From Acetobacter sp. DsW_063 (GTDB lineage: Bacteria > Pseudomonadota > Alphaproteobacteria > Acetobacterales > Acetobacteraceae), in assembly GCF_002153745.1 (NCBI RefSeq), contig NZ_JOPL01000071.1, positions 1 to 63,819 of the forward strand: a stretch of DNA of 63,819 nucleotides, in the 5' to 3' direction. Made by a program: the position numbers and the translations under genes. Each line of letters begins with the position of its first letter. Position 1 is the first letter of the stretch. Positions 1 to 63,819 of the stretch are shown in pieces. Below the pieces are notes generated by a model. That model had not been told where the DNA came from. It was given only the letters and a program-made list of their open reading frames with translations, and did no database searches.

Positions 1-1
1 G

Positions 2-2317
2 GCTTCTCTCCCCGCCGCTACGACAGCCTCCACCGCGCCACGCCTGTCTGTAAAGCCGGTTAAACAGGCGGCCGGTTCCACGACGGCCTCCGGAGTGGAG
101 TCCATTGTCGCAACGGCTCGGCGCTCGCGCTCCGAGCAGAGCCTTGGCCACACCCAGATCCAGCGCATCCTTCCGGGCGTGAACCCGATCAAGGCGCTCA
201 GCATGCTGCCCGGCGTTATCTATGAAGACGCAGATCCGTGGGGCAACAACGAGCAGAATGCGTCGCTCTACATCCACGGGTTCAATCAGAACCAGCTTGG
301 TTTCACACTCGACGGCATACCGCTGGGCGATCAGTCTTACGGCAATTACAACGGTCTGTCGCCGCAGCGTGCGGTGATCAGCGAGAACATCGCCAATGCG
401 GCGGTGGCAACCGGCGCGGGTTCGCTGGGCACCGCCTCGACATCCAACCTTGGCGGCACGCTGGAGTTCACGTCATCCGACCCCAAGCGTCACGCCGGTG
501 GGCAGCTCTCGCAGACGTTCGGTAGCTGGTCGACATTCAGAACTTTTGCGCGAATCGATACGGGCGAGTTCGGAAAAGGTAACTACGCCTATGTCTCGTG
601 GGCGCGACAGGACGCTCGGGCCTGGGACTTTGCGGGCCATCAAGGCGGCAATCAGGTAAACGCCAAGTTCGTCCATGAAGGGCTACATGACAAGATAAGC
701 TGGTTTTTTGACTGGTCCGACAAGGTCGAGCCGAACGAGGACGGCATCGTTCTGCCGAACGGTTACGGCACCTACGTTCGACCGTTCATCTACCCCAACG
801 CCGCCTACGCGAAGAACTATTTCAATTCGAGCGCCTATACTTCCGCTGGCCTGAACTACAGGAATTACTACAGCGCCGCGCAGCGTCGTGATTTTCTGAC
901 GTACCTCTCGTGGAAACACGATTTCAACAGACACCTTCATCTGGATACGAAATTTTATTATCACAATGACACTGGAGAGGGCGTCGTCGCTGGGCCCATT
1001 TCGGCGGCCGGACTTCCGACCCTGTTCTCAGCATATTTTCCAGGACAGAACCTGAATCAGGTTTTCGGCGGTTCAGGTCTTGCGACACGCACGACCGAAT
1101 ATTGGGATAATCGCGGAGGCGTCATGTCGTCGTTGCGGTATGAACTGGGTACGCACACGATTGAGGTGGGTGGCTGGTACGAGCGCAACAACAATACTCA
1201 GGCGCGGCGCTGGTATCCCTTCAGCTGGTCCGACCCGACGACGCCGTATCAACGCCAGCAGAATGCGTTGATCGACCAGTATACGAACAATTTTTATACG
1301 AACACCTGGGTCACTCATCTGCAGGATACGTGGAAGGTGTCGAAAAACTTCACGCTGAACGCGGGTTTCAAGTCCGAACTGGTTTACACGAACGGCACGC
1401 TGCCTGTCGCGGCCAAGGCTGGATCTCTGTCGCCGAGCACAGCGGTCACGGTTCCCGGAGGCACGGTTGCTGCGGCGAAGCCGTTCCTGCCGTCATTCGG
1501 CGCAGTGTGGAATATTACCCCGAACGAGCAGTGGTTCGCGAATATTCAGCAAAACATGCGCTCTTTCCAGGCTACGGGTTATGGAAACGCAACGGCGTGG
1601 GGTGCGACGAGTCAGGCCGCGTTCGACAATTTCGCACGTAACGGAAAGCCTGAAACGTCGTGGACGTATGAGACTGGTCTGCGGACGCATCATAACGTCA
1701 ACCTTGGTCCTCTGACCGGCATTCAGGCTCAGGCCGAGTATTATCACGTTCATTTCTCGAATCGCCTGGTTGCGATCTCAACGACGCAGGTTCTTTCGTC
1801 CATCGTCGGTTCGGCGACGACGCTCGCCAATGTCGGATCGGTGTCCACCGACGGCATGGACTTCTCGTTCACGGCGCAGTTCGGCGATCATTTCTCGCTG
1901 TATAACGCGCTGTCTTACAACAAGTCCGTCTACAACGATAACTACTCCACGGGCACTTCACTTGTTCACACCGCGAACAAGAATGTGGTCGGCACTCCGG
2001 ACTGGAGCGAGAAATTCATCGCCACCACCAACTGGGGCGGTTTCAGCGGGCAGTTCATCGGGGAGGTGATCGGCAAGCGCTTCACCACCTACACGAACGA
2101 CATGTGGGCCTCGCCTTACGCCATGTTCAGCATGAATGCGGGCTATGCGATTCATGGCGTTCCCCACATTCCGGTTTTGAGAGTGCAAGGAAACATCACG
2201 AATCTTACGAATGTGAAGGCATGGTCCACGGTGAGTGCCACGCAAACTTCCGGGCAGTTCACAGCCTATCCGATTGCGCCGCGTATGTTCTTCCTGACGC
2301 TTAGCGCTGAGTGGTAA
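2..2317 (+). CDS. TonB-dependent outer-membrane receptor (5' end outside window)
   Basis: The reading frame is open from the first bases of the window, so the signal peptide and true start lie upstream; 772 codons are visible. A TonB-box-like stretch (ESIVATARR) is followed by a plug domain: a run of the type LPGVxPIKALSMLPGVIYED, then LYIHGFNQNQLGFTLDGIPL and a late NLGGTLEF segment. The remainder is rich in aromatic residues in alternating patterns, as expected of a 22-strand barrel, and ends in LTLSAEW, so the last residue is Trp rather than the usual Phe. Receptors of this family import siderophores, cobalamin, sugars or other large ligands across the outer membrane using TonB/ExbBD energy. 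The ligand cannot be told from the sequence. A secreted glycerophosphodiesterase follows on the same strand after about 110 bp. Confidence 0.9.
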   Translation, partial: ASLPAATTASTAPRLSVKPVKQAAGSTTASGVESIVATARRSRSEQSLGHTQIQRILPGVNPIKALSMLPGVIYEDADPWGNNEQNASLYIHGFNQNQLGFTLDGIPLGDQSYGNYNGLSPQRAVISENIANAAVATGAGSLGTASTSNLGGTLEFTSSDPKRHAGGQLSQTFGSWSTFRTFARIDTGEFGKGNYAYVSWARQDARAWDFAGHQGGNQVNAKFVHEGLHDKISWFFDWSDKVEPNEDGIVLPNGYGTYVRPFIYPNAAYAKNYFNSSAYTSAGLNYRNYYSAAQRRDFLTYLSWKHDFNRHLHLDTKFYYHNDTGEGVVAGPISAAGLPTLFSAYFPGQNLNQVFGGSGLATRTTEYWDNRGGVMSSLRYELGTHTIEVGGWYERNNNTQARRWYPFSWSDPTTPYQRQQNALIDQYTNNFYTNTWVTHLQDTWKVSKNFTLNAGFKSELVYTNGTLPVAAKAGSLSPSTAVTVPGGTVAAAKPFLPSFGAVWNITPNEQWFANIQQNMRSFQATGYGNATAWGATSQAAFDNFARNGKPETSWTYETGLRTHHNVNLGPLTGIQAQAEYYHVHFSNRLVAISTTQVLSSIVGSATTLANVGSVSTDGMDFSFTAQFGDHFSLYNALSYNKSVYNDNYSTGTSLVHTANKNVVGTPDWSEKFIATTNWGGFSGQFIGEVIGKRFTTYTNDMWASPYAMFSMNAGYAIHGVPHIPVLRVQGNITNLTNVKAWSTVSATQTSGQFTAYPIAPRMFFLTLSAEW

Positions 2318-2347
2318 GAAGCCTGCTGCGAGGCGCCTTGCGCGCCT

Positions 2348-2381
2348 GCCGCCCCGTCAGCCAGTCTGGCGGTGGGGCGGC
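2348..2381. terminator. GC-rich hairpin between receptor and phosphodiesterase genes
   Basis: GCCGCCCC (2348-2355) pairs with GGGGCGGC (2374-2381), and an inner GCCA/TGGC stem lies within the loop. There is no T tract after it, so it is a weak candidate terminator or mRNA stabilising element rather than a clear intrinsic terminator. Confidence 0.35.
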
Positions 2382-2429
2382 GCCGAAGCGGATGTGCGCT
2401 TCGGTAGATAGATTACGATGAGGACATAC

Positions 2430-3542
2430 ATGCTTACGCGCAGATCGACGTTCGCTTTCGCCGCCACGACGGCTGCCGTTTCCATTGTCGGACGTGGCGC
2501 AAAGGCGGAGCCGATGCTTGCGACCAAACCCCTGATTTTTGCGCACCGTGGCGCGTCGGCGCTGTTTCCCGAGCACACGCTGGCCGCCTATGCGCGGGCG
2601 ATGGCGGACGGGGCTGATTTTATCGAACCCGACCTGGTCATGACCAAGGATGGCGTGCTGGTCGTGCGTCACGAAAGCAATATCGCCGAAACGACGGACG
2701 TGGCCTCTCACCCGGAGTTCGCCAACCGCAAACGTATGATGAAAATCGACGGGCGAGAGCAGACGGGGTGGTTCACGACGGATTTCACGTTGGCCGAACT
2801 CAAGACGCTGCGCGCGAAAGAACGTCTGGGGACGGTTCGTGTAAGCAACGCCCGTTACGACGGACGTTTTGACGTTCTGACTTTCGAGGAAATGATCGAT
2901 TTCGTGTCGGCGGAATCCGCCGCCCGGGGAAAAGTTTTCGGTGTAATCCCGGAGATCAAGAACTCTACACATTTTCATGCGCTGGGGTTCGATCCTGAAG
3001 CCGCATTCCTGCGCGTGATCGCCGCTCATGAATATACGCGACAGGCGCCGCTGGAGGTGCAGTCGTTCGAAACGGGCAACCTGCGCGCGATTCGTGAAAA
3101 AGTTCTGGCGATCAACCCGCAGGCGCGGCTTATGTTCCTGATGGGTGAACGTAATTACCAGATTCCTGATCTCGTCGCCGCAGGAAAGAAGACGACGTTC
3201 GGGGATATGATGACGCCGGAAGGGCTGAAGGATATCCGCACATTTGCGGATGTGATCGGGCCGTCCAATACCGACCTCATTCCTCGGGATGCTGACGGCG
3301 CGTGGGCGGCGCCGAGCACTCTCGTGCATGACGCGCATGAAGCCGGGCTTCTGGTGCATTCTTATACGGCGCGACCAGAAAATATGTTTTTGCCAAAGCA
3401 GCTCCGCAACGGCGACGGACCGACAGCGCGGAATCCCGCAGGGATGGTTGCGGAATTACGTCGCTATCTGGATCTCGGACTGGACGGGTTCTTCACGGAC
3501 GATCCGGCTTTGGGCCGTCTCGCTGTGGATGGGCGCGGTTAA
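2430..3542 (+). CDS. Exported glycerophosphodiester phosphodiesterase (GlpQ-like)
   Basis: Predicted to hydrolyse glycerophosphodiesters to glycerol-3-phosphate and an alcohol outside the cytoplasm. The ATG at 2430 is preferred to the one at 2418 because AGGA sits five bases upstream of it. The product has 370 aa. The N-terminus TRRSTFAF, a hydrophobic stretch and an AKA cleavage site look like a Tat or Sec signal. GDPD-family motifs follow: HRGASALFPEHT with His39-Arg40, then FIEPDL (Glu66, Asp68), VVRHES (His81), and a late GLDGFFTDDP. Length and motif order match the GlpQ type, which has an insertion in the TIM barrel. It converges on nadC, 65 bp away. Whether it works with the upstream TonB receptor is only a guess from adjacency. 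Confidence 0.9.
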   Translation: MLTRRSTFAFAATTAAVSIVGRGAKAEPMLATKPLIFAHRGASALFPEHTLAAYARAMADGADFIEPDLVMTKDGVLVVRHESNIAETTDVASHPEFANRKRMMKIDGREQTGWFTTDFTLAELKTLRAKERLGTVRVSNARYDGRFDVLTFEEMIDFVSAESAARGKVFGVIPEIKNSTHFHALGFDPEAAFLRVIAAHEYTRQAPLEVQSFETGNLRAIREKVLAINPQARLMFLMGERNYQIPDLVAAGKKTTFGDMMTPEGLKDIRTFADVIGPSNTDLIPRDADGAWAAPSTLVHDAHEAGLLVHSYTARPENMFLPKQLRNGDGPTARNPAGMVAELRRYLDLGLDGFFTDDPALGRLAVDGRG

Positions 3543-3607
3543 AGCCGGATTCGTCAACACGCCGTCCGTGGGCATGGTTTCAGTTCGCTGATCATGGCTC
3601 GCGGCGT

Positions 3608-4459
3608 CTACGCGTCGAAATCGAGCCCGAAATCCATGGCGCGCACGCTGTGCGTCAACCAGCCTACCGAGATCAGGTCTACGCCGGTCGCGGCGATGCC
3701 GGGCGCCGTTTCGGGCGTGATGCCGCCGGAAGCCTCGGCGATCGCTCGGCCGCTGATCATGTTCACGGCTTCGCGCAGCGTATCGCACGACATATTGTCC
3801 AGAAGAACGGCGTCGACGCCGCCTGTGGCAAGCGCCTCGGCGAGCTGAGCGAGGGTGTCGACCTCGACTTCGACTTTCACCAGATGTCCGACATTTGAAC
3901 GTACGCGGTCAATTGCGGCGCCAACGCTTCCAGCGATGGCGATGTGATTGTCCTTGATCAGCACTGCGTCGTCGAGGCCAAAACGATGGTTCGAGCCGCC
4001 ACCGACCCTTACCGCATATTTCTGTAGCGCACGCATTCCGGGCGTCGTCTTGCGCGTGCAACACAGCTTCGCCTTGCTTCCGGCGATCGCCAGGGCGATG
4101 GACGAGGTCGCCGTGGCGATACCGCTCAGATGAGAGAGCAGGTTAAGGCCGACGCGCTCTCCGGTCAGAATTCCACGCGCCGAACCTTCAATACACGCCA
4201 CCGTGTCGCCCGGCGTCACCCTGTCACCGTCACGAGCTAACATTGTTACGGCGACGGTCGGGTCAATCAGTTTGAACGACAGCCGCACCATGTCCAGACC
4301 TGCCACGACGCCGTCCTGTCTGCTGCACAGCGCAGCGGCGGCGATCGCATCCGGGGGAACGATGGCGTCGGTAGTAATGTCCCCGGCACGGCCAAGGTCT
4401 TCCAGAAGCCCGGCGCGGACGATGGGCTCAAGCAGCAGGTCGGGCAGGGGATAGTGCAT
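3608..4459 (-). CDS. nadC: Nicotinate-nucleotide pyrophosphorylase (carboxylating), NadC
   Basis: Converts quinolinate and PRPP to nicotinate mononucleotide, CO2 and PPi, the third step of de novo NAD synthesis. The 283-aa length is typical. Recognisable segments are GDITTDAIVP near the N-terminus, LNLLSHLSGIAT, the PRPP/quinolinate-binding CTRKTTPGMRALQKYAV, VEVEVDTLAQL, AVLLDNMS and the C-terminal GVDLISVGWLTHS. It starts 24 bp after nadA on the same strand, so the two genes form a short operon expected to be controlled from the palindrome upstream of nadA. The NadB-like gene is not here but about 24 kb away at 28.5 kb. Confidence 0.97.
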   Translation of the reverse strand: MHYPLPDLLLEPIVRAGLLEDLGRAGDITTDAIVPPDAIAAAALCSRQDGVVAGLDMVRLSFKLIDPTVAVTMLARDGDRVTPGDTVACIEGSARGILTGERVGLNLLSHLSGIATATSSIALAIAGSKAKLCCTRKTTPGMRALQKYAVRVGGGSNHRFGLDDAVLIKDNHIAIAGSVGAAIDRVRSNVGHLVKVEVEVDTLAQLAEALATGGVDAVLLDNMSCDTLREAVNMISGRAIAEASGGITPETAPGIAATGVDLISVGWLTHSVRAMDFGLDFDA

Positions 4460-4483
4460 TGTCTTCTTCCGAAATACCGTGCG

Positions 4484-5476
4484 TCAAGCCGCGAGCATGC
4501 GCTCGATGGACAGGCGGGCGCGGTCCGCTACGGCGGGGTCAATCGTCACTTCCGTCGTCATGGTTTCAAGAGCGCGGCGGATGGCGGGCAGCGTGATCAG
4601 CTTCATGTGCGGGCAGAGATTGCATGGCCGCACAAACTCGACTTTCGGGTGCTGGATGGCGAGATTGTCGCTCATCGAGCACTCGGTCACCAGCAGCACC
4701 CGACGTCCATCCGCAGTCGCCACGTAATCGGACATTCCCGCTGTTGACCCTGAGAAATCGGCTTCGGCCACAACTTCCGGCGGGCATTCCGGATGAGCCA
4801 GAACCACAAGGCCGGGGTAGGCGTCGCGCCAGTGGCGAATTTCCTCGGGCGTGAAACGTTCGTGGACCTCGCAATGGCCCTTCCACGTAACGACGTCGAC
4901 GCCGGTTTCTTTCGCAATATTCCGGGCGAGGAATTCGTCGGGGATCATGATGACCCTGTCGACGCCGAGGCTCTTCACGATGCGCGCGGCGTTGCCGGAG
5001 GTGCAGCATATGTCGCTCTCGGCCTTAACGTCGGCGGAGGTGTTCACGTAAGTGATCACCGGCAGGCCGGGATAACGTTCGCGCATCAACCGGACGTCGC
5101 GCCCCGTGATGGAGTCGGCGAGGGAGCACCCCGCGTTGCTGTCGGGGATCAGCACGGTTTTGGACGGATTCAGCAGCTTTGCCGTTTCCGCCATGAACTC
5201 CACACCTGCCATGACGATGACGTCGGCCTCGACGTTCTGTGCTTCACGTGCAAGCGCGAGAGAGTCGCCGGTGACGTCCGCGACACAATGGAAAATTTCC
5301 GGCGTCTGGTAATTATGGGCGAGGATGACGGCGTTCTTCTCCGCCTTCAGGCGCTGGATCGCTGCGATGTCGTCGGCGAACGCGCCCCATTCCATTGGCG
5401 GAATCAGCGAGCTCACGCGGTCATACAGGGCGTCCAGAGAGGGCGCTTCCAGGCGAGGCTTGAGTATATGGTTCAT
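4484..5476 (-). CDS. nadA: Quinolinate synthase, NadA
   Basis: Condenses iminoaspartate with dihydroxyacetone phosphate to quinolinate using an oxygen-sensitive [4Fe-4S] cluster. The 330 aa include [31 protein letters not shown] (Cys117), a Cys157-Cys158 pair in [23 protein letters not shown] and PCNLCPHM (Cys285, Cys288). The family's cluster ligands are expected among Cys117, a mid-protein Cys and the C-terminal CxxC region; the exact assignment needs a structural alignment. GGAGGG lies just before the ATG. First gene of the nadA-nadC operon, preceded by an imperfect 27-bp palindrome that probably binds an NrtR regulator. Confidence 0.97.
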
Positions 5477-5501
5477 GAGCCCTCCGAAGGGCGGCGGAAA
5501 A

Positions 5502-5528
5502 GATTAATACTCAATATGAGCATTAATC
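5502..5528. promoter_or_regulatory. Palindromic operator upstream of nadA (predicted NrtR site)
   Basis: Two 12-bp arms, GATTAATACTCA (5502-5513) and TGAGCATTAATC (5517-5528), are separated by ATA and match at 11 of 12 positions as an inverted repeat. The element is AT-rich in a GC-rich setting, lies 26 bp upstream of the nadA start and overlaps a plausible minus-strand promoter (TTGCTT, 18-bp gap, TATTGA). The neighbouring NrtR-family gene makes it the natural operator. The protein-site link is inferred; the palindrome itself is directly visible. Confidence 0.75.
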
Positions 5529-5881
5529 GGGTGAAAGCAAGACCTGCTTTGTGCGGCCTGAGCCAGAGAGATCGGCGTGAGGAGGACTTCCTGCGTGGGG
5601 AAAGTCAAAAGAAAAAAACTTTAAAGCGGCGGGGACGGGCGGTGTGAAGGCATGGTGACGGCTGTCGACCGCCGGAAATGGCGACGCCACACATCAGTGT
5701 GAGATTCCACCCGGACTCGCAGTTAATCGCTCACATTCGTGTTGGCGGCTCTTCGTCCGGCCGCATGTGTTCCGTGGATATTCTCCGGGCGTCCTCAGGA
5801 GTGAAACGTCACCGTGGTTCGCGGCAGCAGAACTCGCTGGGACATTTTCGCTCACTTGGCGTTGCGCTTGCAGGCTGTTCG
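5529..5881. other. Intergenic stretch between nadA operator and nrtR
   Basis: About 350 bp between the end of the NrtR gene and the nadA operator. I see no convincing gene, RNA or repeat here. The open frames in it are short and run into antisense of the regulator. Confidence 0.5.
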
Positions 5882-6832
5882 TCAACGCGCCCGGACGATC
5901 GGCAGCTTCGATCCGGCTACGGCGCGTTCCATGACTACCGAACGGCGAAATCTGTAGAGCCGCGCCGGCCGCCCGCCAGCCTCGCGGCTTTCTTCGCCAG
6001 TCTCTTCAATCAGCCCCTGATGGGCGACCTGACGGCGGAAATTCTGCTTATGGACGTGGCGACCGGCCACGCGTTCGACGGCCTGCTGTAGCGCGAACAA
6101 CGTGAACTGATCCGACATCAGTTCGTAAATTACCGGACGGTAGCGGATTTTCGCGCGAATTCTCGCGATCGCGGTCGCGAGGATGCGGCGATGATCGTGA
6201 CGCATGGCGAGCCCGGCTACGCAGGCGTCGCCGCCGACGTCTGTTGCGTGTGCTTCAGGGACAAGCCCTGCCTCGTAAAGCAGTTCGTAACGCTGGAGGA
6301 CCAACTCGTCGTTCCATGATTCCCCATTCAGTCCGAAGACCTGATCGCGACGCTGGCGCAGTTCTTCCCACCTTTCGGGGGGCTTGCGTGTAATCCAGCC
6401 GTCCAGGCGCTGAAGAATGGCCATGATGGCTGAAGCGGCGCGCGGGCACGCCTGATCTTCCCACGGAAAATAATCGTACCAATCCCTCCAGGCGGCAGGA
6501 GAGCCGGCGTCGTCGAAGGGATTGGCGTGTTCGGCGGGACGTTCGGCGCCGACGCGGGTGAGGGCGAGATAGGAAATCGCGACGCGCCGTGGCTCGCCGT
6601 CAGCAGGGGGGTGATCGGCGAAGGTGTAAAGCTGCTCTAGGTGACCGACCGCGACGCCCGTTTGTCGCTCCACCGCAGCGCGCAGGCTGGCTTGCAGGGA
6701 TCGATCGTCGGTTTTCAGTGGGCCGTTGGGCAGGCTGCGCCCGTCGTCCAACGTGAGCACGCGGGGCGTGTCGCCGTTAAAGGCGACGAGGACGGCGACG
6801 AGTTCGGTCTGAACGAGAGACATGTTGCGCAT
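5882..6832 (-). CDS. nrtR: NrtR-family NAD-metabolism regulator (inactive Nudix domain plus winged helix)
   Basis: Predicted DNA-binding repressor of NAD synthesis genes. The N-terminal part (about residues 5-150) is a Nudix-like fold, but the Nudix box (GPLKTDDRS...RAAVERQTGV) lacks the acidic residues needed for hydrolysis, as is usual in NrtR, where the domain senses ADP-ribose or a related nucleotide. WYDYFPWEDQ is a shared NrtR-type segment. The C-terminal winged helix reads DQFTLFALQQAVERV, then NFRRQVAHQGLIEETGE and GRPARLYRF, the family hallmark. It lies directly upstream of nadA-nadC in the same direction. Starts at codon 1 (6832) or codon 4 (6823) are possible; a TATAAT element lies two bases upstream of codon 1, which favours the later start on a nearly leaderless mRNA. 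A diverged second homologue sits at 27.3 kb. Confidence 0.85.
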   Translation of the reverse strand: MRNMSLVQTELVAVLVAFNGDTPRVLTLDDGRSLPNGPLKTDDRSLQASLRAAVERQTGVAVGHLEQLYTFADHPPADGEPRRVAISYLALTRVGAERPAEHANPFDDAGSPAAWRDWYDYFPWEDQACPRAASAIMAILQRLDGWITRKPPERWEELRQRRDQVFGLNGESWNDELVLQRYELLYEAGLVPEAHATDVGGDACVAGLAMRHDHRRILATAIARIRAKIRYRPVIYELMSDQFTLFALQQAVERVAGRHVHKQNFRRQVAHQGLIEETGEESREAGGRPARLYRFRRSVVMERAVAGSKLPIVRAR

Positions 6833-6834
6833 CG

Positions 6835-6840
6835 ATTATA
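6835..6840 (-). promoter_or_regulatory. Consensus -10 element immediately before nrtR
   Basis: TATAAT on the minus strand ends two bases before the first ATG of the regulator gene. Transcription would begin within the first codons, which points to initiation at the fourth codon ATG (6823) with a leader of only a few bases. No good -35 hexamer is visible 17 bp upstream (GTGCAC). Confidence 0.45.
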
Positions 6841-6895
6841 GTGTCGGCGCGACGCTTGTGCACCCGGGACCGTGTTGAATCGGGGTATGAAAATG

Positions 6896-6930
6896 CTTCG
6901 GTCGGCTCGTCCGGAGCGAGCCGACCGAAG
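6896..6930 (-). terminator. Strong hairpin terminator downstream of the phosphate transporter
   Basis: A perfect 14-bp stem (CTTCGGTCGGCTCG at 6896-6909 with its complement at 6917-6930) and a 7-nt loop start six bases after the transporter stop codon. On the minus strand it is followed by CATTTTCAT, a short T run. It separates the transporter from the downstream nrtR promoter. Confidence 0.8.
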
Positions 6931-6935
6931 TTGGC

Positions 6936-8561
6936 TCAGAAAACCTGTCGGAACAGGATGTAAAGGCAACCCGAGATCGCCATGGCGGCGGGCAGGGTGG
7001 TGACCCATGCCATGGCCATCGCGCGCAGGGTGGACCACTGCAGGCCGGAGCCGTTAGCCGCCATGGAGCCCGCGACGCCACTGGAGAGGATGTGCGTGGT
7101 CGACACTGGGAGGCCGTATCCCTCCGCAAGGCCGATAGTGCCCATGGCGACCAGTTCGGCGGCCGCGCCCTGAGCGTAGGTCAGATGCGTTTTGCCGATC
7201 TTCTCGCCCACCGTCACGACGATGCGCTTCCAGCCGACCATTGTGCCGAGACCCAGCGCAATGGCGACGGAGATCTTGACCCAGAGGGGGATGAAACGGG
7301 TGCCGGCGTTCAACTCCCCCATGAAGGATTTCAGGATTTTCTTCTGGTCGGCGGAAAAGTCTGCCGGGTCTTTCATCACGCGGATCGCGTCGGAGACCAG
7401 ATACATGTCCGTGCGGACGTTCGACACGCTGGCCGCAGGCACGGATTTGATCGAACCGTAGGTCTTCACCGAGTGAGAGATATCGTCGCTCAGAGTGGTC
7501 AGGGCGGCGAAGACATCGGGGGATGAGACAGATTTCGCCCGCAAGGCGGCGCCAACCCGGTCGCGCGCGGCGGCGCTGTCCACTGCGGGCGCGTCTCCGG
7601 CATGCAGTCTGAACACGGTCTCGGCCTGATCAGCAGTCTGAATAAAGGCGGGCATGCTGCTGTCGGGCATCGCGCGGTTGAGGGCGTAAGCCGTCGGTGC
7701 GGCGCCGATCAGGATCAGCATGATCAGGCCCATGCCTTTCTGGCCGTCATTGCCGCCGTGAAAGAACGAAACGCCCGTGCAGGTGCCGATCAGCAGGGCG
7801 CGGATCCATGTCGGGGGCGGCTGGTCGCCTTTGGGCGCGTCGTAGAGCGCCTTGTTCTTGATGCAGATCTTCATGACGAGCAGCAAAAGCGCCGCCATCA
7901 CGAAGCCGCAGAGCGGGCTGAACAGAAGCGCGGAGAATACTTTCTGCACCTGTCCCCAGTCCACGCCCTGAGTCGCGGCGCCAGCCGGAGAGACGAACTG
8001 GTTGGCAAGGCCGACGCCCATGATCGAACCGACGAGGGCGTGGGAGGAACTGTTGGGAATGCCGAACGCCCAGGTGACGAGGTTCCACACGATAGCGGCG
8101 ATCAGCAGCGCGAAAATCATCGCATAACCGGCGCTGCTGCCCGATTGCAGGATCAGTTCGACAGGCAAGAGGGTTACGATGCTGTAGGCGACCGTGCCGG
8201 CGGATGTGACGACGCCGAGAAAATTCCAGAAACCCGACCAGACGACCGCGACCATGGGTGGCAGGCTGTTGGTGTAGATCACCGTGGCGACGGCGTTGGC
8301 CGTGTCATGAAATCCGTTCACGAACTCGAACGCCAGCGCAATGATCAGCGCGACGCCGAGCAGTACGAACGTGCCGACGGCGAGATGGCTGGTGTCGCCC
8401 GCTGCGCTCATGTCGTGCAGGACGCTCCATGCGGCGAAGCCGAGCGCGCCGATGAGCACGCCGAAGAAGATCGCGGCGCCGAGCGGTTTTCTGCCCCCGT
8501 TGAGGTCGGGTCGGTGCAGTGGGCCGGTGGCGTTCTGATAGTCGATCGTTGCGTCTGACAT
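6936..8561 (-). CDS. pit: PiT-family inorganic phosphate transporter
   Basis: Low-affinity phosphate symporter of the inner membrane. The start at 8561 (MSDATIDYQN) has a GGGGAG ribosome site six bases upstream; the frame is open further upstream without one. The 541-aa protein has the PiT duplication: GFHDTANAVATVIYT near the N-terminus, FGIPNSSSHALVGSIMG, then a second half with FHGGNDGQKGMG and GLPVSTTHILSSG. Between the halves is a long hydrophilic segment (about residues 300-430) with DDISHSVKTYG, as in the longer bacterial Pit proteins. A strong hairpin terminator follows. No convincing Pho box was found upstream. Confidence 0.95.
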   Translation of the reverse strand: MSDATIDYQNATGPLHRPDLNGGRKPLGAAIFFGVLIGALGFAAWSVLHDMSAAGDTSHLAVGTFVLLGVALIIALAFEFVNGFHDTANAVATVIYTNSLPPMVAVVWSGFWNFLGVVTSAGTVAYSIVTLLPVELILQSGSSAGYAMIFALLIAAIVWNLVTWAFGIPNSSSHALVGSIMGVGLANQFVSPAGAATQGVDWGQVQKVFSALLFSPLCGFVMAALLLLVMKICIKNKALYDAPKGDQPPPTWIRALLIGTCTGVSFFHGGNDGQKGMGLIMLILIGAAPTAYALNRAMPDSSMPAFIQTADQAETVFRLHAGDAPAVDSAAARDRVGAALRAKSVSSPDVFAALTTLSDDISHSVKTYGSIKSVPAASVSNVRTDMYLVSDAIRVMKDPADFSADQKKILKSFMGELNAGTRFIPLWVKISVAIALGLGTMVGWKRIVVTVGEKIGKTHLTYAQGAAAELVAMGTIGLAEGYGLPVSTTHILSSGVAGSMAANGSGLQWSTLRAMAMAWVTTLPAAMAISGCLYILFRQVF

Positions 8562-8789
8562 TCTTGCTCCCCGCGCCAAGACGAGGGTCTGAATACGAGA
8601 ATCGGATTTTAAAAGCGACGACAGTAAAATGATGAATTTGTGACAACCATCTTGCGGCGTCGGAACCATTTTTGAGATAAACGAACGCGATCAACTGTCA
8701 CTTTATCGTGCGTTAGCCTTTCTTCGACCATCCGAGCTTTGGTCGGGTTTGCCGGGGGCCTCGCCGGATTTCGACGAGAGGCTAGAGGT

Positions 8790-9140
8790 ATGGACTATCG
8801 GCGAAGGTCGGACGACGGCGCTCCGCCGGCTCCCGCGGGTGGGCGCGTCAACCATGGCGGGCGTCGGCGACGTCTGGCGGAAACGTTGCTGGCTGCGGTC
8901 CATCAGGCCTGTGATCTTGGCGAACTGGACACTGCGCGCAGGCTTTTGGCGCTTGTTGAGGACGTCAGTGCGCGGAGAGGCATGAGCTGGGAACTCGGTC
9001 GGCGGCGCGTCATTGAAAATCTTGTGTTCGCCCATGAGCGCCTGTGGCAGTTGCGGCGGCCGGTCGGTCATGCGGAGTCTTTTCCCGTTGAGAGCTTCGA
9101 ATTTCTGCGAAACCAGCTCTACTCGCCTTCCGATGATTGA
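8790..9140 (+). CDS. Small helical protein of unknown function
   Basis: 116 aa starting MDYRRRSDDG, with AGAGG seven bases upstream. An unstructured, Arg/Gly/Pro-rich N-terminal third is followed by two predicted helices (LAETLLAAVHQACDLGELD and TARRLLALVEDVSARRGM) and a conserved-looking end (LVFAHERLWQLRRP). No domain is recognised. Codon bias resembles the neighbours. It is divergent from the phosphate transporter and lies upstream of dihydroxyacetone kinase, with no clear functional link. An overlapping antisense frame (8703-9071) has no ribosome site and a less natural composition. Confidence 0.55.
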   Translation: MDYRRRSDDGAPPAPAGGRVNHGGRRRRLAETLLAAVHQACDLGELDTARRLLALVEDVSARRGMSWELGRRRVIENLVFAHERLWQLRRPVGHAESFPVESFEFLRNQLYSPSDD

Positions 9141-9310
9141 ACGCGTCCGGTCGGGGCTGGAGGGATCACATTCCTGAGGCGGGGTTCTCGAGCGCAGCGA
9201 TCGCAGGGGTGGACGGATGATCGAAACGGCGGGACGGTTGCGCGTTTATGATCTCTGGCGAGCGACGCCGCCAGCATCGGGGATCGCCTCCCGCGAAAGG
9301 AAATTCCGGA

Positions 9311-10948
9311 ATGAAGCGCTTCATTAACAGCCGCGAGACGCTTGTCACCGAGGCTTTGGACGGCCTGCTGCGGTCACCGGCGGGCCGCAATCTGGCCCGT
9401 CTGGACGGTTATCCGGACATAAAAGTCGTTCTGCGACGTGACTGGAAGAAGGAAGACGGCAAGGTCGCTGTGATCTCCGGCGGCGGCTCCGGTCACGAAC
9501 CGGCGCATGCCGGTTTCGTTGGTCGCGGCATGCTCACCGCCGCTGTTTGCGGATCGCTGTTCGCCTCGCCCGGCGTCGACGCGATTCTCGCAGGCGTCAT
9601 CGCGGTGACGGGACCCGCCGGGTGCCTGCTGGTCGTTAAGAATTACACTGGCGATCGTCTCAATTTCGGGCTTGCGGCGGAACAGGCGCGCGCCATGGGG
9701 CTGAATGTCGAGATGGTGGTGGTCGGCGACGATATCTCCTTGCCGGGTCACCGCCATGCGCGTGGCGTTGCGGGCACGATCTTCGTTCATAAGGCGGCTG
9801 GCAGCGTTGCGGAGGCCGGTGGATCATTGGCCGAGGTGGCGGCCATGGCGAAAGATGTCGCGGCGCGCACGCGCTCTATCGGGTTATCCCTGAGCGACGT
9901 CGATGCGTACGACGAGGCGCACGAAAGCCGCCTGAAGGCGGATGAGGCGGAACTCGGTTTGGGTATTCATGGCGAGCCCGGCGCACAGCGCATCGGACTG
10001 ACGGGCGCGGATGGGTTGATGCGATTGGCTGCGGACGAATTGGCCTCCTCTTTGCCCGAAGGCGACGCACGCTATGCCCTGATGCTGAACAACCTGGGCG
10101 CGACGCCGGTGGTCGAAATGTCCCTGTTGCTCGACGCGTTTTCGCGCACTGCGCTGGCGAAGAAAATTGCTCTCGTCGCCGGTCCTGCGCCGTTCATGAC
10201 GGCTCTCGACATGAACGGATTTTCGCTGTCCGTTCTTGAGTTGAGCACCGAGATTGAGACTGCGCTGGAAAGTGAGGTTGGGCCGGAAGCTTGGACCGGG
10301 GTCGCGTCGTGGCGCGAGCCTTCCGTGACGCCGTTGCCGACCTTACCCGATGTCTTCGCGGCGGCGCCCTCAGACAATGCAGCGGTCAGGGAGGCGGTGA
10401 CGCGCGGGGTCAAGGCGTTGCTGGAAAATGAGGACTATCTCAACGGACTGGACGCCAAGGTTGGTGACGGCGACGCTGGATCGACCTTCGCAGAGACTGC
10501 GCGCGTCATCGACGGGGCGCTGGACCGCCTGCCGCTGAACGATCCTTTCGCCCTGATGCAGACGCTGGGGCGGCTGCTGTCCCGACACGCGGGAGGGTCG
10601 AGTGGGGTGCTGCTGTCGATCATGTTCGCAGCGGCTGGACGTAGTGAGCAGGAACGTTGGCAGGCGGCGCTGGCTGAAGGCCTCGCCGCCATGCGGCATC
10701 TCGGGGGCGCCGGGGCGGGCGACCGGACGATGTTGGACGCGCTCATCCCGGCGATCGAAGTTCTGGAGAAAGACGGGCCCTGGGACAGTGTCGTCAGTGC
10801 TGCAAGGAACGGGGCCGACGCGACTGCTAAAATGAAGAAGGCAGGTGCGGGGCGCGCGTCTTACATTCCCGAGGGACGGCTGGACGACACGCCAGATCCT
10901 GGAGCGGAGGCCATTGCTCGGCTGTTCGAGGCGTTGCGGGGAGGCTGA
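9311..10948 (+). CDS. dhaK: ATP-dependent dihydroxyacetone kinase (DhaK-DhaL single chain)
   Basis: Phosphorylates dihydroxyacetone with ATP to give the glycolytic triose phosphate, a key step after glycerol oxidation in acetic acid bacteria. The start at 9311 has AAAGGA upstream; 545 aa. DhaK domain (1-330): GGGSGHEPAHAGF (His62), NYTGDRLNFG (Asp115), and GLGIHGEPG with His220, the residue that binds the substrate covalently. DhaL domain (355-545): LDAKVGDGDAGSTF carrying the Mg-ATP Asp residues (386, 388), then RHAGGSSGVL and GGAGAGDRTMLDALIPA. Both domains in one chain indicate the ATP type, not the phosphotransferase-linked DhaKLM type. The canonical DGDHG is DGDAG here. Confidence 0.95.
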   Translation: MKRFINSRETLVTEALDGLLRSPAGRNLARLDGYPDIKVVLRRDWKKEDGKVAVISGGGSGHEPAHAGFVGRGMLTAAVCGSLFASPGVDAILAGVIAVTGPAGCLLVVKNYTGDRLNFGLAAEQARAMGLNVEMVVVGDDISLPGHRHARGVAGTIFVHKAAGSVAEAGGSLAEVAAMAKDVAARTRSIGLSLSDVDAYDEAHESRLKADEAELGLGIHGEPGAQRIGLTGADGLMRLAADELASSLPEGDARYALMLNNLGATPVVEMSLLLDAFSRTALAKKIALVAGPAPFMTALDMNGFSLSVLELSTEIETALESEVGPEAWTGVASWREPSVTPLPTLPDVFAAAPSDNAAVREAVTRGVKALLENEDYLNGLDAKVGDGDAGSTFAETARVIDGALDRLPLNDPFALMQTLGRLLSRHAGGSSGVLLSIMFAAAGRSEQERWQAALAEGLAAMRHLGGAGAGDRTMLDALIPAIEVLEKDGPWDSVVSAARNGADATAKMKKAGAGRASYIPEGRLDDTPDPGAEAIARLFEALRGG

Positions 10949-11230
10949 CGCGTCTAGGGTCGGCCCGCTGGAACCATATCTCTTCGCATTGCTTCACAGA
11001 TTATGACTTCAGGTCTCGGTTCCGGCGAATTGCTGCGCTCGACGGGATGAATTCATCCGGTGGGGTGAGGTTCTGAACGTTTTTGTGCAATCACGGCTTC
11101 CGTCGAAGACGAAGCAGGCGGGGAGGTTCGCCGCGCTTGTTTCGTGAGGCGCCATTAGCTCTACGTTACAGCAACGATGCTCGGGTAATTTATCTTGGCG
11201 ACGGACAAATGCGTTCACGGACAACGCGCA

Positions 11231-12466
11231 TTACGAGGCGTCCTGCGCCGCCGGACGCCACCTCTCATGCCGCACGAGAAGGACCGGAGCGACGCCAGCA
11301 AGCGCCATCGCGCTTACGACCAGAAAAACCTGAGGGAGTGCGAGGTAGTTGGCCACCACTCCGGACGCCAACGCTGCGAGACCCGCTCCGGCGTCGAAAA
11401 AGCCATCGAACAGGCCCAGCGCGGTCCCGCGCTTCTGTGCAGGCACGGTGGAGAAAACCGGGACGGTGAGCAGTGGATAGACCATGGAGAAGCCGAAACC
11501 GGTGACGATAGCGCCTATCAGCGCCATCAGCGGCGTTTCGGCTTGCCAGATCGTAGCCAGCCCGATCGCCTGCACAAGCAGGCACGCGACAGCGAGCCAC
11601 GGGCCGCGAATGCGATCGGTCACGTCGGAAAACAGCACGCGCGCACAGACATGTCCGGCGCCGAAGCCAAAAACCCCGGTTCCTGTCCCTCCGAGCGGCA
11701 GCGCTGTCCAGCCTTGCGCGGTATAGTCGAGCGCGAGAAAGGAAGTAACGGCCGCAAAACCACAGGCGTTGGCGAGCAACGCAAACCCTGGCAGCAGAAC
11801 AGCCGACATCATGCTTTGCAATGAGACAGGTTCATGGTCGTGGTAGAGCGCGCCTGCGCCAATCGGCGCGCAGATCGCCATCGCCAGCGCAGGCACGAGC
11901 ATGGACGCCATTGCGGCCAGCGCAAATCCATGCGGTTGACCGTGATCGATCGCTGCCCCGGCGGCAGAACCGATGGCGAGTCCGGCGAACATTCCAAGGC
12001 CCACCCATGAAACGGCGCGTCCGGTGCGGCGGGGTCCTGCGCGATCAATCCCCCACAGGCCCGATCCGGCGATGAGCAGGCCTTCTCCCACGCCCATCAA
12101 CACACGACCGACGATGATCGCGAGCAGCGCCAGCGACCGCCCGGCGCCTGTCGCGGGATTGGTGAAGTCGGACAAGGCGTAGGCGAGGCCGCAGAGGATC
12201 ATGACGCCCAGACCGAGCAGCGTCGCGCTCTTGCCGCCGCGCCTGTCGGCGACGCGGCCGCTCCACGGGCGGCTGACCAGCGTGGCGACCGATTCCAGGC
12301 CGATGACCCAGCCGACCGTCGTCAGGTCGTAACCGAATCCGAGATGGAGTTGAGGCGGCAAGATGGGCAACGACATGCCCATCGCCCCCATGCCGAGCAT
12401 GGTGACGAAAGAGATCGTCGCCAGCGCCCACGTGCTCGGTGGAGCGCTTTCGGCGGAACGGGTCAT
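11231..12466 (-). CDS. Major facilitator superfamily transporter
   Basis: 411 aa starting MTRSAESAPPSTW, about 12 membrane segments. The signature between TM2 and TM3 is SRPWSGRVADRRGGK, the MFS loop 2-3 motif. The frame extends upstream but the ATG at 12466 forms an ATGA overlap with the murJ stop codon, indicating translational coupling. The general look is of the arabinose-efflux/YfcJ-like drug-proton exporters; the substrate is unknown. It converges on dihydroxyacetone kinase with about 280 bp of featureless sequence between them. Confidence 0.85.
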   Translation of the reverse strand: MTRSAESAPPSTWALATISFVTMLGMGAMGMSLPILPPQLHLGFGYDLTTVGWVIGLESVATLVSRPWSGRVADRRGGKSATLLGLGVMILCGLAYALSDFTNPATGAGRSLALLAIIVGRVLMGVGEGLLIAGSGLWGIDRAGPRRTGRAVSWVGLGMFAGLAIGSAAGAAIDHGQPHGFALAAMASMLVPALAMAICAPIGAGALYHDHEPVSLQSMMSAVLLPGFALLANACGFAAVTSFLALDYTAQGWTALPLGGTGTGVFGFGAGHVCARVLFSDVTDRIRGPWLAVACLLVQAIGLATIWQAETPLMALIGAIVTGFGFSMVYPLLTVPVFSTVPAQKRGTALGLFDGFFDAGAGLAALASGVVANYLALPQVFLVVSAMALAGVAPVLLVRHERWRPAAQDAS

Positions 12467-14028
12467 TTCTGGCGGCTGGTCCGGCGGGAAAGACGGCGTC
12501 GGACGCCGTCCAGCGCGCTGGCGAGGTTTAGCACCCCGAGCGCGTGTAGCACGCCAAGGTAGAACGCCGCGCCCAGAGGAACCTCGATCCCGAGCGTGAC
12601 CCCCAGCCACAGCGTCCGATGCGACACAGGCATGGTGAGCATGGCTTGCGCCGTGCAGAGAGCTGCCGCCATGGCGAGCGCTGCGCCCGCCATCAGCAGG
12701 ACTCGCTTCGTCAACTTGCGGTCGAAGCGCAATGCGTCGCGCTTCAGCAGCAGCAAGGTCAGCGCGGCGACATTCACGATGGCGGCGAGCGAACTGGCCA
12801 GAGGCGGTCCGACATGCGCGAGTGGGCGCATCAGCAGAAGGTTGAGCATCAGGTTGATCATCAGGGTGAAGAACCCGATCTTGACCGGCGTGGACGTATC
12901 GCCGCGCGCAAAGAACGCCGGGGCCAGAACCTTCGCCATCACGAAAGCGGGCAGGCCAAGCGCGTAGGCGCGCAGGGACTGCGCGGACAGCGCAGCGTCG
13001 GAGAGGCTGAACGACCCGTGGGCGAAGAGAAACTGCATGATCGGCGTGGCAAGGGCGAGAAGCCCGGCGGTGGCGGGCAGAGTCAGCAGCAGCACGTAAT
13101 CGATGGCGCTGTTCTGGACGGCGTGGGCCGTGTCTTCCTCGCCAGCGGCGAGGTGACGGGTCAACACGGGCAGCAGCGTGGTTCCGGCGGCGGCGCCCAG
13201 CACGCCCAGCGGCAATTGGTTGAGACGATCTGCGAAATACATCAGCGAGACGCTGCCTGCAGGCAGGAGGGTGCCGATAATAGTGTCGATCGTCAGATTG
13301 ATCTGCGTGACGCCGCTGCCGATGAGACCGGGGGCCATGCGTCGCCCCAGAAGGCGCAGCTGCGGCGTGATGCGCGGCGGCAGCGGCGTCAGATCAAAAC
13401 CGGCTCGTCTCGCTGCGATCATCAATAGCCCAAGCTGGGCGACGCCGGAGATCGTGACGCCCCACGCCGCCGCGTGCGCGACGCTGGGCAGGAAGGGCGT
13501 GGCGAACAGCACGGCGGCGATGCCGACCACGTTGAAGGCGAGGTAGGCCGCGGCGGCGGCGCTGAACCGGTGCAGGCCGTTGAGTACGCCTGAAACCAGA
13601 GCCGCAGCGCAGATCAGGACCAGATAAGGGAAGGTGATGCGGCTGAGCGTCACGGCAAGATCGTATCGCGAGCCGGTCTCGGTGAAGCCGGGGGCGATGA
13701 CCCGCAGCACCTGCGGCATGAAGATCTCGCCAAGGATGCAAAGGAAGATCAGCCAGGTGAGCAGCACCCCGAAAGCCTGCCGTGCGAGCGTGCGCGCTGC
13801 GCCGTCGCCTTCGGTCGCGAGCGCCGAGGAGAACAGGGGGACGAACGCCGCGTTGAATGCGCCTTCTCCAAACAGGCGGCGAAACATGTTTGGCAGTCTG
13901 AACGCCACCTGATACGCGTCCTGCATGGGACCGGCGCCCATGAAGGCGGCGAGAAGCTGGTCGCGTACGAGGCCGAGAATACGGCTGAGCATCGTCCAGC
14001 CGCCGACAGTAAGAAAACCCTTGAGCAT
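12463..14028 (-). CDS. murJ: Lipid II flippase MurJ (MviN)
   Basis: Moves the peptidoglycan precursor lipid II across the inner membrane. 521 aa starting MLKGFLTVGGWTMLSRILGLVRDQLLAAFMG, the typical MurJ N-terminus with the conserved Arg residues of TM1. Further MOP-superfamily features are FRLPNMFRRLFGEGAFNAAFVPLFS, PYLVLICAAALVSGVLNG, and QINLTIDTIIGTLLPAGSVSLMYFADRLNQLPLGV; about 14 membrane segments. Its stop overlaps the start of an MFS transporter gene by 4 bp, which suggests a two-gene operon. Confidence 0.97.
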   Translation of the reverse strand: MLKGFLTVGGWTMLSRILGLVRDQLLAAFMGAGPMQDAYQVAFRLPNMFRRLFGEGAFNAAFVPLFSSALATEGDGAARTLARQAFGVLLTWLIFLCILGEIFMPQVLRVIAPGFTETGSRYDLAVTLSRITFPYLVLICAAALVSGVLNGLHRFSAAAAAYLAFNVVGIAAVLFATPFLPSVAHAAAWGVTISGVAQLGLLMIAARRAGFDLTPLPPRITPQLRLLGRRMAPGLIGSGVTQINLTIDTIIGTLLPAGSVSLMYFADRLNQLPLGVLGAAAGTTLLPVLTRHLAAGEEDTAHAVQNSAIDYVLLLTLPATAGLLALATPIMQFLFAHGSFSLSDAALSAQSLRAYALGLPAFVMAKVLAPAFFARGDTSTPVKIGFFTLMINLMLNLLLMRPLAHVGPPLASSLAAIVNVAALTLLLLKRDALRFDRKLTKRVLLMAGAALAMAAALCTAQAMLTMPVSHRTLWLGVTLGIEVPLGAAFYLGVLHALGVLNLASALDGVRRRLSRRTSRQK

Positions 14029-14217
14029 AAGCGCTTATAGAGATGCGAAAGGGGCTACGGAAAGACAGGTTTGGGCAGACGTTTCGATTATCCGCGAAAC
14101 GGAAGACGCAGATCGTCGAAAGTCGCAACGAAGCGGCCGGTTCTTGCCGTGCTCGGTAATTTTGTTATTGCGAAAACGCGAGCTAATGGCGTTGATGGCG
14201 TGGAGCGGAGGACTTGG

Positions 14218-14421
14218 ATGCGCGACAACTGGAGAACTGCTCTGACGCAACGAATAACGATGCGGGTGATCGTCATCGTTATTGGGTTGGTCACTATGGG
14301 ACTGGCTGCTCAGTTCGCGATCACCGCGCCCGACGTTATGCCGGGAGAGGCGATGGGCATGGTCGTCCTTGTCGCGGTGGGTGCGTTGCTGCTGCTCGGC
14401 GCGATCTGGGTAGGGCTTTAG
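14218..14421 (+). CDS. Small two-helix membrane protein
   Basis: 67 aa starting MRDNWRTALTQRI, preceded by GGAGGA at a good distance. Two hydrophobic segments (about residues 15-33 and 44-64) are joined by a short polar loop (TAPDVMPGEA). No family is recognised. It is divergent from murJ, whose start is 190 bp away. Small hydrophobic genes are hard to verify by eye; the ribosome site and clean membrane topology support it. Confidence 0.5.
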   Translation: MRDNWRTALTQRITMRVIVIVIGLVTMGLAAQFAITAPDVMPGEAMGMVVLVAVGALLLLGAIWVGL

Positions 14422-14809
14422 CGGGAGCGAAGATCAGCAACCGCGTGACCCAGACAGGACGGCGCAGGAATTTCGGGGACGATGGCAGGTAATCAGAGAC
14501 GCGGGGAGCCGGTTCCCGTCGATTCCTGCGAGTGCGTGTGCGCCGCCAGTAAAACAGCGACCAGACCATTAGAAAATTGACGAGCGACCCAGGCGATCAT
14601 GGTGTTTTCCCCGGAAGATCATGTGGTGCGAATGTGACTCAATGTTCATCTCAAGTAAATTAAAAAACGCGCCCCTGTCATGCGGTCGAAGCATGCCGTT
14701 GAGCGCCTGCCGAGCAGGCTGAGCGCGGCTTTAAGTGCGCTGTCGATGGATTTTCCGTACGGAATTTTCGTCGATGAAATGTAATGTTTGTTTCGCAGTG
14801 GTCGAATTT
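14422..14809. other. Intergenic stretch with several inverted repeats
   Basis: No convincing gene. Between about 14670 and 14790 lie nested inverted repeats: CATGC/GCATG around 14680-14695, GCGCCTGC/GCAGGC around 14703-14720, and the 12-bp palindrome TTCCGTACGGAA at about 14754-14765. They could be terminator structures for the convergent genes or part of a small RNA; neither is established. Confidence 0.3.
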
Positions 14810-15562
14810 TTATTGCGCCATCATTTCGACGGCGAGGCGGGTCGTGGCGATCAAATCCGGCCGATTTAGCCAATCAGAGCGCTCTGCCTCGGCGACGACA
14901 GTCATTTGTTCGTACTCCCTGTTGCTGGACCGTCGCCATAGCGATTCGATCTCGGCGAAGGGCAGGGCCGTGGTGAGTGAGACGCAGATATCGACGATTT
15001 CGGTCTTGGCGTGAGTCACCGCGACGACAGGCGCACCGACCGTAAGATTCTCCGCCGCCAACCCCAGCTCTTCTTCAGCTTCCGCCAGAATTTGTGCAGC
15101 GAGGTCGATATTCGTGGATGAGTCCGCAGCAGTGCTCGCTCGGGCTTCGATCGTTCCTGCGGGCGGGGATTGCCAGAACCCGCCGAGATACGCCGCGTCG
15201 CGTTGACGTCGCGCCAACACCAGTCCTTGGGGGCAGAACAGAACGCCGCAGACGGCGAGTTGCCGAAGTGGACGCGGCCCAAACAAGCCGGGGCGTCGGA
15301 TCTGGGCGAATGCACGACGATATTCCGTCCAGTGTCCGTCTATCCCGTCGGTGGAGATGGCGTCGGCGCAGAAGACGCGCCCGTTGAACAGCGTGGGTCG
15401 TACGCGGCAGGCGTCGTCCCATATGCCCGTGACGCAGGCTTCCGTCTCCGACGGCAGGACCGGTTGCTTCCCGTTTGCGTGGATAGTGAGGCGCGGTGAG
15501 AGCCGCATGCAGGTCCATGCTGAAAAGTCGTGATTTGTGGCGGATGCCTCCGGTGGGATCAT
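14810..15562 (-). CDS. Nudix-fold hydrolase
   Basis: 250 aa if the ATG at 15562 (MIPPEASATNHDF) is used; the frame extends upstream only to a TTG. The core begins at LAVCGVLFCPQGLVLARRQRDAAYLGGFWQSPPAGTI; the Nudix box is PPAGTIEAR...AEAEEELGL, where the REUXEEXGU part reads AEAEEELGL, so the metal-binding acidic residues are present but the Arg is replaced. A roughly 90-residue N-terminal region precedes the Nudix core, as in larger Nudix proteins acting on nucleotide sugars. The substrate is unknown. It diverges from the transglutaminase cluster. Confidence 0.7.
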   Translation of the reverse strand: MIPPEASATNHDFSAWTCMRLSPRLTIHANGKQPVLPSETEACVTGIWDDACRVRPTLFNGRVFCADAISTDGIDGHWTEYRRAFAQIRRPGLFGPRPLRQLAVCGVLFCPQGLVLARRQRDAAYLGGFWQSPPAGTIEARASTAADSSTNIDLAAQILAEAEEELGLAAENLTVGAPVVAVTHAKTEIVDICVSLTTALPFAEIESLWRRSSNREYEQMTVVAEAERSDWLNRPDLIATTRLAVEMMAQ

Positions 15563-15751
15563 GACGAACGGGAGAGATGAAGGGAGAAAATCACGGGGCG
15601 TATCCTTTGGCGGTGACGTTCCCAAGATCGGGCGTTGCGCGTCGACGGGGGAGACTGCGTCAAAATTTTCTCACTGCGTAATAAAAATGGGTCTGTCGGT
15701 CCTCGCCGCGCTGGGCTTAAATCCAGAAAGCCAAGCTCTGGAAAGATGACT

Positions 15752-18700
15752 ATGACGCTACACGTCGCCCTGACGCACAAGACCACCTACGATTACGACC
15801 GGCCGGTGACGCTCGGCCCGCAGGTCATCCGTCTGCGTCCTGCGGCGCACGCCCGCACGAACGTCGTGTCCTACGCGCTCAAGATCGAGCCGGAACCGCA
15901 TTTTATCAACTGGATGCAGGACCCGTCCGGCAACTGGCAGGCCCGCGTCGTGTTCCCGGAGCGCGTCAACCATTTCCATGTCAGCGTCGACCTTGTCGCC
16001 GACATGGCGACGGTCAATCCGTTCGACTTCTTCCTTGAACCGGATGCGGAGCAGTGGCCGTTCACGTACGACCACGTGCTCGATCAGGAACTTGCGCCGT
16101 ATCGTCGGACCGAACCTCTCGGCCCGCTGTTGAGCGCCTTGCTTGACGGCGTGTCGCGCGAGCCGCGTCGGACAGTGGACATGCTGGTCGAACTTAATCG
16201 GGCGATTCAGCGACGTATCTCTTATGTCGTGCGTATGGAGCCTGGCGTCTGGACGCCGGAGGAGACGCTTGGCGAAGGGCGCGGTTCGTGCCGCGACAGC
16301 GCGTGGCTGCTGGTGCAGTTGCTGCGTCACCTTGGTTACGCGGCCCGGTTTGTGTCGGGGTATCTGATACAGCTCGCCGCCGACGAAAAGCCTGTGGAAG
16401 GCCCGAGCGGTCCTGAGGCGGACTTCACTGACCTTCATGCGTGGGCGGAGGTATATCTGCCCGGCGCCGGTTGGGTCGGACTTGATGCAACCTCGGGAAT
16501 GCTGGCGGGCGAGGGGCATATTCCGCTCGCTGCGACGCCGGAGCCGAGTTCTGCTGCGCCCATTTCCGGCGGCGTGGAGAAGTGCGAGACCGAATTCGGG
16601 TTCGAGATGTTTGTGACGCGCGTGGCCGAGACGCCGCGCACGACGATGCCTTACGCCGACGAAACGTGGCGCGATATCCTTGCTGCTGGTGAAGCGGTCG
16701 ACGCGCAGCTTGAGGCAGGCGACGTGCGTCTGACGATGGGTGGTGAGCCGACGTTCATCGCCGCCGCCGACATGGACGCGCCGGAATGGAATATCGAGGC
16801 GCTGGGTCCGACCAAGCGGGCATACGCGCAGCGGCTCCTGCATAAACTGATGCCGCTTTGGTCGCCCGGCGCGACCTATATGACGTTGTTCGGCAAGCAT
16901 TATCCGGGTGAGCAGCTGCCGCGCTGGGCGCTGAGCTGCTACTGGCGCGTGGACGGGGAGCCGGTGTGGCTCGACCGCACGCTCCTTGCGTCCGACGACG
17001 ATACAGATGACGCGACGGAGCATGACGCACGGCGCTTCGCGCGCTCGCTCGCGAAGCGTCTTGGTGTTGACGAGGAACTCGTAACGCCTGCGTACGAGGA
17101 CGTTCATTACTATCTGTGGAAAGAGCATCGGCTGCCTGCGAACGTGCTCGCCGAGGGTTCGAAGCTGAACGACCCGCTGGAGCGCGAACGCCTTGCGCGG
17201 GTGTTCGGGCGCGGACTGTCACGGGAATCGGGTTCGGTGTTGCCGCTGCGGGTTGAAGTGCGCGACGGCGTGCGGCGTTGGCGGTCGGGGCGCTGGTTTC
17301 TGCGCAGTGACACGATTTTCCTTGTTCCGGGCGACTCCTCAATTGGTTTTCGTCTGCCGCTGCACAGCCTGCCCTGGGCCGACGCAGAGAGCATCGAGCA
17401 ACAGTTCGAGCCCGACCCGTTCGCAGCGAAATCTCCCCTCCCGCCGCATCCGGCAGCCGTTCGTTACGCGTCGACCGCATACAGGGCCAGCGCGCCAGAT
17501 CGCATTGGCTCGCAGGGCGTTTTCCACGAGGGGCCGCAACGTCCCCAGCCAATGCTGTCGGATCTTCCGGCGCTACCGCCCTATCCCGTTGGCAAGCCCT
17601 GGCGCATCAATACGGAGACGGCGCTGGGCGAGCACCTTCTGGAGATCAATCGGGAAGAGCCGAACGTTGTCCGCACCGCGCTGACCGTCGAAGCGCGGGG
17701 TGGAATCCTGCACGTATTCTTCCCGCCGCTGTATGCGATCGAGGACTGGCTGGATCTATGCGCGCAAGTGGAAGCGACGGCAAACGAGTTTGGTCGCAAG
17801 GTCGTGCTGGAAGGCTACGCGCCGCCACGCGATCCGCGCGTCAAATCGTTCTCGATCACGCCGGACCCTGGCGTCATTGAGGTCAACGTGCATCCGGCGG
17901 CGAGTTGGGCGGAGCATGAGGAACGCAGCCGCCAGCTTTATGACGAGGCGCGCGGCGTCGGCCTGATCGCCGAAAAATTCCTTCTTGACGGCCGCCATGT
18001 CGGAACGGGCGGTGGCAACCACGTGGTGATGGGCGCGACGAGGCCGGAGGACAGTCCCTTCCTGCGCCGCCCTGACCTGCTGCGGTCGCTGGTGGGATTC
18101 TGGCACAATCACCCGTCGCTGTCCTACCTGTTCAGCGGCTTGTTCATCGGGCCAAGCTCCCAGCATCCGCGCATCGACGAGGCGCGGCAGGACGCGCTGT
18201 ATGAGCTTGAGATCGCGTTCCGGCAGGTGGACCGGCAGATTTTCACGCCGCCATGGCTGACCGATCGGCTGTTCCGTAACCTGTTCGCCGATATGACCGG
18301 CAACACGCACCGGACCGAGTTCTGCATCGACAAGTTGTATGCGCCGGAAAGCTCGTCCGGTCGTCTGGGGCTCGTGGAGTATCGCGCATTCGAGATGCCG
18401 CCGCATCACCGGATGGCGGCGGCGCAGAGCCTGTTGATGCGGGCCTGCGTCGCGGCGTTCTGGAAGACCCCATACGAGCGTCGTCTGGTTCGCTGGGGAA
18501 CGCGCCTGCACGACGATTTCATGTTGCCGCATTACGTCGAGCAGGATTTCCGCGACGCGATCGCAGAACTGACGCAGTTGGGCGCGCCGCTCGACGCCGA
18601 CTGGTTCGCGCCGCATTTCGAATTCCGGTTCCCTGAGATCGGCAATATCAGCGAACTTGGGATCACGCTTGAGCTTCGCCATGCGCTGGAGCCCTGGAAC

Positions 18701-19168
18701 ACACTTGCGGAAGAACCTGCCGCGGGCGGTACGGCGCGGTATGTCGACAGTTCTGTCGAGCGTGTGCAGGCGCGGGTCAGCGGCTGGGTCAGTGAACGCT
18801 ATGTTCTTGCCTGCAACGGGGTGACCGTGCCGGTGAGCGCAACGGAAAGGCAGGGTGAGTATGTGGGCGCCGTTCGTTTCAAGGCGTGGAATCCCCCCAG
18901 TTCCTTGCACCCGACGATCGGTGTCGAAACGCCCCTTATGTTCGATATCTACGACACATGGACGGGGCGGAGCGTCGGCGGGCTTACCTATCACGTCGTT
19001 CATCCGGGCGGCCGCAGTTACGACACCCGCCCGGTCAACGCGAACGAGGCGGAAGCGCGCCGCCGCACGCGGTTCTTCCCGATAGGTCACACGGTCGGAC
19101 CGATGGCGCCACCGCGTCAGGAACGGTCTCTGGAGCAACCGCGCACACTGGATCTGCGCCGTTTCTGA
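15752..19168 (+). CDS. Transglutaminase-like cysteine peptidase fused to DUF2126
   Basis: 1139 aa. GGAAAG lies six bases upstream of the ATG at 15752 (another ATG is at 15746). Residues 1-290 are a bacterial transglutaminase-like domain with its N-terminal beta domain (LTHKTTYDYDRPV) and catalytic triad: Cys180 in GRGSCRDSAW, His229 in LHAWAEVY and Asp245 in GLDATSG. The rest is DUF2126, with FTMGGEPTFIA-like MGGEPTFIAA, WRVDGEPVW, GGGNHVVMGA, HNHPSLSYLFSG, FRNLFADMTGNTHRTEFCIDKLY and VEYRAFEMPPH. The glutamate/His-rich signatures resemble an ATP-dependent ligase or glutamine-synthetase-like fold, though this is not certain. First gene of a same-strand cluster with a metallopeptidase, an ATP-grasp/alpha-E protein and a second transglutaminase. 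Such clusters were predicted from comparative genomics to make or modify peptides; the product is not known. Confidence 0.9.
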   Translation: MTLHVALTHKTTYDYDRPVTLGPQVIRLRPAAHARTNVVSYALKIEPEPHFINWMQDPSGNWQARVVFPERVNHFHVSVDLVADMATVNPFDFFLEPDAEQWPFTYDHVLDQELAPYRRTEPLGPLLSALLDGVSREPRRTVDMLVELNRAIQRRISYVVRMEPGVWTPEETLGEGRGSCRDSAWLLVQLLRHLGYAARFVSGYLIQLAADEKPVEGPSGPEADFTDLHAWAEVYLPGAGWVGLDATSGMLAGEGHIPLAATPEPSSAAPISGGVEKCETEFGFEMFVTRVAETPRTTMPYADETWRDILAAGEAVDAQLEAGDVRLTMGGEPTFIAAADMDAPEWNIEALGPTKRAYAQRLLHKLMPLWSPGATYMTLFGKHYPGEQLPRWALSCYWRVDGEPVWLDRTLLASDDDTDDATEHDARRFARSLAKRLGVDEELVTPAYEDVHYYLWKEHRLPANVLAEGSKLNDPLERERLARVFGRGLSRESGSVLPLRVEVRDGVRRWRSGRWFLRSDTIFLVPGDSSIGFRLPLHSLPWADAESIEQQFEPDPFAAKSPLPPHPAAVRYASTAYRASAPDRIGSQGVFHEGPQRPQPMLSDLPALPPYPVGKPWRINTETALGEHLLEINREEPNVVRTALTVEARGGILHVFFPPLYAIEDWLDLCAQVEATANEFGRKVVLEGYAPPRDPRVKSFSITPDPGVIEVNVHPAASWAEHEERSRQLYDEARGVGLIAEKFLLDGRHVGTGGGNHVVMGATRPEDSPFLRRPDLLRSLVGFWHNHPSLSYLFSGLFIGPSSQHPRIDEARQDALYELEIAFRQVDRQIFTPPWLTDRLFRNLFADMTGNTHRTEFCIDKLYAPESSSGRLGLVEYRAFEMPPHHRMAAAQSLLMRACVAAFWKTPYERRLVRWGTRLHDDFMLPHYVEQDFRDAIAELTQLGAPLDADWFAPHFEFRFPEIGNISELGITLELRHALEPWNTLAEEPAAGGTARYVDSSVERVQARVSGWVSERYVLACNGVTVPVSATERQGEYVGAVRFKAWNPPSSLHPTIGVETPLMFDIYDTWTGRSVGGLTYHVVHPGGRSYDTRPVNANEAEARRRTRFFPIGHTVGPMAPPRQERSLEQPRTLDLRRF

Positions 19169-19268
19169 ACGGCGTTCCTTCGGATGCCGGAAAAATAACG
19201 ACAGAAAGGAAACGACCGCACTGACGTGACGTTGTTAGGGCCTTAGCGGGATCCGGAGCCAGACGGTC

Positions 19269-20408
19269 ATGAAGTTGTTTTCCTGCCAGGCGTGCGGGCA
19301 GATGTTGTTCTTCGAGAATGTCCGGTGCGAGCGTTGTTCGCGTCGCGTCGGTTATTGCAGCGAAGGAGCGACGCTTCTTGCTCTGGACCCCGCTGACGGC
19401 GATGGCGGAGTGGGCGCGGGAGGATGGATTCCGGTCGGCGGGGACGCGTCGGCGCCCCGCATGTTTTGCGTCAATGCGGAGCAGGATGCTTGCAACTGGC
19501 TGGTGCCCGCCGGAACTGAAGATCAGTTTTGCGTCGCCTGCGCGTTCAACAGGGTTATTCCCGATCTGACGGTCGAGGGAAATCTTGAGTTGTGGCGCAA
19601 GCTTGAAGCGGCCAAGCACTATCTGATCTACAGCCTGCTTCTGTTGAAACTGCCGATCAAAAAGTCTGTCGAAGCTGCGGACGGTGGTTTGATTTTTGAC
19701 TTTATGGACGACCCTCCTGACGGGGAGGAAGGCCAGAAAGTGATGACGGGCCATGACGAGGGCGTCATTACAGTCGCGCTGCGAGAAGCGAATGACGCAG
19801 AACGCGAAAAGATGCGTCTGGAAATGGGCGAGTACTATCGCACAGTGCTAGGGCACTTCCGTCATGAAATCGGCCATTACTATTGGAATGTCCTCGTGCG
19901 GGATGCTGGACAGCTTGACGCGTGCCGCGCCGTGTTTGGTGACGACTCCCAGGATTATGGCGCGGCTTTGACCGCTCATTATGAAAACGGGCCGCCTGTC
20001 GGTTGGCAGGCGACGTATGTCAGTTCCTACGCCACGACGCACCCGTGGGAAGATTTCGCGGAAACGTGGGCGCATTACATACACATTGTCGATACATTGC
20101 AGACCGCGATGGCTTTTGGTCTTGTAGTCGACACGAGCACGCCCGAAGGTGATGGCGTGGAGCGTCATTTCAATTTCGATCCGTATTCGGCAGGATCTTT
20201 TGACGAAATCCTTAAGGCGTGGTTGCCGCTGACTGTCGTTGTCAATGCGCTCAATCGGTCCATGGGGCAGGCGGATCTCTATCCGTTCGTGATCACGCCA
20301 GAGATTGCGGAGAAGCTCCGCTTTATCCATCAGCTTGTGCATGGTCTGGTGCTTCCTGGAGCTTTGACGGAGGTTGTTTCGCAAGAACGGTCTGATACGA
20401 TGTCTTGA
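19269..20408 (+). CDS. Zinc-ribbon putative metallopeptidase
   Basis: 379 aa. The N-terminus carries a zinc ribbon: Cys6-x2-Cys9 and Cys20-x2-Cys23, plus CACGQ-like spacing. A mid-protein zinc site follows: FRHEIGHYYW with His199, Glu200 and His203 (an HExxH motif), and a downstream HPWEDFAETWAHYIHI segment that probably supplies the third ligand. This matches the family annotated as putative zinc-binding metallopeptidase, commonly found beside transglutaminase/ATP-grasp gene sets. It lies 100 bp after the DUF2126 gene. Its likely job is trimming or release of peptide substrates of the cluster; this is inferred from context only. Confidence 0.85.
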   Translation: MKLFSCQACGQMLFFENVRCERCSRRVGYCSEGATLLALDPADGDGGVGAGGWIPVGGDASAPRMFCVNAEQDACNWLVPAGTEDQFCVACAFNRVIPDLTVEGNLELWRKLEAAKHYLIYSLLLLKLPIKKSVEAADGGLIFDFMDDPPDGEEGQKVMTGHDEGVITVALREANDAEREKMRLEMGEYYRTVLGHFRHEIGHYYWNVLVRDAGQLDACRAVFGDDSQDYGAALTAHYENGPPVGWQATYVSSYATTHPWEDFAETWAHYIHIVDTLQTAMAFGLVVDTSTPEGDGVERHFNFDPYSAGSFDEILKAWLPLTVVVNALNRSMGQADLYPFVITPEIAEKLRFIHQLVHGLVLPGALTEVVSQERSDTMS

Positions 20409-20446
20409 AGAGTTTTATATATACCTAGAAGTAATTTGGGGGATGT

Positions 20447-21016
20447 ATGGTTGAGGTTCATTTTTCTGAGGGATTTAGATCTCGTCATATGTCCATTGGA
20501 AATCCTCGCTTTGATGTAATACAAAATCACCAAAACAGGCTTCCTGCTTATATGGGGGATTCCAACGAGGTAGAGCCCTACCTATTGGAAAACGATCCTG
20601 CGGCGGCGCAATCCATCAACCATAGCCGCCGCGCGGAGGAGGTGAATTACGCGAGGCACAACAAGTTTTTGCTAAAGAAAAGCAAACATGGCGTTCAGCT
20701 TGGGCCCTACGCTAATACCGGCTTGACGCCAATTGGCAAGAAAACTCCGAGTACGACTTTGGTTTTTAAAGATGCCGGTGGGGTTAAAGAGTTTGAAAAT
20801 TCTATATCCAAGGAAATTTCTATTTCAAAAATAAATGGCGATAAATTTATGATTGCGGTCGACCTGAAGTCTGCAACTTTAATCCAGTATAAAATGGACG
20901 GGTATCTTATGGACGGATCTTATAGCGCGGGGGGAGTCCGAGTTCAGATCGGTGGGGTTCTACGTTCTGGAGTCGCGACAGTAAATCATCTGGAAAATGC
21001 TGAGGGAATTAATTAA
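20447..21016 (+). CDS. Unrecognised 189-aa protein inside the transglutaminase/ATP-grasp cluster
   Basis: Starts MVEVHFSEGF with GGGGGA just upstream. I recognise no domain. There is no signal peptide or membrane segment; the protein is polar and basic in the middle (NKFLLKKSKHG), and the last 60 residues alternate hydrophobic and polar residues (KFMIAVDLKSATLIQYKM, GGVRVQIGGVL) like a small beta domain. The gene is clearly more AT-rich than the genes on either side, which suggests later insertion into the cluster. A bidirectional hairpin follows within 70 bp. It could be a substrate, a modifier or an unrelated inserted gene. Confidence 0.65.
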   Translation: MVEVHFSEGFRSRHMSIGNPRFDVIQNHQNRLPAYMGDSNEVEPYLLENDPAAAQSINHSRRAEEVNYARHNKFLLKKSKHGVQLGPYANTGLTPIGKKTPSTTLVFKDAGGVKEFENSISKEISISKINGDKFMIAVDLKSATLIQYKMDGYLMDGSYSAGGVRVQIGGVLRSGVATVNHLENAEGIN

Positions 21017-21445
21017 TTTGTTTCTGGTTCGTATGGGTTCTGTGGCTGTGGATTCGTATTTTTTGCTTCCTGAGAAAAGAGGCCCCCGGCTCTTGAGCCG
21101 GGGGCAGATTTCTTAAGGACACCTTAGCCGGGGGCGATGAGTTGCGATTAATTGCCTCCAGTCCTGACGGACGTGGCGTCGTCGCATGCAGGCTCAAATA
21201 TAGTCTGGCGTCGTATGGGGGAGGCGCTGATACAATTTCAGCGTGCGTATGTTTCGATGGAGGGCTGAGCGAAACAGAAATCGAGATCGGCAGCCGCTTT
21301 GTAAGTCCGACCAAGAAGCTGTAGCTCCGGAAATGTCGTCCAGCGTCTGTTTCGTATGCTATTGAAGCGTCGGAGCAGGTTCCTGTGACGCGGGCTTGTC
21401 GAGAGCATTGCGCACAGAACGGGCCACCCCTTAAAACGACTCCTT
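21017..21445. other. Intergenic stretch before the ATP-grasp gene
   Basis: Holds the GC-rich hairpin at 21082-21105 and a second copy of AGCCGGGGGC at about 21126-21135. No convincing gene; a 60-codon frame (21142-21324) lacks a ribosome site and has an unnatural composition. A promoter for the ATP-grasp gene is expected here but I cannot point to one with confidence. Confidence 0.4.
21082..21105. terminator. Hairpin terminator after the unrecognised gene
   Basis: GCCCCCGGCT (21082-21091) pairs perfectly with AGCCGGGGGC (21096-21105) around a CTTG loop. It is flanked by AAGA-type and TCTT sequences, so it may act in either direction. It likely ends transcription after the preceding gene. Confidence 0.65.
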
Positions 21446-24091
21446 ATGAACGAGACGATTCCCCTCGACGAGATGGTGGACGGTCGTGGCGGCGTTCGCC
21501 AGCACTGGCGACGGCTGCTCGCCGTGTTTTCCGATCTTGGTCACCGTGAACTGGCGGCTCGGAAGCGCCAGATCGCGGTGGCGCTGTCCGATCAGACCGG
21601 CTCGCCGCTGCCGATAGAGGCGTTGAGCGAGACGATCGAGGGGCGCGTCAAACCCCGCCGTTCGGACGTCGTGGCAGGTCAGAGCAAGCCTGTGATCTGC
21701 GATCCTCTGCCGATAATCCTGCGCGCCGAGGAATTTGCGGCGCTTGAGGCCGGGGTCATTCAGCGCGCGCGATTGGCGGAAAGCCTGTTGCACGATGTCT
21801 ACGGCAAGCGCGAGACCTTGGCTCTGGGCCTGTTGCCTCCGGCTCTCCTGTGGGCGAATGCCGGGTTCATGCGCGGAGGAGAGTTGGAGGGCCAGCACGG
21901 CCATTCCCGGCGTTTTCTGTCGTCTTTCGCCGTGGATGTAGTGCGCGAGCAGGACGGCGTCTGGCGGGTTCTGGCGGAACAGAGCGTCAGGCCGGACGGA
22001 GCGGGCGTTGCGATGGAGGCGCGCCGGCAGATGGTGCGTGTCGCGCCGGAATTTTTTTCCGGACAGGATTTACGCCGCCTGGGGCCATTTCTCGATATCT
22101 GGCAGGAATCGCTGCAGCGGGCCGCGCCCGAAGGATTGACGAATCCCGGTCTGGCGCTGCTGACGCCGGGGCCGCATTGCCGGGATTGGGGCGAGCATGT
22201 GATTCTCGCGCGCGAACTGGGCTGTGTTCTGGTCGAGGCCGGGGATCTGGCGGTTCGCGAAGGCGAGTTGTGGCTGAAGACCGTAAGAGGTCTTCGGCGT
22301 GTGGATGTTCTGCTCGCCCGTCAGGACGGGCGAGCCCTTGATCCGCTGGAGCCCGACGGGACCGGCGCGGGTGGCGTCACCGGTTTGCTGGACGCCGCTC
22401 GTGCAGGCACGGTCCGGCTGGTGAATGATCCGCGCAGCGGATTCGTCGAGGCGCCGGGGCTCGCGCCCTTCCTCGCGCCGTTGGCCAATAGGCTTCTTGG
22501 TGAAAATCTTCTGCTGGAAAACGCGGCTTCCGTCTGGTTGGGAGACGAAGCGGGGGAGAGGTGTCTGGAGGAGATTCTCCGCTCTGACTTGGAAACTCCT
22601 GCGAGACGGTCCGTTGCGTGGAAGATAGGGTCCGCGTTGGACCCGGCCGAGCCGTATCTGCGGATTTCGGAGCTGAGCGCCGTCGAGCGCGCTGAGGCGG
22701 TGGATCGGATTCGACGCGCTCCGTGGCGTTACGTGGCTCGCCCGGTTCTGGCCCCGTCAGTCGCGCCGACCGTCGGCGTGGCGGAGTTCGTGCCCAGACC
22801 GGTGACGATGAGGCTGTTCGCGGTCCACGATGGTGAGGACTGGACGGTAATGCCGGGCGGTCTTGCAAGCGTGTATGAAGACGCCGTCCCCACGAATGGG
22901 GACGCTCGCGAGCACGTCGTCAAGGACGTCTGGGTTCTCGTGAACGATCAGATCGCGCCTCGGGAACATCCGGTCCATCTCGCCACCCCGTTGCCGATTC
23001 GGCGCTCCCTGGGCGATCTCCCCAGCCGCGCTGCGGATGATTTTTTCTGGCTGGGCCGATATCTCGAACAGATCGACAGCGCCGCGCGACTTCTACGCGT
23101 TGTACTTGCGCATATGGCGGGTGGTGAGCCATCGCCAAGAGAGCGGGTCGATCTCGAGACGCTCGTGCGGGAACTGCGCGCGGTTGGCCTTATCGATGAA
23201 ATCCCGGCCTTCGGTTATGGGCTCTCCGCACTGACCCACACGCTCTCCCGGGCTATGGGAGAGCAGGGGTTGTTTGGGCGTATTTTGCGAAAAACTCTAC
23301 GACTTGTCCCAGAACTTTCTGATCGCCTGACGCGTGAGATGCGTGATTTCATTATCCACAACTCCAACGCCCTACTGGACAAGCTGGCGGCTGCGCCGGG
23401 CCGCAGCGAAGTGTCGCGATCCATCGCGCGCGTGACGGTAATCACCGACGCGTTGCTGGTGTACGGGGCGACGCTCTCGGGCCTTACGGCGGAAAACATG
23501 GTGCGTTCCGGCGGGCGGCAATTCCTTGATCTTGGCCGTAGAATCGAACGCGCGTCGCTGGTTCTGTCGTGCTGCGCGGGCGTTCTGGAGCAACCCGGCG
23601 TTTATCAGCGCGGGCGGATGGAGGCGGCGCTTCGGTTGATGCTGGAAATATGCGACAGCGTCATAACCTATCGCTCCCGTTATTTTGGCGTCGTGCAGCC
23701 TGCGCCAGTGCTCGACTTGCTGTTGCTTGATGCGGACAACCCGCGTGGCGCCGGTTTCCAGTTGGCGGCGTTGCGGGATTCTCTTGGTGAACTGGCCAAC
23801 GCTGGGGGGACAGCGCCGGCGGCGCAACGTGCGGCGTCGGGCGAATTGTCAGCCTCTGCAGCGCAGGTTCTGGATTCATTGACGATGGTTGTGGCGTCGG
23901 TGTTGGAGAGCCAGAATCAGGACCGCGCCGCAGCCGACGCGCCGGAGGCGCTGCGCAGCGCCTGCGCTTCGGTTCTTTCGTTGTCCGACCAGATTGGCCG
24001 CTGCTATTTCTCCGTACTGACCTCGCCGCGACTGGTCGGCATCATCGGCGACGATCTGGTGGCGGACAGCCATGACGAGGCGCTGGCATGA
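21446..24091 (+). CDS. Circularly permuted ATP-grasp protein fused to an alpha-E domain
   Basis: 881 aa. Residues from about 80 to 500 match the circularly permuted ATP-grasp type: FAALEAGVIQRARLAESLLHD-like start, LAEQSVRPDGAGVAMEARR, LLTPGPHCRDWGEHVILARELG, LVEAGDLAVREGELWLKT, VDVLLARQDGRALDPLE and NRLLGENLLLENAASVWLGD. Residues from about 520 to 875 are the alpha-E domain with its ER-type motifs: SRAADDFFWLGRYLEQID, where the expected Arg of the first motif is Gln, and a second intact one, FLDLGRRIERAS. In many genomes these are two adjacent genes; here they are one. Family prediction is an ATP-dependent amide ligase acting on a peptide or amino acid. The stop overlaps the next gene's start (ATGA). 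Confidence 0.9.
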   Translation: MNETIPLDEMVDGRGGVRQHWRRLLAVFSDLGHRELAARKRQIAVALSDQTGSPLPIEALSETIEGRVKPRRSDVVAGQSKPVICDPLPIILRAEEFAALEAGVIQRARLAESLLHDVYGKRETLALGLLPPALLWANAGFMRGGELEGQHGHSRRFLSSFAVDVVREQDGVWRVLAEQSVRPDGAGVAMEARRQMVRVAPEFFSGQDLRRLGPFLDIWQESLQRAAPEGLTNPGLALLTPGPHCRDWGEHVILARELGCVLVEAGDLAVREGELWLKTVRGLRRVDVLLARQDGRALDPLEPDGTGAGGVTGLLDAARAGTVRLVNDPRSGFVEAPGLAPFLAPLANRLLGENLLLENAASVWLGDEAGERCLEEILRSDLETPARRSVAWKIGSALDPAEPYLRISELSAVERAEAVDRIRRAPWRYVARPVLAPSVAPTVGVAEFVPRPVTMRLFAVHDGEDWTVMPGGLASVYEDAVPTNGDAREHVVKDVWVLVNDQIAPREHPVHLATPLPIRRSLGDLPSRAADDFFWLGRYLEQIDSAARLLRVVLAHMAGGEPSPRERVDLETLVRELRAVGLIDEIPAFGYGLSALTHTLSRAMGEQGLFGRILRKTLRLVPELSDRLTREMRDFIIHNSNALLDKLAAAPGRSEVSRSIARVTVITDALLVYGATLSGLTAENMVRSGGRQFLDLGRRIERASLVLSCCAGVLEQPGVYQRGRMEAALRLMLEICDSVITYRSRYFGVVQPAPVLDLLLLDADNPRGAGFQLAALRDSLGELANAGGTAPAAQRAASGELSASAAQVLDSLTMVVASVLESQNQDRAAADAPEALRSACASVLSLSDQIGRCYFSVLTSPRLVGIIGDDLVADSHDEALA

Positions 24092-25020
24092 TCTATCGCG
24101 TTCGTCATTCGACCGTGTACAGCTACGGAAATCCGGTCGACCTGGCCGCCCACGTGTTGCATGTAACGCCGCGAGATCTGCCGGGGCAGCGGGTGCTGTG
24201 GACGCGTCTCGATTGTGAGCCAACGCCGGTGAAGCGTCATGGTGGCGTCGATCATTTCGGAAATCCTGTCTTTTGGCTTTTCCATGAGGAACCGCATACG
24301 CGGTTCGAAATCGTGGCCGTATCGGAAGTTGACGTGGCGTTTGCGCCTCCGCCTCCGCCCCCGACGGAGGAGATATCTCCATGGGAGTTTATTCGAGACT
24401 GTTCAAGATTTGATGCTGATGTTTCTCAGTTTCTGTTTGACGGATCGATGTGTCGCGCCTCCGAAAAAGTTGGCGCCTATGCAGCGCAATCTTTCCCGGC
24501 GGGTCGGTCGCTGCTCGAAGGCGTTCTCGATTTCAATATACGCGTTTTCAAGGAGTTTCGTTTCCGCTCCGGCGTCACGTCATTGCGGACAACGGCGGAC
24601 GAGGTGCTGGCGCGGCGGGAAGGGGTTTGTCAGGACTTTACGCACCTGATGCTCAGTGGATTGCGTTGGCTCGGTCTGCCGGCCCGATATATGTCGGGTT
24701 ACATTCGTACGCGCCCGCCGCAGGGGCAAAAGCGTCGTCTGGGTGCTGATGTTTCGCATGCATGGGTCGGAGTCTGGCTGGGGCCAGAGTTTGGGTGGCT
24801 TGGCTTGGATCCAACGAATGGGATCGTGGTGCGAGACGAGCATGTGGTGTTGGGGTGGGGCAGGGATTACGCGGATATTAGCCCGGTTCGCGGTCTGATC
24901 CTTGGCGGCGGCGGCGATGCGCTGCGCGTTGGCGTCGATCTCGTGCCGGTCGAGGAGTGGGATGAGGACCCGACCTTGCGGGCGTTGACCGCGCCGCGTC
25001 AATCCGTAGACGCGGGCTGA
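24088..25020 (+). CDS. Transglutaminase-like peptidase, second copy of the cluster
   Basis: 310 aa; its ATG overlaps the ATP-grasp stop codon by 4 bp, so the two are translationally coupled. The N-terminal domain starts MIYRVRHSTVYSYGNPV, the usual beginning for this family. Catalytic triad: Cys181 in REGVCQDFTHL, His224 in VSHAWVGV and Asp241 in GLDPTNG. It ends with GRDYADISPVRG, a stretch found in this bacterial transglutaminase subfamily, which more likely acts as a cysteine peptidase or amidase than as a crosslinker. Together with the first transglutaminase it flanks the metallopeptidase and ligase genes. Confidence 0.92.
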   Translation: MIYRVRHSTVYSYGNPVDLAAHVLHVTPRDLPGQRVLWTRLDCEPTPVKRHGGVDHFGNPVFWLFHEEPHTRFEIVAVSEVDVAFAPPPPPPTEEISPWEFIRDCSRFDADVSQFLFDGSMCRASEKVGAYAAQSFPAGRSLLEGVLDFNIRVFKEFRFRSGVTSLRTTADEVLARREGVCQDFTHLMLSGLRWLGLPARYMSGYIRTRPPQGQKRRLGADVSHAWVGVWLGPEFGWLGLDPTNGIVVRDEHVVLGWGRDYADISPVRGLILGGGGDALRVGVDLVPVEEWDEDPTLRALTAPRQSVDAG

Positions 25021-25158
25021 CATTTCACAGACGTCTGCAACTGCTGTGGTTCGCCGGGCGTGGCGCGGCAGGGCTGAAATTTACCTCGCCGTCCCGAAGC
25101 TGAGCTGGGGCACTTTTTTGTCAGATGTCGGAGCACGACCGGCAAGGAGGCTGCTCGG

Positions 25159-26067
25159 TCACGGCGGAGACAGCTTGATCGACACGGGGCAATGATCTGA
25201 AAGGTGATCAGGGGGGACGTCCGTGTTTTTGAAGGTGGCCACCCGGAGGCTGCCCGGCGCCATCCAGTGCTCTGCGCCGCCGCCAAGCAGCAGGTGATCG
25301 ATGAAATATTCCCCGCCCCAGCATGGACTGGCGCGCCCGGAAGTGGTGAGCGTGAGCGGCGCGTCATGGGTCAGAGCCATATAAAATGGATCATGTGGCG
25401 TCAGGCGCCGGTTGAAATCGCCTATGATCGCGAAGGGCTGCCCTTCGTCTGTCCTTTCGAGAGCCCAATCCTCAAGTATTGCGAACTGGTCCTCCAGAGT
25501 GGGGCAGGAATGGCCGCGCTCATTCCATGGGTTGTCCCAGCACCCGGTCTTGAGATGCACCACGAGAACCCGCAATGCGGAGGCGCCGTCTCCGATCGTC
25601 ACGTCCAGACCGCTCCGTAGTGCATGCGGCGCGGTGGGCGGGTAGACATTAAGAGCAGTGAGGTCGGGATTACGCGTCACATGCAGCGTGCGTTTCACCG
25701 CGATGCCCACGCGCTGTTCGATCCTGTCGTCTGACATGACGATCGCATAACGTGATGGGGGGAAGACCATCGCAGCCGTACGCGGTTGATCGACTTCCTG
25801 AAATCCTATGACATCGGCGTCCAGCTTTTGCGCGTAAGCCGCAAGTCGATCAAAATCTGCGGGCTGTCGCCGGTAGACGTCAGCAGGAATGCTTTTCTGC
25901 CCTTCGGGATCGCTGGTCAGCCAGTCGAGATTCCATGTCGCGATCTTGATCGGATCTGCATGGCACATGCCGGGTGAGGCCGTGACCAGCAACGTCGCCG
26001 CCACGGCTGAAATGGTGGCGATTCGTAAGAAGCCGTCTGGTAGCCTTCTTTTTTTACGACCAGTCAT
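25159..26067 (-). CDS. Exported endonuclease/exonuclease/phosphatase family protein
   Basis: 302 aa with a Sec-type signal (basic start RKKRRLPDGF, hydrophobic ATISAVAATLLVTASPG, probable cleavage at CHA-D). The mature part has the EEP-fold motifs in order: IKIATWNLDWL, VIGFQEVDQP, VVHLKTGCWDN, FAIIGDFNRRL, and DHLLLGG with the final LSDHCPVSI. It may be a secreted nuclease or phospholipid phosphatase; the fold does not decide. It converges on the transglutaminase gene with 138 bp between. Confidence 0.85.
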   Translation of the reverse strand: MTGRKKRRLPDGFLRIATISAVAATLLVTASPGMCHADPIKIATWNLDWLTSDPEGQKSIPADVYRRQPADFDRLAAYAQKLDADVIGFQEVDQPRTAAMVFPPSRYAIVMSDDRIEQRVGIAVKRTLHVTRNPDLTALNVYPPTAPHALRSGLDVTIGDGASALRVLVVHLKTGCWDNPWNERGHSCPTLEDQFAILEDWALERTDEGQPFAIIGDFNRRLTPHDPFYMALTHDAPLTLTTSGRASPCWGGEYFIDHLLLGGGAEHWMAPGSLRVATFKNTDVPPDHLSDHCPVSIKLSPP

Positions 26068-26206
26068 AACATCCGTGCAGCGAGTTTCGCGACCGTGTTC
26101 CGGCCACGCTTAACGGCGGTTATGGCTGGACGGCTAGCATTCGTCCAGCGCGTCGTCGACCCGGGGAGATCAGTCGTCGCAATAGGTTCGTTTGGATACC
26201 ATTAGG

Positions 26207-26250
26207 ACCGCTCTCGCGAATCGGATACTTTCGATGATCGCGAGAGCGGT
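26207..26250 (-). terminator. Hairpin downstream of carbonic anhydrase
   Basis: ACCGCTCTCGCGA (26207-26219) and TCGCGAGAGCGGT (26238-26250) form a perfect 13-bp stem, extended inward by ATCG/CGAT. It sits 22 bp after the carbonic anhydrase stop. There is no T tract. Confidence 0.6.
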
Positions 26251-26272
26251 ACGCAGTGAGAAAGGCGCGGTT

Positions 26273-26956
26273 TCAGGCCGCCGCGTTCTCCGAAGTCTCC
26301 AGACTTGCAACGGCCTGCTCGATGCTGATCGTGCGGCGGGCGTTCTCGTCCAGAACCATAACTTCGCCGCTGCCGATATCGTAGAACCAGCCCTGCAGGA
26401 TCAATTCCTGCCTGGCGAGAGCCGCTGCGACGGAGGGGTGGGTCCGCAGATGAGCGATCTGCAGCAGCACGTTCTGCTCAGCCATGCTGCGAACCGTCGC
26501 CGGTCCGCCATCGGTCGCGGCAAGAGCGACTGCGCGTGCGGCTTCGGCGTTGCGGAGCCAGGATTGCACGGTCGGCATTTTCGCCAGTTTGCCCGGATCG
26601 GGATCCAGAAGCGCCATCATGGCACCGCAGTTGGAGTGACCGCAGACGATGATGCTGGTCACCTTCAGTGCAACCACAGCGTATTCGATCGCCGACGACA
26701 CGCCGCCGAGCATTTCGCCGTAGGCGGGCACGATGTTGCCGATATTGCGCAGAACGAAGAGTTCGCCCGGGTCGCTCTGGGTGATCAGGGTCGGGTTCAC
26801 GCGACTGTCGGCGCAGGCGATGAAAAGCGTCGTCGGCGATTGACCATCGGCCAGTTCGGCGAACAGTTCGCGCTTCTGAGGGAAAATCTGTGTGTTGAAA
26901 TGCTCTACGCCGCGCAGGAGCGCGATCAGGCTTTCTTTGGCGTCGTTGTTCGCCAT
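26273..26956 (-). CDS. Beta-class carbonic anhydrase
   Basis: Interconverts CO2 and bicarbonate with a zinc ion. The start at 26956 (MANNDAKESLIALLRG) has AGGAG at ideal spacing; 227 aa. Zinc ligands and active-site residues are in CADSRVNPTLI (Cys, Asp, Arg) and CGHSNCGAMMAL (His, Cys). FVLRNIGNIVP and SSAIEYAV are typical of the family. It stands alone, divergent from the second NrtR-like gene. Confidence 0.95.
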   Translation of the reverse strand: MANNDAKESLIALLRGVEHFNTQIFPQKRELFAELADGQSPTTLFIACADSRVNPTLITQSDPGELFVLRNIGNIVPAYGEMLGGVSSAIEYAVVALKVTSIIVCGHSNCGAMMALLDPDPGKLAKMPTVQSWLRNAEAARAVALAATDGGPATVRSMAEQNVLLQIAHLRTHPSVAAALARQELILQGWFYDIGSGEVMVLDENARRTISIEQAVASLETSENAAA

Positions 26957-27341
26957 ACCGTTTCTCCTAAAAGAACCCGCTGTCTCAGCGGACCCTAACA
27001 TGTGGCGCCAGCACGGAGAATGTCCCGGAGCGGTGTTGGTTGCCTCCTGAAAGGAATTGTCATGCGGACGACACCCTGATGAAATGCGCAGGCGGCCGAT
27101 CTCAGGGGCGCCTTCAGGTCGTGATGGAATGCGTTTGATACTCAAAGCCCGTTTCTCGCTCTCAGGAGGACGTTCGCGGCGCTTGTGAGTTAAGCGTGGG
27201 AGCTACCGGAAAATCAGGCGGGAGGGGCGGTAGACCGGGTGCGGGCGAAAGTGCGTCGGATTTGGCGTCCTTGCCGACGGAAGACTGACGGTGTGCAGTT
27301 GAACGTCGTAACCGAGCACGTCGTTGGGGTGATCCGCGGTC
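26957..27341. other. Divergent intergenic region, carbonic anhydrase / second NrtR-like gene
   Basis: 385 bp carrying both promoters. TTGATACTCAA at 27135-27145 has the ATACTCA half-site of the nadA operator but no proper second arm. No gene is seen. Confidence 0.35.
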
Positions 27342-28355
27342 ATGAGGGAAGGGGCACGGATCGTCCTTGTCGCCGTTCCCATCGCCCTCAAGGGCGACGT
27401 TCCTTATGTGATGACCGGAGATGACGGGTTTTTGCCCAGTGTGGAGCTGGGTCGCGGCTCCGTTCCGGAGGTGCTTCGCGACATGATGACGCGCCGTCGC
27501 AGTTCCGGCGTGGTGCGTGCGGAGCAGTTGGCGCTGGAGGAGAGCCCGGACGGACGCTCGCCAGCCACAAGCCTGTATGTGGTGACGACCACGATAGAGG
27601 GCGACGCAGCGAACTGGTCCCCTTGCTATCATTACCTGCCGTGGGAGGATCGGCGCTCGCGGGGCGATCAGGTGCGAAGTCAGGCGTGGGAGCACGAAAT
27701 AGAGCCAGGCCAGAAGTGGGTGAACCCTGAAATTCTGGCGGCGATGCTGATGGAGACGATCGACACGCCGTCTTATTCGGTAGGGCAGCTTTATCGACGC
27801 CGGATTGACGCCCTGTTCGGAACCGGCGGATGGCCGTGGCGACCGGAACTGGCGTACGAACGCTTCATGGCGTTGAGGGAGGCGGTGGTCGAAGGTCGCC
27901 TCGACGAAGACGCCTTGCATGCGCAGGGCGTGGCCGGGTTGGGCGATCGGGAACGGCATCTCGCGCGGGCGCTCGGCGTCGTACGCAATGCCTTCCGCTC
28001 GTTATCGGTTCCGACCGAGTTGATGCCGCGCCGTTTCACCTTGCGGCAGTTGCAGGCCGGGGTGGAGGGCGTGATGGGTGAGCATCGCGATAGTCAAATG
28101 TTTCGACGCGAGATTACTCGGACAAAGCTTGTCGCATCTGCGGGTGGGCTGGTTTCTGACGCGCTCGGTCGTCCGTCGCGTTTGTTCCGATTTAGAATTG
28201 AAATGGAAACGCTGCGTGAACTGCAAACGATGACACTGACTCCTCCGGTGGCGATCGAGCAATTGCAGTCTGAGACGTTGGACGCGGTGCTTGCTCCTCA
28301 GGACGAAGCCGGGGGGCATGAGAAGGTTCAACGCGAAAACGTGAAGCGCCGGTAA
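27342..28355 (+). CDS. Second NrtR-like regulator, adjacent to the NadB-like gene
   Basis: 337 aa. Alignment by eye with the first NrtR protein at 5.9-6.8 kb shows the same architecture: a Nudix-like N-terminal domain in which the Nudix box is essentially lost (GRGSVPEVLRDMMTRRRSSGVV), a shared CYHYLPWEDRR segment (compare WYDYFPWEDQ), and a C-terminal winged helix PRRFTLRQLQAGVEGV ... MFRREITRTKLVASAGG ... GRPSRLFRF. A tail of about 50 residues follows. Predicted transcription factor sensing an NAD-related metabolite; it probably controls the gene that follows 135 bp downstream. It differs at many winged-helix positions, so operator and ligand may differ from the first copy. Confidence 0.8.
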   Translation: MREGARIVLVAVPIALKGDVPYVMTGDDGFLPSVELGRGSVPEVLRDMMTRRRSSGVVRAEQLALEESPDGRSPATSLYVVTTTIEGDAANWSPCYHYLPWEDRRSRGDQVRSQAWEHEIEPGQKWVNPEILAAMLMETIDTPSYSVGQLYRRRIDALFGTGGWPWRPELAYERFMALREAVVEGRLDEDALHAQGVAGLGDRERHLARALGVVRNAFRSLSVPTELMPRRFTLRQLQAGVEGVMGEHRDSQMFRREITRTKLVASAGGLVSDALGRPSRLFRFRIEMETLRELQTMTLTPPVAIEQLQSETLDAVLAPQDEAGGHEKVQRENVKRR

Positions 28356-28490
28356 CCGGATGATCACACTTATCGGGTAACCCGACCGTGGGGTCGAAGA
28401 CCTCCGGCTATGGCGGGAGCACGACATGACAGGCGTTTCTTGCTGCGTTCTTTGGTTGGAATGTCTGGCGAGCCAGAGCGCGGCTATTCG

Positions 28491-30011
28491 ATGATGCACT
28501 CTCTGGACACGCACGCGTTGAGGGGACAGCCTGTGATCGTGGGCGCAGGAGTGGCAGGGCTGCTCACGGCGTTGCATCTTGGCGACAGACCGTGCGTCAT
28601 TGTATCGGCTGCCGAGAAACCAGGTGCGGGCGTGCTCGCCTCCGGTGTCGGAAAGGCGTTGGGGCGCGATGAAACGATTGCGGATCGTGCCACGAAGACG
28701 CTCACCAGTGGCGCGGGATTGGCGTCTCCGGAAGTCGTTCAGCGAATTACGAATGCAATGCCGCATGCGTTTGAGAGTCTGGCGCGCGTCGGCGTGGCGC
28801 TGGACACTCATGATTCGGGCGCCGCGCTTCATGCGGCGTTGCTGGCGAAGCTTCGTGATCGTCCAAACGTGACCATCGTGGCGCCCGCCATGCTCAGGCG
28901 GCTTACGATTATCGACGGACACGTCAGGGGGGTGAGCCTTGACGTTGGCGAGAGATTACTCGCGATAGACACGAACATTGTCATTCTTGCGTGTGGTGGC
29001 GCCTGCGGTCTCTTTCCTGGCGCCCTGACGCAAGGCCCCGGGATTGGGGCGGGCATGGCGGTCGCCGCGCGCGCTGGGGTGGATTTTTCAGATCTGGAAC
29101 TGATTTATTTTCATCCGTTGGCGCTCGACGAGGGCGACGCGTGTTCGTCCGGAGTCTATGCGCCTGTCGAGTTCTGCAATTATGGCGTGCTGTTTGACGA
29201 CGCCGGGTGCAGGCTGAGTGTCGACCAACTCGATCCGGGGTTGCTTGCGCGGGATATCGCCGTGCGCCGGGCTCAGGGGCGTGCAGTTTTTTTTGACATA
29301 ACACGAGTTTTAAACAAGGATGTTCTTAAGCGGGATCCTGCGTTGAACACGATGGTTCAACGATGCCTCGCGCAGGGTTTCGATCCGCAGAAGCAGGCGT
29401 TGCCGGTTCGTCCGGCGGCTGCATTCCAGATCGGTGGGATTAAGGTGGATGCTGCTGGGCGCTCGTCCATTCCTGGACTTTGGGCGTGTGGAGAGATTGC
29501 ATGCACCGGGTTCCATGGCGCGTCGATCAGCGCGGGTAACCCACTGCTGGAGGCGGTGGTTTGCAGCGGGTTTGTAGCGGAGAGCGTGCTAGGCGCGCCG
29601 TCCTCTCCATTATGCGACGTATCCGGCGTTCGTCCGGACCGTGCGCCATTGCACCGACAATTGCCGGCGGTGCGAAAGGCGTTCCGAAACGCGCTCGGTC
29701 CGATCAGAAATCGCGCCGGAGTTCTGCGTGAACTGGATGCGCTCTCTCGTTGTTCCGGCTATGACGATGCGGCGTTGATGGGGTGTCTGACGATGATTTC
29801 GGCGTTGATGCGTCAGGAAAGTCGTGGTGCACATTATCGGAGTGATTTTCAGAAAAGAGGCGCTGCTGCGCGCCACAGCGTTCTCACGGAAGCGGATATG
29901 CGCTCAATCGTAAGGACTATCGGGCGCAATCATTTTGGCCCGACGTCCGGGGACGCGCATATGTTGGACGGAGTTTTTGCAAGGGACGTCGATTTCGCCT
30001 CGCGTTTATAA
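28491..30011 (+). CDS. nadB: Divergent NadB-like flavoprotein (L-aspartate oxidase family)
   Basis: About 506 aa; ATGs at 28410, 28461, 28491 and 28494 are possible, and 28491 puts the FAD-binding VIVGAGVAGLLTALHLG close to the N-terminus as in the family. Family features: SGVGKALG, ILACGGACGLF, IYFHPLAL (His208, the FHP motif), RPAAAFQIGGIKVD, GLWACGEIACTGFHGAS and GNPLLEAVV. In the E. coli enzyme, Arg290 lies in LRGEGA, His351 in PAAHY and Arg386 in GANRMAS; here the first motif is absent (SSGVYAPVEFCNYG), the His is Ala311 and the Arg is Ile346. So substrate binding must differ or the enzyme is not a normal aspartate oxidase. The position after an NrtR homologue argues for a role in NAD synthesis. 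Confidence 0.75.
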   Translation: MMHSLDTHALRGQPVIVGAGVAGLLTALHLGDRPCVIVSAAEKPGAGVLASGVGKALGRDETIADRATKTLTSGAGLASPEVVQRITNAMPHAFESLARVGVALDTHDSGAALHAALLAKLRDRPNVTIVAPAMLRRLTIIDGHVRGVSLDVGERLLAIDTNIVILACGGACGLFPGALTQGPGIGAGMAVAARAGVDFSDLELIYFHPLALDEGDACSSGVYAPVEFCNYGVLFDDAGCRLSVDQLDPGLLARDIAVRRAQGRAVFFDITRVLNKDVLKRDPALNTMVQRCLAQGFDPQKQALPVRPAAAFQIGGIKVDAAGRSSIPGLWACGEIACTGFHGASISAGNPLLEAVVCSGFVAESVLGAPSSPLCDVSGVRPDRAPLHRQLPAVRKAFRNALGPIRNRAGVLRELDALSRCSGYDDAALMGCLTMISALMRQESRGAHYRSDFQKRGAAARHSVLTEADMRSIVRTIGRNHFGPTSGDAHMLDGVFARDVDFASRL

Positions 30012-31448
30012 ATTGAGTGGCGCCTCGTGCCCATAAACCCTTCCAGGTGGCAGAAGTTTTCCTGGGTTGAGAATTCCGTCGGGGTCAAGGGTGTTTTTCA
30101 GCGCGCGCATCAGGCTAAGGGCGCCGTCTCCGTGTTCGGTTTCCAGAAATTCCTGCTTGCCCAGACCGACGCCGTGTTCGCCGCTGCATGAACCGCCCAG
30201 GCTTTGCGCACGCCCAACGATCAGGCGATCGAGTTCGAGGATGCGACGGCGTCCGTCGTCACTGTTTTCTGCAATCAACAATGCATGGAAATTCCCGTCT
30301 CCGACATGCCCGAGAAGCGCCGCCTGCAAGCCTGACGCGTCGATGTCCCTGCGGACGCCTGCGATGAGAACGCCGAGTTTTGAAATCGGCACGATGCAGT
30401 CTGTGGATATCACCAATGCTCCCGGAGCGAGCGATTTCGCCGCCCAGAATGCGTCATGCCGCGCCTTCCACAGGCGTGACCGCTCTTCGGCCGTATCAGC
30501 CCATGTGAAGCCTAACGCGTTGTTGTCGAGTGCGATGGCTTCCGTCGTTTGCACCTGTTCACGCACGGCTTCAGGGGCTCCGGCGAATTCGAAGAAGAGT
30601 GTTGGTAAGGGCTTCAGGTTTTCCAGTCTGGAATAGCGGATCGAGGCGCCCATCTGGACTTCGTCCAGCAATTCCACGCGGCTGATCGGTAAGCCGATCT
30701 GCACGAGCTGCATCGTCGTGGCGACGGCGTCGTCCAGACCGCGAAACTGACAGATCGCAGCGGATACGGTTTCGGGGAGTCCGTAGAGCCTGAGCTGTAT
30801 TTCCGTGATGACGCCGAGCGTCCCCTCAGATCCGATAAACAGGGCCGTCAGATCGTAGCCCGTTGAGGATTTGCGCACCCGACCGCCGGTTCGAATCACC
30901 TCGCCTGTAGCGAGAACGACCGTAAGGCCGAGGACATTTTCCTTCATTGTGCCGTAACGTACAGCGGCGGTGCCAGATGCGCGCGTGGCGCACATGCCGC
31001 CCAACGTCGCTTCTCCGCCAGGGTCGACCGGAAAGAACAGTCCCTGATCGCGGATATTCGCGTTCAGAGACTGTCGTGTCAAACCCGCTTGCACGCGGCA
31101 GTCGAGATCGTCCGTGTTCACGGCGATGATCTTCGTCATCCGCGACAGGTCCAGGCTGATGGCGTGCTCTGGCGGCGTCACATGGCCTTCCAGCGAGGTT
31201 CCGGCTCCGAATGCGACGACCGGGACGCGGTGCTGATGGCATACGCGCAACGTTTCCGACACGTCTTCGGTGCTTTCTGCGTAAATGACTGCTTCAGGCA
31301 GGCGGGAGATGTCCAGCGCCTCGCCATGGCTGTGTTCTTCGCGAACTGAGTGTGTCGTGCTGACCCGATCGCCGAACCGTGTTCGCAATGTCTCGATAGC
31401 GGTGCGGACACGGTGGGCTTGCGTATCTGTATCGGCGAGAGCGGTCAT
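30006..31448 (-). CDS. dld: FAD-linked oxidase, D-lactate dehydrogenase (cytochrome) type
   Basis: 480 aa starting MTALADTDTQAHRV; the frame is open for another 157 codons upstream but without family similarity. Domains: FAD_binding_4 (about 55-235) with PVVAFGAGTSLEGHVTP, VDPGGEATLGGMCATRASG, VLATGEVIRTGGRVRKSSTGYDL and IGSEGTLGVITEI; then the FAD-oxidase C-terminal domain with GHVGDGNFHALL and GGSCSGEHGVGLGK. Oxidises D-lactate or a related 2-hydroxyacid and passes electrons to the respiratory chain. The gene ends overlap the NadB-like gene end by 6 bp, tail to tail. Confidence 0.9.
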   Translation of the reverse strand: MTALADTDTQAHRVRTAIETLRTRFGDRVSTTHSVREEHSHGEALDISRLPEAVIYAESTEDVSETLRVCHQHRVPVVAFGAGTSLEGHVTPPEHAISLDLSRMTKIIAVNTDDLDCRVQAGLTRQSLNANIRDQGLFFPVDPGGEATLGGMCATRASGTAAVRYGTMKENVLGLTVVLATGEVIRTGGRVRKSSTGYDLTALFIGSEGTLGVITEIQLRLYGLPETVSAAICQFRGLDDAVATTMQLVQIGLPISRVELLDEVQMGASIRYSRLENLKPLPTLFFEFAGAPEAVREQVQTTEAIALDNNALGFTWADTAEERSRLWKARHDAFWAAKSLAPGALVISTDCIVPISKLGVLIAGVRRDIDASGLQAALLGHVGDGNFHALLIAENSDDGRRRILELDRLIVGRAQSLGGSCSGEHGVGLGKQEFLETEHGDGALSLMRALKNTLDPDGILNPGKLLPPGRVYGHEAPLNL

Positions 31449-31961
31449 GGAGAGTTGGGGTCCTGTGATCGACTGGAGGCTCTGGGCGCCGGGTAGACGC
31501 GTTGGCCGTATGTGAGCGGAAAACGCCCCTTTGGAAAAGACCGCGTCGCGCGGCTCTGGCGTGCGCCGGTGCAGGCGAAAGGATTGACTCACGCGGCGGC
31601 CGTCTGACGATCGCGCTTCGGTCGGTCGAAAATCAGGTCTCGGTGCAGAGCGTTCAGGTTGTGTTCGCCTTGAGAAACGGTCGGCGCGGCCAGCTCTCCC
31701 AAAGGCTCTGGCGTTACGAACAGGTTCATCTGTTTCTGAGATGCGCGTATTTCGGCGGGATCGCCTGTTGTCGCCGTAGCCCTCGACGATGCAACGCGCG
31801 GGATCGCGGGCATCAAGCGTCATGCTCACGTTGGGGCTGGAATGCGAGAGTCGGATCGCCATCAGGGCCTCAACCGAATGGGCGTCAACGGGTTCGGTGG
31901 AGCAGCTCCACTGTTTCACGTTTTCTGGAGGCCCTGCCTCTCCCCGACGAGCGCTGGCGGA
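31449..31961. other. Intergenic stretch between RND pump and D-lactate dehydrogenase
   Basis: About 510 bp. It contains one weak small gene candidate (31589-31813, minus). Two minus-strand frames here each look partly coding, so a frameshifted small gene is possible. No repeats or RNA are recognised. Confidence 0.3.
31589..31813 (-). CDS. Possible small protein, unrecognised
   Basis: 74 aa with a protein-like middle section (EIRASQKQMNLFVTPEPLGEL) and a basic end (IFDRPKRDRQTAAA). The ribosome site is poor and no family is recognised. It could also be the 3' part of a decayed gene. Confidence 0.3.
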   Translation of the reverse strand: MPAIPRVASSRATATTGDPAEIRASQKQMNLFVTPEPLGELAAPTVSQGEHNLNALHRDLIFDRPKRDRQTAAA

Positions 31962-34900
31962 TCACGCTTGGCCCCGCATGACGCGGGCGTAGAGAGACGG
32001 CAGCACCAGAAGGGTCAGCAGCGTGGAGGACACGAGGCCGCCGATCACGACTGTCGCCAGCGGCCGTTCGACCTCCGCCCCTGCGCTTGTCGAAAACGCC
32101 ATCGGGAAGAAACCAAGGCTTGCGACCAGCGCCGTCGCCATGACCGGACGAAACCGCTCCTCGGCCGCCTGGAACGCCGCTTGTGCGGCGTCCAGCGTCA
32201 GGTCTCGCCGTAACGCGCCGATGGCGGACAGTAGTACAACGCCGTTCAGGATCGCCACGCCGAACAGGGCGATAAAGCCGATGCCCGCAGAAATACTGAA
32301 CGGAATTTCCCTGAGCCACAGGAGAAAAATTCCGCCGGTGGCCGCTATCGGCAGATTGAGGAACACCAGCAGTGCGGCGCGCGCCGAACCAAGGGCGGCG
32401 ACGAGAAGGATGTAGATCAGCGCAAGCGCGATCGGCACCACGATCTCCAGCCGACGCATCGCGGATTGCAGGTTGCGGAACTGCCCGGCCCATTCCATGC
32501 GATATCCGGGCGGCAGAAACACCGCCTTGGTCACCCGCGCCTGCGCTTCGGTCACGAAAGAGCCAAGGTCGCGGCCACGCACGTTGGCTTGCACGATGAT
32601 ACGGCGGCGGATGCCGTCACGGCTGATGCGCGGCGGACCATCCTGAACTGCGATATGCGTTACGGAGGAAAGGGGGGTGGAGGCGCGCCCGTCCGCGCGT
32701 CTAACGCGAAGCTGTCCTATCTGTTCGACGGAGGTTATGTCGGAGGCGGCGAAGCGGATCTGGGTCGGAATGATGGCGTCGCCCACGATCACTGGCCGCG
32801 CGACGAGGCCGCCGATTGCGGACACCGTGTCGAGGATGTCGGATGCAGCCACGTCCAGCCGCGCGGCGCGGTCTCGGTCGATGTCGATATGCACGAACGG
32901 CACGGTTCCATCGTCCTGCGGCGCCACGTCGGCGGCGCCGGGAATCGCCGCCATCGTCGCTGCGACTTGCCGGGCGAGGCGGGAAAGAACGTCCAGATCG
33001 TCGCCGTAGATCGACACGGCGATCTGACTCCGCACGCCGGACAGCAAGTCGTCCATCCGCATTTCGATCGGCTGACTCCAGTTCTGTAGCGTATCTGGCA
33101 ATTCGTCATGGAGTCTGCGGCTCATCGCGTCGACCAGCCCCTGCTGAGTGCGAGCCGTCGTCCATTGCGACGGGTCTTTGAGGAAGATGAAGCTGTCGGT
33201 TTCGTTCACGCCCATCGGGTCAGTGGGAATGGCGGAGGAGCCGGTTGTGCTGATCACCGACGTGACTTCGGGAAAGGAGCGGAGAATCCGCTCCTGCTGC
33301 GTCACGCCCGCCAGCACGGTGGGGAGCGATGCGCTCGGCAGGCGCGTCGTCGTGACGGTCAGGGCGCCTTCCTCCAGCGTCGGAATGAACTCGCCGCCCA
33401 GCCGGGTGGCGAGAAACACGGAGAGCAGAAAAACGCCGATGGCGGAGCCAAACATGGTTTTCGGGTGCGCTTCTCCCCACGTGACCATGGGGCCGTAGCC
33501 CCGACGCAGGATCGAGACCAGCTTCGTGTCGCCTGCGTTCTCGTTCACGCCGTCGTCGATGGCGTGTAGCGGGCTGCGGCGCAGGGCGAGCGACGCGATG
33601 ACGGGGATGAACACGACGCACCACACGAGCGAGGCGAGCAGAGCCATGATCACGGTCTGGGCCATCGGGCGGAACATCTTGCCTTCAACGCCCTGCAGCG
33701 TGAGCACTGGCAGGTAGACCATGACAATCACCAGGATTGCGAAGCTGACGGGGCGTATCACCTGCGCAAGCGAACTGACCACCAGCGTTGGCAACGCCAC
33801 GTTACGTTCGCGCGCCCTGCGTGAAAGAACGTGTTCGACGACGACCAGAGAACTGTCGACAATCATGCCGAAATCGATCGCGCCGAGGCTGAGCAGGTTG
33901 GCCGACACGCCGAACAGCCGCATGCCGGCCATGGCGCAGATAAGCGCGAACGGAATGCTGGAGGCGATCACCAGAGAGGCGCGCCAGTCGCCGATCACCA
34001 CGATCAACACAACGATCACCAGCGCCGCGCCCAGCGCGAGGTTCTCCTTTACGGTCGCGATGATTTTTTCCGTCAGTCCGTCGCGCGCGTAGTACGGCGC
34101 GATGCGCACGCCCGGCGGCAGGCTGCGCTGGATCGCGGGAAGCCGCCGTCGGATTTCGCCCAGCGTGGCGTTCGAACTCGCGCCCTGCTGCATCATCACG
34201 ACGCCCACGACAGCTTCACCCATGCCGTCATGCGTCACCGCGCCCAGCAGGGTGCGGGGAGCGCGCGAGATTTGTCCAAGGTCGCGCAGGCGGATGACCG
34301 TTCCGTCCGGGGCGACGTGCGCCGGTATGGCGCCAAAATCCGCAAGGTCGCGGATCAGTCCGCGTCCCACGACAATCTGTTGTTCAGCGTGGCGTTCGAT
34401 CCAGCCTCCGCCGCTGGCGGCGTTATTGGCCTCGACCGCGCGAAAGACGTCGCTGACGGAGACGCCATACGCGACGAGCCGTGCGTCGCTCAGGCTGACT
34501 TGCCAGGTTTCCTCCCCGCCGCCGTTGATGTTGACGTCCGCGACGCCCGAAATCAGTCGAAACTGCGGCGCGATCGTCCAGGCGGCGAAGCGGTTCAGCT
34601 CCATCAGGGAGCGATCCTTACCCTCCACGCGAAACTGCATGATCTCGCCCATGCCGGTCGAGCGGGGCCCCATGTTGATGGACAGGTTCGGTACGGTGAG
34701 AGATCCGCGTAACTGTCCGATCCGCTCGCTCACCCGCGTTCGGTCGAGATCTATGTCGGTGCCATCGGCGAACTGCACATAGACGACGGATACGCCGGAG
34801 CGTGAAATGGAGCGCAAGTCCACGAGGTCCGGCAGGCCGGTCATCGCGCTTTCGACCGGGAAGGTGATGAGTTTTTCGACTTCCTCCGTGGCGAGGCCGG

Positions 34901-35054
34901 GCGCCACGACCGATACCAGAACCTGCCGCGGGGAGATGTCGGGGACTGGCTCGACAGGCAACCCGGCAAGCGAGGCGACGCCGACGGCGATGATCGCGGC
35001 CAGGACGCCGAACAGCAGAAACCTGCTTTTCTGAAGGGCGTGGAGGAGGCGCAT
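31962..35054 (-). CDS. Heavy-metal-type RND efflux pump (CzcA/CusA-like)
   Basis: 1030 aa starting MRLLHALQKSRFLLFG, four bases after the stop of the adaptor gene. Twelve membrane segments and two large periplasmic loops. TM4 carries AIDFGMIVDSSLVVVEH, matching the DFGxxxD...E motif of metal-exporting RND pumps (the proton relay). Other typical parts are EPVPDISPRQV, GLATEEVEKLITFPVE, FEFIPTLEEGAL-like GGEFIPTLEEGAL, and a C-terminal IALFGVAILNGVVLLS. Substrate is probably a divalent or monovalent metal ion; the exact metal is unknown. No outer-membrane factor gene is next to it. Confidence 0.9.
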   Translation of the reverse strand: MRLLHALQKSRFLLFGVLAAIIAVGVASLAGLPVEPVPDISPRQVLVSVVAPGLATEEVEKLITFPVESAMTGLPDLVDLRSISRSGVSVVYVQFADGTDIDLDRTRVSERIGQLRGSLTVPNLSINMGPRSTGMGEIMQFRVEGKDRSLMELNRFAAWTIAPQFRLISGVADVNINGGGEETWQVSLSDARLVAYGVSVSDVFRAVEANNAASGGGWIERHAEQQIVVGRGLIRDLADFGAIPAHVAPDGTVIRLRDLGQISRAPRTLLGAVTHDGMGEAVVGVVMMQQGASSNATLGEIRRRLPAIQRSLPPGVRIAPYYARDGLTEKIIATVKENLALGAALVIVVLIVVIGDWRASLVIASSIPFALICAMAGMRLFGVSANLLSLGAIDFGMIVDSSLVVVEHVLSRRARERNVALPTLVVSSLAQVIRPVSFAILVIVMVYLPVLTLQGVEGKMFRPMAQTVIMALLASLVWCVVFIPVIASLALRRSPLHAIDDGVNENAGDTKLVSILRRGYGPMVTWGEAHPKTMFGSAIGVFLLSVFLATRLGGEFIPTLEEGALTVTTTRLPSASLPTVLAGVTQQERILRSFPEVTSVISTTGSSAIPTDPMGVNETDSFIFLKDPSQWTTARTQQGLVDAMSRRLHDELPDTLQNWSQPIEMRMDDLLSGVRSQIAVSIYGDDLDVLSRLARQVAATMAAIPGAADVAPQDDGTVPFVHIDIDRDRAARLDVAASDILDTVSAIGGLVARPVIVGDAIIPTQIRFAASDITSVEQIGQLRVRRADGRASTPLSSVTHIAVQDGPPRISRDGIRRRIIVQANVRGRDLGSFVTEAQARVTKAVFLPPGYRMEWAGQFRNLQSAMRRLEIVVPIALALIYILLVAALGSARAALLVFLNLPIAATGGIFLLWLREIPFSISAGIGFIALFGVAILNGVVLLSAIGALRRDLTLDAAQAAFQAAEERFRPVMATALVASLGFFPMAFSTSAGAEVERPLATVVIGGLVSSTLLTLLVLPSLYARVMRGQA

Positions 35055-35058
35055 CGCG

Positions 35059-36462
35059 TCAGTCGTTGTCGCCGAGTTGCGCAACAGCGCCAATGGATTT
35101 CAGGGAGAAGGCGCCTTGCGTCACGATTGTCTCGTCGCCACGCAGACCGGAGCGGACGATCACGCGGCCGCCGTCTTCGAGGCCGGTGACGACGGGGACC
35201 GGGCGAAAGCGTTCCGGTGCTTCTTGCACAAAGACAAAATCCCGCCCGTCGATCTGTTGTACGGCGTCAGATGGGACAGTCACGCCGGTCTGCTGCGTCG
35301 TCGAGTGCAGTCTTGCGTCCAGCATGGCGCCCGGCCGCAAGGCACCGTCTGGATTGGCGACCTCGGCGATGACGCGCAGCAGGCCGTTCGTCGGGTCGGC
35401 CGCCTGATCGACGCTGGCGATCTTTCCGCTCCATGGCCACGCGTCGTCGCTTTCGGTCTGAGCGTCGTCTCCGTTGTTCGTTCCCTTTCCGGCGGGGCGC
35501 GCGTCGAAGCGCCCTCCCGGCGAAAGTTGCGTGGCGTTCTCGGGGGCGATCCAGGCGACGAACCAGACACGTGACAGGTCTGCGACAGTCGCTACGTCCG
35601 TTCCGGTTTCGATATCCGCGCCGGGGGCTGCGGAAATGGATTGCACCACGCCGTCGACGGGTGACAGAAGCGTCGAGCGTTCGTCCTCGTCGATGCGCTC
35701 CGTGACCGAGGTGTATTCTTCCTGAAACCGGTGGCTGATCGTGCCGACGTCGGCTTCGCGCGCCGCCAGATTGGCGTCCGCTTGCTGCAGCATTGCTGTC
35801 CTGCGCTGGAGTTCGCCTTGCGACACCGTAGCGCCCACCAGCGCGCGTCCCCGGTCGTAAGCCAGCCGCGCGTCGGTCTGCTCAGCGCGGGCCGCGGCGA
35901 GGGCGGCCTGCGCCTGCGCGCGTTGCAACTGCGCCACATGCAGGGCGTGGTCGGTGTAGTCGATAAGTCCTTCGCCGCGCTTCACCTTCTGTCCGGGGAT
36001 GACGCTCACGGCCAGAACCTTGCCTGAGCCTGCCGGGCGCACATGGACGACCAGCCGGGTGTCCGGCTGGATCTGGGCCATGGCGGGCAACGTGCGTTCC
36101 AGCGTTTCGCGGGAAGGGTGACCAGTGACGACGTTCTCTGTTTTCTGGGCGGCCAGACTCATCGTCACCATGCTCGCGGCGGAGGATGTGCTGGCGATGT
36201 CCTGAGTGGTTGTGGAGGTGCTGACCGCAACAGGTTTTGCCGCCGTGGGCGCCGTTGTAACGCTCTTGGCGGGTGAAATTTTGGGTGCGGAGTCCACGGT
36301 GATGGCCGCCACGCCCGAACCTGTGGATATGGCGGTTGTGGCCATGGTTGCAGTGGGCGGGAACGTCAGGAGCATCGCGGCGACGGCTGCGGTGACGGCC
36401 TTCAGGCGCGCGCGAAGCGGGCGTTCGGCGTTGAGCGGCTTCTGAAGCGCGAGGTGCTGCAT
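35059..36462 (-). CDS. RND efflux periplasmic adaptor (membrane fusion protein)
   Basis: 467 aa from MQHLALQKPLNAERP. An N-terminal signal/anchor (AVTAAVAAMLLTFPPTATMA) is followed by about 80 residues very rich in Ala, Thr and Ser. Then comes a standard adaptor: barrel-sandwich halves VRPAGSGKVLAVSVIPGQKVKRGEGLIDY and STLLSPVDGVVQSISAAPGADIETGTDV, separated by a helical hairpin (residues about 180-260), then beta-barrel and C-terminal domains (VTVPSDAVQQIDGRDFVFV). It links the pump to an outer-membrane channel. It is the first gene of the operon, divergent from aspS. Confidence 0.85.
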   Translation of the reverse strand: MQHLALQKPLNAERPLRARLKAVTAAVAAMLLTFPPTATMATTAISTGSGVAAITVDSAPKISPAKSVTTAPTAAKPVAVSTSTTTQDIASTSSAASMVTMSLAAQKTENVVTGHPSRETLERTLPAMAQIQPDTRLVVHVRPAGSGKVLAVSVIPGQKVKRGEGLIDYTDHALHVAQLQRAQAQAALAAARAEQTDARLAYDRGRALVGATVSQGELQRRTAMLQQADANLAAREADVGTISHRFQEEYTSVTERIDEDERSTLLSPVDGVVQSISAAPGADIETGTDVATVADLSRVWFVAWIAPENATQLSPGGRFDARPAGKGTNNGDDAQTESDDAWPWSGKIASVDQAADPTNGLLRVIAEVANPDGALRPGAMLDARLHSTTQQTGVTVPSDAVQQIDGRDFVFVQEAPERFRPVPVVTGLEDGGRVIVRSGLRGDETIVTQGAFSLKSIGAVAQLGDND

Positions 36463-36657
36463 GGAGTTTAGGGGGCCTGCGATGTCCACGCGGATGCATA
36501 TCATACGAACCTGACGGCGCGCTGAATGGCGGAGGAGGTCTTTACGGCCATGAGGCGCGCGTTCTCAGGGTTGACAGATCGGGCCGTGAGCGGCTTCCTC
36601 CGACGCCTCATTTTACGCGCGGTTCCGGCGCGGCTCACCTCAGACAGGACTTCAGCA

Positions 36658-38469
36658 ATGCATCCGTATCGCACCCATAGCTGCGCCGCCCTTCGGGCAG
36701 AAGACGCTGGCGCGACCGCGCGTCTCTCGGGCTGGGTGCACAGCAAGCGCGATCATGGCGGCCTGTTGTTCATCGACCTTCGCGACCATGCGGGCATCAC
36801 CCAGATCGTCATTCCAGCCGGATCTTCGGTGATGGAGGCCGCCGAGGCCGTCCGCGTCGAGAGCGTGGTCACGGTGACGGGTGAGGTCGTGCTGCGTGAC
36901 GGGGCGACACGCAACCCTAACCTGCCGACGGGCGATATCGAGGTGCGTGCGAAGGAGTTCGTCGTGCAGTCCGCCGCCGCGGTGCTGCCTTTCCAGGTCG
37001 CTGGACAGGAGCACTACCCGGAAGATCTGCGTCTGAAATACCGCTACCTCGACCTTCGGCGCGACAAGGTGCGCCGCAACATGATGCTTCGCGCGCAGGT
37101 CATCGCGAGCCTTCGCCGCCGGATGGTCGAGCAGGGTTTCACCGAGTTTCAGACGCCGATCCTGACGGCGTCCTCGCCGGAAGGCGCGCGCGACTTTCTT
37201 GTGCCCGCACGCATGCACCCGGGCAAGTTCTACGCGCTTCCGCAGGCGCCGCAGCAGTTCAAGCAACTGGCGATGGTGGCCGGACTGGACCGCTATTTCC
37301 AGATCGCGCCGTGCTTCCGCGACGAGGCCGCCCGCGCCGACCGCAGCCCCGGCGAGTTCTACCAGCTCGACTTCGAGATGGCCTTCGCGACGCAGGAAGA
37401 GGTGTTCGCGACGCTGGAACCCGTCATGGAAGGCGTGTTCCGGGAGTTCGGCGGCGGTCGCGAAGTCAGCGCCGCGCCCTTCGTGCGTATTCCGTACGCC
37501 GAGGCGATGGCCGTCTATGGTTCCGACAAGCCGGACCTTCGCAATCCGTTGAAGATCAGCGATGTGACCGAGGCGTTCGCGGGTTCGGGCTTCGGCCTGT
37601 TCTCCAAGATTGCGGCGGATGGCGGCGAGATCCGCGCCATCCCGGCGCCGGGCGCGGGCGACAGGCCGCGCGGCTTCTTCGACAAGCTGAACAACTGGGC
37701 GCGTGAGAACGGCGCTGGCGGTCTTGGCTATATCGTGTTCGAAGCCGATGGTGGCAAAGGTCCGATCGCCAAGAACCTTGAAGCCGAGCGCGTCGAGGCG
37801 ATCCGCGAGAAGACTGGTCTTAAGGCTGGCGACGCCGTGTTCTTTGCTGCGGGCAAGGGCGACGATGTCGCGAAATTCTCCGGTCTGGTGCGCACGCGCA
37901 TCGCGACGGAGCTGGACCTGATCGAGAAGGACGCGTTCCGCTTCTGCTGGATCGTCGACTTCCCGATGTACGAGCTGAACGAGGAAACGAAGCAGATCGA
38001 CTTCTCGCACAACCCGTTCTCGATGCCGCAGGGCGGGCTTGATGCGTTGAACACGCAGGATCCACTGAAGATCAAGGCGTATCAGTACGACATCGTCTGC
38101 AACGGCATCGAATTGTCGTCCGGCGCCATTCGTAACCATCTGCCGGAAGTCATGATCCGCGCGTTCGAGATCGCCGGTTATCCGGAAAGTGAGGTCGAGG
38201 CGCGTTTCGGCGGCATGCTCAACGCGTTCCGTTACGGCGCGCCGCCGCATGGCGGTTCGGCGCCGGGCGTGGATCGTATGGTCATGCTGCTGGCCGACGA
38301 GCCGAACATCCGCGAAGTGATTCTCTTCCCGCTGAACCAACAGGGCGAGGACCTGATGATGGGTGCGCCTGCGCCCGTCGAGCCCGCGCGTCTGAAGGAA
38401 CTGTCGTTGGCGCTCGATCTGCCCAAGCCGAAGCCGACGGCGAAGATCGAGCCTACAAACGCCGGCTGA
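36658..38469 (+). CDS. aspS: Aspartyl-tRNA synthetase
   Basis: Class II aminoacyl-tRNA synthetase charging tRNA-Asp (and tRNA-Asn if non-discriminating, the usual state in organisms with GatCAB). 603 aa, start at 36658 with AGGAC upstream. N-terminal OB domain ([27 protein letters not shown]), motif 2 ([22 protein letters not shown]), GAD-type insertion (about residues 290-420), and motif 3 ([18 protein letters not shown]). Monocistronic; the 195 bp before it also contain the promoter of the metal pump operon. Confidence 0.97.
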
Positions 38470-38567
38470 CGCCTGGTTCATGGAGGCGGGTCGTTACGGG
38501 CGGCGATTGCGCTCGGACACGGTTTGCCCTCTTCTGGGCGCATGATTTCGCATAAAGCTCCGGGCGT

Positions 38568-39518
38568 ATGATCATGGAACGATTCAGACCCACGTCAGGA
38601 GGTCGGAGGGTCGCGGCCGTAGCGGCGTTGGCGATCATGTGCGGCCCTGCCTCAGCTTTCGCCGCCTCTTCTTCCTCGGAGCTTGCGCAAGCGCCAACGA
38701 CAGGCGGCGGGAATGCGACGCCTGCCGGTGCAATTGCGGCTCCCACCCTCACGCCCCCCGGCGCCAATGATGCGGAAATTAGCGCCGCGCCGCATCGTGC
38801 GGTCTATGATCTGACTCTCTCAGCCGTCGGTGGAGGGGACGTCGTCGCGGCGAACGGGTCGATGACTTATGCGGTGTCCGATTCGTGCGGCTTCTGGTCC
38901 ACCGAACAGATGCTGAAGGTTCAGACCGTATCCAGATCCGGTGCGGCGTCGGAGCAAACCTCGGAATATTCTGCTCTGGAAAGCAAGGACGGACGGCAGT
39001 TCCAGTTCGCTACGACGCAGAAATCCGGCGACCAGACTGTGATGGTCATACGTGGCGACGCGACGCTCGACGCCGACGGCTCAGGCGTCGTGCATTACTC
39101 CGCTCCGAAAAAGAAAACCGTGACCCTGCCGAAGGGGACGCTTCTTCCAATGGCCCATACGCTGGCCATTCTCCACGCGGCGAAAGATGGCGCGCACGAT
39201 CTCGCGCGTCCGCTGTTTGATGGCACCGGAGCGGACGGCGCGCAGCTAAGCTACGTGTCTATTCTTGGCTGGACTCCTTCGGACGGCCAGGCGCCGTTCC
39301 CCGCGTTGTCCGGCTTGATGACGGCGCGGGTCCGGGTCGCGTTCTACGCCGTCGATCCGGGGGCGATGCTGCCGGATTTTGAGATGGGCATGCGGTATTA
39401 CGCCAATGGCGTATCCGACAGGCTGGATATGGATTTCGGCGATTTTCGAATGAAGGGCGCTTTGCGAAGCTTTCAACTGAAGCCAAAGCCGAAACGTTGC
39501 GGCGCAGGACTTCGTTAA
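38568..39518 (+). CDS. eipB: EipB-like periplasmic envelope protein (DUF1849)
   Basis: 316 aa with a signal peptide (VAAVAALAIMCGPASAFAA), a Pro/Ala-rich linker and a beta-rich domain starting PHRAVYDLTLSAVGGGD. The pattern SMTYAVSDSCGFWSTEQ and a Cys close to the C-terminus (PKRCGAG) match the EipB family, in which two conserved cysteines form a disulfide that stabilises a beta-spiral and the protein supports envelope integrity. It is divergent in function from its neighbours aspS and the DnaJ module, and probably transcribed alone. Confidence 0.8.
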   Translation: MIMERFRPTSGGRRVAAVAALAIMCGPASAFAASSSSELAQAPTTGGGNATPAGAIAAPTLTPPGANDAEISAAPHRAVYDLTLSAVGGGDVVAANGSMTYAVSDSCGFWSTEQMLKVQTVSRSGAASEQTSEYSALESKDGRQFQFATTQKSGDQTVMVIRGDATLDADGSGVVHYSAPKKKTVTLPKGTLLPMAHTLAILHAAKDGAHDLARPLFDGTGADGAQLSYVSILGWTPSDGQAPFPALSGLMTARVRVAFYAVDPGAMLPDFEMGMRYYANGVSDRLDMDFGDFRMKGALRSFQLKPKPKRCGAGLR

Positions 39519-39651
39519 GTCTTGTTCCCGACCATTGACCGGCGGGGAATGCATTCCCATTATTTTATGAAGTAAAGTTCACTGTTCGGCTGGCCTTGCA
39601 AGGCGGTCGCGACGCCGCCGGTTTTCGGGGCGTGAGAGGAGTGTGTAACGT

Positions 39652-39816
39652 ATGAGCGGACAAACCGCACAGGATGTGCTGCGGCCGCGCCTTAAGGCGC
39701 TGATCGCGCAGGCTGAATCGGATGGGATCGCGCCGGACGTGACGATCGCCCTGTTGCTTAACCTGCTGGAGACGGAAGATTTAGGCGTCCCCACGCCGCC
39801 TGAGGAGGACGCGTGA
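39652..39816 (+). CDS. 54-aa protein leading the DnaJ/CbpM module
   Basis: MSGQTAQDVLRPRLKALIAQ and a helical LLLNLLETEDLGVP stretch, ending in PTPPEEDA. GAGGAG lies a good distance upstream, and the stop overlaps the GTG start of the DnaJ-like gene (GTGA), a clear sign that the small gene is translated and coupled. It has two predicted helices and no recognised domain. A chaperone partner role is inferred from position only. Confidence 0.65.
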   Translation: MSGQTAQDVLRPRLKALIAQAESDGIAPDVTIALLLNLLETEDLGVPTPPEEDA

Positions 39817-40748
39817 GCACGGTCGACCCCTATGAAATTCTGGGCGTCGCCCGAACGGCGAGCCAGGACGATATCCGCAAGGCCTATCGCGCACTTGCGA
39901 AGAAATATCACCCTGATCTGAATCCCGGTGACAAGGCTGCGGAGGAGAAGTTCAAGTCGATCAGCCGGGCTAATGACCTGCTGTCCGACGAAAATCAGCG
40001 CGGCCGTTTCGACCGTGGCGAGATAGACGGGTCTGGGCAAGAGCGGGCTCCGCCCGGCTACGGCGCCCATGGCGGATATCGCGATTTCGCGGATGGAGCG
40101 GGCGGCTTCCGATATGGCGGAGGCGGCGGGGGGTTCTCTCAGGAAGATCTGGGTGACATTCTTGGCGGTATGTTCGGCGGCGGCCGGGGCGGCTTTGGCC
40201 GCAGGTCGGGAGGACCCGAACGCGGCGCCGACCGGTCTTACTCCCTGACCGTACCGTTTGTGGACGCTGTGCTTGGGGCGACCTCACGCATCAACCTGCC
40301 GGGCGGCGCGGAGCTTGACGTTCGCATTCCGCCGGGGATTGAGGACGGGCAGGTGCTTCGTCTGCGTGGTAAAGGCGCGCCCGGCCAGCAGGGCGGACCT
40401 GACGGAGACGCGCTGATCACCGTTACGGTGACGCCGGACGCCCGTTACACACGGGAAGGACGCGATCTGCGTCAACGGCTGCCGGTTGATCTTAAGACCG
40501 CCGTGCTCGGCGGGCCGATCATGGTTCCGACGCCGTCCGGCACGGTGCGTATGAATGTGCCCGAAGGCTCCGACACCGGGTCGGTCATGCGTCTGCGCGG
40601 ACGCGGCGTCAAAGAGCATGGCGGGCACGAAGCGGGTAATCTCTACGTCGTCCTCGAAATTCACGTAGGCAAACCTGACGATGCCTTGCAGGCCTTCCTG
40701 AAGGACTGGAAGCCGGAAGGAGGCGCCGTCGGAGGGGAGGCGGCATGA
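39813..40748 (+). CDS. DnaJ-class co-chaperone (CbpA-like, no zinc finger)
   Basis: 311 aa with a GTG start. J domain (residues 5-70) with the HPD triad in KKYHPDLNPGDKAAEEKF; a Gly/Phe-rich linker (GGFRYGGGGGGFSQEDLGDILGGMFGGGRGG); then two beta-barrel C-terminal domains (YSLTVPFVDAVLGATSRINLPGG ... GQVLRLRGKGAPG ... GSVMRLRGRGV). The absence of the four CxxCxGxG repeats puts it in the CbpA/type B class. It stimulates DnaK ATPase. It is followed, with a 4-bp overlap, by its probable modulator CbpM. Confidence 0.92.
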   Translation: MSTVDPYEILGVARTASQDDIRKAYRALAKKYHPDLNPGDKAAEEKFKSISRANDLLSDENQRGRFDRGEIDGSGQERAPPGYGAHGGYRDFADGAGGFRYGGGGGGFSQEDLGDILGGMFGGGRGGFGRRSGGPERGADRSYSLTVPFVDAVLGATSRINLPGGAELDVRIPPGIEDGQVLRLRGKGAPGQQGGPDGDALITVTVTPDARYTREGRDLRQRLPVDLKTAVLGGPIMVPTPSGTVRMNVPEGSDTGSVMRLRGRGVKEHGGHEAGNLYVVLEIHVGKPDDALQAFLKDWKPEGGAVGGEAA

Positions 40749-41101
40749 TTACGATCGAAGTCCTCGCCAGCCGCATTGGCCGGGTGAGCGCTGACGAGAT
40801 CGAGGCATGGATCGGCCACGACTGGATCCGGGCGGAAGGCGTTCCCGGTCATTATGTGTTCAGCGAAATCGACGTTGCGCGAGCCGGATTGATCGTCGAA
40901 CTCCGGGAGGATCTGGGCGTCGGTGACGACGCTCTGTCCCTAGTACTCTCGTTGCTGGACCAGCTTTATGCAACGCGCCGGGAAATGCGCCTTGTCGCAG
41001 CCGCTCTGGACGGCGCGGCGAGCGATCTCGATCCGGATGGGACCCTCGTTCCGCTGCTGCGTGAAGCCATGCTCCGGCGTCTGCCGTCTTCGCAAGAATA
41101 A
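40745..41101 (+). CDS. cbpM: Chaperone modulator CbpM-like
   Basis: 118 aa, a MerR-like helix-turn-helix fold (IGRVSADEIEAWIGHDWIRAEG) followed by a helical part (LSLLDQLYATRREMRLVAAALDG). It overlaps the DnaJ-like gene by ATGA, the arrangement known for cbpA-cbpM, where CbpM binds the J domain and inhibits co-chaperone action. The sequence resemblance is moderate, so the assignment leans on context. Confidence 0.75.
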   Translation: MITIEVLASRIGRVSADEIEAWIGHDWIRAEGVPGHYVFSEIDVARAGLIVELREDLGVGDDALSLVLSLLDQLYATRREMRLVAAALDGAASDLDPDGTLVPLLREAMLRRLPSSQE

Positions 41102-41188
41102 TACCGACCGGTCTCCGACGTCGCTGGGCGGAACTTAACAGGGGCTGGCGCGTCCCATACTGGGGCTGGCGGGAGAGGCGATGGCGTG

Positions 41189-42421
41189 ATGGATGCGAAT
41201 CTGCGACAGCGCGAAACCAAAGCCGCCGATCCGACCGTGAAGGCGTTTCTCGCTGAGTTGCGTGGTGGCGCTCGCGCTACGAACACGCTGTTTGTGGACG
41301 CCCACAGAATGTTGTTGTGTGATACTGCTTGTTCCGCAAATTTGACTGCTGTGACGGAGCGCATTGCTGCGACCGTACGTATTGCAGTGAGCACGGGCGA
41401 CACTTCGGACGACAGTATGATCTCGGCTGTGGAAGCCTGTGGGGGCGGCCACTGTGCGGCTGCGCGGGTAGTTGATCCGAGGGGCGCATTTCTTGGAGTG
41501 CTGTGCTGTCTGTGGAATGAGGAGCCTGACGGCGACACCCTTGTGATCGGCAGGCAAGCGTTGACGTTGCATGCAAGGCTTTTGGGACGATTTTTGGAAA
41601 CCGCGAGCCGTCTGGCCGTGGTTGAGGATGAAGCAGTGAGACGCGAGCGGTTCATCGCCGCGCTGACACACGATCTGCGAAATCCTCTTGCTGCGGTGTT
41701 GGCCGGTTTGCGGTTGCTGGAACGCAAGCCCGACCGATGGAACGATTTTGTTCCGCAGATGAGACAGTCTGTCGGCAGGATGAACAGATTGATTGACGGG
41801 GCATTCGATCTTGTCGACCTGCAACTGACCGGGGTGACGTCCTCTGACGGGACGGCCGTTGGTATGGATGAACCGGGAGCAAGCTGCGCTGACGTCGGCC
41901 GAACCGACAGTGTTGCGGTTGCACAACTCGGAGATTTGCGGGTGAGGACGCCCGAAAGTCTGACGTTTGTGTTGCGCGAGGTCGTTGAGGAGTTCAGGGC
42001 GGCCCAACCAGAGGTCATCGTCACGACCGATTTCAACCTTCTGGCGCCGGTTTACTGCGACAACGATCGGATGGCTCAGCTTTTGGCTTCTCTTCTTTCC
42101 TCTGGGCGGGCGCTGGAGTTAGCTGAGCAGACTATCGCAGTGACAGCTGTGTCCGGGCCGCAGGGATTTGAATTGGATGTGCTTGCGAACCCGGCTGTTG
42201 AGGTGCGGGATATATCCTCACATATTCAAGATCCGTTTGATGGTGGAAGCAGAAGCGATCGTTCGCTCGACCTTGGGCTTTATGTCGCCGCTATAATCGC
42301 GCGCCTGCATGGAGGAGAGATTGTGGCGGTTCGCGAGGGGGAGGCGACGCGGTTGATCTTTCGCATCGGGACAAATGCCGGACCGGGGTGCCAGGCCTCT
42401 GGCTCAACGCTTGGGATATAA
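41189..42421 (+). CDS. Histidine-kinase-like protein with degraded ATPase domain
   Basis: 410 aa from the ATG at 41189, with GGAGAGG upstream. An N-terminal GAF-like sensor region (about 20-140) is rich in Cys (CDTACSANL, ACGGGHCAAAR, GVLCCLWNE). Then comes a HisKA region with an intact H box, ALTHDLRNPLAAVLAG (His161). The ATPase region lacks key boxes: the expected N-box NLLxNA reads SLLSSGRAL, and the DxGxG box is missing (LDVLANPAVEVRDISS), while the trailing LDLGLYVAAIIARLHGGEI is retained. So autophosphorylation by the usual route is doubtful. No membrane segment. No response regulator is adjacent. Confidence 0.7.
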   Translation: MDANLRQRETKAADPTVKAFLAELRGGARATNTLFVDAHRMLLCDTACSANLTAVTERIAATVRIAVSTGDTSDDSMISAVEACGGGHCAAARVVDPRGAFLGVLCCLWNEEPDGDTLVIGRQALTLHARLLGRFLETASRLAVVEDEAVRRERFIAALTHDLRNPLAAVLAGLRLLERKPDRWNDFVPQMRQSVGRMNRLIDGAFDLVDLQLTGVTSSDGTAVGMDEPGASCADVGRTDSVAVAQLGDLRVRTPESLTFVLREVVEEFRAAQPEVIVTTDFNLLAPVYCDNDRMAQLLASLLSSGRALELAEQTIAVTAVSGPQGFELDVLANPAVEVRDISSHIQDPFDGGSRSDRSLDLGLYVAAIIARLHGGEIVAVREGEATRLIFRIGTNAGPGCQASGSTLGI

Positions 42422-42822
42422 CGGATCGCGGGCATAAGCGCGGTATCTGTGCCGAGTGGCGGTGAGTTGGCAAAAAAGAATACGCACGCTTTTTAAATGG
42501 CTGACCTGCCTGATAGATCAGATGAAAAGCCGCACGACGCTTCGCCCATTACATAGAATATGAAATTCCGAATTCAAATCTTCTCTTTTGTAACAATGTC
42601 GCTGTAAGGCGCACCTGATCGATCATTGGGGTCGCTATACAGCCTGCATAGCCCGGCGATGTCGTGAAAAACAGGTTGTAAGCACCCCGAAAATTCACTG
42701 GATAAGTGACTGCGTAAGGTCATTTGCAGGCCACATTATATCGGGGCGCCACCATTGCAGGCTGTCACCGATCACGTGAATGACCGGTCAGAGGGATGCT
42801 TGCGTTCGTCACGTCGACGCGT
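42422..42822. other. AT-richer intergenic stretch
   Basis: 400 bp between convergent genes. The first half is notably AT-rich. I see no gene, and no clear terminator, although an imperfect GACCGGTCA/TGATCGGT pair occurs around 42767-42790. Confidence 0.3.
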
Positions 42823-43239
42823 TTAGTCAAAAATCGGTTTAATCGACTCCTCCGACGGTCGAACCTTCGTCACATCTGATGGCTTCAAGGCGTCAGTGTA
42901 GTGATTGCCGAAATGTGTGCGCACGTAATTCACGATAGCTGCGATTTGACTATCGGAAAGTTTGTCTGCGAACCAAGGCATTCCGCCGAACCCATTTGCG
43001 ACGACGTAAGCGGGATAACTGCTCGACGCAAGTTTGGGGTTTCCACTTAATGCAGGAAAGTGAGCTGCTCCCTCTGCTCCTTTTGCGTCCGCCATATGGC
43101 ATGCCTTGCATAGCGTCTGATACAGGACGCGACCGTCAGTGGTTGTCAGTTTGTTCGTTGTAATCGCATCCGCGCTGTCCGCCCATGCGGCGTTGGGAAG
43201 GCAGGCCAATGCGATCAACATTAAAGCAAGTTTGTGCAT
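42823..43239 (-). CDS. Periplasmic c-type cytochrome paired with the amine oxidase
   Basis: 138 aa. Signal peptide (MHKLALMLIALACLPNAAWA), then one haem-binding site CKACH (Cys44, Cys47, His48) and a probable axial Met in NGFGGMPWFADKLSDSQ. The length and pattern fit a small class I cytochrome c. Its ATG overlaps the amine oxidase stop codon (TAATG), so the two are translationally coupled. The likely role is to accept electrons from the exported flavoenzyme and deliver them to a terminal oxidase. Confidence 0.9.
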   Translation of the reverse strand: MHKLALMLIALACLPNAAWADSADAITTNKLTTTDGRVLYQTLCKACHMADAKGAEGAAHFPALSGNPKLASSSYPAYVVANGFGGMPWFADKLSDSQIAAIVNYVRTHFGNHYTDALKPSDVTKVRPSEESIKPIFD

Positions 43240-44837
43240 TAGCCGACTCCCGAAGCGCGTTTGTGCAGCTGCTCAATTGCGTTGATGGAGGAAAGCACGG
43301 ATCCCTCCTGCCATCCACCAATGTACGAAGCGTGCTCGCCCGCAAGAACAATACGATTGTCCATAGTGCACAGGTTTTTATAGTGATCTTTGCGGCGCTG
43401 CTCGCTCCAGATTGAAGAACATCCCATAGCCCAAGGGACGCGGCTCCAGGCGACAGCGACGCCGGATGAGTATTCCTTGCGGTATTGTTTGTGAATTTTT
43501 TCGCCTGAGGCTATCGATGCTTCGATCCGCTCGGCGGGCGTCATGCCAGCAAAGCGAAACGCCTGCACGTCTTCCCACAGATAGGCTGCCAGAAGAACGG
43601 CCTTGCCATTGGAAAAGTATTTCGTGCTTGGGTAAGATATTTGTGTAATTGGAAGATCAGTGAACGAAATTCCTCCATATATCTGTTCATCTTCCTCCCA
43701 GAATCTGCGGTTAAATTCCAACCCGACTTTTATGGCTGGAGCATAAGGCACGGCGGCGATTGCTGCGCGCATCGAGCCGCTCACCTGAATGTCAAGTTGA
43801 GACAAAATGGACAGTGGGATAGTGCAAATACAGTAGTCGGCCTTTGCTACACGAGTGGCGCTTCCATGCGCGTCGTCAGTGTACGTAACGGATACGCCTG
43901 AATCATCCTGATGAATTGCGGTGACCTTGCATCGGAGATTAATGACGTTTTGCAGCTGTTTTTGAAACGCCTTTCCGATTTGATCCATGCCGCCAACAGG
44001 CTGGAACATGCTTGTCTGATGATTGAGAAGCGAGTTTACGGAAATTGCCTGCCATAACCCGGAGCTGAAAATATCTCCTCTGGAAAGCGGCGTCGATGCG
44101 ACGGACGGGCCGTCCAGACCGCCGCCGGGCGGCTTTTCGTAGCCTCGACGCATCGATGTCAGATCGCTTTTCTTGTAAGCATAGGAGGCGTCAAGCATGC
44201 CGCAACTTTTTAGAGACTGCAGAATATGCTCTCGCTCATCGGCGCTGATTTCATTGTCCAGAGCGTGCTGATTTACAGATTTTGCCAAAAGCTCTGAAAC
44301 ATAACCAGAGTAGTCGGCGTCCACTACGCGATACCTTTGTGGTGCGCCACTGAAGGCCGTGCTCGAATGCACATAGGCGTTGTGGTTGACCTGAACAAAA
44401 GGTTCCAGTGCGACGCCCAGCGTGCGGCAGTAATGCAGGACGGCCTGGTGATGATAGGGTATCCGCCAAGGGCCAGGATTAAAGTAATTGCCTTGAGCAA
44501 AACCTACATGTTGGACGGCGCCGCCCAGTTCCTCAAAGGTGTCTCCGCCGCGAAGGGAGAAATTTCGCCCGCCGGCCCGGTTTTGATATTCAAGAATTTG
44601 AACTTTGTAGCCAGCTTTTTGTAATTCATAGGCAGCGACCATGCCTGCCAGACCAGACCCGAGGATCAGAACGCTTGTTCCCGGGCGAGCGCCAGACAAT
44701 TTGGGCGGGTTGACGAAATCACTCGGCGCAGCATGACCGAGGCTCGTCATCGCCTGATAAAGGGCTCCGGCGCCAGCAACTGCTCCTATTCGCGACAGGA
44801 GTTGTCGCCGCGTGGCGGCCGTCTCGTGCTCTGGCAT
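43239..44837 (-). CDS. Tat-exported flavin monoamine oxidase family enzyme
   Basis: 532 aa. N-terminus TAATRRQLLSRIGAVAGAGALY is a twin-arginine signal. The FAD-binding GXGXXG is in VLILGSGLAGMVAAYELQKAG, followed by EYQNRAGGRNFSLRGG, the usual motif of the family, and the C-terminal FAD contact ends in EHASYIGGWQEGSVLSS. It oxidises a primary or secondary amine or an L-amino acid in the periplasm; the substrate is unknown. Because the overlapping downstream gene is a cytochrome c, the enzyme is probably a dehydrogenase in practice, as shown for the related bacterial nicotine oxidoreductase that uses a cytochrome c. Confidence 0.9.
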   Translation of the reverse strand: MPEHETAATRRQLLSRIGAVAGAGALYQAMTSLGHAAPSDFVNPPKLSGARPGTSVLILGSGLAGMVAAYELQKAGYKVQILEYQNRAGGRNFSLRGGDTFEELGGAVQHVGFAQGNYFNPGPWRIPYHHQAVLHYCRTLGVALEPFVQVNHNAYVHSSTAFSGAPQRYRVVDADYSGYVSELLAKSVNQHALDNEISADEREHILQSLKSCGMLDASYAYKKSDLTSMRRGYEKPPGGGLDGPSVASTPLSRGDIFSSGLWQAISVNSLLNHQTSMFQPVGGMDQIGKAFQKQLQNVINLRCKVTAIHQDDSGVSVTYTDDAHGSATRVAKADYCICTIPLSILSQLDIQVSGSMRAAIAAVPYAPAIKVGLEFNRRFWEEDEQIYGGISFTDLPITQISYPSTKYFSNGKAVLLAAYLWEDVQAFRFAGMTPAERIEASIASGEKIHKQYRKEYSSGVAVAWSRVPWAMGCSSIWSEQRRKDHYKNLCTMDNRIVLAGEHASYIGGWQEGSVLSSINAIEQLHKRASGVG

Positions 44838-44891
44838 GAAAAGTCATCTCCCCGAAACATGCTGACAAAAAATATTATTTGCGCGCAACAG

Positions 44892-45260
44892 TCAATCAAC
44901 CGACTCAACGTTCACATAGCCAGTCTGCCGTCGAAACTCCTCCAAAGCATCGAAGATCAATCGCCTCGACTTGAGCCAGATATCGAGGCGAGTGGCCAGT
45001 TCGGGAACGACGACGTGTGGCTTGCGCCGCTGGGAAGTTTCGATGCTGTGGAGCATTTCGCGGCGCCCCACGGGGGCAATGGAACTGCTTTTGGTCAGGT
45101 GAAATGCCGAGATCGGGTCGCGCAATCCACTAAGGATGATAAGTGGAAATTTGCTCGGCGGGTTCGTGCGGGCGCACGCGGTTTGTTGCTGATAACTGGT
45201 GTCGTGAGATTGCTTGGCACATGACGCGTCGCCTCTTGCGCCAAGCTTCTGGGGCGATAT
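44892..45260 (-). pseudogene. Remnant of an alpha/beta-hydrolase (C-terminal part)
   Basis: A minus-strand frame without a start codon contains KFPLIILSGLRDPISAF, which resembles the segment before the catalytic Asp in TAP-type alpha/beta hydrolases (LLLSGxxDPxTP), followed by KPHVVVPEL and a final FDALEEFRRQTGYVNVESVD. The N-terminal two thirds, including any catalytic Ser, are absent. An in-frame stop lies at 45261-45263. Best read as a decayed hydrolase gene; a chance frame is possible. Confidence 0.4.
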
Positions 45261-45311
45261 TTACGGTGGGTGGTTATCCGGTCGCACGATGCACTCCAGG
45301 TGACACTCGTT

Positions 45312-45704
45312 TTAGAAGCGGAACACCGGTAGTTCGATATGCTGGCTGGACGTTGCGCCATCCATTTTGAAGACGGCGGAATTCTCGGACTGCAATGTGA
45401 AAGACACGACGCGTCCATCCTCGCTGGTCTTCCATGCGTTGGCGCCATCAGGTGCGAGGGCGTAGTCAGCCTTGCCTCCCTTCCGTAGGAAGTCTGGAAG
45501 ATGAACAAGCAGACGGCTTGCAGGCCCGGCCGCCCGGTTTGCGCTGACGGTGATCGCGGGCAGGCCCATCGACGCCCATGATCCTGCCGTTTGCGGAGCC
45601 GTGTAGACGACGCTGGTCTCCTGTTTCGGCGCTGCGGCGTGAGAGTGGGTTACGTTCACGGCCAGTCCGAGAGCGAGGGAGGGAAGGATGAGAGAGCGGC
45701 GCAT
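45312..45704 (-). CDS. Small exported protein of unknown function
   Basis: 130 aa from MRRSLILPSLALGLAVNV, with GAGGAAC upstream. Signal peptide with probable cleavage after SHA/AA. The mature part looks like a compact beta protein (SRLLVHLPDFLRKGG, RVVSFTLQSENSAVF). No family recognised. It follows the Rieske gene on the same strand. Confidence 0.65.
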   Translation of the reverse strand: MRRSLILPSLALGLAVNVTHSHAAAPKQETSVVYTAPQTAGSWASMGLPAITVSANRAAGPASRLLVHLPDFLRKGGKADYALAPDGANAWKTSEDGRVVSFTLQSENSAVFKMDGATSSQHIELPVFRF

Positions 45705-45794
45705 CAAAAGCGTTCCTCGGAAAATGAGCGGTATGAACATCCGCATTTTGTTGCAGCTCTGCCCCACGTCGGAAAATTCGTCCAGTGCGGGTGA

Positions 45795-46433
45795 TCAGAT
45801 TTGCACGATATCGGAGAAATCGAATGTGGCGCCGGGCGGATTTTCTCCGATCCGAAGGTGGTTGGGCGAAAGCATCCGATGCGGCGGAACAGGCAAGTTA
45901 TAGGGCGCGGGAACGCCGGTGAAAACGCGACCCGCGAGATCGAATTTCGAACCGTGGCATGGGCATGCGTAACCGCGTCGCATCGGGTCCATGGCGCCCG
46001 ACGCATAAGCGGGGACGCAGCCCAGATGGGTGCAGACGCCTACGAGCACGCCATATTCGGGAGAGAGAGAGCGGTGCCAATTCGTGGCGTAGGGCGGCTG
46101 TTGCAGCGTTTGTGAGTCAGGGTCGCGCAGGCGTGCCCGTAACTCCGGCGTTTTCAGTTTCTCCAGCGCCTGCGGCGAGCGGCGCGTGATGAATATCGGG
46201 TTTGATCGCCAGACCACCGTCACCTGCTGCCCGACGGCGAGTGTGGACAGATCCACGTCGACCGGGACGCTGGCGACGCTGGAGTCAGCAGGGATGAGGC
46301 TTTCCAAAAACGGCCAGCACAGTGCTCCTGCGCCGATCGCGACGGTGGAGGCCGTCACGAGCGTCAGAAGATCTCTGCGCGGCGGGCTTTCCGGAGGGGA
46401 GGGCGCCGCGGCGCCGGGAGCGGAGCCGGTCAT
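45795..46433 (-). CDS. petA: Rieske iron-sulfur subunit of the cytochrome bc1 complex
   Basis: 212 aa. An N-terminal segment with [27 protein letters not shown] forms the Tat-type membrane anchor. The [2Fe-2S] site is CTHLGC ... CPCHGSKFD with two Cys and two His ligands, and [15 protein letters not shown] is the usual Pro loop. Ubiquinol:cytochrome c reductase needs petB (cytochrome b) and petC (cytochrome c1), which normally follow petA; neither is within this window. The next gene on the strand is a small exported protein. Confidence 0.92.
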
Positions 46434-46484
46434 GTGCGCCTTGTTATCCGGTTGCCCTTGGCGGGCGCAAGCGAGGAACGTGCC

Positions 46485-46976
46485 TCAGTTCGCGCCGTTG
46501 GGGATGAGGTGGAATGTCCCCGGAGAGCCCTGATCGGAGAAGACCTGCCGGTCGACGCGGTCAACCTTGAGGGTGAACAGCTTCGGCAGAGACTTGTCCG
46601 GATTCGGGCATGATCCGGAATGTTTTTCCATCACGTCGATCTTCGTGCCGTCGGGCGGGCTATTGCCGTCGACGATGAACAGCAGGCAGTCCGGGCGGTC
46701 CCCGGTCATGCCGTTATGCGTGACGATGTTGCGTAAATGTCTGACCAGAGCAGAATCGTCGAACCAGCTTGTAGGCTGGAATGTATAGCTGTCGACCATG
46801 CGGTCGAGGATGCCGCTACGCGCCAGAAAGATCGCGCCGAGACTGAGGGGCACGACCATGATCAGCCTGCGGATGATATGCTGGCGCAGGGTGCGCGGTT
46901 TTTTACCGAAACCGACGCCGGGGCGGCCGCTCGTGGATTTGTCGCCCGGGCGAGGGGAGGTCTTGCGAAACGCCAT
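46485..46976 (-). CDS. Single-pass membrane protein of unknown function
   Basis: 163 aa starting MAFRKTSPRPGDK. A basic N-terminus is followed by one membrane segment (IMVVPLSLGAIFLARSGIL) and a soluble periplasmic part with two Cys (PDCLLFI, GSCPNPDKSL) and a C-terminal DQGSPGTFHLIP. Its start overlaps the zwf stop (TAATG), so it is coupled to zwf. I recognise no family. Confidence 0.7.
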   Translation of the reverse strand: MAFRKTSPRPGDKSTSGRPGVGFGKKPRTLRQHIIRRLIMVVPLSLGAIFLARSGILDRMVDSYTFQPTSWFDDSALVRHLRNIVTHNGMTGDRPDCLLFIVDGNSPPDGTKIDVMEKHSGSCPNPDKSLPKLFTLKVDRVDRQVFSDQGSPGTFHLIPNGAN

Positions 46977-48511
46977 TAAAAATCTTCCAGCCATTTTGAC
47001 CCGTCGCGTGCGAGCAGGTCCTTCGATGAATCAGGTCCCCAGGTCCCAGCCTTGTATGTTTCCAAAGCGCGTGCGTCTTCTTTCCAGCCAGCCAGGATCG
47101 GTTCGACCCAGCGCCAGGAGGCTTGCACTTCGTCACGACGGATGAACAGGACGGGATCGCCCTGAACCGCGTCCATCAGCAGTTCTTCGTATGAATCCGG
47201 GTAACGAGTGTGGAATTGCTCGGGGTAGGAAACGTCGAGCGTCGCCTCGCGCAGACGGAATTCGTCCTTGGATGGGTCCTTGCTGGAGAGTGTCAGAGAA
47301 ACGCCTTCATGGGGCTGTACACGAAGCACCAAACGGCTCGGTTTCGGCGCGTCCTGAAAGATTGGCCAGGGCTGGGGACGGAAGGTGATGACGATCTCGG
47401 TAGCCTTCTCGGCGAGGCGCTTGCCGGTTCGCAGATAAAAAGGAACGCCGAACCAGCGCGGCGTCCGCACCTCGGTCCGAATGGCGAGGAAAGTTTCGGT
47501 GGTGCTTGTATCGTCGCCAAGGTCGGTGAGGTATCCGTCCACGGCTTTTCCGTCGATCTCACCGGCGACGTATTGCGCACGTACGGTGTCCTTGGCCACG
47601 GCCTCCGGGCTCATAGGCTTCAGGGCGCGCAAAACCTTGAGTTTTTCATCGCGGAGGTCCGCCGCTGTCAGCGATGCGGGAGGCTCCATCGCGACGAGGC
47701 TGAGAACCTGCAACAGGTGGTTCTGCACCATGTCGCGCAAGGCTCCGGACGTGTCGTAATACGGGCCGCGCGCGCCGACCCCGACCGTCTCAGCAGCGGT
47801 TATCTGCACGCTCAGAATCGTGCCGGAGTTCCATGACCGTTCGAGCATGGGGTTGGCGAAACGGAGAGCCAGAACGTTCTGAACGGTCGTTTTTCCGAGA
47901 TAGTGATCGATACGGAAAATCTGCTCTTCCGAGAAGTACCTGCCCACGCCGGTGTTGATCTCTTCGGCCGAAGCGAGATCGACGCCGATTGGCTTTTCCA
48001 GAACGATCCTGGTGTGGGGAGAGATCAGTTCCTTGTCCGCAAACGCGGCGGCCGTCGACACATAGAGATTCGGAGCCGTGGCGATGTAGAACACCCTTGG
48101 GCGGTCTTCATGGCCGTCGAGAAGGGATTTCAGCGTGCTCCAGTCGGCGTCCTTGTCCGCAGCGTCCAGCGATGCATATTGCACGAGCTCCAAGAACGCT
48201 TCAGCCTGCGCTGCGTCATATGAATCGCTCGGGACGAATTCCTTCAGCGCCTTGGCGCCGCGTTCACGGTATTCCTCGGAAGACAATTTCGAGCGCGCGA
48301 CGCCGATGATCTGGGTGCCTTCCGGTGCCTGTCCCAAGCGGAAGCGTTGGTAGAATGCGGGAAGCAGTTTCCGCATCGTCAGGTCGCCCGTGGCGCCGAC
48401 GATGACGAAGTCGAAGGGATCGGTCTGTGTCATGACGGCCTGCGCATTGCGGGGCTCATCGGTTGGCTGATCGATTTCGGACGGCTGGCCGTTGCGCGCA
48501 GATGCAACCAT
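46976..48511 (-). CDS. zwf: Glucose-6-phosphate 1-dehydrogenase
   Basis: First enzyme of the oxidative pentose phosphate and Entner-Doudoroff routes, reducing NADP+ (or NAD+). 511 aa. The nucleotide-binding segment DFVIVGATGDLTMRKLLPAFY starts at about residue 34, followed by VLEKPIGVDLASAEEIN and the active-site RIDHYLGKTTVQNVLALRFAN. An alternative ATG at residue 27 removes a poorly conserved N-terminal extension. It forms an operon with the following membrane protein gene. Confidence 0.97.
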   Translation of the reverse strand: MVASARNGQPSEIDQPTDEPRNAQAVMTQTDPFDFVIVGATGDLTMRKLLPAFYQRFRLGQAPEGTQIIGVARSKLSSEEYRERGAKALKEFVPSDSYDAAQAEAFLELVQYASLDAADKDADWSTLKSLLDGHEDRPRVFYIATAPNLYVSTAAAFADKELISPHTRIVLEKPIGVDLASAEEINTGVGRYFSEEQIFRIDHYLGKTTVQNVLALRFANPMLERSWNSGTILSVQITAAETVGVGARGPYYDTSGALRDMVQNHLLQVLSLVAMEPPASLTAADLRDEKLKVLRALKPMSPEAVAKDTVRAQYVAGEIDGKAVDGYLTDLGDDTSTTETFLAIRTEVRTPRWFGVPFYLRTGKRLAEKATEIVITFRPQPWPIFQDAPKPSRLVLRVQPHEGVSLTLSSKDPSKDEFRLREATLDVSYPEQFHTRYPDSYEELLMDAVQGDPVLFIRRDEVQASWRWVEPILAGWKEDARALETYKAGTWGPDSSKDLLARDGSKWLEDF

Positions 48512-48899
48512 CAGGGGACTCCGTTCTGGGTGAAAAACGGCCGGCGACCGGGCGTTGGCGCCGGTGGCGATAGGCCTGCCGCTGTTTGACTGAACGTTGG
48601 ACGTCGATTTTCAACGCCGTACGCGTCGTCGCGTTCCGATCGGAAGCGATGCGCGAGCGAGCGCCCCCCTATAATCCGATCATTCGCCTGACGCCAGCCC
48701 ATCACGGCGGGTGGAGAATTAGAGCGTCTGATCCGGCGGAGCGGGGCAATTCGTCGATTGACCACGGGACGGTCGCCGGGATAATGCCGCGCGTTCGTCG
48801 TTTTGCGGCGTTCGAACAAGCCGCTGTCATGGCGCGACCGCCTTTCGGCGTAAGGGCGTCATCTTCGGCGTCGAACAACAGAGATGGAGTGATGCGGAG
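48512..48899. other. Divergent intergenic region zwf/gapR
   Basis: 388 bp holding the promoters of zwf and gapR. I find no gene, repeat or obvious operator in it. GGAG at 48886 is the likely ribosome site of gapR. Confidence 0.4.
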
Positions 48900-49172
48900 A
48901 TGGACACCGATATGGGTTCGGGCGGCGAAGACGCAGCGGTTGGCGGAATTGCGGTAGATCGCCTTCGCAGCATCATCGAGCGGGTGGAGCGCCTTGAAGA
49001 GGAGCGCAAGGCGCTTGCCGGAGATATCAAGGACATTTTCACCGAAGCCAAGTCGGCCGGTTTCGATGTGAAGGTGATTCGTCAGATCATTCGCCTTCGT
49101 CGGCAGGAGCCCTCGGAGATCGAGGAGCAGGAGACACTGCTCGACATCTACCGTCGCGCTTTGGGTATGTGA
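48900..49172 (+). CDS. gapR: GapR-family nucleoid-associated protein (DUF2312)
   Basis: 90 aa: an N-terminal acidic tail, then GGIAVDRLRSIIERVERLEEERKALAGDIKDIFTEAKSAGFDVKVIRQIIRLRR, the diagnostic alphaproteobacterial DUF2312 sequence, and a short C-terminal helix. GapR binds AT-rich, overtwisted DNA ahead of replication and transcription and is widely essential in alphaproteobacteria. The family length is about 80-90 aa. Confidence 0.95.
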   Translation: MDTDMGSGGEDAAVGGIAVDRLRSIIERVERLEEERKALAGDIKDIFTEAKSAGFDVKVIRQIIRLRRQEPSEIEEQETLLDIYRRALGM

Positions 49173-49367
49173 GTGCTACCGCCGTCAGGACTTCTGACGC
49201 GCGACAAGCCCCTGTCTGTGAAACCGGCGCGCATGTGATATTGGTTAGCCGGACGTCGGCGCTGGACGGTTCAGCGATTGCCAGTATTGGCTGCCGTTCC
49301 CATCGACCAGCGTCGTCGCGTGAAGCTTTTCCTCAATCAAGCGTTTTGTCGGAGCTTTTCCCCCTCT

Positions 49368-50234
49368 ATGTCTCCAGTTCTTCCCGAATGGCTGCCTCTC
49401 TGGGCGCAACTGCTCATTCTGGTCGTGGGCGCAGTGTTCGTGCTCGCGTTTCTGCTGATGCCGTTCGCCGTTCTCGGACTGAAGGGGCGGTTGGCCGAGA
49501 TTGAGCTTCAGCTTGAGGACGTACGGAGCGATCTTCGCGTGATCGCGGCTCGCTTGTCGGGGGGGGAGGTCCCCCGTGATCGCGCGGGAGCGGTTGGCGG
49601 TGCGGTTGAATGGGCGCCGCCTGCTCATGTCGGAGGAAAGCCTGAGCCGGAATTCCGTCAGCCGGAATTTCGACCTGCGTCGCCAGCAGGCGGCTCTCTG
49701 CCGGACGCTCCTTCTGACGTCAGGCAAGCGGCGCCTGCGCCGCGACCCGATCCTGCGACGTCGGTCAACGCACTCGCCGCTGCTCAGCGTGCTGCCGCGC
49801 ATGATGTGGGGAAGGTGGTTGACGCCTCGGATGTACGCCGCGACGTAAATTTCTTTCCAACCAGTCGGGCGGACGATCTGGGGAATGCCCTTCCTCGTGA
49901 TAGTCAGGGCGACGGTGCCGATGGGTCTCAGGTCGTTCGCGCCACCGATGCTTACGAAGCGCGGGTGACGCTTCCGCCTGAGCCGCAGCTGCGGAGCGAA
50001 ATTCGAGGTGAATTTCGAGGCGCGGCCGCTGCTGACCCGCTACGTGTCTCCAGCGGAGACAAGCGCATGCCGTGGCATGAGGAACAACCGCCGGGTGGGC
50101 CGCAGCGTGGTTTGTCCAGCGGGTCGCCGCTCGGCGGCGGAGGGGATGAGATCAAGCGTTCTGCCCCAGGTGGACGTTCGGAACCTGTTCTGCGTTGGCC
50201 GTCGCGTCGTAACGACGAGCCTGCACCTAGATAG
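49368..50234 (+). CDS. Membrane-anchored protein with coiled coil and disordered tail
   Basis: 288 aa from MSPVLPEWLPLWAQLL. One N-terminal membrane helix (LLILVVGAVFVLAFLLMPFAVLG) is followed by a short coiled coil (LAEIELQLEDVRSDLRVIAARLSGG) and a long Pro/Ala/Gly/Arg-rich region with repeats such as EFRQPEFRP. It has the layout of envelope-anchored scaffolding or TIGR-type small coiled-coil proteins; no specific family recognised. On the same strand as gapR, about 195 bp after it. Confidence 0.65.
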   Translation: MSPVLPEWLPLWAQLLILVVGAVFVLAFLLMPFAVLGLKGRLAEIELQLEDVRSDLRVIAARLSGGEVPRDRAGAVGGAVEWAPPAHVGGKPEPEFRQPEFRPASPAGGSLPDAPSDVRQAAPAPRPDPATSVNALAAAQRAAAHDVGKVVDASDVRRDVNFFPTSRADDLGNALPRDSQGDGADGSQVVRATDAYEARVTLPPEPQLRSEIRGEFRGAAAADPLRVSSGDKRMPWHEEQPPGGPQRGLSSGSPLGGGGDEIKRSAPGGRSEPVLRWPSRRNDEPAPR

Positions 50235-50734
50235 GTCGCGCGTTGAGGCGGGCGTGATAGCGTTCTGCTGTGTGACGGCGATGGTTCTGAATTTTTGATT
50301 GCGGGCGTTGGATGCGTTCCGTTTGGGGGCATTCAGCGCTCCAGTGGAATTGTCACGGTCCCGCGCTTGTGTCTGCATAGTAGTGGAGTGCAGTCGACCC
50401 TACTCGTTGGGGGTGATGGGTTGCGACGATCCTTGATATGTGCTTTGGAATTTGATCTATATTTATATAGTTAACCTTCATTATAATATAATTATCTTTT
50501 ATATTTCTGAGTATATTATATAATTACTTTATTATGAAATTTATCTTGTGAAATACTAAAAAATACCTCTGGGTAAAATTTGGATATAATTTCGGAATAA
50601 ACGCAACGGATTGAATGCACATTTAGATTAAATAGAAACAAAAAGATACGATGAATTATTAATATTAACGGTAATTTTTTTTGATACAAAAGCTCTGGTC
50701 GATTACAGTCGAAATCCGATTCGATTGGGTTGTT
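50235..50734. other. AT-rich patch without genes
   Basis: About 500 bp, of which 50450-50730 is strikingly AT-rich (runs such as TATAATATAATTATC). No coding frame looks real. Together with the following broken acyltransferase gene it looks like the edge of a transferred segment. Confidence 0.5.
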
Positions 50735-51804
50735 ATGAGCCAAAAAGTAAAAAGAGAGTACTAATATCTCGATTTTATGAGATTTGTATGTTCTCTGTGC
50801 GTGATATTGCATCACAGCTTTCAATATCTCACGACATACCCATATCTCAATCACACGCATGTCGTAGTCGATTTTTTTATCATGCTGGGTGGGTTTGTGG
50901 CGACTAACGCCGACGAACCGAAACTCGAAAGTGAGCGCATAACGTTTCGAGATTTTGTCCGGCATCGATTCCTGCGGTTGTTTCCGTTGATGTCGGTGGG
51001 TGTTTTCTTGGGGTCAGTATTTTTTATCCTGACGCACCATGATTTTCGTCTTCCATTGATCGCTTTTGTCTTCGCGTATGCAGTGCTCAATCTTCTTCTT
51101 ATACCAAGGATTTTTGGGGATTATTATATAAAAAAGACAATGCGGTTATTTCGAATCCGCCGTTATCTACGATTATATATCAGACGACGATTACCTTCAT
51201 TTGGGCTCGGTGGTTTGTCGGGTGTCGCACCCGCACCGTCGCTGCCATCGTGACGATTTCCGGCGTGCTGTTCGCGATTTCTGCATATTTTACTAATGAG
51301 TTGAACGTTGGTTGGGGTGGACCTCACGCGATATGGGGTTATCTGAGGACGTTTTACGATTTCTTCGCCGGAGTGCTTATATACCGGCTACGCAGGTATA
51401 TTCCGACATCGAAGGTCATACCTTTCTTCTCGTTTTTCGTGATTATCGTTATCATATTCCCACCATTTTCGTCGATTTTATGGAAAATATTTACTTTTTA
51501 TGTGATGCCGCCGTGGGCGCTCATATGCGGAGTTTCCGCTCGTGGCCAGCATATCGTGTATGGCGACAAATGGTTTGGCCGTTTGTCATATTCGAATTAC
51601 GTAACGCACTGGCTGGTCTTATACGTAATTGCTCTTGTTATCCCCGACACAAACAACTTCGCCGCAGTTGGCCTCGCGGTTGTTCTATCGGTAATGGTCG
51701 CTTTCCTGACGATGAAATATTACGATATTCCAGTGTCTGCATGGGTGAACAAAAAGTTCGATCACCAGCGCAGGGAAGCGTCGATACCCTTGCTCAGTCG
51801 TTAG
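50735..51804 (+). pseudogene. Broken acyltransferase-3 family gene
   Basis: The reading frame starts MSQKVKREY, meets an in-frame TAA at 50762-50764, and continues YLDFMRFVCSLCVILHH, the usual N-terminus of membrane acyltransferases (O-acetyltransferase type). Near 51130-51135 an A6 run needs one more A to join LLLIPRIFGDYYIKK to DNAVISNPPLSTIIYQ and FIWARWFVG, after which membrane segments continue (VLFAISAYF, FYDFFAGVLIYRL, WFGRLSYSNYVTHWLVLYVI) to the end. Total intact length would be about 355 aa, normal for the family. Base composition is AT-rich against the neighbours, suggesting horizontal gain then loss. A sequencing error could explain the homopolymer shift but not also the TAA. Confidence 0.75.
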
Positions 51805-51868
51805 GACGTTGAGGCGTAACAGCGGAGCACGCGGCTCCGCACAGCCCTTTAGCTCCTCCGGATTGACC

Positions 51869-54108
<2,240 letters not shown>

Positions 54109-54131
54109 TCACTAGTCTGGTCGCTGATCCG

Positions 54132-54154
54132 TATGCGGGTTTCATACCCGCATA
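54132..54154 (-). terminator. Perfect 9-bp hairpin after rpmA
   Basis: TATGCGGGT (54132-54140) and ACCCGCATA (54146-54154) enclose a 5-nt loop, 8 bp after the rpmA stop. No T tract; probably part of the same termination or mRNA-end structure as the next hairpin. Confidence 0.5.
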
Positions 54155-54161
54155 GGACCAA

Positions 54162-54431
54162 TCACTCTGCGGCGAGCGGAAGAGCCTCGACCGACACATG
54201 AACGCGATCGTCGCCGCGACGCGAGAAGCGCACTGCGCCGTCGACAAGGGCGAACAGAGTGTGATCGCGGCCGACGCCAACGTTGGTGCCCGGCTTCATC
54301 TTCGTGCCACGCTGGCGGACGATGATGTTTCCGGCGATAACGGCCTCTCCGCCGAACTTCTTGACGCCGAGGCGGCGGCCGGCGCTATCGCGTCCGTTAC
54401 GTGACGAACCGCCTGCTTTCTTTTGTGCCAT
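54162..54431 (-). CDS. rpmA: Ribosomal protein bL27
   Basis: 89 aa starting [28 protein letters not shown], the near-invariant L27 N-terminus that reaches the peptidyl transferase centre; further [27 protein letters not shown]. Follows rplU in an operon. Confidence 0.98.
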
Positions 54432-54483
54432 GAACTTTGCTCCTTACTGATGCTGGCTCTGCTCGATCCTCCTTGGGAGGAGA

Positions 54484-54798
54484 TCAGGCCGCGACGATCT
54501 CGCTGATGCGCAGGACGGTGACCGGCTGGCGGTGTCCGTTCTTGCGGCGGCTGTTCTGGCGGCGGCGCTTCTTGAAGATGATGATCTTCGCAAGGCGGTC
54601 CTGAGCGATGACGGTGGCCGTCACTTTGGCGCCGGGGACAAGGGGAGCGCCGATCGTCGTGCCGGCTTCGCCGCCGACAGCGAGGACGTCTTCGAACGTC
54701 ACGGTGGCGCCAGCCTCAACCTCAAGCTTCTCGACCTTGAGCACGGCGTTCGGCGTTACGCGATACTGTTTGCCGCCTGTGCGGATGACTGCGAACAT
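54484..54798 (-). CDS. rplU: Ribosomal protein bL21
   Basis: 104 aa starting [26 protein letters not shown] with the L21 signature [21 protein letters not shown] near the end. It is first in the rplU-rpmA operon. Confidence 0.98.
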
Positions 54799-55036
54799 AA
54801 TAAACTCGTCTCTTCTCGATCAATCGACGTCTCGCGGCGTGTTGGCGCAGGCGATCGGTCCAGTCGCTTTTTCTCGTTGGCCGTGCGTCACGGCTGGCTC
54901 CGCCTTCTTTGAGCGGAGTGGGCTTTTAAGCGCTGGAGGCCGCTTTCGTCAACCGGAATCACGAGGCTGAAAAAAAGGGTCTTGTCTCCAATCACGCAGA
55001 CGCATATGTAAGCGCCACCGCGTCGCCGGAAGCGAC

Positions 55037-55125
55037 GGAGAGGTGCCAGAGTGGTCGATTGGGGCGGTCTCGAAAACCGTTGTGCCTTATGGGTACCGTG
55101 GGTTCGAATCCCACCTTCTCCGCCA
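55037..55125 (+). tRNA. tRNA-Ser (anticodon CGA)
   Basis: 89 nt with encoded CCA. The acceptor arms GGAGAGG and CTTCTCC pair with one G-U, the T loop is GGTTCGAATCC, the anticodon stem CGGT/ACCG holds the 7-nt loop CTCGAAA, and there is a long variable arm, as expected of a class II tRNA. Reads TCG codons. Confidence 0.96.
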
Positions 55126-55230
55126 AATTTACTTAAATCGCTAAAATAGAGCGTTCATACCGCTCCTTCGGGTCGATTCCGGGCGTTCAGTCGCGGCTTC
55201 GTCGCCGTGGCGACAAGTCGTCCTGTGCGC

Positions 55231-56139
55231 CTACTGCGAGTGGACAAAATCCGGCGCCTCGCTCTCCATTAAACTGACAAACCTCAACACGGCGGGAGGC
55301 AGCGCTGTCCGCCCAGTTGTGAGGCCAAGCTTCCTTTGCATGGTAAGCATTTCGATCGGCAGCTCTTTCAGATAGGGCGCCTGTAGCTGCCGGGCCAGAA
55401 TATGGCGGGAGACAAAGCAGACCAATCCGCTGTGAGCGATCATTGGCAACAATAATGGCGTCGCGTTGACCTCCATGCGCGCTTTAGGGGGCGGCAGTCC
55501 GTAAGTCTTAAATCGTTCGTCCAGCCACACGCGGCTGGCCACCTGCTGTACCGGCAATACCCATTGCTCGTTTGCGAGATCTGCAATGCTGACATTTTTG
55601 CGTCGAAAAAGGCGGTGCGTCTGGGTGGCGGCGATTACGACCGTGTCTGTAAGCAGCGGGTGGCTGCTGAATTCTTCGTCTGCGTCTGTTACGAGTCCGA
55701 GGATAGCGTCGATGTTCCCGTGCCGCAGCTCATCACGCAGGATGTAATTCATGCCGACTGTAATCGTCACTTTTACGTTCGGCATATTGCGAGTGAGAAT
55801 TTCGCAAACTGCAGGCAGCATTAATTCCGACATGACGGGGCCACAGCCAATCCTGAGAACGCCTGCGCCGCCTGCCGCGAATTCCTGAATTTCGCGCAAT
55901 GCGTTGGTGGCCATTAGATTGAGCCGACGCGCTTGCTGTAGAAGCGCGTCCCCAACGGCGGTCAGTCTTATGCCCCGTCCTTCACGCTCGAAGAGCCGCG
56001 CTCCGACGGCGCTCTCGAGCCGCCTGACGCATTTGCTAAGCGCCGGCTGGCTGAGGTGCAATTGTTCGGCTGCGAGGCGCAGATGCCCCAGCTCCGCGAT
56101 TACCTCAAAGTAGCGCAAGTCTCGGGAGTCGACGTTCAT
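55231..56139 (-). CDS. LysR-family regulator of the RraA/transporter genes
   Basis: 302 aa. The N-terminal winged helix LRYFEVIAELGHLRLAAEQLHLSQPALSKCVRRLESAVGARLFEREG is standard LysR; the rest is the periplasmic-binding-fold sensor domain. It is divergent from the RraA-like gene with 105 bp between, the usual layout for a regulator of its neighbours. The effector is probably the hydroxyacid handled by them. Confidence 0.92.
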   Translation of the reverse strand: MNVDSRDLRYFEVIAELGHLRLAAEQLHLSQPALSKCVRRLESAVGARLFEREGRGIRLTAVGDALLQQARRLNLMATNALREIQEFAAGGAGVLRIGCGPVMSELMLPAVCEILTRNMPNVKVTITVGMNYILRDELRHGNIDAILGLVTDADEEFSSHPLLTDTVVIAATQTHRLFRRKNVSIADLANEQWVLPVQQVASRVWLDERFKTYGLPPPKARMEVNATPLLLPMIAHSGLVCFVSRHILARQLQAPYLKELPIEMLTMQRKLGLTTGRTALPPAVLRFVSLMESEAPDFVHSQ

Positions 56140-56142
56140 CTT

Positions 56143-56157
56143 ATAACTCTGGGTAAT
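56143..56157. promoter_or_regulatory. Possible LysR-type operator
   Basis: ATAAC (56143-56147) and GTAAT (56153-56157), separated by five bases, form a T-N11-A type imperfect inverted repeat (GTTAT would be perfect) just upstream of the LysR gene, in the divergent region. Confidence 0.35.
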
Positions 56158-56244
56158 TGATTGCAGAAAATTATTGAATAGATGTTTTGTAAACGTGGCG
56201 CCTATCCTGCGCCAGCTTTTCGATGAAATGCAGTGCAGGGGCCC

Positions 56245-56955
56245 ATGGACATTTTACCATCTCTTGACCAGCAAGCTGGCTGGCCGCCCGGCTGGCGCAT
56301 CCTCCCTAATGGGGCGCCGATTGCGGACGAGGTTATCGATGCGTGGCGTACAATCCCGGTCGCGGTGGCGGGAGATTGCATGGGACGGAGCATAGGTGCG
56401 ACCGGTCTGCGACAGTACCATCCTGATCTTGCAACGGTGATGTGTGGGCGCGCTATCACTGTCCGCACCCGTCCGGGCGATAATCTCGTGATTCATAAAG
56501 CCATGCTTATGGCGAGTCCGGGCGACGTTATCGTGATTGACGCAGGCGGGTCAGTGGAGCAGGCGATTGTCGGCGGCTTGATGCGTACTACTGCGATCGC
56601 ACGTAAACTCGGCGGGTTCATCGTGGATGGCGCAGTTCGTGATCTACTCGAATGGCAAGAAGGGGGCATGCCGTGTTTCGCGCGCGGTCATACCCATCGC
56701 GGGCCCAGCAAGGATGGCCCGGGCGCGGTCAACATCCCGATCAGTTGTGGGGGACTGGTGGTGCAGCCGGGTGATCTGATTTTGGGCGATGCTGACGGAA
56801 TTCTCGCAATCCCAGCGGATGAACTGTTTGGCTTGATGCCCAAGGTGCAGGCCCATCTTGAGCGGGAGGCCGCCATTCGTGAGACAAATGCTAGAGAAGG
56901 CGGAAATGCCGATCGCATCAATGCGTTGCTGCGTAGTAAGGGCCTGACTATATGA
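56245..56955 (+). CDS. RraA-family aldolase-like protein
   Basis: 236 aa from MDILPSLDQQAGW. Family motifs: GRAITVRTRPGDNLVIHKAM, GDVIVIDAGG, GGLMRTTAIARKLGGFIVDGAVRDL, GPGAVNIPISCGGLVVQPGDLILGDADGI. The Arg-Asp pair in VDGAVRD binds substrate and divalent metal in 4-hydroxy-4-methyl-2-oxoglutarate/4-carboxy-4-hydroxy-2-oxoadipate aldolases; these features are present, so an aldolase is more likely than an RNase E inhibitor. Divergent from a LysR gene and followed by a hydroxycarboxylate transporter. Confidence 0.85.
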   Translation: MDILPSLDQQAGWPPGWRILPNGAPIADEVIDAWRTIPVAVAGDCMGRSIGATGLRQYHPDLATVMCGRAITVRTRPGDNLVIHKAMLMASPGDVIVIDAGGSVEQAIVGGLMRTTAIARKLGGFIVDGAVRDLLEWQEGGMPCFARGHTHRGPSKDGPGAVNIPISCGGLVVQPGDLILGDADGILAIPADELFGLMPKVQAHLEREAAIRETNAREGGNADRINALLRSKGLTI

Positions 56956-57001
56956 TACGCGCGTAAATTAGTCATTATAAATAAAAAATAAAAGATAAAA
57001 A

Positions 57002-58336
57002 ATGCTAAAAAATAAAGTACATATCGAAGAATCATCACTTGAAACGATGCCTTTCTGGCGGCGCGTGGCGAACTTTCGGGTCGTCATCATGCCACTTTCA
57101 GTTTTTTTAATCGCCGCTGTATGCGTGGTTGTTTTCATCATCCGGGGCGCGATATCCAGCGATCTGTGTATTATGGCGGTTGTACTGGCCGTGTGCTCCT
57201 ATCCCCTCGCGGAGATCGGGCATCGTGTTCCCGGCTTGCGATCTATCGGGGGAGCGGTGATCCTGAACACTTTCCTTCCGTCCGCGATGGTGTTTTACGG
57301 TCTTCTCCCGCACGCGCTCGAAAAGGCGATCGGCGTTTTCTACAAACAGAGCAATTTTCTTTATCTTTTCGTTACGGCAGTGGTTGTTGGCAGCATCTTC
57401 GCGATGGACCGAAAGACTCTGCTGGCGAACATGTTGAAGATACTGACCCCGCTTGCCATCGCTTCTGTCGCGGCTGGTGCAGTTGGCATGATCGTGGGGC
57501 TGGCGTTTGGGATGGACGCACGGCACGTGTTGTTTTTTATCCTTGTGCCAACCATGGCCGGGGGCGTTGGCGAGGGAGCGGTGCCGCTTGCCATCGGATA
57601 TGCGGCTATAACGCATGGGTCTGAAAGCGACATAATAGGAGGGCTGCTTCCAATCGTCGCCATGGCCAATATCTGCGCAGTCGTAATAGCCGGCCTGTTG
57701 AATTCTATCGGTGAAAAAAAACCCGCTCTTTCGGGAAATGGACAACTTCTTGTCGCAAATTTTGAAAGTCGGGTTCTGGATCCGGAGCGTCGTGCTGTAT
57801 TGCTCTCTGATCCGGCGAGCGTCGCGACGGCTGGTTTGGCCCTTGTCACTCTGTATGCGGTATCATCCGCTCTTGATCACGTCCTCAAGTTCCCTGCACC
57901 TTTGATCATGCTCTTTCTCGCCGTCGTTCTTAAAGTTACGAAGCTGATACCCAGCGGCATGGAGCAAGGCGCTCACTGGGTTTATCGTTTTTTTGCAACC
58001 GCCTGCACTTATCCGTTGATGTTTTGTATCGGCGTAGTGCTGACGCCCTGGAAACCGCTTGTGGCGGCAGTTTCGCCGGCCATCTGCACCACGGTCGCAT
58101 GCACCGTTGTTACTTTGGCGGGAGCGGGTTTTGCGATGGCACGGTACTTTCGGATGTACCCGATCGAAGCTTCCATGATCATGACGTGTCACGCCAGTTC
58201 TGGAGGAGCAGGCGACGTCGCCATTCTGAGCGCAGGGCAGAGGCTGTCCTTGATGGCCAGCGCGCAGGTGTCTACAAAAATTGGCGGATTTGTTACTGTT
58301 ACCGCGGCGCTTTTGGTTTTTTCCTGGTTAAATTGA
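57002..58336 (+). CDS. 2-hydroxycarboxylate transporter family permease
   Basis: 444 aa, about 11 membrane segments. The two GGxG-type loops diagnostic of the CitS/MleP family are present: PTMAGGVGEGAVPLAIGYA and SSGGAGDVAILSAGQR, each within a reentrant loop. It moves citrate, malate or a similar 2-hydroxyacid with Na+ or H+. The 46-bp leader before the ATG is A/T-only in places with a weak ribosome site. Together with the RraA-like gene it suggests uptake and cleavage of one hydroxyacid. Confidence 0.88.
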   Translation: MLKNKVHIEESSLETMPFWRRVANFRVVIMPLSVFLIAAVCVVVFIIRGAISSDLCIMAVVLAVCSYPLAEIGHRVPGLRSIGGAVILNTFLPSAMVFYGLLPHALEKAIGVFYKQSNFLYLFVTAVVVGSIFAMDRKTLLANMLKILTPLAIASVAAGAVGMIVGLAFGMDARHVLFFILVPTMAGGVGEGAVPLAIGYAAITHGSESDIIGGLLPIVAMANICAVVIAGLLNSIGEKKPALSGNGQLLVANFESRVLDPERRAVLLSDPASVATAGLALVTLYAVSSALDHVLKFPAPLIMLFLAVVLKVTKLIPSGMEQGAHWVYRFFATACTYPLMFCIGVVLTPWKPLVAAVSPAICTTVACTVVTLAGAGFAMARYFRMYPIEASMIMTCHASSGGAGDVAILSAGQRLSLMASAQVSTKIGGFVTVTAALLVFSWLN

Positions 58337-58891
58337 CCTTCTTTACAATGTTTTACGCGAAGCGCGACTCACCGCTGTGAGCTGCGCTTCGGTATGATGG
58401 TTTCGAAGACAGTTGTGGTAGGTGGCGGAGCGCATGCGCGAGCGCGGCTTCAATAATCTTCCGGAGCTTTTTCATCTACCGTAATCTAAGCGGAAAAGCG
58501 TTGAAGAATTCGCGTCAGGGCAGGCGCAGATAGCCACGATTCACGGTGGAGGTCAGATGATCTCCCGGGGTGCGTACACCATTGAGTAGGTTGAACGTAT
58601 CCGATTGGGGGCCGGCGATCCGGGCGAACGGGCTTTGTGCTGCCCTATCTCTTTTGTTTGATGCCGCCGGCTAGGTGCAGTAGTTCAGTTCACTCGTTTT
58701 TCCACGACCAATCGCCGAGAAGCGGGATTTTCATTGGATCTCGTTGTGTCATGAGGCTGGATATTCGATGATGATACATCGGCATATCGCCGAGGATAAC
58801 CGAGCAGGGAACATACTTGGTTAGTTTCATCGTAGCCTGACGCCTGATCGTCTTTTTCCACACATTCGCGACCTCGCTTTTGCAAGAGCGC
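58337..58891. other. Long intergenic stretch
   Basis: 555 bp between convergent genes. Aside from the hairpin at 58359-58390 I see no gene, repeat or RNA. A 66-codon minus frame (58685-58885) is probably not real. Confidence 0.4.
58359..58390 (+). terminator. Hairpin after the hydroxycarboxylate transporter
   Basis: GAAGCGC/GCGCTTC (58359-58365 and 58384-58390) with an inner CTCAC/GTGAG stem and a CGCT loop, 22 bp after the transporter stop. No T tract. Confidence 0.5.
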
Positions 58892-59737
58892 TTATGACGT
58901 AAAGTTGGTGGACCGTGAGAGGGCGTCCCACTCGGTCATCTCATCTTTCATGTTTTCGAGTTTTCTTTCCACAAGCGACAGGGCGTCTTCTCCAAGGAAG
59001 AGGCGCGTCGGAGGATTAGGCGCTTCTACCAACGTCAACAAAGCCTCTGCCGCCTTCGCCGGATCTCCGGGCTGGCGTCCGCTTTTGGCAATACGTGCGG
59101 AGCGCAAAGGGTCCATGACATCGTCATAATCCGCGATGCTTCGGGCGGCTCGATCCATGGAGCGTCCTGCCCAGTCGGTGCGGAACTGACCGGGCGCCAG
59201 CGCCGTCACTTTTATGCCCAGACCAGCGACTTCCTTGCTCAACGCTTCGGAAACGCCTTCAAGGGCGAACTTGCTGCCGCAGTAAAAACTCAGCCCCGGC
59301 ATGGTGATGAAACCGCCCATCGAGGTCACGTTGACGATGTGCCCCTTGCGTCGGGAGCGCATGCCGGGCAACACCGCCTTGATCATGGCGATGGGTCCAA
59401 ACACGTTTGCGGCGAACTGGCGTTGCACGTCATCCATCGACGATTCTTCCAGCGCGCCTTCCTGTCCATACCCGGCGTTGTTAACAAGCACGTCGATTGG
59501 ACCCGCCTTACGTTCCGCATCAGCCACAGCCTGCGGAATGGCGTCGAAGCGCGTCACGTCCAGCACAAGAGGATAAGCGCGATCGGGGGCGAGAGCGGAA
59601 AACGCTTCGGCGTCCCCATCCTTGCGCACGGTCCCTATAACCTGATGTCCGGCCCGAAGAGCCGCTTCAGCGAACGCTCTGCCAAGGCCGGAACTGACGC
59701 CCGTGATGAGAAAAGTTCTGGCGGTGGTTGCTGTCAC
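58892..59737 (-). CDS. Short-chain dehydrogenase/reductase
   Basis: 281 aa. Rossmann motif TGVSSGLGRAF at residues 13-23, NNAGYG, and the catalytic Tyr-Lys in SFYCGSKFALEG. Typical length for a classical SDR with a C-terminal extension (LFLGEDALSLVERKLENMKDE), as in the subgroup often annotated as oxidoreductase near TetR genes. Substrate unknown. Divergent from a TetR regulator with two palindromes between. Confidence 0.9.
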   Translation of the reverse strand: MTATTARTFLITGVSSGLGRAFAEAALRAGHQVIGTVRKDGDAEAFSALAPDRAYPLVLDVTRFDAIPQAVADAERKAGPIDVLVNNAGYGQEGALEESSMDDVQRQFAANVFGPIAMIKAVLPGMRSRRKGHIVNVTSMGGFITMPGLSFYCGSKFALEGVSEALSKEVAGLGIKVTALAPGQFRTDWAGRSMDRAARSIADYDDVMDPLRSARIAKSGRQPGDPAKAAEALLTLVEAPNPPTRLFLGEDALSLVERKLENMKDEMTEWDALSRSTNFTS

Positions 59738-59744
59738 GATCTAA

Positions 59745-59777
59745 CTCCATATGGAGACAAAACTATATCATGATATA
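59745..59777. promoter_or_regulatory. Two palindromes between SDR and TetR genes
   Basis: CTCCATATGGAG (59745-59756) is a perfect 12-bp palindrome and TATATCATGATATA (59764-59777) a perfect 14-bp one, in the 50-bp divergent region. Either or both may be TetR operators. Confidence 0.6.
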
Positions 59778-59787
59778 AGTATGAACC

Positions 59788-60384
59788 ATGGCAGGTAGCA
59801 AGACCCAAAGCGTGTCCGGCAGCAAGCGGGCGGATGCGAAACGGCAACACGTGCTTGACGCAGCTGAAGGCCTGCTTCGGGACGGCAAAGCTGATTTCTC
59901 GATGCGTGATCTTGCGTCCCGCGCAGAGGTCAGTTTCGCCACGCCGTTCAACCAATTCGGCAGTAAAGCGGCGATTATGCATGCTCTTTCCGCGAGAAGG
60001 ATCGCCGCGATGCGGACGCTGCTCGCCGAAGCGCCCGTAGATATGAGCGCGGATGAGCGCGTTTTGCTGGCCGTCGACACGGCGGTTGCTGTCATGCTGG
60101 AATCCCCGGCCGTCAATCGGACCGTCATGGGATGGCTCGGTGCGGCCGGGCCGGCAGCCGGAGATGTGTGGGTACAGTCAGCGACGCTCTGGAAGCAGGC
60201 GCTTGGCGCCGGCGCCGGACTGTCGATAACAGGCCAGCCAGAGGCGTTGAGTCGGCTTGCTGGTCATCTTGCTTTCGGGTTTCGCGGCGTGTTGTCCTTC
60301 TGGACTGCTGGCGAAATGTCTGACGACATGTTGAGGTTGCACGCGCGGGAGACAGCCGAAGCCTTGTTGAAAGGATTGCATTGA
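59788..60384 (+). CDS. TetR-family regulator
   Basis: 198 aa. The N-terminal helix-turn-helix reads KRQHVLDAAEGLLRDGKADFSMRDLASRAEVSFATPFNQFGSKAAIMHALSARR, standard TetR. The C-terminal ligand domain is unspecific (LAGHLAFGFRGVLSFWTAGE). Likely represses itself and the divergent SDR gene. Confidence 0.9.
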   Translation: MAGSKTQSVSGSKRADAKRQHVLDAAEGLLRDGKADFSMRDLASRAEVSFATPFNQFGSKAAIMHALSARRIAAMRTLLAEAPVDMSADERVLLAVDTAVAVMLESPAVNRTVMGWLGAAGPAAGDVWVQSATLWKQALGAGAGLSITGQPEALSRLAGHLAFGFRGVLSFWTAGEMSDDMLRLHARETAEALLKGLH

Positions 60385-60568
60385 TCGTTCTGCGCTGAAC
60401 GTGAGCTTTTTGAGACCTGCTGCGTGGGTAACGCGATGCCATGTAGCTGCGGCATCTAAGGCGTCTCTGTTGCGTATCTCAGCGTAGTGTCCGGCAGAGT
60501 GTGGTGACCTACCTGAGCATGGTCGCGTTTGAGAGGGTTGAATTTATTTATTATTGGACAAAAAACTT

Positions 60569-61591
60569 TCATGTTAAAAACAGGAGGAGAGCGAATCGTC
60601 GGCCTTTTGTGATAGGCGTCACGACGTGCATGAGAGAGCAGGAAAATGCGATCGCTCCCGTTGCGGGTGGGCGGTACAGTGTGCCCGTGTATTCCGGAAA
60701 TCCGATATATCCACCTTCATATTCGTCGTTTAAATTTATAGAGATTGCAAATTTTCTGTCACGTGTATGCGTCAGCGTGTTATCTCGGTGAGGATCGAAA
60801 CGACCACCAGTGGCGGCATCGTAGCACGCGACGACCAGCCTTTCGATTCCGTGCATATCGAACTGATAGGCGCGCTTTAGTTCCGGCGCCACGCGCGCGG
60901 CCAGACGTTTGGTGACCAGGTTGCGAAGACGTTCGGGAATCTCTGAATCAGTGCGGCTCTTGCGGGTGTTGTCATAGTCGTGCGTCGCTTGTCCGCCTAT
61001 TTCTGTTTGTGCGGGGGAGGCGTAGCGATCGCCCAGAAGGTGAGCTTCGATCAACTCCTGACACAGGGAAGGTTCAATCACGCTTTCCATAAGCAACGCC
61101 GGGGGCGGCGTCTGGCGGTTGTAATGTGACATATCTGGCGGCAGGTATCGAGCCAGTTCCACCATCGTGCGTGCGCCGGCCATATCGTCCGAGAGTGCCT
61201 GGGCGTAGAGCAACTTCAGGCGCGGGTTGGCGACGAACCACAGGCTGTTTGACCGTTTTTTCGAAACGCCGAAAGCATGGTGCAGGGCAAGATCGTCATC
61301 CAGAAGAACTCGCACGGCGTCCCCTGACGCACGAAGTTTAGCGTTGAGTGTGTCGTTTCCGCTGGGCAGCACAACGAAGAGCAGGCGGGCGACGCCGTCT
61401 AACTGCACAGACAATGTCCTGACCGCGTCTATCAGGGCGTTGTCGTCTGCAGTCGTCGTCTGCCCTTGCAATCTGGGAAAACAGAAAAATGAAAAGCGAC
61501 CGCCTGAGGCTTCTATACGAAATGGCGCTCCTGTGTGCGCGCATAACGGAGCGAGCCAGGGCAGGGGATCTCCCTTTTGCAAAGTGTTCAT
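60569..61591 (-). CDS. Redoxin-like domain fused to a 2OG-Fe(II) dioxygenase
   Basis: 340 aa. Residues 1-150 resemble a peroxiredoxin/AhpC fold (GDPLPWLAPLCAHTGAPF, FSFFCFPRLQG, NPRLKLLYAQAL), but the usual peroxidatic Cys after the first strand is not in place. Residues 165-340 are a prolyl-4-hydroxylase-type double-stranded beta helix: iron ligands His268 and Asp270 (FDPHRDN) and His322 (LMHVVTPI), and Arg331/332 for 2-oxoglutarate (KGRRFALLLF). Such an enzyme hydroxylates a small molecule or a protein residue. A fusion of this kind is unusual. Transcribed alone. Confidence 0.8.
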   Translation of the reverse strand: MNTLQKGDPLPWLAPLCAHTGAPFRIEASGGRFSFFCFPRLQGQTTTADDNALIDAVRTLSVQLDGVARLLFVVLPSGNDTLNAKLRASGDAVRVLLDDDLALHHAFGVSKKRSNSLWFVANPRLKLLYAQALSDDMAGARTMVELARYLPPDMSHYNRQTPPPALLMESVIEPSLCQELIEAHLLGDRYASPAQTEIGGQATHDYDNTRKSRTDSEIPERLRNLVTKRLAARVAPELKRAYQFDMHGIERLVVACYDAATGGRFDPHRDNTLTHTRDRKFAISINLNDEYEGGYIGFPEYTGTLYRPPATGAIAFSCSLMHVVTPITKGRRFALLLFLT

Positions 61592-61695
61592 CCGACCGAA
61601 CGCCTCCCCGAGCGTGACGCTATCGTTTGCGTAATACGCGCTGTTACGTTGTCTCTTGATATCATGTTGAGAGCAAGATGAGTTGGAAAATAGGT

Positions 61696-61750
61696 ATTTT
61701 GATCAAGGAATAAGTGCGCAATGAATCGCGATTATTCCTTGTTTCAAAAT
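61696..61750. terminator. AT-rich hairpin between LysR and dioxygenase genes
   Basis: CAAGGAATAA (61704-61713) pairs with TTATTCCTTG (61732-61741), extended by ATTTTGA (61696-61702) and TCAAAAT (61744-61750) across a small bulge. It lies 50 bp after the LysR stop (minus strand) and is probably its terminator. Confidence 0.55.
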
Positions 61751-61799
61751 GAATTCAAATGATGGAATGCCGCTTGAAGTCGGTAACTGCCAGCGTCGT

Positions 61800-62708
61800 C
61801 TATGAAGACGTTTTGCATGTCGCCATGAGTTTCTGGCGCAACCAGCGATGGCCCGGGTCGCTGTCGAGGCGCGGATGCCACATGGCGCTAATCGCAAGTT
61901 CCGGCGTTGATACGGGGAGTTCGAACTGCTGCAGGCTGTTAGCCCTGTTGGTCTGTGTGTCGAGGCTCGAACTCGGCACGAGTGCAATCAGGTCGGAGTT
62001 GCGCGCGATGTTCAACGCATCGAGAAAGCTTGGTACGATCGCTACGACCTCGCGACGTAGGCCTAAATCCCGGAGAGCGTCGTCCACCGGACCTTTCGAT
62101 GCGCCTCGGCGTGAAGCGACGACGTGCCTGCATGCGGCGTATAGCTGCGGCGTAACCGGTTTTCCGAGCAGTGGGTGATTCTTGCATGCAACGCCAATGA
62201 AGCGATCGCGGAAGATAAGTTGACTCTTCATTTCCGGAGCGGACGCGCCCGTCGTTCCGATTTCGAGATCGATCGTTCCGTCGCGCAAGGGTGTTGCGTT
62301 CTTGTCGGGCTTGGGAACGAAGCAGAGGCGAACAAGGGGGGCGGCTTTGGCAATTTCCGCGACGAGCGCGGGGGCGAACAATGTGACGAACCCTTCGTTG
62401 GCGCGGATCCTGAACGTGCGGTTCAGTAACGCTGGCTCCACGTGGCCCAGAGCGGGCGTAAGCACTGTGCGCGTTTCCTGCGCTAGAATGTGGACGCGTT
62501 CCGCCAATTGCTCCGCATAGGGTGTCGTCACGAGCGAACGCCCTGCCTGCACCAGCAGGGCGTCGCCCGTGGCGACGCGCAGGCGCGCCAGTGTCCGACT
62601 TGTCGCTGATGGACTCAGGCCGAGGCGTCTGGCCGCAGCCGTGACGCTGCGTTCGGTCAACAAAACGTCGAGGGCGTGAAGCAGGTTCAGATCAATGGTC
62701 TTTGTCAT
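61800..62708 (-). CDS. LysR-family regulator (NodD-like N-terminus)
   Basis: 302 aa from MTKTIDLNLLHALDVLLTERSVTAAARRLGLSPSATSRTLARLR; the DLNLLxALDxLLxERSVT pattern is that of the NodD/NahR branch of LysR regulators. The C-terminal half is the usual sensor domain. Divergent from an SDR gene with a 19-bp inverted repeat between them. Confidence 0.9.
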   Translation of the reverse strand: MTKTIDLNLLHALDVLLTERSVTAAARRLGLSPSATSRTLARLRVATGDALLVQAGRSLVTTPYAEQLAERVHILAQETRTVLTPALGHVEPALLNRTFRIRANEGFVTLFAPALVAEIAKAAPLVRLCFVPKPDKNATPLRDGTIDLEIGTTGASAPEMKSQLIFRDRFIGVACKNHPLLGKPVTPQLYAACRHVVASRRGASKGPVDDALRDLGLRREVVAIVPSFLDALNIARNSDLIALVPSSSLDTQTNRANSLQQFELPVSTPELAISAMWHPRLDSDPGHRWLRQKLMATCKTSS

Positions 62709-62750
62709 GGGTGAAGGATAAGCGCGCCAGCCGGATCGGCATAGCGTTCC

Positions 62751-62769
62751 ATGCAATCATAGTTTGCAT
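62751..62769. promoter_or_regulatory. LysR-type operator between regulator and SDR gene
   Basis: ATGCAA (62751-62756) and TTGCAT (62764-62769), separated by 7 bp, form a perfect inverted repeat in the divergent region. The T-N11-A core (TGCAA...TTGCA) fits a LysR binding site. Confidence 0.5.
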
Positions 62770-62835
62770 CTCGTGCGTCTGGCGCTTGCCATGAAGAGGT
62801 CCACATTGGGGTGGCAGGACAGAAGGAAGCTCGAC

Positions 62836-63549
62836 ATGACAACGGCACGCGGCGATCGACCTGGAACTCTTCTTTTGATCGGCGCCTCACGCGGCCTTGG
62901 TTTGGCTATGGCGTCCGAATTCGCAGCTAGAGGCTGGAGTATTGTCGGAACTGTGCGCGGAGACGGAATTACAGGATTGCACGACCTCGCTGACCGGTAC
63001 CCCACTCAGGTGACGATAGAAGCCCTCGATATTACCGACCCCGCCCAGATATCATCTTTAAGCCGCAGGCTTTCGGGGCAGGTCTTCGACATGCTGTTCG
63101 TCAACTCTGGCACATCCAACCGCAATCAGGCTGAGACAATCGCAGAAGTCTCGACGGACGAATTCGTGCGCGTCATGCTTACCAACACGCTTGGCGTCAT
63201 GCGCGTGATCGAGGGGCTTCAGGATCTGGTGCGTCCCGCTGGATTGATTGGAGTCATGTCGTCGGGGCAGGGAAGTATTTCTAATAATGTAAAAGGTGGT
63301 CGAGAGATTTATCGAGGAAGCAAAGCAGCGTTAAATCAGTGTATGCGCAGCTACGCCGCCCGGCATGCTTCCGGCCAGCGCGCACTTGTGCTGATGGCGC
63401 CGGGTTGGATACGCACCGAACTTGGAGGTCCGGAAGCGCCTTTTGGTATCGAGGAAACTGTTCCGAAATTGGTTGATACGTTAATCGGACAGCTGGGTGA
63501 GCCGGGTTTGCGCTTCATTGATCGTAATGGAAAGGGCGTGCCGTGGTGA
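62836..63549 (+). CDS. Short-chain dehydrogenase/reductase
   Basis: 237 aa from MTTARGDRPGTLLL, with AAGGAAG upstream. Rossmann motif LLIGASRGLGLAMA, NSGTSNRN in place of NNAG, GVMSSGQGSI with the catalytic Ser, and the YRGSKAALNQ catalytic Tyr-Lys. The substrate is unknown. Probably regulated by the divergent LysR. Confidence 0.88.
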   Translation: MTTARGDRPGTLLLIGASRGLGLAMASEFAARGWSIVGTVRGDGITGLHDLADRYPTQVTIEALDITDPAQISSLSRRLSGQVFDMLFVNSGTSNRNQAETIAEVSTDEFVRVMLTNTLGVMRVIEGLQDLVRPAGLIGVMSSGQGSISNNVKGGREIYRGSKAALNQCMRSYAARHASGQRALVLMAPGWIRTELGGPEAPFGIEETVPKLVDTLIGQLGEPGLRFIDRNGKGVPW

Positions 63550-63596
63550 GCGCGTGTCGTGGCTTGTGCAAACATGATGTAATATGAAGCGAAATG

Positions 63597-63646
63597 CTTT
63601 TAAAAAACAATTTCAAATTCAAGATAATTTGAAATTGTTTTTAAAG
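63597..63646. terminator. Long AT-rich hairpin after the SDR gene
   Basis: A 17-bp perfect stem (63603-63619 with 63626-63642) and a 6-nt CAAGAT loop, continued imperfectly outward by CTTT/AAAG. It is more AT-rich and longer than usual terminators here. It may be a terminator or a remnant of a small mobile element. Confidence 0.5.
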
Positions 63647-63776
63647 GCGAGATTGTGAATCATTGCTACCCGCAAATGACGATCAGGAGATCGTCTCTGA
63701 AGATATTCTGCAAGAAAAGCGTGAGCGATCCTGCAGTCTGTTCGATATGGCGATGAAACTGACTGGTGAGAATTAG
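63645..63776 (+). pseudogene. Possible gene fragment at the window end
   Basis: A frame without an ATG reads ESLLPANDDQEIVSEDILQE ... LFDMAMKLTGEN before a TAG at 63774-63776. The composition is protein-like, but there is no start or ribosome site. It may be the tail of a decayed gene, or a TTG-initiated 37-aa protein (63663). No family recognised. Confidence 0.25.
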
Positions 63777-63819
63777 GCTCAGGACTCATTCTTTGAGATA
63801 GAAGATGAAGGATGCGGCG

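Follow-up and report, generated by a model that had tools for sequence, protein, structure and literature searches.

The accessible text of PMC5666114 credits the operon that combines ATP-grasp, alpha-E, transglutaminase and Anbu genes to Iyer 2009 and Valas & Bourne 2008, and that of PMC6376114 to the first of these, while the accessible part of PMC2588565 describes the fusion of a transglutaminase to a glutamine synthetase (GS)-like protein, of the Rv2566 type. A role has been predicted since 2008–2009; neither an assignment of it nor an established product was found in the accessible literature, in agreement with the first-pass annotation of the locus studied here. According to the partly accessible literature, an ATP-grasp protein of an Anbu operon releases orthophosphate from ATP. 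Rv2569c presumably adjoins Rv2566. It is given as a serine protease in the accessible part of PMC11081392. As the fusion, the operon and an NtrC regulon are already published (PMC2588565, PMC5666114, PMC6376114 and PMC5491218, in their accessible text), the earlier description of the locus as undescribed biology was too strong.

Gene content and layout of the locus

The window is the whole stretch of DNA that was analysed, 63,819 nt of Acetobacter sp. DsW_063 (GCF_002153745.1, NZ_JOPL01000071.1), with the cluster at 15752–25020. Its features are as follows.

15752–19168, + strand: TgD, 1138-aa fusion of a transglutaminase-like hydrolase domain with DUF2126 (Bact_transglu_N, Transglut_core and DUF2126, 1243.7 bits, Pfam)
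19269–20408, + strand: Mx, metallopeptidase with Zn_ribbon_DZR_6 and Peptidase_Mx, an optional partner (379 aa; 356.4 bits, Pfam)
20447–21016, + strand: 189-aa ORF without family, read as outside the system (one match at 99 % identity, GC trough, gap in G045)
21082–21105, matching both strands: terminator-like hairpin of 10 pairs, 9 of them G-C (consensus scan)
21446–24091, + strand: GE, 881-aa fusion of a predicted type B, circularly permuted ATP-grasp ligase with alpha-E (CP_ATPgrasp_2 and Alpha-E, Pfam)
24088–25020, + strand: Tg2, transglutaminase-like hydrolase (310 aa; Bact_transglu_N and Transglut_core, Pfam)

The gene content given by the first-pass annotation was recovered with Pfam, all five genes are on the + strand as it had claimed, and the second transglutaminase gene does overlap that of the ATP-grasp/alpha-E protein by 4 bp (24088 against 24091). 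Its description of the cluster as tightly organised fails, given the 189-aa ORF in a GC trough (0.456 against about 0.64), the hairpin and the 429-bp gap before GE in which the hairpin lies. The Mx–GE gap is 1037 bp here and 92 bp in another Acetobacter, G045. In the protein search the sole match to the ORF was 99 % identical, and this ORF was also read in the close relative G100. Because of the GC trough, the single match and the short gap in G045, the ORF is, as judged from sequence, a lineage-specific insertion and not part of the system. The insertion and hairpin probably divide the cluster into two transcription units; terminator-like hairpins numbered 15 in the 10-kb region against 9.9 expected by shuffles in the same scan.

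Co-occurrence across genomes

The distribution of these genes was compared in an order sample of 120 genomes (45 with DUF2126, 75 without) and a phylum sample of 71 genomes with DUF2126 and 178 without, genome counts ignoring kinship. At least 8000 protein clusters match these families. Another contig (C32) of the same genome was found to encode GA, a stand-alone circularly permuted ATP-grasp ligase, beside alpha-E. GA was present in every DUF2126 genome of both samples, and this further ATP-grasp ligase, outside the window, had been missed in the earlier reading. It was also found in 33/34 Mx genomes and 82/84 Anbu genomes of the phylum sample. ATP-grasp proteins listed in the accessible parts of PMC13207237 and PMC8305402 were considered as GA and were not identifiable as such.

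In the order sample, DUF2126 was present in all 42 GE genomes, in 11 of which the two genes did not share a contig or were separated by over 12 kb; TgD, GE and Tg2 therefore co-occur beyond linkage. A second ATP-grasp was absent from 3/45 DUF2126 genomes of the order and from 4/71 of the phylum sample, two of these four having DUF2126 at a contig end, and fused GE without DUF2126 was seen in eight genomes. Mx was distributed independently of DUF2126 in the order (26/45 genomes with DUF2126, 34/75 without, p=0.26). In the phylum sample it was associated (24/71 against 10/178), yet missing from 47 of the 71. The co-occurrence that the first-pass annotation had proposed to check was thus found for TgD, GE and Tg2, and the independent distribution that it had named as refuting evidence applies to Mx only, in the order sample; its zinc peptidase is present by Pfam but is not a fixed member of the cluster.

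Anbu itself was unmatched in the genome of the window, which is 69 % complete, by a search with an Anbu protein, and is not among the five cluster genes. Anbu was counted by this search after one with PF00227 had returned mostly one strong copy per genome, taken for HslV, with two weak second matches (G093, G065) that were Anbu. Anbu accompanies GA, alpha-E and a transglutaminase in loci L175, L179, L181 and L183, and GA with alpha-E in L174 and L182. Neither Anbu nor Mx was found in 23/71 DUF2126 genomes of the phylum sample. That the two are mutually exclusive peptidases was considered and rejected (131 GA genomes, 25 with both, 8 with Mx only, p=0.10).

Domain and fold predictions

The Pfam scan of the 1138-aa TgD gave DUF2126 and two transglutaminase domains only, and neither a GS family nor a pupylation-ligase family. 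The TgD model was moderate (pLDDT 72.4, pTM 0.66), and its DUF2126 part alone was used for structure matching; with matches including GmaS and 1-naphthylamine GS, it has a GS fold and is a predicted carboxylate-amine ligase. At the family level the earlier wording of two cysteine peptidases holds, and residues C180, H229 and D245 of TgD did not change across 35 sequences. The ligase and hydrolase chemistry of the earlier interpretation also fits, although it overlooked the GS-type ligase fold of DUF2126. Two DUF2126-free Acetobacter loci carry stand-alone transglutaminases that were nearest to the transglutaminase domain of TgD (44–46 %, 255–275 bits) and less close to Tg2 or to those of Anbu operons.

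A PDB relative of GE was 3n6x, named putative glutathionylspermidine synthase. GE carries type B residues and lacks the GA-invariant residues D367-D368-K369 (GA numbering), and because of this loss its activity may differ from that of GA or be weak. The PDB relatives of Tg2 were 3isr and 6g49. The GE–Tg2 pair recurs in other loci, and the gene order TgD-GE-Tg2 is constant across many genera.

Nitrogen regulation

Sigma-54-like sites were scanned for with wrong-spacing controls. None was found in the window before TgD, Mx, the 189-aa ORF or GE, the best candidate having 5 mismatches. Such a site preceded TgD in 18/79 named loci of other organisms; among Acetobacteraceae loci it was found in 0/25 at one mismatch or fewer and in 2/25 at two. 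In the accessible text of PMC5491218, the cluster genes belong to the NtrC regulon of Burkholderia cenocepacia H111, are NtrC/sigma-54-dependent, and are co-regulated with urease, urea transport and putrescine/spermidine transport genes.

In Pseudomonas putida the core genes are induced by nitrogen limitation. As the rpoN mutant still showed PP_2686–2688 (of which PP_2688 is GA) rising 14- to 20-fold, with urt genes up too, these data do not support sigma-54 dependence in P. putida; in the same dataset PP_2685 (Anbu) rose only 1.12-fold in the wild type. The accessible part of PMC5666114 reports operon expression unchanged under various conditions, yet Anbu induced on nitrogen limitation. In what is accessible of PMC3597751, urea domains are associated with these families in marine metagenomes, and the accessible Caulobacter NtrC work names only another transglutaminase, hvyA (PMC10274813).

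Neighbouring genes

Neighbours were surveyed at 80 named loci under 57 labels, of which only 43/80 loci had more than 5 kb of sequence ahead of the core and 3 kb behind it. The widest unassigned group was ComEC (11 labels, Comamonadaceae and Burkholderiales relatives), and others were ABC ATPases (8 labels), GGDEF (8), AMP-binding (6), a topoisomerase subunit and a YjgF protein. The ABC, GGDEF and AMP-binding neighbours varied in distance, side and strand. Further conserved neighbours were rejected as cluster members and read as lineage synteny or chance. Small ORFs of 20–100 aa were grouped from the gaps of the 80 loci and from 700 bp to either side; each of the eight widest groups carried Comamonadaceae labels, and no Pup-like protein was among them. 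No exporter or tailoring gene consistently adjoined the cluster at these loci.

Predicted function

Our best explanation, held tentatively at slightly less than an even chance, is that the window cluster forms the outer of two loci that make up a probably cytosolic system of amide-bond ligation and hydrolysis. It builds on the observed gene content, the nesting on GA, the GS fold, the GE–Tg2 pairing and the sigma-54-like sites of other lineages, and on the published NtrC/sigma-54 dependence in B. cenocepacia, induction in P. putida and orthophosphate release; we infer ligase activity of the cluster proteins, a pairing of making and cutting, the substrate class, the cytosolic location and a nitrogen response in Acetobacter. 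The core would be GA next to alpha-E on the other contig, and the add-on would consist of TgD (GS-fold amidoligase and cysteine hydrolase) and GE–Tg2 (second ATP-grasp ligase and hydrolase). Each ligase would convert a carboxylate and ATP to an acyl phosphate and join it to an amine, and its partnered transglutaminase-like hydrolase would cut or edit the resulting amide, with Mx or Anbu, where present, trimming the product. Each such pair would assemble and take apart a conjugate (of a peptide, of an amine or on a protein) in step with falling and rising nitrogen supply. Several findings count against this explanation: the induction that persists in the P. putida rpoN mutant and the flat Anbu response of the wild type there, the lack of sigma-54-like sites in the window and in nearly all Acetobacteraceae loci, the operon expression given as unchanged in PMC5666114, the lack of Anbu peptidase activity and of specific Anbu interactions in PMC6376114, the genomes with fused GE but no DUF2126 or with DUF2126 but no second ATP-grasp, and the residues lost from GE.

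A more specific version is rather improbable. In it, a conjugation cycle other than pupylation would run during nitrogen starvation, controlled in several lineages by sigma-54/NtrC: the core ATP-grasp ligase would make an amide conjugate, the nested add-on would extend or branch it, and the outcome would be a nitrogen reserve or a protein mark that can be reversed.

Protein tagging for turnover, a reading found in earlier papers according to the accessible part of PMC6376114 (refs 15 and 16 there), appears unlikely. The ligases would attach a peptide to proteins; tag removal or breakdown of the product would fall to the cysteine hydrolases together with Anbu and Mx. The pairing of GA and alpha-E with Anbu in several loci and the near-universal presence of GA in Anbu genomes are consistent with this, as is the superfamily that the DUF2126 ligase shares with the ligase of pupylation (PMC2588565, accessible text). 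However, the accessible text of that paper, like our small-ORF survey, reports no Pup-like protein, and the accessible part of PMC6376114 reports no peptidase activity of Anbu proteins and no specific interaction with other operon proteins. The lack of an Anbu match in this genome (69 % complete) and the DUF2126 genomes without either peptidase also argue against tagging.

Gamma-glutamylation scavenging, in which the ligase would capture a nitrogen compound on glutamate and the hydrolases would release a nitrogen source, as in methylamine use by GmaS, is comparably doubtful. Putrescine is used by gamma-glutamylation in the Puu pathway. The GmaS and 1-naphthylamine GS fold matches and the name given to 3n6x point this way, together with the NtrC co-regulation and the metagenomic association described above, but the fold reveals no substrate, and three ligases with two or more hydrolases exceed the needs of such pathways. 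Moreover, no transporter or catabolic gene holds a fixed place, the ABC ATPases being of oligopeptide type and lying 1.3–5.7 kb away in 8/57 labels.

Dedicated synthesis of a small peptide (secondary metabolite or RiPP-like) is very improbable: several predicted amide ligases and peptidases do share a single cluster, but the distribution is very broad and always with GA, no exporter or tailoring gene is retained nearby, and a small ORF common beyond Comamonadaceae labels was absent among the eight widest groups. That unrelated enzymes are neighbours by chance is scarcely credible, being already contradicted for TgD, GE, Tg2 and GA by the conserved gene order and by GE never occurring without DUF2126 in the order even when distant, and it stands only for the inserted ORFan and, through its independence of DUF2126 in the order, partly for Mx.

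Under the two-locus amide ligation and hydrolysis system, the presence of GA in all or nearly all DUF2126, Anbu and Mx genomes implies that the other genes should fail once GA is deleted, and promoter sites together with regulon data point to nitrogen limitation as the condition to study. This may help explain the meagre results of Anbu-only assays, and the function of a widespread amide ligase/hydrolase set is now testable.

Comparison with known systems

Glutathionylspermidine synthetase/amidase combines an ATP-grasp ligase with a cysteine amidase of CHAP type. The likeness is the pairing of ligase and cysteine hydrolase; here, the hydrolase is transglutaminase-like, and the Pfam scan found no CHAP-type amidase domain in any of the five proteins. 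The likeness to pupylation (PafA/Dop-Pup) is the carboxylate-amine ligase superfamily (PMC2588565, accessible text), whereas the Pfam family is DUF2126 and no Pup-like protein occurs among the eight widest small-ORF groups.

In B. cenocepacia H111, I35_5080-83 (BCAM1233-1236) comprises DUF404/407 (GA), DUF403 (alpha-E), a transglutaminase and a large transglutaminase protein. The locus of another B. cenocepacia strain, L173, has GA, alpha-E, a weak transglutaminase match and TgD in sequence, then GE and Tg2; the window version is split and without a sigma-54-like site, whereas L173 is a contiguous array with one.

The window cluster shares its protein families with the fusion and the Anbu operon of Iyer, Burroughs, Aravind and colleagues (2008, 2009) and Valas and Bourne (2008). 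Of the components of the Iyer/Aravind amidoligase–ATP-grasp system, TgD provides the transglutaminase-like domain fused to a GS-like ligase, GE and the GA on C32 provide CP_ATPgrasp_2, and alpha-E is fused in GE and separate next to GA. Unlike the Anbu operon, the cluster has no Anbu; it has instead a fused type B ligase with Tg2, Mx and an ORFan, and its GA–alpha-E pair lies on another contig.

Organization of the gene cluster

The first-pass annotation had described five genes on one strand, with a second transglutaminase overlapping the ligase gene by 4 bp. Both points were borne out by the ORFs, and Tg2 starts inside the end of GE.

15752–19168, + strand: TgD, transglutaminase-like region plus DUF2126
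19269–20408, + strand: Mx, zinc ribbon plus Peptidase_Mx
20447–21016, + strand: ORFan, 189-aa ORF, no family
21082–21105: hairpin with 9 G-C pairs, downstream of the ORFan
21446–24091, + strand: GE, CP_ATPgrasp_2 fused to Alpha-E
24088–25020, + strand: Tg2, second transglutaminase-like hydrolase, 4-bp overlap with GE

TgD is 98 % identical to a protein named Acetobacter sacchari, and none of the five proteins matched NCBIfam at E≤0.001. Their maximum 19-residue hydropathy mean was 1.51, so a cytosolic location is likely.

The ORFan reads as an insertion into the cluster. Its protein had a single match, at 99 % identity, and the ORF was also read in the close relative G100, where the adjoining cluster is 97–99 % identical to that of the window. 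The ORFan insertion, the drop in GC (trough 0.456), the hairpin and an Mx–GE gap of 1037 bp versus 92 bp in another Acetobacter (G045) indicate that the window cluster is probably two transcription units. Between TgD and Mx, G045 has a different protein with Tad and VWA domains. Such a Tad/VWA insertion in Acetobacter (locus L028, 7298–8716) shows that the gaps of the cluster collect unrelated genes.

Two types of ATP-grasp ligase

Across the 120 genomes of the order sample, CP_ATPgrasp_2 matches split into type A (the stand-alone ligase GA; 520–564 bits, bar one broken copy) and type B (GE; 163–417 bits, frames of at least 740 aa), the types being set by score and open frame, although a handful of long frames were typed from the score only. 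In the incomplete genome to which the window belongs as contig C17 (3.03 Mb, 69 % complete), GA lies on contig C32 with an alpha-E gene of its own behind it; no transglutaminase match was found in the 11.6 kb read there, which stops at the contig end. Of 124 columns invariant in GA (33 sequences), 37 were conserved in ≥90 % of GE (60 sequences). The D367-D368-K369 of GA is replaced in GE, most often by E, S and P, which suggests that the substrate of GE differs from that of GA.

One Acetobacter GA match (G025:C1:1709225-1712126) falls in three pieces with short open frames, which would point either to decay of the core ligase or to an error in sequencing. Two records filed under ‘Bacteriophage sp.’, both from human faeces, also encode relatives of the ATP-grasp/alpha-E protein: MT835541.1 (10660–12537; 33 % identity over 68 % of the query) and MT835738.1 (15278–16660; 30 % over 56 %). 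These could be misfiled bacterial contigs rather than phage.

Co-occurrence of DUF2126, GE and Anbu with GA

In the order sample, GA was present in 85, Mx in 60, DUF2126 in 45 and GE in 42 genomes. GA was found in all 45 DUF2126 genomes, and DUF2126 in none of the 35 genomes without GA; order-level p-values for such comparisons overstate independence, since every genome listed carries one family label. DUF2126 was in turn present in 42/42 GE genomes, with three DUF2126 genomes lacking GE (G004, G061 and G109). DUF2126 and GE were within 12 kb in 31 of the 42, on different contigs in nine and far apart in two, so linkage does not by itself explain why they occur together.

The phylum sample (249 genomes) gave the same nesting on GA, which was present in 71/71 DUF2126 genomes, while DUF2126 was in none of the 118 listed genomes without GA (five with weaker ATP-grasp matches). 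At least two ATP-grasps, counted as copies rather than as type B, were found in 67/71. Eight further genomes had two ATP-grasps and no DUF2126; all eight have alpha-E in a frame of >800 aa, and GE is therefore not confined to DUF2126 genomes. Of 84 genomes with Anbu, the Ntn peptidase of related operons, 82 had GA; one of the other two (G267) had a weaker ATP-grasp match. The smallest DUF2126 set seen is that of two small genomes of one genus (L169 in G155, L170 in G182), where TgD is followed by Anbu, GA is present and fused GE was not found.

Transglutaminases and Mx

The transglutaminases follow the ligases. In the order sample, Bact_transglu_N was absent from all 35 genomes without GA and present as one copy in 39/40 genomes with GA and without DUF2126 (none in G058); the 45 DUF2126 genomes had two (24), three (19) or four (2) copies. 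Among 20 Acetobacter genomes, two copies occurred in 6/6 with DUF2126 and one in 13/14 others. In two DUF2126-free Acetobacter (L025 in G048, L026 in G043), a stand-alone transglutaminase is divergent from GA, with Mx behind, and is nearer to the transglutaminase domain of TgD than to Tg2, which suggests that the DUF2126 domain has been gained or lost.

Co-occurrence of the cluster genes, expected from the first pass, thus held beyond linkage for DUF2126 and GE and failed for Mx in the order, where Mx was present in 26/45 genomes with DUF2126 versus 34/75 without. There, Mx tracked GA (59/60 Mx genomes), lying within 12 kb of it in 28/33 genomes that have both and lack DUF2126, versus 5/26 with DUF2126. 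In the phylum sample, Mx was in 24/71 DUF2126 genomes versus 10/178 others; it is therefore optional, associated with DUF2126 there yet far from universal.

Distribution and mobility

Among the best 80 loci of the scan from named organisms, many Pseudomonadota showed TgD-GE-Tg2, as did MAG contigs assigned to Verrucomicrobia, Fibrobacteres and others, assignments that may reflect misbinning. Tg2 came after GE in 59/60 loci with GE downstream of TgD (room in 67/80), and GA lay within 6 kb upstream of TgD, on either strand, in 27/64 with room. GA-alpha-E-TgD-GE-Tg2 occur together on Enterobacter roggenkampii plasmid p1_120063 (L002, NZ_CP116251.1, 6603–15794) and, with Mx in between, on a Caballeronia plasmid. 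The L002 plasmid (90 kb, blood isolate) carries the whole array between transposase genes and close to arsC; the system can therefore be mobile.

Sigma-54-like sites and published nitrogen regulation

Sigma-54-like sites (TGGCAC-N5-TTGCW, with GG and GC fixed and up to one mismatch allowed, within 250 bp upstream) were compared with wrong-spacer controls of 3, 4, 6 and 7; distances are rough because starts are longest-ORF starts. Sites preceded TgD in 18/79 named loci versus 0/79 for each control, or 14/56 when each label counts once (by our labels, nine are from beta-proteobacteria, three from alpha-proteobacteria and two from Verrucomicrobia MAGs). The background was 0.85 % of 6000 random 380-bp windows from these loci. 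Inner operon genes had few (GE 0/69, spacer 6 1/69; Tg2 1/71; alpha-E 0/30). GA had 2/31 (spacer 7, 1/31), or 11/31 at two mismatches versus 0–2 for other spacers. The signal was weaker in the phylum sample (TgD 3/25; spacer 3, 1/25), and no such site was found in 25 Acetobacteraceae loci or in the window.

Published regulation data mostly agree with these sites. In B. cenocepacia H111, I35_5080-83 (DUF404/407, DUF403, Tgase and large Tgase protein) fell by log2 6.0–9.4 when ntrC was mutated and are included in the list of targets shared by sigma-54 and NtrC (PMC5491218). In another B. cenocepacia record the same arrangement is extended by GE-Tg2; a site with one mismatch falls 48 bp into the GA ORF at its longest, a position that is likely upstream of the real GA start. 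In nitrogen-limited wild-type P. putida, PP_2686-2688 rose 11- to 15-fold, attributed to NtrB/NtrC, and PP_2685 just 1.12-fold; in the rpoN mutant PP_2686-2688 still rose, by 14- to 20-fold, and the urt genes went up there as well (PMC7801951). PP_2685 and PP_2688 were up on nitrate versus ammonium (PMC8050072). In the order sample, rpoN was present in 44/45 DUF2126 genomes versus 28/40 with GA only, and in Acetobacter in 5/6 versus 3/14 others, an association to which genome size and ancestry may contribute.

Proposed function and known systems

The protein families, the peptide-synthesis prediction and nitrogen regulation in single species are already known; the accessible open-licence literature yielded no report of GA dependence or of cross-lineage sigma-54-like sites. 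The most economical account is a predicted reversible amide-forming system. Its core would be a ligase (GA) with alpha-E; the add-on would bring two more ligases, one fused to its cysteine hydrolase (TgD) and the other encoded by a gene that overlaps that of its own cysteine hydrolase (GE-Tg2). Given the nitrogen control seen in other species, the system would likely serve to store, scavenge or turn over nitrogen. There is little direct biochemistry: an ATP-grasp protein from an Anbu operon releases orthophosphate from ATP (PMC6376114).

The proposed ligase/hydrolase system would have a parallel in glutathionylspermidine synthetase/amidase, an amide-forming and amide-cutting pair; 3n6x, a PDB relative of GE, is named putative glutathionylspermidine synthase.
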